From a virus: a stretch of 22,553 bases of DNA. This document shows positions 1 to 22,553 of the stretch, piece after piece (position 1 is the stretch's first letter; each line of letters begins with the position of its first letter). The notes beneath the pieces are model-generated. The model was not told the DNA's origin. It saw only the letters and a program-made list of their open reading frames with translations, and did no database searches. The stretch is from positions 1 through 22,553 of IMG/VR virus record IMGVR_UViG_3300035725_000011; one strand, given 5' to 3'. The position numbers and the translations under genes are program-made.

Positions 1-1
1 C

Positions 2-1132
2 ATCCGCACTGAGCCACAATTCGGTTGGTCCTCGTTCGACCCGGAGCTGCACTTCGAATGGATGTCCACGCGCGGATGGTTTGTGGTGCGCCTGGACGCG
101 ATGCAGTCGGAGAACATCAAGGAGAAGAAGGAAATTTTCCCCGGCATGCAGACCTACGAGGGCATGCTGCAAATCATCGCCAACGCCGGCGGCCTGGACT
201 CGCCCGGCTACTGGACGATGGTGCGCGGTTGCTACCCGCCCATCGGTGTGGCGCTGGCGGTCATCCCGCAGGGTCTGACGGTCAACCTGAAGTGCGATGT
301 GATTTGGTATGATACTCCGGAGCCCTGCGCCGGCGCAGACTTGGCCCTGGAAGGCGGCGACGCCTGCCGCTTCTGTGTGGGTAAGTTCGGACGCGCGAGT
401 GGCGTAAAGCTCGGCCCAAGCCTGCTGCACCCCGAAGGCGAAACGATTTGGTTCACGGACCGCAACGGGCACAAGGCCCCCAAGCAACTCCTGCTCGGCG
501 AGAAAATTTTCCCCATGGCCAACGGCGACACGTTCGCGGTCGGCGACGAAATCGTTCGGCTCTGTCGCGCGCTGAAAATCAAGCCGGAGCACCTTGCGCT
601 GGACCGGACCGGCAACGGCCAGGGCGTTTACGATTACCTGCGCTCGCGTTGGTCCCCCGGCATCATCGGGGTGAATTTTTACGAGGGCGCGTCCGAGCAG
701 CGGGTGTTCCTCGAGGATGAAGACTCGGCCAAGGAACTTTACGACCGCGTCAACTCCGAGTTGTGGTTCGCGCTGCGCCGCTGGCTCGAATTCAAATACA
801 TGTTTCTCGCGTTCAGCATGGACACCAGCGAGCTTTTTCCCGAGCTCACCGACCGGCTGTTCCGGATGATTGGAAAAAAGTCCCACGTTGAGTCGAAGAA
901 GGAATACAAGTCGCGCCACGGCGGCAAGTCGCCGGACTCCGCGGACGCGTTCACGCTTTTGCTGCACGCCGCTCGCCGTGGGTTCGGGTTCACCCCGAGC
1001 ATGGCCGGCGACACGAACGTGGAACCCATCGAAACGCAGTCCGAGTGGGACCCCCAGGAAAAAGACATCGGCTGCGACCGGATGAACCGGTTCTACGACC
1101 TGGACACCAACTCGGACGACCTCGAATTATGA
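2..1132 (+). CDS. terL: terminase large subunit, C-terminal part (5' end outside window)
   Basis: The reading frame is open from the first full codon at base 2, so the N-terminal ATPase half (Walker motifs) lies upstream of the window. What remains is the RNase H-like nuclease half that cuts concatemeric phage DNA during packaging. The expected acidic residues are visible: Asp in GADLALEGGD (codon at 338), Asp in LALDRTGNG (codon at 602) and Asp in SPDSADAFTLL (codon at 944). The last motif before a conserved HAAR stretch is typical of terminase C-termini. An internal ATG at 62 opens the same frame but is unlikely to be the start, because coding sense continues upstream. The stop overlaps the next gene by ATGA. 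The portal two genes on supports the call. Confidence 0.9.
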   Translation: MRTEPQFGWSSFDPELHFEWMSTRGWFVVRLDAMQSENIKEKKEIFPGMQTYEGMLQIIANAGGLDSPGYWTMVRGCYPPIGVALAVIPQGLTVNLKCDVIWYDTPEPCAGADLALEGGDACRFCVGKFGRASGVKLGPSLLHPEGETIWFTDRNGHKAPKQLLLGEKIFPMANGDTFAVGDEIVRLCRALKIKPEHLALDRTGNGQGVYDYLRSRWSPGIIGVNFYEGASEQRVFLEDEDSAKELYDRVNSELWFALRRWLEFKYMFLAFSMDTSELFPELTDRLFRMIGKKSHVESKKEYKSRHGGKSPDSADAFTLLLHAARRGFGFTPSMAGDTNVEPIETQSEWDPQEKDIGCDRMNRFYDLDTNSDDLEL

Positions 1133-1428
1133 GCGTGAAATTCAACACTGCACTATTTCCTCCCGGCGGTTGGCAATTCATTGATGCTCAAGGGGTTAAG
1201 CATAGAGGTGTTAGCATGGCCCAGCTTGTTGGGCGCGTGTTGAACTATCGGGTCATCAACCACTTGCCCGTCGGCGACCCGGCTGCGGAGGTGAATACTC
1301 AGCTCTGCCAGAACTTCCCCGGCTACTGTAAGTCTAACTACGAGAAGAAGTTAAAGCGGGTTATCCCCCAGCCATCCCGAGGATGCACATCATGCGGAAA
1401 AAAGCGAAAAACGCCGCGAAAGCCCTGA
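1129..1428 (+). CDS. small conserved phage protein of unknown function (99 aa)
   Basis: Starts at the ATG that overlaps the terminase stop (ATGA), so it is probably translationally coupled. The N-terminus reads FNTALFPPGGWQFIDAQG. From memory this resembles a small protein often found between terminase and portal genes, but I know no function for it. Residues around 80-99 carry a CxxC pair (CTSCGKKRK) and a very basic tail, and earlier Cys residues lie near CQNFPGYC, so metal or nucleic-acid binding is possible. Its 3' end overlaps the next Cys-rich gene by 46 bases in another frame. No catalytic motif is visible. Confidence 0.7.
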   Translation: MSVKFNTALFPPGGWQFIDAQGVKHRGVSMAQLVGRVLNYRVINHLPVGDPAAEVNTQLCQNFPGYCKSNYEKKLKRVIPQPSRGCTSCGKKRKTPRKP

Positions 1429-1634
1429 AAAGAGTGGTCAACGCGGTTGCGGCCGGCTCGACAGTGTTTGTGGGCGAAAAAATCACGGCCCAGCGGTTGG
1501 ATGCCTGCCACCGTTGCCCGAGCTTTTTGCCGAAAACTGGGCAATGCGCCGAGTGTGGGTGCTTTGTTCGAGTGAAAGCGAAGCTTTCGACCGAGGCTTG
1601 TCCGTTGCATAAGTGGCCCTTGACATCTGTCTGA
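1383..1634 (+). CDS. small zinc-ribbon-like protein (83 aa)
   Basis: The N-terminal 25 residues are basic (MRKKAKNAAKALKRV). The C-terminal half holds a Cys pattern typical of a treble-clef or ribbon zinc site: CHRC at about residues 41-44, CAEC-GC at about 56-61 and CPLHKW near the end. The same arrangement (CxxCP ... CxxCGC ... CPLxKW) is familiar from short phage proteins of unknown function. The start could be ATG 1383 or ATG 1392, three codons later. It overlaps the preceding gene by 46 bases. A TTGACA promoter-like box for the next gene lies inside its last codons. Role unknown; possibly DNA or protein binding during packaging. Confidence 0.68.
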   Translation: MHIMRKKAKNAAKALKRVVNAVAAGSTVFVGEKITAQRLDACHRCPSFLPKTGQCAECGCFVRVKAKLSTEACPLHKWPLTSV

Positions 1635-1647
1635 AAAGCTGCACTTA
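1620..1647 (+). promoter_or_regulatory. candidate promoter P1, TTGACA-N16-CACTTA, for the HNH gene
   Basis: TTGACA at 1620-1625, 16 bases, then CACTTA at 1642-1647; the ATG of the HNH gene is at 1656, 36 bases after the first T. One of five copies of this pattern in the window, all ahead of genes. CACTTA does not resemble TATAAT, so whether it is read by a host or a phage factor is unknown. This copy is also followed by AAGGAG just before the ATG. Confidence 0.5.
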
Positions 1648-1655
1648 AAGGAGAG

Positions 1656-1943
1656 ATGGAATTTAATAAGGCAGAGCGGATGTATATTGCCCGAAAGCGA
1701 AAAATGAATTTGCTTAAGATGGGGCGCCCCTGCTACGACTGCGGGGGGATGTTCTCCCTAGCGGCTATGGAGTGGGACCACGCCCGCGGTGTGAAAGGGT
1801 TCAACATCGCGACAGGTTTGAATCGCCCCCTGGAAGAAGTCGTGGACGAAATCGCAAAATGCGACCTTGTTTGCGCGAACTGCCATCGGGTTCGCACTGC
1901 CTCCCGTAACACCAGATATGCCCCTTTCACCATCCCAAGCTGA
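1656..1943 (+). CDS. HNH endonuclease, small free-standing (95 aa)
   Basis: A compact HNH nuclease that should nick or cut double-stranded DNA using one metal ion. Visible are a zinc knuckle CYDCGG at about residues 27-32, the WDHARG segment holding the first catalytic His at about 48, and CANCHRVRT at about 77-85 with the second CxxC and the last His. AAGGAG lies just upstream of the ATG. The frame runs 26 bases into the portal gene. Its own promoter-like box (1620) and its place between terminase and portal suggest a mobile, homing-type insertion, although nicking HNH proteins beside terminases can also assist packaging in some phages. The first reading is my inference. Confidence 0.85.
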   Translation: MEFNKAERMYIARKRKMNLLKMGRPCYDCGGMFSLAAMEWDHARGVKGFNIATGLNRPLEEVVDEIAKCDLVCANCHRVRTASRNTRYAPFTIPS

Positions 1944-4110
1944 ACCCAGTTACCTCAACGAACCCCAGGGAGATTTCAAGGGAGCAGTGTCCCCGCCCGA
2001 CCTGAGCAAGAACCTGAAGCCCGGCAACCGGGCGATTCGGGACGCGATTCAGGCGAAGAACATCATAATGACGCTGCTCGCCGCCTCGCGCGAGCGCAAT
2101 ATCAAGAACGCACGCATCCAGGCGAAGGTTAACAGCGAGAAGCCGCACCGCACCGACTCGTTGGAGAACGAAGGGCTGGCTTGGAAAGCAAATTTTTCAA
2201 CGAAGGTCCTCGCGATGCTGGTCGAAAAGGTCGCGCCGCGCTTCGTGCAGGCGGTCGAGGCCACGAAATACATCACCAACTCCTCGCTACCCGAGGACAT
2301 TGAGGGCGCCGCCGAAAAAACCGAGGCCTTCCGTCGCGAAATCACCTCGACCGCGCGCAATCGTCCCGGTTGGCGAGATTTTCTCGGTGACTTGGCGCAG
2401 GAGAACGCACTTTTCGGGTTCGCGGCCGTCGCGCACCTCGACGAGTTCAGCTGGTTCCCGAAATTTTTCCGCCAGGACTTCATGGCGATTCCGACCGGCA
2501 CGAAACCGACGCCCGGCAAGGCCCAGGTCGTCGGCCTGAAGGAAGTTTTCCTGCTCCACGAGCTGTTCGACCTCATCCGCGACAAGGAATCCGCCATCGC
2601 GCGCGGCTGGAACATCGAAAACGCGGTGATGATGCTCAACGCATCGATGCCCCAGGACCGGCGCTCGCAGTATTCGGCGTGGGAACGCGTTTACGAGGAC
2701 CTGATTCGCGAGTCGAACCTCGGGCTGAGCCACGAGTCCGGCGCGCGGGTCGTAGTCGTGTGGCATTTGCTCGCGACGGAGATTGACGGCAAGGTTTCCC
2801 ACTACATTTTCGAGGAAAAGACGTTCACCGAGCTGTTCACGAGCGAAGACCAATACGAAAGCATGTGGGATGCGGCCCACTTCTTCACTTTCCAGCAGGG
2901 CAACGGCACAATCCACGGCTCGAAGGGAATCGGGCGCGAACTTTACTCCATCGCCGGCATCATCGACCGTTCGCGCAACGAAGTGGTGGACCGGCTCAAC
3001 CTTTCCGGCAAAGTTATCATCCAAGCGGACGAAAAAGTCCTCAAGCGCTTCCGAATGTCGGTCGTCGGCAACGCGATTCTCATCGCGCAGGGCTACAGCG
3101 TGTCGGAACGCAAGCTGGACGCCGCCGTCGAGCCGTTTATCCAGCTGGACCAGTTCCTGACGAACCTTTTGGACCAGATGGCCGGCGCCACGACGCCCAA
3201 AGCGCTCGAAGGCGAGCGGGTGACCAAAGCCGCGGTGGATTTTCTCGCCTCACGCGAGGAAGAGACCAAGGACAACATCATCTCGCGGTTCCTCACGCAA
3301 TTTTCGGCGATGGTGACGCCCATGCAGAAGCGCATGTGCGACCCGAACACTTCCGAGGACGATGCGAAGGCGATGCAGGACCGCCTGTTGAAAATTATGT
3401 CGCGCGAGGAGTTGGACATGCTCGCGAATATGCCTTCGGCCGAGACGGTGAAGGACTACACCGAAATCGAGCGCCAGCAAATCGTAATCATCGCGCAGGA
3501 AGCCCGCGGCAACCCGCTTTACAACGGAAAAGAGATGGAGCGGCGCAAACTCACCGCGCTCATCGACGAGGAATTCGCCGACGCCGTGCTTTTGCCCGAC
3601 AACGACCCGACGGAGCAGGCGGAGCAGGCCCGGCAGCAAATGCTGGAGCTGGCGTCCATCATCATCCCGCAAAACGCGGACGTGCCGGTGTCACCGCGCG
3701 ACGGCCACCTCATCCACCTCGGCGTTTTGATGCCGGCGCTGGAAACGACCGCGCAGCACGTCGTCCAAGACCCGCACGCGCTGCCGACGCTGATGGCAAT
3801 CCTGAAGCACGCGAAGATGCACGAGCAGGCCGGCCTGCAAGTGGGCGTGAGCAAGCAGGACATGGCCCCCTTCACGGACATCATCAACAAACTCGCAGCC
3901 GAAATGCCGAAGCTCGCCGAGGCGGCTCAGCAACAGGCCGCAGCCGAGCAGCGCCACGCCGAACTTCAGGCGGGCGCTCCTCCTGGCCCCCTCGACGAAA
4001 ACGGTCAACCAATCCCTGGCGTGTCACCCGCTGCGCCCGAGCCGGCGCCCGAGGCCGCGCCCGCCCCCGAACCCGCACCACCCGAAGCCGCCCCAGCACC
4101 AGCCATCTAA
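1918..4110 (+). CDS. portal protein (730 aa)
   Basis: The length fits large portals of podovirus-like phages, and it sits just after the terminase and before the scaffold candidate, the standard order. Portals form the dodecameric ring at the head vertex through which DNA is pumped. The middle contains a conserved-looking stretch around 2926-3030 (GRELYSIAGIIDRSRNEVVD). The C-terminal region is helical and ends in a Pro/Ala-rich tail from about 3990 (repeats of PEPAP and PAPEP). ATG 1918 was chosen because it gives a plausible N-terminus; the frame stays open to 1867 inside the HNH gene. No Shine-Dalgarno is visible. The call rests on position, size and general resemblance, not on a diagnostic catalytic motif. 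Confidence 0.78.
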   Translation: MPLSPSQAEPSYLNEPQGDFKGAVSPPDLSKNLKPGNRAIRDAIQAKNIIMTLLAASRERNIKNARIQAKVNSEKPHRTDSLENEGLAWKANFSTKVLAMLVEKVAPRFVQAVEATKYITNSSLPEDIEGAAEKTEAFRREITSTARNRPGWRDFLGDLAQENALFGFAAVAHLDEFSWFPKFFRQDFMAIPTGTKPTPGKAQVVGLKEVFLLHELFDLIRDKESAIARGWNIENAVMMLNASMPQDRRSQYSAWERVYEDLIRESNLGLSHESGARVVVVWHLLATEIDGKVSHYIFEEKTFTELFTSEDQYESMWDAAHFFTFQQGNGTIHGSKGIGRELYSIAGIIDRSRNEVVDRLNLSGKVIIQADEKVLKRFRMSVVGNAILIAQGYSVSERKLDAAVEPFIQLDQFLTNLLDQMAGATTPKALEGERVTKAAVDFLASREEETKDNIISRFLTQFSAMVTPMQKRMCDPNTSEDDAKAMQDRLLKIMSREELDMLANMPSAETVKDYTEIERQQIVIIAQEARGNPLYNGKEMERRKLTALIDEEFADAVLLPDNDPTEQAEQARQQMLELASIIIPQNADVPVSPRDGHLIHLGVLMPALETTAQHVVQDPHALPTLMAILKHAKMHEQAGLQVGVSKQDMAPFTDIINKLAAEMPKLAEAAQQQAAAEQRHAELQAGAPPGPLDENGQPIPGVSPAAPEPAPEAAPAPEPAPPEAAPAPAI

Positions 4111-4128
4111 TCCGGTCCCCTACAGACC

Positions 4129-4446
4129 ATGAACGCAAACGAACCCATCGCATGGGATAGCACCAACGCGAAAATTCTCAAGGACTTCATCGCCTCGAAC
4201 ACTGGGGCCGCGGCCCTGGCGTCCACGCTCTACCAGCTTCCACCTTTCGACCCTAGCACGCCTCACACGTTGCTCGTGTCAACCCTTCTGCGCGAGGGCT
4301 ACCAACGCGCAGTGCAAACTTTTCTGGACCTGCAATCGCACCAGCCGCCGCAGCCGGAACCCGAGAGCCGATACCCGGACCTCGACGCAAACGAGAATTG
4401 GCCGAAGGAGCTTCAGCTTCCCGAGGACGAAAACCCTACAGAGTAA
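4129..4446 (+). CDS. small protein of unknown function between portal and scaffold (105 aa)
   Basis: Starts 18 bases after the portal stop without a clear ribosome binding site. The first 70 residues look helical (AWDSTNAKILKDFIASN, then LLVSTLLREGYQRAVQTFLDL); the last 35 are acidic and Pro-rich (QPPQPEPESRYPDLDANENW). I do not recognise a family. Small genes at this position often encode minor head or assembly proteins, which is inference only. The next gene begins three bases after its stop, so the portal-to-scaffold block is probably one transcript. Confidence 0.65.
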   Translation: MNANEPIAWDSTNAKILKDFIASNTGAAALASTLYQLPPFDPSTPHTLLVSTLLREGYQRAVQTFLDLQSHQPPQPEPESRYPDLDANENWPKELQLPEDENPTE

Positions 4447-4449
4447 CCT

Positions 4450-5727
4450 ATGCCCGCTCCCACGAACCCCAACGCACCCGGCGCTGACCTCAGCGCGAAC
4501 ATGCCGTCCATCTCCGCCGAGACATCGAGCGCGCTGGACGACTTGTTGAAGCAACAGCAGGACGACAACCAGCCCACGCCGCCGGCCAAGCCCGACCCCA
4601 CGCCGACGCCCGCGCGCGGACCTGATGGCAAGTTTTTGAAGCCCGCGGAACCCGCGCCCATCGTGCCGGCTACGCCCCCGACCGAGCCCAAGCCGGACCC
4701 GGCCCCCGAACCGAAGCCCGACCCGGCGCCGGCCGACCCGTTCGACGTGGCCCCGCCGGCTAACCTCAAGCCTAAGGCCGCGGAGGCGTTCGAGAACGTC
4801 AAGCGGCTCGCCAAGGAAAAGGTAGCCACGCTCCAGGCGGAGCGCGACGAGCTGGACAAGAAATACAAGGAGCTGTCCGAGAAAGCCGGCCGCGTGGACC
4901 CGAAGGTCGAGCAGGAGCTGAAGGAGCTTCGTGAATTCCGGCGCAAGCTGGACGTGGAGGCGGACCCGGAGTTCAAGAAATTCGACGACGAGCACAACTC
5001 GAACGCCGAGTCCATCTACGGACGGCTGAAGGCAGTGGGCGTGGCCGATACGACCATCGAAAAAATCAAGGGAATGGGCGGCATCTTCAAGGTGCAGTGG
5101 GACCCCATCCTCGAAAAGATTCCGTCGCAGGCCCGCCGCTTCATCGAAGTGAAGCTGACCCAGCTCGAAGACCTCCGCGACAAGAAAGCCGCCGCCGTCG
5201 CCGCGGCCAAGAAAAACTCCGAAGAGTTTTTGACCCAGCGCGCCCAGGCCGGTGAGCAGAGCAAGCAGGCTTTTCGCGCGCAGGCCTCGAAGTCGCTGGA
5301 CTCGATGTTGCCGAAGATGGACTGGTTCGTGGAGAAGAAACCCACGGACAAATCCACCGAGGCCGAGAAGGCGTCCATCGTGGAGCACAACAAAATGCTC
5401 AACGACACCAAGGAAGCCATCAAGGAAGCGATGGAAGACGACAGCCCCGAGATGCGGTCGTTCCTCGCCGTCGGTCTGGCCCAGCTGATGAAGCTGCGCG
5501 TGGACTACACGTCCGCCATCAGTTCGCACAAGGCCGAGGTGGAGAAGCTGACCGCCGAGCTGACCGCCGCCAAGGCGCTCCTTGAAAAGGTCAAGAAGGG
5601 CTCGACCAATCGCCTGCGCGAGACGCCGGCCACGACCAACGCACCGAATGCGGTGGGCGCCGGCATCAACGAGAAGCCCGGCGATGCGCTCGACCGGCAC
5701 CGGGCTGAAGTGGAAGCCAAGCAATGA
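4450..5727 (+). CDS. putative scaffolding protein (425 aa)
   Basis: Scaffolds guide capsid assembly and then leave the head. The protein has the expected make-up: a disordered Pro/Asp/Ala-rich N-terminal region to about residue 105 (repeats such as KPDPAPEPKPDPAPADP), then highly charged helix, with likely coiled coil at about 110-165 (QAERDELDKKYKELSEKAG) and again around 350-385. Enzyme motifs are absent. It lies after the portal and, apart from the inserted sugar and nuclease genes, before the capsid gene. It ends in GDALDRHRAEVEAKQ, a motif that recurs at the C-terminus of the 17141 product. The stop overlaps the next start by ATGA. Confidence 0.68.
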   Translation: MPAPTNPNAPGADLSANMPSISAETSSALDDLLKQQQDDNQPTPPAKPDPTPTPARGPDGKFLKPAEPAPIVPATPPTEPKPDPAPEPKPDPAPADPFDVAPPANLKPKAAEAFENVKRLAKEKVATLQAERDELDKKYKELSEKAGRVDPKVEQELKELREFRRKLDVEADPEFKKFDDEHNSNAESIYGRLKAVGVADTTIEKIKGMGGIFKVQWDPILEKIPSQARRFIEVKLTQLEDLRDKKAAAVAAAKKNSEEFLTQRAQAGEQSKQAFRAQASKSLDSMLPKMDWFVEKKPTDKSTEAEKASIVEHNKMLNDTKEAIKEAMEDDSPEMRSFLAVGLAQLMKLRVDYTSAISSHKAEVEKLTAELTAAKALLEKVKKGSTNRLRETPATTNAPNAVGAGINEKPGDALDRHRAEVEAKQ

Positions 5728-6524
5728 GCCGACAGGTCTGCATCTGCCTACCGAGTTACAAATCGATGGAGCCACGGATGGCTTTTTCGGTGATGTCTCT
5801 GCTGAACCGTGCGAAGACGGCGCAGACGGCATCGATGCTGGACTTCGGCGATGCGTTCATTGTTCATTCTCGAAACAAACTGGCCGACCAATTCCTCCGA
5901 ACAAAGATGGAGTGGCTGCTAACCATCGACGACGACATGGTCGTCCCATTTGGCAATGCTCAACTTTTTAATTCGTTCACTGGCTTCAATCTGCCTGAGC
6001 GCTTTGCCGGACTCCACGTCATTGACCGCCTTCTCTCCCACGGTAAGACCTTGGTTGGCGCACTATACATGGGTCGTTGGGAAAACGGCAAAGCGATGTA
6101 TGGCGAAGGTTGCGACGCGCAAGAACTGAAGTATGCGCGGTCCGGCCCGCATGATGAGTGCAAACCCACACGCTGGGTCGGCACCGGCAGCATGCTGGTC
6201 CACCGGTCCGTGTTCGAGGACATAGAGAAGAAATTCCCGCACCTCGCGCGCGGCGCGAACGGGCTCGGGGGCCAGTGGTTCACCAGCTCCGAGCACGACC
6301 TGCGCGCAGCTGTGGAGAAAGCCGTCGCGATGGCGGACCCCGCAGCGGCGATGCGCTTTATCAGCGACGCGCTGACGATTTCAAAACGAAACTCCAGCCT
6401 AGGCATGGGGGAAGACGTGCAGTTTTGTGTGCGCGCGGCCCAGGCGGGGCACCAACCCTTCGTGGACATGGGCTGTCTCTGCGGCCACATCGGCAGCTAC
6501 TGTTATGGCAAACCGACCCGATAA
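5724..6524 (+). CDS. GT-A type glycosyltransferase, family 2-like (266 aa)
   Basis: Probably moves a sugar from a nucleotide-sugar donor to a protein or glycan acceptor in the cytoplasm. The opening strand VCICLPSYKS, the metal-binding LLTIDDDMVVP (DDD at residues 69-71), a GTGSMLVHR segment at about 153-161, the catalytic-type GEDVQFCVRAAQAGH (E230, D231) and a late CGHIG (His 255) form the usual GT-A order. The ATG overlaps the scaffold stop (ATGA), so it is translated with the head genes. No membrane segment is visible. It starts a run of four overlapping sugar and sulfate genes. Donor and acceptor cannot be read from sequence; a GDP-sugar is possible given the fucose synthase downstream. 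Confidence 0.85.
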   Translation: MSRQVCICLPSYKSMEPRMAFSVMSLLNRAKTAQTASMLDFGDAFIVHSRNKLADQFLRTKMEWLLTIDDDMVVPFGNAQLFNSFTGFNLPERFAGLHVIDRLLSHGKTLVGALYMGRWENGKAMYGEGCDAQELKYARSGPHDECKPTRWVGTGSMLVHRSVFEDIEKKFPHLARGANGLGGQWFTSSEHDLRAAVEKAVAMADPAAAMRFISDALTISKRNSSLGMGEDVQFCVRAAQAGHQPFVDMGCLCGHIGSYCYGKPTR

Positions 6525-7254
6525 AATTCTCCTCTCGTTCCTGTTCTGGGAAGGTGACAAGGCCATGATGTGCAAACTTGCGCGGCTGGTCGCCGACCTG
6601 GAACCGCGTATGTCCGAGTCCGCCGACGTGCTTTTCTCTGCGCGCTTCGACTGCACGCATGACCTCGACACCATTCAGTATGTCTCCCGAAAATTCAAAG
6701 TCCACACAAACATTTGTCGCGGACGCCGGGGCGTGGGTTGGCCTGCCGGCTGCAACGACATCGTCTTCGGCACTCTCGATTACGTCCACGATTACGGTGC
6801 GGCCCGGCGTATCCCTCCTTACAAGGCTGTCCTCCTTTTGGAGGCGGACGGTGCGCCACTTCGGACGGGCTGGATAGAGGACCTCTCGCGCGCGTGGGAC
6901 GAGGCGAACGCGGTCAAACCAGTTCGCGTATTCGGCCCATTGATTGCCGACGGCGTGCCGACCGCCGGGAAGCAGCATATCAACGGCAACTGCTTCGTCT
7001 CTGGCGACATGTCTTTTCTGCACTGGTTCACCCGCAAGCTGGGCGGTTGCACGCCGCGCGCGGGCTGGGACTGGATTCTTGCACCGCAATTCAAGCGCAT
7101 GGGCTGGGCCGACTGTAAACAGATGCGGTCTTGGTGGCGCTGTCCGCAGGTCACCCAGGAGACCTACAACGCGCTGCTTGACGCAGGCGTCAGCTACCTG
7201 CACGGGTGCAAGACCGACGACGTGCGCGAGCTAGTCCGAAAGAAATACCTGTGA
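6505..7254 (+). CDS. putative glycosyltransferase-like protein (249 aa)
   Basis: The start at ATG 6505 gives MANRPDKILLSFLFWEGDK, a plausible first beta strand, and overlaps the previous gene by 20 bases. The overall plan resembles a GT-A fold: strand one, then RRGVGWPAGCN at residues 74-84, an acidic motif KAVLLLEADGAPL at about 107-119 that could act as the metal site, HINGN at 148-152, GWDW at 177-180 and a C-terminal YLHGCK. I recall similar GWPxGCN proteins among uncharacterised phage and bacterial genes but cannot name the family or substrate. The setting, between a glycosyltransferase and a sulfotransferase, supports a carbohydrate role. Confidence 0.6.
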   Translation: MANRPDKILLSFLFWEGDKAMMCKLARLVADLEPRMSESADVLFSARFDCTHDLDTIQYVSRKFKVHTNICRGRRGVGWPAGCNDIVFGTLDYVHDYGAARRIPPYKAVLLLEADGAPLRTGWIEDLSRAWDEANAVKPVRVFGPLIADGVPTAGKQHINGNCFVSGDMSFLHWFTRKLGGCTPRAGWDWILAPQFKRMGWADCKQMRSWWRCPQVTQETYNALLDAGVSYLHGCKTDDVRELVRKKYL

Positions 7255-8156
7255 TTGGACCCCTGGGAGAAAATCTGATTTTCGCAATCGGCACGCCGCG
7301 CTCCGGCACCACGCTCGTTCAGCGCGTGCTCGCGGGCCACTCGAAAATTTTCGCGACCGCCGAACCCTGGATTATGCTCCACCCGCTCTACGCGTTGCGC
7401 GACGCTGGCCACACGGCGGATTACGACGCCAATCTCGCGCGCGAAGGGTTGAAGGATTTCTGCCAAGTTCTCCCCGGCGGCGAGCAGGCGTATGTCGAGG
7501 GACTGCGACACCTGTTCTGCGGGCTCTACAACGGGGTCACACCCGCCGACAAACAGTGTTTCCTCGACAAGACCCCCCGATATTTTTACATCGCTCCTGA
7601 ACTGAAGCGCGTGTTCCCGGCGGCGAAATTCGTGTTTATCCTCCGCAACCCGCTAGCGATTCTGGCGTCCACGCTGGACTCCTGGCTTAAGGGCGAGTGG
7701 CACGCATTTCACGGCCACCTGCCGGACCTGAAAAACGGCCCGCGTCACATGGCGGCAGCTCTCGACTTCTTCAAGGGCGACTCTATCCAGTTTCGATACG
7801 AGAACTTCGCGCAGCATCCCGAACCGGAATTCTCGCTCCTATGCGACCGACTCGAACTGCCGTTTGAGCCAGACATGTTGAACTACGGCACCAAGCCGAA
7901 GCCGTTCGGGCGAATGGGCGACGCCGTGGGAATACCCAAGCACACGCATCCCGTCAATGAGAGTGTGCAAAAATGGATGGAGACGCTGTCCGACCCCAAG
8001 CACCGATTTTTGGCCGAGCGATATCTGGAATGGCTGCCGGAGGACACCTGCACGCGCTTGGGATACCCCAAGTCCGAGATGATTCGCGCTCTTAATAGCC
8101 TGCCGGCGCCGCCGTCTGAATGCCCCATGTCCGGACTGGAAGATATTTTCAAATGA
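7251..8156 (+). CDS. PAPS-dependent sulfotransferase (301 aa)
   Basis: Transfers sulfate from 3'-phosphoadenylyl sulfate to a hydroxyl or amine, probably on a carbohydrate. The 5'-phosphosulfate loop is clear: AIGTPRSGTTLVQ at about residues 12-24. The 3'-phosphate site is LRNPLAILAS at 131-140, with R132 and S140 eight residues apart as in the family, preceded by FLDKTPR at about 104-110. Length and motif order fit the Sulfotransfer_3 type. GTG 7251 is the preferred start because it overlaps the preceding stop as GTGA; an upstream start at 7206 would need a longer overlap. No signal peptide or membrane segment, so it acts in the cytoplasm on host PAPS. Confidence 0.88.
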   Translation: MIGPLGENLIFAIGTPRSGTTLVQRVLAGHSKIFATAEPWIMLHPLYALRDAGHTADYDANLAREGLKDFCQVLPGGEQAYVEGLRHLFCGLYNGVTPADKQCFLDKTPRYFYIAPELKRVFPAAKFVFILRNPLAILASTLDSWLKGEWHAFHGHLPDLKNGPRHMAAALDFFKGDSIQFRYENFAQHPEPEFSLLCDRLELPFEPDMLNYGTKPKPFGRMGDAVGIPKHTHPVNESVQKWMETLSDPKHRFLAERYLEWLPEDTCTRLGYPKSEMIRALNSLPAPPSECPMSGLEDIFK

Positions 8157-9091
8157 ACTTGGACTCCAAAATCTATGTCGCCGGCCACCGCGGACTCGTC
8201 GGGGATGCCGTGCTTCGACTGCTCCGCGTGCGGGGCTTCCACAACATCGTGACGGCGACCTCCGCCGAGATGGACCTCACCAAGCCGGACCTCGTCCGTT
8301 GGTTCTTCTCTGTCCACAACATCGAATACGTCTTCCTGTGCGCGGCGCACGTCGGCGGCATCCTGGCCAACGACACGCACCGCGTGGACTTCTTGCTCAA
8401 GAACCTCGCCATCCAGACCAACGTCATCACGAACGCGGCGGCGTATGGCGTGAAGAAGCTGCTCTTTTTGGGGTCGTCCTGCATCTACCCGAAGAACGCC
8501 ACCCAGCCAATCACGCCGGACGCGCTGCTCACCGGGCCGTTCGAGCCGACGACCGAGGCCTACGGCATCGCCAAGTTTGCCGGCATCCGGCTCTGCCAAT
8601 ACCTCCGGGACGAGCAGGGGAAAAACTTCATCTGCGCCCAGCCGCCGAACCTCTACGGGCCGGGCGACCGGTTCGACGCCGCGCGGTCGCACGTCGTCCC
8701 CGGGCTAATTACGCGCATGCACCAAGCCAAAATGCTGGGGCTGCCGGAGCTGGCGGTCTGGGGCGACGGGACGGCCAAGCGCGAGCTGCTTTATGCGGAT
8801 GACCTCGCTGTGGCCCTGCTTTTCCTGATGCACGCCTACGACGGCCGGGAGCCGGTGAACACCGGCAGCGGCGACGAATGGACCATCCGCGCGATTGCCG
8901 ACGAGGTCCGCCGCGTGGTCGGCTACCAGGGCGCCCTCTTCTTCGACGACTCTAAGCCGACGGGCGTCCCCCGCAAGGTGCTGGACAATTCGTTCATCCG
9001 CGGCCTGGGCTGGCGTCCGAAGGTGGATTTTCCGGAGGGCCTGGAGCGGACGTATCGGGGCTTCTTGCAGCGAATGACGTTGGGGTCTTGA
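8153..9091 (+). CDS. fcl: GDP-L-fucose synthase (312 aa)
   Basis: Converts GDP-4-keto-6-deoxy-D-mannose to GDP-L-fucose with NADPH (an epimerase-reductase of the extended SDR family). It aligns by eye along its length with E. coli Fcl. The Rossmann motif AGHRGLVG is at residues 10-17, LGSSCIYPK at 107-114 gives the catalytic Ser and Cys, YGIAK at 137-141 gives Tyr and Lys, and His 180 in RSHVVP matches the second catalytic acid. NLYGPGDRF and GWGDGT-like VVWG-type segments follow. The ATG overlaps the sulfotransferase stop (ATGA). No GDP-mannose 4,6-dehydratase is in the window, so the substrate must come from elsewhere in the phage or the host. The stop codon lies inside the next promoter-like box. 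Confidence 0.96.
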   Translation: MNLDSKIYVAGHRGLVGDAVLRLLRVRGFHNIVTATSAEMDLTKPDLVRWFFSVHNIEYVFLCAAHVGGILANDTHRVDFLLKNLAIQTNVITNAAAYGVKKLLFLGSSCIYPKNATQPITPDALLTGPFEPTTEAYGIAKFAGIRLCQYLRDEQGKNFICAQPPNLYGPGDRFDAARSHVVPGLITRMHQAKMLGLPELAVWGDGTAKRELLYADDLAVALLFLMHAYDGREPVNTGSGDEWTIRAIADEVRRVVGYQGALFFDDSKPTGVPRKVLDNSFIRGLGWRPKVDFPEGLERTYRGFLQRMTLGS

Positions 9092-9115
9092 CATTCGCGG
9101 AAAAGTCCACACTGG
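9088..9115 (+). promoter_or_regulatory. candidate promoter P2, TTGACA-N16-CACTGG, for the endonuclease VII gene
   Basis: TTGACA at 9088-9093, 16 bases, CACTGG at 9110-9115, and the GTG start at 9123, exactly 35 bases from the first T. The TGA of the fucose synthase gene is part of the TTGACA box. Second copy of the shared pattern. Confidence 0.5.
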
Positions 9116-9122
9116 GATAGGT

Positions 9123-9605
9123 GTGAAGACTTGCACAAAGTGCGGACAGACTAAGCCCCCCGAGGCATTTCATAAATCCGCGAAATACAAGGGCGGGCTT
9201 GATTGTCACTGTCGCGAATGCAAAAAGGCCCGGCATGTTGCATATTACGCGGCGAACCGGGGCGCGGTTTTGGCTCGGAACCGCGGCTGGGCGCTGAAAA
9301 ATAAGGCTCGGGCGGCTGAATGTAACCGAAACGCCGCCTATATGCGGACACATGGGATAACCTCTGCACAGCGGGACGCCATGGCGGAGTCGCAGGCAAA
9401 CCGATGCGCGATATGCGGCTGCCCCAAACCCAAACACGGTGGTCGCGGTCAGGTTCTACACATTGACCATGACCATGTTACCGGCAAGTTGCGGGGCCTA
9501 CTCTGTTTTGAATGCAACACCGGACTGGGAAAGTTTGGTGATTCCCCCGAGCGGCTTGAGCTGGCCGCAACCTACCTTCGCGAGCATAAGCAGAATCCCT
9601 CTTGA
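9123..9605 (+). CDS. recombination endonuclease VII-type HNH nuclease (160 aa)
   Basis: Related to T4 endonuclease VII, which cuts branched DNA such as Holliday junctions. The N-terminus carries CTKCGQTKPPEAFHKS and CHCREC, a zinc-finger start often seen in these phage nucleases. Then come the linker YMRTHGITSAQRDAM, the CAICGCPK knuckle at about residue 95, the catalytic HIDHDHVTGKLRGLLC at about 113-128, and CNTGLGKFGD. It ends in an amphipathic ELAATYLREH helix. The frame opens with GTG at 9123. It splits the sugar cassette from the capsid gene and has its own promoter-like box, so it may be a mobile insertion rather than the phage's main resolvase. Confidence 0.9.
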   Translation: MKTCTKCGQTKPPEAFHKSAKYKGGLDCHCRECKKARHVAYYAANRGAVLARNRGWALKNKARAAECNRNAAYMRTHGITSAQRDAMAESQANRCAICGCPKPKHGGRGQVLHIDHDHVTGKLRGLLCFECNTGLGKFGDSPERLELAATYLREHKQNPS

Positions 9606-9629
9606 CTTTTTCGGTTTTCGGGACACTTC
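9602..9629 (+). promoter_or_regulatory. candidate promoter P3, TTGACT-N16-CACTTC, for the capsid gene
   Basis: TTGACT at 9602-9607, 16 bases, CACTTC at 9624-9629. The endonuclease VII stop TGA (9603-9605) is inside the box. Here no start codon lies 35 bases downstream; the capsid ATG is at 9779, so a transcript from this site would have a leader of about 140 nt. Confidence 0.45.
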
Positions 9630-9778
9630 TCCTACGACCTAACGGCCCTACTGGTCTGGGGCAATCGGCCTAAACTGTCTGGCGGCTGGCCGGCGCTGAC
9701 AGGGTAACTTCGCAGCCCAATTGCGAGGAAAACCGTCCGACGGATATTTCCCGAGGACAGAAACCAACTAGGTTTTTT
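9630..9778 (+). promoter_or_regulatory. capsid gene leader, no gene seen
   Basis: The longest non-coding stretch in the window. It holds no convincing short gene. Modest pairing potential is visible: CTGTC at 9675-9679 with GACAG at 9698-9702; a 7-bp arm at 9708-9714 with 9722-9728; and GAAAACCG at 9728-9735, which can pair with CGGTTTTC at 9612-9619 inside the promoter. It ends in a T-run directly before the capsid ATG. A 5' untranslated leader is my inference. Confidence 0.35.
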
Positions 9779-11059
9779 ATGGCTGGAGAATGTAACAGCG
9801 CAGACCAGATTTCTGAGATTGCGCAAAAAGACGTGTCCCGTCTCGTAGGGACTGTGGCGAAAACTCTCGCTGCAAACAGCGTGTTCATCAATGTCATCGG
9901 TGGAGGTGTCTTTCCATCAGGGGTTTCCGATGAAATAAGGTTTCCCGTTCAAATGCAGGCGGCTCCTGGCGACTCGCTGGCTCTCCCGACTTTTCAGTGC
10001 GACACTGAAGTCTGCGGAACCAACGGCATCCAGGACCTCACCGACGCGATTGATTTCACGGCTCGCTTGGAAACCAAGCGCGGTCGCGGTCCTCGCGTGT
10101 GTGTCAAGAAAGGCTACGCGGCCTTCAAGTCGAGCTACCTCTCGGCCGAAGATTCGCTCCGTAAGCTGATTACCCAATACGTGAATTCCGATATTCGCGC
10201 GCAGCTCTATCTGCGTTCGGCGTCGAAATTTAACGCGGTCGCGGGTTACGACTTCGACTCGCTGTTCACCGGTGGAACCGAAACGGACCTCGGCGTCCAG
10301 TTCGCTCCGCTCAATCCGACGGGTCCGCTCAGCTTCAAGGCTCTGCACTACGTCACGCGGTTCGTCAAAGAGGCGTTGTTCGCCTCCATGTTCGACAGCG
10401 AAGGCAAGGGTATGCCCCACGCTCGCTTCATCGGCAGCTCCGACATCATCGAGAGTTTCCGCAATGAAATTGGCGTGAAGGAAATCCTCATCGGTCTGAC
10501 GACCGGTGGATACAAGCTGGGCGAGCAATCGGTCAGCGCCTACCAGTTCGAAGAGGCCCCCGCTTACCGCGGCATCGCCTTCGGTGTGGACCAGCGTCCG
10601 CTCCGCGCCACTGGTTTCGACGGCGACGGCAACCTGATTCTGGTTGACCCCGTCGTGAACGTCGCGAACGTGTCGAAGAACACGGCATTCGCGAAAATCA
10701 ACCCCGCGTGGTTGGCCGCGACCTACGAGGTCGGGTTCCTGATGTTCGACAACACCTTCAACCGGCTGGTGCCCGAGAAGTATGTCGGCGAAGGCACGTT
10801 CAAGTATGCCCCGCAGCTTCACATGGGTGAGCTGGAGTGGCACTACATCGTGGACAACGACTGTAACCAGTTCGGCGACTTCGGCTGGCACAAGTATCAG
10901 ATTACTCGTGCCTACCAGCCGATTCGGCCGCAGCACGTCGTCCCCATCCTCTACAAGCGCTGCACCGCGGACCTCGGTCTGCCGGACTGCGCTGTGCCGG
11001 ACAGCTCCAGCTTCTCTGGAAGCGATGCGTTTGCCACGTTGGGCGTTTGCGACTCCTAA
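9779..11059 (+). CDS. major capsid protein (426 aa)
   Basis: Length, position after the scaffold and before the tail genes, and composition fit a HK97-fold major capsid protein. The N-terminal region is helical (DQISEIAQKDVSRLVGTVAK); the body is rich in short strands, with an E-loop-like stretch around residues 60-130 and an axial-domain-like end (FLMFDNTFNRLVPEKY, then YKRCTADLGLPDCAVP). No enzyme motif is present. The ATG at 9779 follows a T-run with no clear Shine-Dalgarno. It has its own promoter-like box and a strong hairpin after the stop, as expected for the most highly expressed virion gene. The call is by context and general resemblance; I cannot name the closest family. Confidence 0.8.
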   Translation: MAGECNSADQISEIAQKDVSRLVGTVAKTLAANSVFINVIGGGVFPSGVSDEIRFPVQMQAAPGDSLALPTFQCDTEVCGTNGIQDLTDAIDFTARLETKRGRGPRVCVKKGYAAFKSSYLSAEDSLRKLITQYVNSDIRAQLYLRSASKFNAVAGYDFDSLFTGGTETDLGVQFAPLNPTGPLSFKALHYVTRFVKEALFASMFDSEGKGMPHARFIGSSDIIESFRNEIGVKEILIGLTTGGYKLGEQSVSAYQFEEAPAYRGIAFGVDQRPLRATGFDGDGNLILVDPVVNVANVSKNTAFAKINPAWLAATYEVGFLMFDNTFNRLVPEKYVGEGTFKYAPQLHMGELEWHYIVDNDCNQFGDFGWHKYQITRAYQPIRPQHVVPILYKRCTADLGLPDCAVPDSSSFSGSDAFATLGVCDS

Positions 11060-11073
11060 CCGTGGTCTGTAGG

Positions 11074-11101
11074 CGTGGGGCGGGCGAAAGCCCGCCCCAC
11101 G
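11074..11101 (+). terminator. GC-rich hairpin after the capsid gene
   Basis: A perfect 12-bp stem, arms at 11074-11085 and 11090-11101, with a GAAA tetraloop. There is no T-run after it, so it may be an mRNA-stabilising 3' end or a partial terminator rather than a classical intrinsic terminator. Confidence 0.6.
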
Positions 11102-11133
11102 AGCAGGACTGAAACAATCAACTCCAAACTCAC

Positions 11134-11334
11134 ATGACTTACGTTCAAGCTCAAGCCGCCCTCCTGGCGCTCGGACATGACCTCAGCCTGACTGGCCTCG
11201 AAGGCCGCTCGGTCTCGGGTCTGTTGCAGGAACTCCTCGTCGCCGGTGGCTCCGCCATCACCGACAAGGGTGCCGGGTCCGATTACGATAACGCGCTCGT
11301 CACTGCGCTCGGTATCGATACGCCCATCAGCTGA
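11134..11334 (+). CDS. small protein of unknown function (66 aa)
   Basis: A short protein isolated between two GC-rich hairpins just after the capsid gene. It looks helical and neutral (MTYVQAQAALLALG, then SVSGLLQELLVAGG and a C-terminal DNALVTALGI). No cysteine, signal peptide or membrane segment is present. The flanking hairpins suggest that it is expressed apart from, or at a different level to, the genes on either side. A minor head protein is possible from position only. Confidence 0.6.
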   Translation: MTYVQAQAALLALGHDLSLTGLEGRSVSGLLQELLVAGGSAITDKGAGSDYDNALVTALGIDTPIS

Positions 11335-11340
11335 CCAATC

Positions 11341-11374
11341 TGGGGGCGGGCCGCAAACCCGCCCCCAACCTTTT
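11341..11374 (+). terminator. GC-rich hairpin with short T-run, possible intrinsic terminator
   Basis: A perfect 10-bp stem, arms at 11341-11350 and 11358-11367 with a 7-base loop, followed by ACC and TTTT. The T-run is short, so termination may be partial. It shares the core GGGGCGGG with the hairpin at 11074. The next GTG start is three bases after the T-run. Confidence 0.55.
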
Positions 11375-11376
11375 CC

Positions 11377-11574
11377 GTGTTCGACAACTTCAAAGTTTAC
11401 GCCGCCTCCGCCCTCGGGTTCGGCTCGCCCCTCGCAAATATTTTCCTCGACACATCCACCTCGGTTCTCGGTGTGCTGGTGTTGGTCGGACAGATTGCCG
11501 TCGCCACTGTCACGACGCTTTACATTTTCCGCAAGGCGCAAGCCCTGCGCAGCGACAAGAAAGACAAGAAGTAA
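11377..11574 (+). CDS. small membrane protein, holin candidate (65 aa)
   Basis: Begins with GTG directly after the hairpin. One clear membrane segment at about residues 29-51 (TSVLGVLVLVGQIAVATV) follows a mildly hydrophobic N-terminal helix, and the C-terminus is short and strongly basic (RKAQALRSDKKDKK). Size and charge pattern fit small phage holins, which form the lesions that start lysis. However, no endolysin is seen nearby, and many small phage membrane proteins look like this. The gene is followed two bases later by the next ATG. Confidence 0.6.
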   Translation: MFDNFKVYAASALGFGSPLANIFLDTSTSVLGVLVLVGQIAVATVTTLYIFRKAQALRSDKKDKK

Positions 11575-11576
11575 CC

Positions 11577-11780
11577 ATGAGCAACGCATACAACGACCCC
11601 GTCCAACGCCTCGGCGAAAAACTCGCTGCGGACCTCGGCATCGTCGCCAACCCTTACGACGCGGAAATCGACCTGTGGGTCCGCGCGGCTGCCATTGTCG
11701 GCGCCAGCGTGAGCACCTCCACGCCGCTCGATGAAGCCCGCGTCCGTGTGCTTCAGAACTGCACGCTCACCCCGGCCTAA
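11577..11780 (+). CDS. small protein with NDP-L-K motif, unknown function (67 aa)
   Basis: A short protein whose N-terminus, NDPVQRLGEKLAADL at residues 6-20, matches the opening of the tail-fibre-like product at 11931 (NDPDNTLLKKICLLL at 8-22) in spacing and key residues. A looser second copy may lie at about 26-42 (NPYDAEIDLWVRAAAIVGA). The stop TAA overlaps the next ATG by one base (TAATG). I know no function; a short oligomerising or attachment module shared with fibre genes is inference. Confidence 0.65.
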   Translation: MSNAYNDPVQRLGEKLAADLGIVANPYDAEIDLWVRAAAIVGASVSTSTPLDEARVRVLQNCTLTPA

Positions 11781-11929
11781 TGTATCCGGACCCATCACCG
11801 AAATGGGGCGACTCCGAGAACACGCTGCTGGGTAAGTGGCTGGAAATCCTTGGAGGGGAAGCCAAGCCTGGGGACTCAGACCACCAGCTGCTCTACCGCA
11901 TTGCCCTGCTCCTAGACAACGCTTTTTGA
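11780..11929 (+). CDS. 49-aa protein made of two copies of a short motif
   Basis: Very short, but the junctions on both sides are tight: TAATG with the gene before, and one base between its TGA and the next ATG at 11931. The protein contains GDSENTLLGKWLEIL at residues 10-24 and GDSDHQLLYRIALLL at 31-45, a clear internal duplication. The same pattern opens the neighbouring 11931 product and, less exactly, the 11577 product. Shared motif plus overlap geometry make a real gene likely. The function is unknown. Confidence 0.7.
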   Translation: MYPDPSPKWGDSENTLLGKWLEILGGEAKPGDSDHQLLYRIALLLDNAF

Positions 11930-11930
11930 T

Positions 11931-12737
11931 ATGGACACGACTCCTCGCTTTAACGACCCAGACAACACGTTACTGAAGAAAATCTGTCTTCTGCTTCACG
12001 GGGGGGTGTCGAGTGGCGTCCTCACTTTCAACACGCGTTCGGGGGCCATCACGCTCACGGGTGCGGACGTGACGGGCGCCCTCGGCTACACGCCGGTGAA
12101 TCCCTCTGGCGCCACGCTGACTGGGTCTTTGGTCCTGCCTACCGGCATCCACCTTTTCCTCGGCCCGGCCAACGCTACTCACCCCGCTCTAAAGGATTCT
12201 GGAGTGGGTATCGCGGAAGTATCTCTTCGCAAGGGCGATGATTCGGGTTACGCCAATTTATTGGTTGGGTTTGTGCAAGCCCGAATCGAGGACACGGGAA
12301 CCGGGACTTCCCCCGCGGCTTTTGAGGTGTATCACAACACTACATCCGGAACTCCTGCGATAAACTGCGGCGTGTCCTACGACATGCGCGCGGATTCTAG
12401 CACTACGGACCGGCAACTTCAGTGCCGGTTTTCCACGCTGTGGACGGACGCCACACACGCTACGCGCACGTCGCACCTGCGATTCCTTCCCACCTTGAAC
12501 GGCGTCACCACGGAGGCTTTGCGTCTTTCGAATGCCCAGGTTGACGCGCGCAATGGCGCGGTATTCGCTGTCGCCGGCACACAGGTAGTGACCTCTCGCA
12601 AGACTGGATGGACCGCAGCGACGGGGACTTCCTCGCGCGCGACCTTTGCAACCACGACTGTCACGACCGAGGAACTAGCCCAACGGCTGAAGGCGCTGTT
12701 GGAAGACCTCACCAGCCACGGGCTCATCGGCACCTAA
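11931..12737 (+). CDS. tail-fibre-like protein (268 aa)
   Basis: After the NDPDNTLLKKICLLL motif (residues 8-22) comes FNTRSGAITLTGADVTGALGYTPVN at about 34-58, the repeat type found in many phage tail fibres and host-recognition proteins. The middle is beta-rich and low in charge (DTGTGTSPAAFEVYHNTTSG), and the end is a helix (TEELAQRLKALLEDLTSHGL) that could trimerise the fibre. It should sit at the tail periphery and contact the host surface. TAATG overlap with the next gene. Confidence 0.72.
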   Translation: MDTTPRFNDPDNTLLKKICLLLHGGVSSGVLTFNTRSGAITLTGADVTGALGYTPVNPSGATLTGSLVLPTGIHLFLGPANATHPALKDSGVGIAEVSLRKGDDSGYANLLVGFVQARIEDTGTGTSPAAFEVYHNTTSGTPAINCGVSYDMRADSSTTDRQLQCRFSTLWTDATHATRTSHLRFLPTLNGVTTEALRLSNAQVDARNGAVFAVAGTQVVTSRKTGWTAATGTSSRATFATTTVTTEELAQRLKALLEDLTSHGLIGT

Positions 12738-13264
12738 TGAAAATTCTACTCGCGCTCGCACTAGCACTCGCACTGGTCGCCGGCTGCACGCTCCCGCTCA
12801 AGCCGGGGTCGGCTTCTATTAAGTCGGCAAGCGGCGAGGTGGTTTCCGTCAAGCAATCCCAGAACCCGCTTAACGAAACCGTCCAGGACTACAAGCGGAC
12901 GACCAGCCAGGAAGGCACCACCGAGGAAGTCCACACGAAAATCGGCGCGGCCCAGAAAGACGTGGCCCGCGAGCTGGGGGCCAAGCTGTCCTCGCTCCGG
13001 CCGGTGATGTGGGTCGGCATTTTGGTTTTGCTTTTCGGCGTGGCCAGCGCGGTTTGGCCCCCACTTAAGGTGCTCGTCGGTGGCAGCGTCACCACGTCCG
13101 CCGTAATCGCCGCGGCCGGCGCCGGCATGATTGTGCTCCCCGTCCTCGTGGTCGGGCATGAGATTTTGATTCTCTCCGTTGCCGCGGGTGCGGCGGCGCT
13201 CTATTTTTTCGCGCACCGACACGGCAACCTGCGAGGACAACTCAGTGCGCTTCTGGGAAAGTAA
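12737..13264 (+). CDS. lipoprotein with three membrane segments (175 aa)
   Basis: The ATG at 12737 overlaps the previous stop (TAATG) and gives a textbook lipoprotein signal, MKILLALALALALVAGC, with lipobox LVAGC and the lipid-bearing Cys at 17. A soluble polar stretch (about 18-88) follows, with SASGEVVSVKQSQ and a charged helix. Then come three hydrophobic segments at about 90-107, 117-139 and 142-158 and a basic tail. A phage lipoprotein beside a holin candidate could act in lysis (spanin-like), but spanins do not usually carry three extra membrane spans, so superinfection exclusion or another envelope role is equally possible. Confidence 0.68.
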   Translation: MKILLALALALALVAGCTLPLKPGSASIKSASGEVVSVKQSQNPLNETVQDYKRTTSQEGTTEEVHTKIGAAQKDVARELGAKLSSLRPVMWVGILVLLFGVASAVWPPLKVLVGGSVTTSAVIAAAGAGMIVLPVLVVGHEILILSVAAGAAALYFFAHRHGNLRGQLSALLGK

Positions 13265-13267
13265 ACT

Positions 13268-14431
13268 ATGTCGTGCTCTAACTGCAACAATTGCGACTGC
13301 GGCGGGTGCGGTGGCGCGGACTGCAACTCGACTTTTCCCGCGAGCTGCAACCCCCAGGCCAACTGTTCTCCCTGCAAGTCCTGTCCTCCGAATAGCGCGG
13401 ATTGTGAGACGCTCCCAAGCGCACTACAGAATTTCGTCGATGCCTTTTTCGGTTCGGTCACGAAGACTGAAATAGACGGGCAGGTCACCTGGATTCTCCC
13501 GTGCAACCTGGACATCGGCTTGCCCGGCAACCCGCGCGCGGACGGCGAAGGGCTCGCGTGTTATTTCCTGCGGCTGTTCCGGGATGGCATCAACGGGCTT
13601 GAAGGCCCGACTGGCGCGACCGGCGCGGCCGGCGAAAACGGTGCCAATCCCTGGACGATTATCCTAACCGCGTTTGTGCAGCCGACGGCCGGCGGCACGG
13701 TGAACTTCAACATCGTGGACTCGCCCTCGGTCACCGTGGGCCAGACAGTTTTCATCCCGGGGTCCGGCTACTACATCATCACGAGCCGCGTCTCCAACTC
13801 GGTATTCGCGCAGCTCATCGAGTCTGTGCCGACGCCGAACGCGGTCACCGTCCCGGGCACCCTTGTGCTGCCCTGCGGGCCGCGCGGGCTCACCATTACC
13901 GGTCCGACTGGCGCACCCGGCTTGCAGGGTCCCACGGGCGCGCAAGGTATTCAAGGCCCGACCGGCCCGACAGGGGCAACGGGTCCGACCGGGCCGACGG
14001 GGGCTGTCTCCACGAACTCCAACGGGCAGGTGGTCATCACCGGCGCGACGGACATGACGGTGACGAACTCGGACAACAAAATCACGTTCGGCATCGACGA
14101 CCCGGAAGTCACGCTCCCGACCATCGGCACATATTTCGTCATGGCGCGCTTCCGCTGCTTCAATGACATCGGCAGCGGGGACAATCTTCAGTGGGATTTT
14201 TACCTGAACAATCAGACGACTGCGACCCCGGTGCCCGGCGGCGAGCACCCGGACACCATCATCTGGAACACCGGTGGAAGCAACCACTGCACGTATGTCC
14301 ACATCTGGGCGATTGTGCAGACCGCGAGCATCAACAACATCATCGACGCGCACGTCACGTCCGAAAGTGCCTCGGCACCGCAGACGATTTTTCAGGACGG
14401 CTCGAACATCATGTTCATCAAACTGGCATGA
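13268..14431 (+). CDS. collagen-like fibre protein with Cys-rich N-terminus (387 aa)
   Basis: The N-terminus has 11 Cys in the first 46 residues (SCSNCNNCDCGGCGGADC onwards). Short Gly-X-Y runs follow at about 113-127 and 212-247 ([18 protein letters not shown]), which should form a triple helix and so a trimeric fibre. Between them lies a beta domain (PSVTVGQTVFIPGSGYYIITS). The end, about 270-387, looks like a C1q/TNF-type jelly roll head (TLPTIGTYFVMARFRCF, then WDFYLNNQTTATPVPGG), a frequent tip for collagen-like adhesins. Probably a receptor-binding or surface fibre. The stop overlaps the next ATG by ATGA. Confidence 0.78.
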   Translation: MSCSNCNNCDCGGCGGADCNSTFPASCNPQANCSPCKSCPPNSADCETLPSALQNFVDAFFGSVTKTEIDGQVTWILPCNLDIGLPGNPRADGEGLACYFLRLFRDGINGLEGPTGATGAAGENGANPWTIILTAFVQPTAGGTVNFNIVDSPSVTVGQTVFIPGSGYYIITSRVSNSVFAQLIESVPTPNAVTVPGTLVLPCGPRGLTITGPTGAPGLQGPTGAQGIQGPTGPTGATGPTGPTGAVSTNSNGQVVITGATDMTVTNSDNKITFGIDDPEVTLPTIGTYFVMARFRCFNDIGSGDNLQWDFYLNNQTTATPVPGGEHPDTIIWNTGGSNHCTYVHIWAIVQTASINNIIDAHVTSESASAPQTIFQDGSNIMFIKLA

Positions 14432-14636
14432 ACGATTGCACGCATCCGCTTCATCGCGATACCGAAGGCGATTTGTCCCGGCCCTGCAACCCGAAGGGCG
14501 CGACGAAAATCCTGCCCGGTCGCACGCTGCCGGAGCGCATCATTGTCAACCAGACGGATGACGTGCTGCAAGACGAGGACGGCTTTCCTCTTTTGGATGA
14601 GGCGTCCGGGGCCACCATCATCGACGATTTGCGCGA

Positions 14637-14640
<4 letters not shown>
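14428..14640 (+). CDS. small protein between collagen-like fibres (70 aa)
   Basis: Coupled on both sides by ATGA overlaps to the collagen-like genes before and after, so it is made together with them. It starts MNDCTHPLHRDTEGDLSRPC, with two Cys and two His that could bind metal, then GRTLPERIIVNQ and an acidic end (DDVLQDEDGFPLLDEASG). I do not recognise a family. A fibre chaperone or small fibre part is a guess from the operon position. Confidence 0.65.
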
Positions 14641-17105
<2,465 letters not shown>

Positions 17106-17109
<4 letters not shown>

Positions 17110-17133
17110 CAACTGCTGGAAATCAACCACTTC
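17106..17133 (+). promoter_or_regulatory. candidate promoter P4, TTGACA-N16-CACTTC, for the connector genes
   Basis: TTGACA at 17106-17111, 16 bases, CACTTC at 17128-17133, ATG at 17141, exactly 35 bases from the first T. The fibre gene's stop is inside the box. No Shine-Dalgarno precedes the ATG, so a leaderless start is plausible. It would drive 17141 through the tail genes. Confidence 0.55.
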
Positions 17134-17140
17134 TTACACG

Positions 17141-17485
17141 ATGAAAAACGACATGCCTATAGATTTGGGCTACAAGATGGACATGGGACCTAGTTCCACG
17201 GCCTCGATGGCCGAGAAGATGTATCCCAACCTTCACCTCGAATGGCCGTCGGACTATGACCTACCGGACTCCGGTGAGATGACGGTCACCTTCCGGAAGA
17301 CCGGTGAGAACAAGTCCAAGAATCGCGACGGGAAGATGCGATACACCGTGGACCTGGAAATCAAATCCATCAACTCGGTGGAAGAGGGCGAAGCCGACGC
17401 GCACGACGAGACCGCCGAAGAGGAATCCGGCAGCGACGCGCTCGACCGCCACGCGGCCGAGGTCAGCGACAAAGAGGCTTACTAA
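17141..17485 (+). CDS. small conserved-type virion protein of unknown function (114 aa)
   Basis: ATG 17141 was chosen because it lies exactly 35 bases downstream of a TTGACA box; the frame is open further upstream but there overlaps the fibre gene. The middle, HLEWPSDYDLPDSGEMTVTFRK at about 32-53, then MRYTVDLEIKSI, looks like a small beta domain of a type I associate with phage structural clusters, though I cannot name it. The last 35 residues are acidic and end in SGSDALDRHAAEVSDKEAY, nearly repeating the scaffold C-terminus. TAATG overlap with the next gene. A head-completion or capsid-binding role is inference. Confidence 0.7.
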   Translation: MKNDMPIDLGYKMDMGPSSTASMAEKMYPNLHLEWPSDYDLPDSGEMTVTFRKTGENKSKNRDGKMRYTVDLEIKSINSVEEGEADAHDETAEEESGSDALDRHAAEVSDKEAY

Positions 17486-18432
17486 TGTTCCAGGCCAAGG
17501 ACATTTTCGACGACGCCAAGGATGTGTTCGGTATCTGCAAAGAGGAGAAGCTCTTTCGCTGGATGACCGACGCCATTCGCATGCTCGCGAACAAGGGCGA
17601 CATCGACCCGCTGGTCGGCGGGCTGGACATCTGCGTGCAGAACAAGTGCGTCACGCTCCCGCGCGAAGTGGAGACGGTCCTCGGGGTGAACCTCGCCGGC
17701 CGGCCCGCGCTCGGACACAACGAACTTTTTTCCTTCCACCTGAACGGCCCCGGCGATTGCAAAAACCGCTGTGACTATTCCTGGTTTGACGAGCTGCCCG
17801 CCGTCACCTACAAGGACATCGTCTGCCCCGGCAAGCTGATTGCTTTCGTGGACAAACCCGAGGACTCGGGTGTGGAACTCCGCGTGTTCGGCTTCGACAA
17901 GCAGAACAAGCCCCTGCAAACTTTCGAGGACGGTGTCTGGACCGACGGCCTGCTCGTCCCCACGATTTTCGGATACGCGGTGCCGGCGAAGACCGACCCC
18001 GAGGTCTCCCGCATCACGGACATCGTCAAGGGTCCCTCGGCCGGCATCATCCGGCTCTCGACCTTCGACAACTCGTCCAGCTCGGGCACGCTCATCGGGA
18101 TTTACGACCCGGAGGAAACCCATCCCCGCTATCGTCGCATCAAAATCTCGCGCGGCTGCCCGTGGGTCCGCATCGTGTATCGAAAGAAATCCTTCGACAT
18201 CACGAGCCTCAACACGCGCATCCTTTTGCACAGCCGCTTCGCGCTCGTCATGGCGATGAAGGCCGTGAAGTTTTACCTGGACTCCGACGTTGCTAATGGC
18301 ATGCAATTCGAGGCACACGCCTCGCGGATTCTCACCGAGCAAGAGGGCGCACTCGTCAGCCCGAATGCGATGCCGATGCAGGTCGAAGACCGCAACAGCA
18401 TCTCCCAAAAAGACGACTGGAATGTTGACTGA
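17485..18432 (+). CDS. tail-tube adaptor A-like protein (315 aa)
   Basis: The order small protein, about 315-residue protein, then about 650-residue protein matches the gp11-gp12 style adaptor and nozzle pair of podoviruses. The N-terminal helix (AKDVFGICKEEKLFRWMTDAIRMLANKGDIDPL) and the C-terminal helical ILLHSRFALVMAMKAVKFYLDSD enclose a beta-rich middle, as in tail-tube A adaptors. It is longer than T7 gp11. In the virion it would bridge the portal ring and the short tail. Its ATG overlaps the previous stop (TAATG). Confidence 0.62.
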   Translation: MFQAKDIFDDAKDVFGICKEEKLFRWMTDAIRMLANKGDIDPLVGGLDICVQNKCVTLPREVETVLGVNLAGRPALGHNELFSFHLNGPGDCKNRCDYSWFDELPAVTYKDIVCPGKLIAFVDKPEDSGVELRVFGFDKQNKPLQTFEDGVWTDGLLVPTIFGYAVPAKTDPEVSRITDIVKGPSAGIIRLSTFDNSSSSGTLIGIYDPEETHPRYRRIKISRGCPWVRIVYRKKSFDITSLNTRILLHSRFALVMAMKAVKFYLDSDVANGMQFEAHASRILTEQEGALVSPNAMPMQVEDRNSISQKDDWNVD

Positions 18433-18635
18433 TGTGTATGGACAACGTGAAACAAGATAAAGGCATGCCGCCCTCGAACGGGGCGACTGAAAACGCCAAG
18501 ACCAACGCCAACAAGCCGGCCCCGCAAGGCATCTTCGACTATTCGGTCGTGGACGCCGAGGACAAGGACCGCATCGACCGCCTCAAAAACGGTCACGACA
18601 AGGGCAACTACAGCCAATACGTCGGCAGCCTGTAA
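18432..18635 (+). CDS. small hydrophilic protein of unknown function (67 aa)
   Basis: The ATG overlaps the previous stop by one base (TGATG); a second ATG two codons on could also serve. Mostly polar and disordered-looking in the first half (KQDKGMPPSNGATENAKTNA), then IFDYSVVDAEDKDRIDRLKN and a tail that ends YSQYVGSL. No recognised domain. It sits between the two tail adaptor-like genes and is probably made with them. Confidence 0.62.
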   Translation: MCMDNVKQDKGMPPSNGATENAKTNANKPAPQGIFDYSVVDAEDKDRIDRLKNGHDKGNYSQYVGSL

Positions 18636-18653
18636 GCCGCGGACTGAGGGGAC

Positions 18654-20624
18654 ATGGCAACGCCGCGTTCAGAAGATGGGGAGCTGACCTTTCTCGGGGG
18701 CATGGATTCCATGTCCGACCCCGCGATGTTGACGCCCGGCTTTTACGCGCGGGCACTCAACGCGGTCAACCGCGGCGGCGTGTTACAATGCCGGCCCGGC
18801 TACCGGTGCCGCTTCGCGATGCCGGCGGGGAACCTCCAGGGCGGCTTCGTCTTCCGGCCCAAGGTCGGCATCGAATCTGTCCTCTTCGCCGTGGACGGGC
18901 TCGTGTATCTGTCGGACTATCCCTACCGAACCTTCCGGCAGCTGGCGATTCAGTTCTCGCCGACGGCCCGGCAGCTTTTCTTCGTGCAGGCCGAGCAGGC
19001 CACGACGCGCAACGACGACGGCAGCATTCGAATCATCCCCGCAATTAACCTCGTCATCATCCAGGACGGTGGGCTTACTGCGCCGGCCGTGTTCGACGGC
19101 TACAACGCGTTCCACAACCCGGAAATCAAACTCGGCGGGCCGATGGCTTGGTCCGGGGACCGACTCTGGGTGGCCCAGGGCGCAAAACTTTTCGCGAGCG
19201 ACCTCTACGACCCGCAGCACTTTTTGGAGCCGCAGTATTTCGCCACCGTGGAAGCCTTCACACTGCCGGGGGAAATCACCGCGCTGGCCGAGCCGACCGC
19301 GAACGCCGAGCTGGCGTCACTGTTCGTTTTCACCCAGGACACGACGACCCTCATCCAGTCCGGCATCCGCGACCGCGCGACGTGGCTCGCCACGCCAAAC
19401 TTCCAGTTTCTCCAATTCCCCGAAGTGGGCTGCGTCTCGGCCCGGTCTGTGTCGCTCTTGCACGGCCTGCTGTGGTGGTATTCTGCCGGCGGCTTGACGA
19501 ACGTGAACGCAGCTGAGCTGACGCGACAGACCTCCGTCACGCCTTATGAGGACAACGAGATGGCGGACAGCAAATCGCGCCTGGGCGATGACCTCAACGG
19601 AATCGCCTGTGGATTTTTCGAAAACTACCTGCTCGTGTCGGTGCCCTACTGCGACAAAAAGAACACGCATACGTGGTGCCTGGACGGCGCGACGTGGCAA
19701 AAGAAGGACCAGAAGTCTCCCTTCGCGTGGAATTCCATGTGGTCCGGCACGCGGCCGGTGGAATGGCTTTACGGTTTGTTCGCCGGCTCGAATCGCATCT
19801 TTTTCGTCAGCGCGGATTTCGACGGCCAGAATCGGTTGTGGGAAGCGTTCACTCCCGACCGCCTGGACGACGGCTGCCCGATTACGTGGTATGGCGAGAC
19901 GCGCGCGTTCTCGGCCGAGGTGCCGCTCCGGGACAAGACCGTGCGCTACGCCGACATCTTTATGTCCGAGTTATCGGGCACTGTGGACATTGCGGTCTTC
20001 TGGGCCGGACCGTATCGGGGTCGCTACAAGCGGCTGATGACGAAACGAATTGAGGCGCCGCGTGGCTCCATTCGTCAGGGACACAAAATCAAGAGCAGCG
20101 AAAAAATGTTCGCGTTCAAAAAACAGACGCGGCCCCTGCGAACGCAAGACGCCAAGGAATTGGCCTCGGCCGAGGACCTGTCGTCTTGCGACGTGGAGTC
20201 GTTCAAGCTGGATTTTCTCGATGAATCTTTTCAACTTCTCATTGTGGTCTCTGGTCCTGGTGCAGTGCGTGGAATCCGTATTTATATGGAACCCGCTCCG
20301 GGAACGCCGGGCGCGGTTAGCCCGAATAAAGAACTCTCCGGCCGCTGCGAGGAAGACGAAGGCCCCGAGCAAAACTTCGTCCGCTTCGACGGCGCGGCTT
20401 CGGATAGCATCGCGGAACTGAACGCGAACATCCCACTGTTCACGAGCAACCAGACGGTGTCCATCACCGAGCAGGGCCTTACCGAGGTCGGCACGGGATA
20501 CGGCGAGTCCATCATCAGCCAGCAGGACGCGGACAAAATCGCGCAGGCCATTGCGCGGCGTCGGGCATCGCGACAGCTGGAGCTGTCGCTGCCGATTATG
20601 ATTTCCACAGGAACCGGACTATGA
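18654..20624 (+). CDS. tail-tube adaptor B-like (nozzle) protein (656 aa)
   Basis: A large beta-rich protein that begins MATPRSEDGELTFLGGMDSM then DPAMLTPGFYARALN, an opening typical of the podovirus tail-tube B (nozzle) proteins that form the tip of the short tail. Blade-like repeats with Asp, Gly and aromatic residues run through about 100-450 (for example LWVAQGAKLFASDLYDPQHF and WYGETRAFSAEVPLRDKT). A good Shine-Dalgarno (GAGGGG at about 18645) precedes the ATG. Its stop overlaps the next ATG (ATGA). Shorter than T7 gp12, so the fold assignment is by context and resemblance. Confidence 0.66.
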   Translation: MATPRSEDGELTFLGGMDSMSDPAMLTPGFYARALNAVNRGGVLQCRPGYRCRFAMPAGNLQGGFVFRPKVGIESVLFAVDGLVYLSDYPYRTFRQLAIQFSPTARQLFFVQAEQATTRNDDGSIRIIPAINLVIIQDGGLTAPAVFDGYNAFHNPEIKLGGPMAWSGDRLWVAQGAKLFASDLYDPQHFLEPQYFATVEAFTLPGEITALAEPTANAELASLFVFTQDTTTLIQSGIRDRATWLATPNFQFLQFPEVGCVSARSVSLLHGLLWWYSAGGLTNVNAAELTRQTSVTPYEDNEMADSKSRLGDDLNGIACGFFENYLLVSVPYCDKKNTHTWCLDGATWQKKDQKSPFAWNSMWSGTRPVEWLYGLFAGSNRIFFVSADFDGQNRLWEAFTPDRLDDGCPITWYGETRAFSAEVPLRDKTVRYADIFMSELSGTVDIAVFWAGPYRGRYKRLMTKRIEAPRGSIRQGHKIKSSEKMFAFKKQTRPLRTQDAKELASAEDLSSCDVESFKLDFLDESFQLLIVVSGPGAVRGIRIYMEPAPGTPGAVSPNKELSGRCEEDEGPEQNFVRFDGAASDSIAELNANIPLFTSNQTVSITEQGLTEVGTGYGESIISQQDADKIAQAIARRRASRQLELSLPIMISTGTGL

Positions 20625-21037
20625 CCCAGTTCGACTCATTGCGCGGAATCACGCGCCGGGAATTGCGAATCAATTACCGGTCGCCGTTAATCTGTCAGCT
20701 CAGCCCTGCTGAAAGCGGCAGCGGTTCGAGCAGCTCGATTCCCGCGTTCATCGCCATTGTCGCGATTGACGGCCCGGTCGGACTGGCTGCCGTCGTGAGT
20801 GAATGTCCCCGCGTGATTACGCTAACATGGACCCCGCTCGCGGGCGCACTCGGCTACAACGTATATGTCGCGGACAGCGTGTCTGGTCCGTTCCTCTACG
20901 CGGCATCGGTCGAGGACGCCGTCTATACGGCGGAGGTCGCGCCCGGCGAATACTTTTACCAAGTGGCCGCGTTCGGCGACTTCGGGCTGTCGAATCCATC
21001 AACCGCGCTGCACGTCGTCGTGGAGCCCTGCCTCTAA
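20621..21037 (+). CDS. fibronectin type III-like virion protein (138 aa)
   Basis: After a short polar N-terminus, residues about 44-135 read as a single Fn3-type beta sandwich: PRVITLTWTPLAGALGYNVYVA with the usual Trp, then SGPFLYAASV, YTAEVAPGEYFYQVAAFGDFG with the Tyr-rich F strand, and NPSTALHVVV as the last strand. Such domains are common on phage surface proteins and bind weakly to carbohydrates. It overlaps the tail-nozzle stop by ATGA, so it may be attached to the tail. Confidence 0.75.
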   Translation: MTQFDSLRGITRRELRINYRSPLICQLSPAESGSGSSSSIPAFIAIVAIDGPVGLAAVVSECPRVITLTWTPLAGALGYNVYVADSVSGPFLYAASVEDAVYTAEVAPGEYFYQVAAFGDFGLSNPSTALHVVVEPCL

Positions 21038-21041
21038 TTTT

Positions 21042-21428
21042 ATGGCTAACCCCAACGCGAACACCCCGCCGACGCCGACGCCAACGCCCGCGCCCGCGCC
21101 GTCTCCGACTCCCGCCCCCGGCAACAGCGGCAACGCCAAGGCCGGCGGACCGCCCCCGAACCCTGGGCACGGCAACAACCACGCGAATCCCCAGGACGCG
21201 AAAAAGGCGGTGGACGCGCTCGCGGTGGCCTTCGGCAAAGATTTTCATCGCCGCGACGGCACCATCTTCCGTGTCTCGACCGATGCCGTTGCCGACTTCG
21301 AAACGCTCGTGAACGCCGGTGATGGCGACGCCCTGGCGCGTTACCTGGAAAACCCCATCCAGCTTTTGCTGGCGCAGATTTTCGATTTGCAAGACCGCGT
21401 CAAGGCGCTCGAACACGGGCCGCAATAA
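21042..21428 (+). CDS. Pro-rich coiled-coil protein (128 aa)
   Basis: Residues 1-35 are almost only Pro, Thr, Ala and Ser (PPTPTPTPAPAPSPTPAPG), followed by a Gly/Asn-rich stretch with GHGNNHANP. The second half is folded: DAKKAVDALAVAFGKDFHRRDG, then VSTDAVADFETLVNAGDG and a C-terminal helix QLLLAQIFDLQDRVKALEHG with heptad-like hydrophobics, probably a coiled coil. The ATG follows the previous stop by four bases. It may link fibres to the tail or aid fibre trimerisation; function not proven. Confidence 0.66.
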   Translation: MANPNANTPPTPTPTPAPAPSPTPAPGNSGNAKAGGPPPNPGHGNNHANPQDAKKAVDALAVAFGKDFHRRDGTIFRVSTDAVADFETLVNAGDGDALARYLENPIQLLLAQIFDLQDRVKALEHGPQ

Positions 21429-21429
21429 T

Positions 21430-22509
21430 ATGCCACTTCAAAAAACCAATTTGGTCATCGTCGCGTCGCAGATTCCGCCCGACTTCGAAGGGACGCCGCA
21501 GGAGTATTTCGCGGCAATCCTCGAACGGATGGACATCCAGTCCCCGGTCGGCACGAACTTTTTCGTCATCGGCGACGTGGAGCCCGCGAGCAACTCCGGT
21601 CCGTGGTTCAAAAACGGCACGAAGCTCTACGTGTTCGACATCAATGTCGGGCACTACGTCCCGCTGGACATCTCCGACTCGTTGAGCGCGTTCGCGTTCA
21701 TCGGGCCGAACAACCCCGGGCAGCCCGGCACGAATGACCCGCTCATCTGGTTCCGCTCCGTCGGCAGCCGGCCCGTGGGCTGGTATGGCTGGGACGGAAA
21801 CTCGTGGGAACCCGCCCCCAGCATCCCGAACAACGGCACCACGGCCAACCGGCCGTCGGACCCCATTGAACTCGAAACGTATTTCGACACGGACATCAAC
21901 TGCCTGATTCATTGGGAACGGAATGCGTGGCGCACCGTCTCAGGGTCCCCGGGCGACGTCAAGGCCGTCACCGGCGACGTGCTGACGGTTGTCCTCACCC
22001 GCAACCCGGGCTGGTCGCTGCTCTACGACAACGACGAGTCCAAGCGCGGCCGGACCATCGCCCAGGCAGCCAAGGATGCGGGGACCTCCCCGGAGAGCGC
22101 GGTATCGACCCCCTCGGGAATCACCCAGCGCGGGGCCGGCGACACGTTCGGCGAAGAGAATCATGTGTTGTCCTCGCTCGAAATCGAGCAGCACTCGCAC
22201 ATGATTGGGCACGCGTCGCTCCTGAACAGCACGCAGGCCAACATCGTTTTCTTCCGGGTGGAAGACGCGGACACGGAAATTCAGAGCGCCGGCATCCCGG
22301 TGCCAACGCCGCCGAACAGCCAGACCGCCCGCACGGGGCACTCGTCCCCGAACGGCAGCCAGACGGGGGTGACCCTCGGCCCGACGGGCACGCAGCTGAT
22401 GACCAGCCGCCAGTTCACCTTGGAAAAGGCCCCGGGCTACACCGCGGCGGCTGTCGGTCACAATACCATCCAGCCGACGGTGTTCCTTTGGCACTTGACA
22501 AAGGACTGA
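21430..22509 (+). CDS. tail fibre with collar-like C-terminus (359 aa)
   Basis: The N-terminal part (IPPDFEGTPQEYFAAILERM, about 15-34) looks like a virion-attachment segment. A repeat-like middle holds GWYGWDGNSWEPAP and RPSDPIELETYFDTDINC (about 118-158), a pattern common in phage fibres. The end is tail-collar-like: GDTFGEENHVLSSLEIEQHSH at about 217-237 and GHNTIQPTVFLWHLTKD at 343-359, the His-rich and Asn-Gln-Pro motifs of the T4 gp12/tail-collar group. It should lie at the tail tip and take part in host recognition. The next promoter-like box overlaps its last codons. Confidence 0.78.
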   Translation: MPLQKTNLVIVASQIPPDFEGTPQEYFAAILERMDIQSPVGTNFFVIGDVEPASNSGPWFKNGTKLYVFDINVGHYVPLDISDSLSAFAFIGPNNPGQPGTNDPLIWFRSVGSRPVGWYGWDGNSWEPAPSIPNNGTTANRPSDPIELETYFDTDINCLIHWERNAWRTVSGSPGDVKAVTGDVLTVVLTRNPGWSLLYDNDESKRGRTIAQAAKDAGTSPESAVSTPSGITQRGAGDTFGEENHVLSSLEIEQHSHMIGHASLLNSTQANIVFFRVEDADTEIQSAGIPVPTPPNSQTARTGHSSPNGSQTGVTLGPTGTQLMTSRQFTLEKAPGYTAAAVGHNTIQPTVFLWHLTKD

Positions 22510-22522
22510 TTCGGAACACTTA
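22495..22522 (+). promoter_or_regulatory. candidate promoter P5, TTGACA-N16-CACTTA, for the gene at 22530
   Basis: TTGACA at 22495-22500, 16 bases, CACTTA at 22517-22522, ATG at 22530, exactly 35 bases from the first T. Here the box is in the last codons of the fibre gene and its stop lies between the two motifs. No Shine-Dalgarno is visible before the ATG. Confidence 0.52.
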
Positions 22523-22529
22523 ATAGTAG

Positions 22530-22553
22530 ATGACCGCAACTGAAAAAGTGACG
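22530..22553 (+). CDS. start of a further gene, truncated by window end
   Basis: Only eight codons are visible (MTATEKVT). Supported by an ATG exactly 35 bases after a TTGACA box, the same spacing as at 9123 and 17141, so it is probably the first gene of the next transcript. Its product cannot be judged. Confidence 0.5.

Follow-up and report, generated by a model that had tools for sequence, protein, structure and literature searches.

The locus and the question it raises

Behind the presumed capsid gene of a tailed phage, two adjacent genes carry the same short repeat, and the question that this locus raises is what such a repeat does there. The window, namely the whole stretch of DNA analyzed here, is the 22.5-kb record IMGVR_UViG_3300035725_000011 (22,553 nucleotides), and the genomes of its group of soil phages have a size of approximately 70-75 kb. 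As far as the translations can be read, the gene order runs from a terminase-like through a portal-like to a coiled-coil scaffold-like protein, for which no match was found in family searches, and then over a few metabolic genes to a gene encoding a protein of 426 amino acids (9779-11059, plus strand). This last protein is 62-74% identical across the group and had no match in sequence family searches; its AlphaFold model is poor (pLDDT of 39), and the five best, though weak, matches of the model in the PDB are all capsids of tailed phages. Based upon its position, its conservation and this low-confidence model, we presume that it is the major capsid protein, and its gene was used as an anchor for comparing loci. 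The metabolic genes include a sulfotransferase and a sugar-nucleotide epimerase (7206-9091), which lie between the scaffold-like and capsid genes, an unusual spot for genes of this kind.

Downstream of the capsid gene are small genes, two genes with the motif, a lipoprotein-like gene and several collagen-like proteins. Two of the small genes (11134-11334 and 11577-11780) lie in the interval from the capsid gene to the motif genes but are outside the motif family; their relatives at the same position start with MSNAYNDPV, MNAYNDPKD or MAEFVEHGLHDQEW and have little sequence in common, so that these genes may be fast-evolving. A small membrane protein (11377-11574) and the lipoprotein-like protein (12737-13264) are conserved in the capsid region across the group and possibly represent holin/spanin-like lysis genes, albeit at a place that is unusual for such genes. 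Further downstream, three consecutive collagen-like proteins with G-P-T repeats are encoded at 13268-14431, 14637-15731 and 15733-17109; in addition to the fibre with the motif, this phage thus encodes three or more virion proteins of the collagen type.

A 20-residue repeat in two adjacent genes

The first-pass annotation of this DNA had proposed that a short motif is common to three adjacent genes starting at 11577, 11780 and 11931, and the four segments quoted for it are indeed all present in the translations. When these segments were scored with a leave-clade-out profile, from which all sequences of the window's subclade had been left out, the proposal held for the latter two genes. In the 49-residue miniprotein (11780-11929, plus strand), the first copy (PKWGDSENTLLGKWLEILGG, 11798-11857) scored 29.6 bits and the second copy (AKPGDSDHQLLYRIALLLDN, 11861-11920), 21 residues past the first, scored 20.8 bits, with 9.7 bits for the best of 1000 shuffles; the protein is therefore, as had been claimed, little more than two tandem copies. 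The third copy (PRFNDPDNTLLKKICLLLHG, 11943-12002) at the N-terminus of the 268-residue fibre-like protein (11931-12737, plus strand) scored 19.4 bits, with 4.2 bits for the best of 1000 shuffles. The alleged fourth copy in the 11577 product (NDPVQRLGEKLAADL) scored -5 bits and did not outscore its own shuffles, and the motif is not kept in the relatives at the same position. Two adjacent genes thus share the motif, and the number of copies is three.

The repeat is a unit of 20 residues with the consensus P-x-x-G-D-[ST]-D-N-x-L-L-x-K-[IW]-x-x-x-L. D5 is invariant in the 102 distinct copies (102/102), followed by K13 (97), L11 (96), G4 (75) and N8 (75). In 118 loci, the coding strand accounted for all 173 matches above 8 bits; an iterated 20-column profile raised the count in these loci to 196 copies of at least 9 bits, and the opposite strand was again without a match. 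Also, the 11780 ORF behaves like a real gene and is under purifying selection, with dN of 0.03-0.17 against dS of 0.37-1.3 in the pairs with estimable dS. The stop codon of the 11577 gene overlaps the start codon of the 11780 gene by one base, and the 11931 gene starts one base past the stop of the 11780 gene, from which the three genes look translationally coupled.

No credible match of the repeat region was found in Pfam, PHROGs and NCBIfam; one short PHROG match of L116, a five-copy protein, was to phrog_13935 (E = 1.5e-4 over 15 residues), the function of which is not described. Descriptions of the repeat were not met in the open-access literature searched, which is not proof of absence. 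A dockerin-like calcium repeat was considered for the tandem helical repeats and rejected, because there was no Pfam match and the consensus has no D-x-N-x-D loop. A strict DNA pattern gave seven chance-like matches in cellular genomes, and a decoy pattern with the spacing off by one residue gave 16 matches, none of which were motif-like; a profile search in 754 cellular genomes of two bacterial classes was empty, a result of little weight without a positive control. At its C-terminus, the 11931 product has a short match to the tail needle family PHROG 1219 (E = 7.4e-6), and the relative L030 matches a tail needle (2e-6) and a tail fibre (9.3e-5).

Distribution and layouts

We compared 82 distinct slots behind the capsid gene, or 81 once one duplicate of the window had been removed. 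The motif is present just after the capsid gene in 51 of the 81 and absent in 30, and its offset from the capsid stop codon is mostly no more than 1 kb. In the motif-negative loci that we inspected, a small membrane-protein gene usually stands directly 3' of the capsid gene; the motif genes hence look like an accessory insertion. One single-copy body was found in 18 loci, and the combination of a two-copy miniprotein with a single-copy body, which is the type of the window and the commonest multi-gene layout, in 12 loci. A lone small single-copy ORF occupies five loci, four of which encode 31-residue peptides. Five copies in one chain occur with a body in three loci and without a body in three; L116, with five copies and no body, has in addition a single-copy gene further downstream. 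The remaining layouts are 2+3 (L050 and L063), 2+1+2+3 (L066), 3+1 (two loci), two copies with a body (two loci), and 2+1+1, three copies with a body and three copies alone (one locus each). In L066 (7535-10238), two full sets follow the capsid gene, namely a two-copy protein with a single-copy collagen fibre and then a two-copy with a three-copy protein.

By sequence, the bodies that follow the motif form 13 clusters with no detectable similarity between them, and their types are those of the virion surface: collagen-like, tail-fibre-like, tail-needle-like and Fn3-like, the last label being our reading of matches to minor tail proteins. Poly-Gly stretches often come directly after the motif. 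In the profile search that the first-pass annotation had recommended, fibre-like as well as other accessory proteins were found to have the motif at their N-termini, so that the refuting outcome named there did not occur. Several nearly complete records have further motif copies far from the capsid gene. Away from that gene, ORFs of 113-165 amino acids in L138, L139, L145 and L165 have one motif copy before a small compact domain, and a second class of proteins may thus use the same anchor.

Number of copies in a chain

Of the 62 distinct chains with the motif, 36 have a single copy, while 14 have two, six have three and six have five; there are none with four copies and none beyond five. L074, L174 and L171 are additional chains with five copies, in the last of which two diverged units were recognized by eye. 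If the length of arrays were geometrically distributed, the probability of five given at least four would be no more than 0.25, and six out of six would have a probability of about 2e-4 for independent arrays, a figure to be read as descriptive, given that some of these data had already served to form the hypothesis. When repeat i was compared with repeat i across arrays, L116 and L084 were the only pair whose entire arrays appeared to share an ancestor, though repeats of 20 residues give such a comparison little power. Neighbouring copies are spaced by 21 to 34 residues, and the tandem arrays fit the local duplication that the first-pass annotation had suggested. The number of copies per chain is, nonetheless, not free but capped at five; this qualifies the earlier idea of a mobile helix and points to a target with five-fold symmetry. 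We also considered and rejected the rule that the gene-encoded copies of a locus always add up to five, since other totals occur; the rule of five is hence limited to single chains and to the ring that we propose, once assembled. In the sequence examined, a partner is lacking for the three-copy chains L106 and L108 (with a body) and L212 (without a body) and for the two-copy chains with a body, L070 and L077.

Predicted fold of a five-copy chain

The 106-residue five-copy protein of L116 was modelled by AlphaFold2 together with seven aligned arrays. The model (pLDDT of 93.3, pTM of 0.85) predicts one compact domain with five 11-residue helices and 10-residue loops, in which the five helices would close into a ring. 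A Foldseek search of the model against the PDB gave no significant match; among the re-aligned PDB chains, the best alignment was to 8FJE (Z of 4.8 over 97 residues with an rmsd of 3.5; 2.7 for the next), and for helical repeats a Z at this level is low. In a viral structure library, a 119-residue and a 288-residue protein matched at a probability of 1.00, the former with a TM score of 0.80 and an rmsd of 1.5; judging from the equal length, the latter would be the protein of Vibrio phage 1.115.A described below. The idea of a repeated docking or oligomerizing helix to which a fibre is attached is thus borne out in so far as the motif precedes 13 unrelated groups of bodies and the five-copy chain is predicted to fold as one domain.

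Related proteins in isolate phages

The collection of isolate phages contained no convincing relative of the window's own fibre or miniprotein, and it was the L116 array with its five copies that provided the link: tblastn with this array reached siphophages of Vibrio breoganii (E = 1e-3), and hhalign of the isolate against the soil-phage repeat family gave a probability of 94.3% (E = 9.7e-8). In phage 1.115.A, the 288-residue hypothetical protein AUR88483.1 starts with five repeats followed by a body, and its gene is separated from the annotated major capsid gene by one small gene. The 114-residue protein of 1.240.O has little beyond five repeats. An unannotated 38-residue ORF with two repeats precedes a one-repeat body in 1.189.O, which is the 2+1 layout of the window; in 1.148.O and 1.206.O (L314 and L315, ORF at 2501), an in-frame stop cuts the second repeat that is intact in 1.189.O. 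Vibrio phage 1.266.O has two single-copy bodies and a two-copy peptide, and the Pseudoalteromonas phages HS2 and BS5 have the 2+1 and 3+1 layouts, respectively. These proteins therefore resemble those of the soil group in their place one small gene after the major capsid gene, in their helical repeat of 20-21 residues and in their layouts (5, 2+1 and 3+1), but their signature is RNxLLxxIL..GG instead of GD[ST]DNxLLxKI; they are annotated as hypothetical, apart from the two-copy ORF without annotation.

The capsid proteins of 1.115.A and BS5 match PHROG 247 and have no similarity to that of the window by BLAST. Between 1.115.A (five copies) and 1.148.O (2+1 layout), the capsid proteins are 98.8% identical, whereas those of 1.115.A and 1.189.O are 29% identical; the anchor module thus differs between phages with nearly the same capsid, and similar modules are used with capsids that have diverged. 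HS2 and BS5 have closely similar single-copy bodies but partners with two and three copies, respectively, and a fixed trimer of that body can therefore not give five in both phages.

A proposed five-helix anchor and its alternatives

Given the shared repeat, its modularity, the limit on copy number, the compact five-helix fold in the prediction and the linkage to the capsid gene in two lineages, we lean slightly towards the following answer: the motif is one-fifth of a small ring of five N-capped helices, formed by one or several chains, that anchors accessory surface proteins, most likely at the capsid vertices. In phages with five copies, a single chain, with or without a body, would close the ring, and elsewhere several chains would pool their helices as 2+3, 2+1+1+1, 3+1+1 or five single copies. 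Capsid vertices are five-fold, while the symmetries of tail and portal are 6 and 12. Vertices are hence the obvious five-fold sites, and, because the genes also adjoin the capsid gene in two groups, we propose that it is there, or less likely at another five-fold position in the virion, that the ring would be seated and hold accessory surface proteins. In the window, three chains of the 11931 fibre would give three helices and one 49-residue protein would give two, making a vertex fibre. Trimerization of the 11931 body is suggested by its tail-needle-like C-terminus and by the collagen repeats in the homologous fibre of L066, and the 11780 miniprotein is a body-less paralogue of the fibre N-terminus, the two units of which would fill the remaining five-fold positions.

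A more general form of this proposal is plausible, but we would put it somewhat short of even: the 20-residue helix may serve as a currency, so that any chains totalling five helices close the ring, a miniprotein of 38-49 residues fixes the number of fibre chains, and body and valency are swapped with the capsid unchanged. The copy number n of the small partner would then set how many single-copy chains join, namely 5 minus n; five copies would go with one body, three with two single-copy chains, two with three, and one with five.

Four other explanations need to be weighed against the anchor ring. Each copy might instead dock alone in one of five equivalent pockets of a capsid pentamer or base protein, like beads on a string and without mutual packing. 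The variable spacing of the copies and the flexible Gly stretches preceding bodies would suit such an arrangement, and the head fibre of RcGTA docks in this way, with five residues in five pockets (PMC7296036). We nevertheless regard it as unlikely, albeit deserving serious attention, because a single compact domain is predicted for the five-copy chain (pTM of 0.85) and a related fold exists in the viral library. Somewhat less likely still, though likewise to be taken seriously, is oligomerization only, in which the helices join fibres and small partners into a complex on the tail or another part of the virion instead of the vertex. In its favour, the bodies resemble tail fibre and tail needle families, and additional genes with the motif are found at a distance from the capsid gene. 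Against it, in two lineages whose capsid proteins are unrelated, the capsid gene is directly followed by these genes, and five is the number of the vertex and not of the tail or portal. It is improbable that the motif is a targeting peptide sending proteins into or onto the procapsid during assembly with no structural ring; a short N-terminal motif common to unrelated bodies and encoded beside capsid genes would be in line with that role, but the free two- and five-copy miniproteins, the limit of five copies and the compact predicted fold would be left unexplained. Finally, chance resemblance among amphipathic helices, of which the 11577 segment is a case, is refuted for 11780 and 11931 by the leave-clade-out scores, the lack of reverse-strand matches, the dN/dS values and the decoy pattern, and can practically be dismissed.

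If the five-helix anchor is correct, tiny or unannotated ORFs beside capsid genes would be explained as structural parts of the virion, and the motif would serve as a sequence tag for recognizing accessory virion proteins in metagenomic phages. It would also add another natural answer to the mismatch between five-fold and three-fold symmetry, besides those of adenovirus and PR772. The modules of soil phages and some marine phages are related despite capsids with little or no sequence similarity, and the Vibrio isolates with near-identical capsid proteins (98.8%) and unlike layouts make the idea directly testable.

Comparison with known systems

Among solved structures, the closest match to the L116 model, 8FJE, is the designed closed five-repeat pseudocycle E8 (PMC10643118); it is a designed protein without homology, and the score is low. 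In adenovirus, N-terminal peptides of the fibre bind between penton subunits at the five-fold vertex, where a trimer meets a pentamer (PMC3386624); unlike the anchor proposed for the window, however, the fibre peptide is extended and has neither repeats nor a filler protein. The head fibre (Rcc01080) of RcGTA, the gene transfer agent of Rhodobacter capsulatus, sits on the pentameric jelly-roll base Rcc01079 as a five-point star, with one flexible fibre per vertex (PMC7296036). A single chain meets there the five-fold vertex via five N-terminal repeated units, as we propose by analogy for the five-copy chains, and the trait of five units in one chain is found in L084, L083, L294 and Vibrio 1.115.A, while the window differs with its 2+1 layout. 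The unit in RcGTA is one (iso)leucine in a 9-residue peptide, whereas the one described here is a helical repeat of 20 residues, which also occurs distributed over several chains. In the penton of the tectivirus PR772, which is made of P5 and P31, three chains of a trimeric collagen-containing spike are combined with two copies of a short body-less paralogue into a five-fold base (PMC6750898), and this 3+2 arrangement would follow the same logic as that proposed for the window. P5 and P31 are, nonetheless, single-domain subunits of approximately 125 residues; they make up the penton itself, and their phage is tailless and contains a membrane. The proteins described here belong to tailed phages, and their unit is a helix of 20 residues, which the miniprotein contains twice in one chain.
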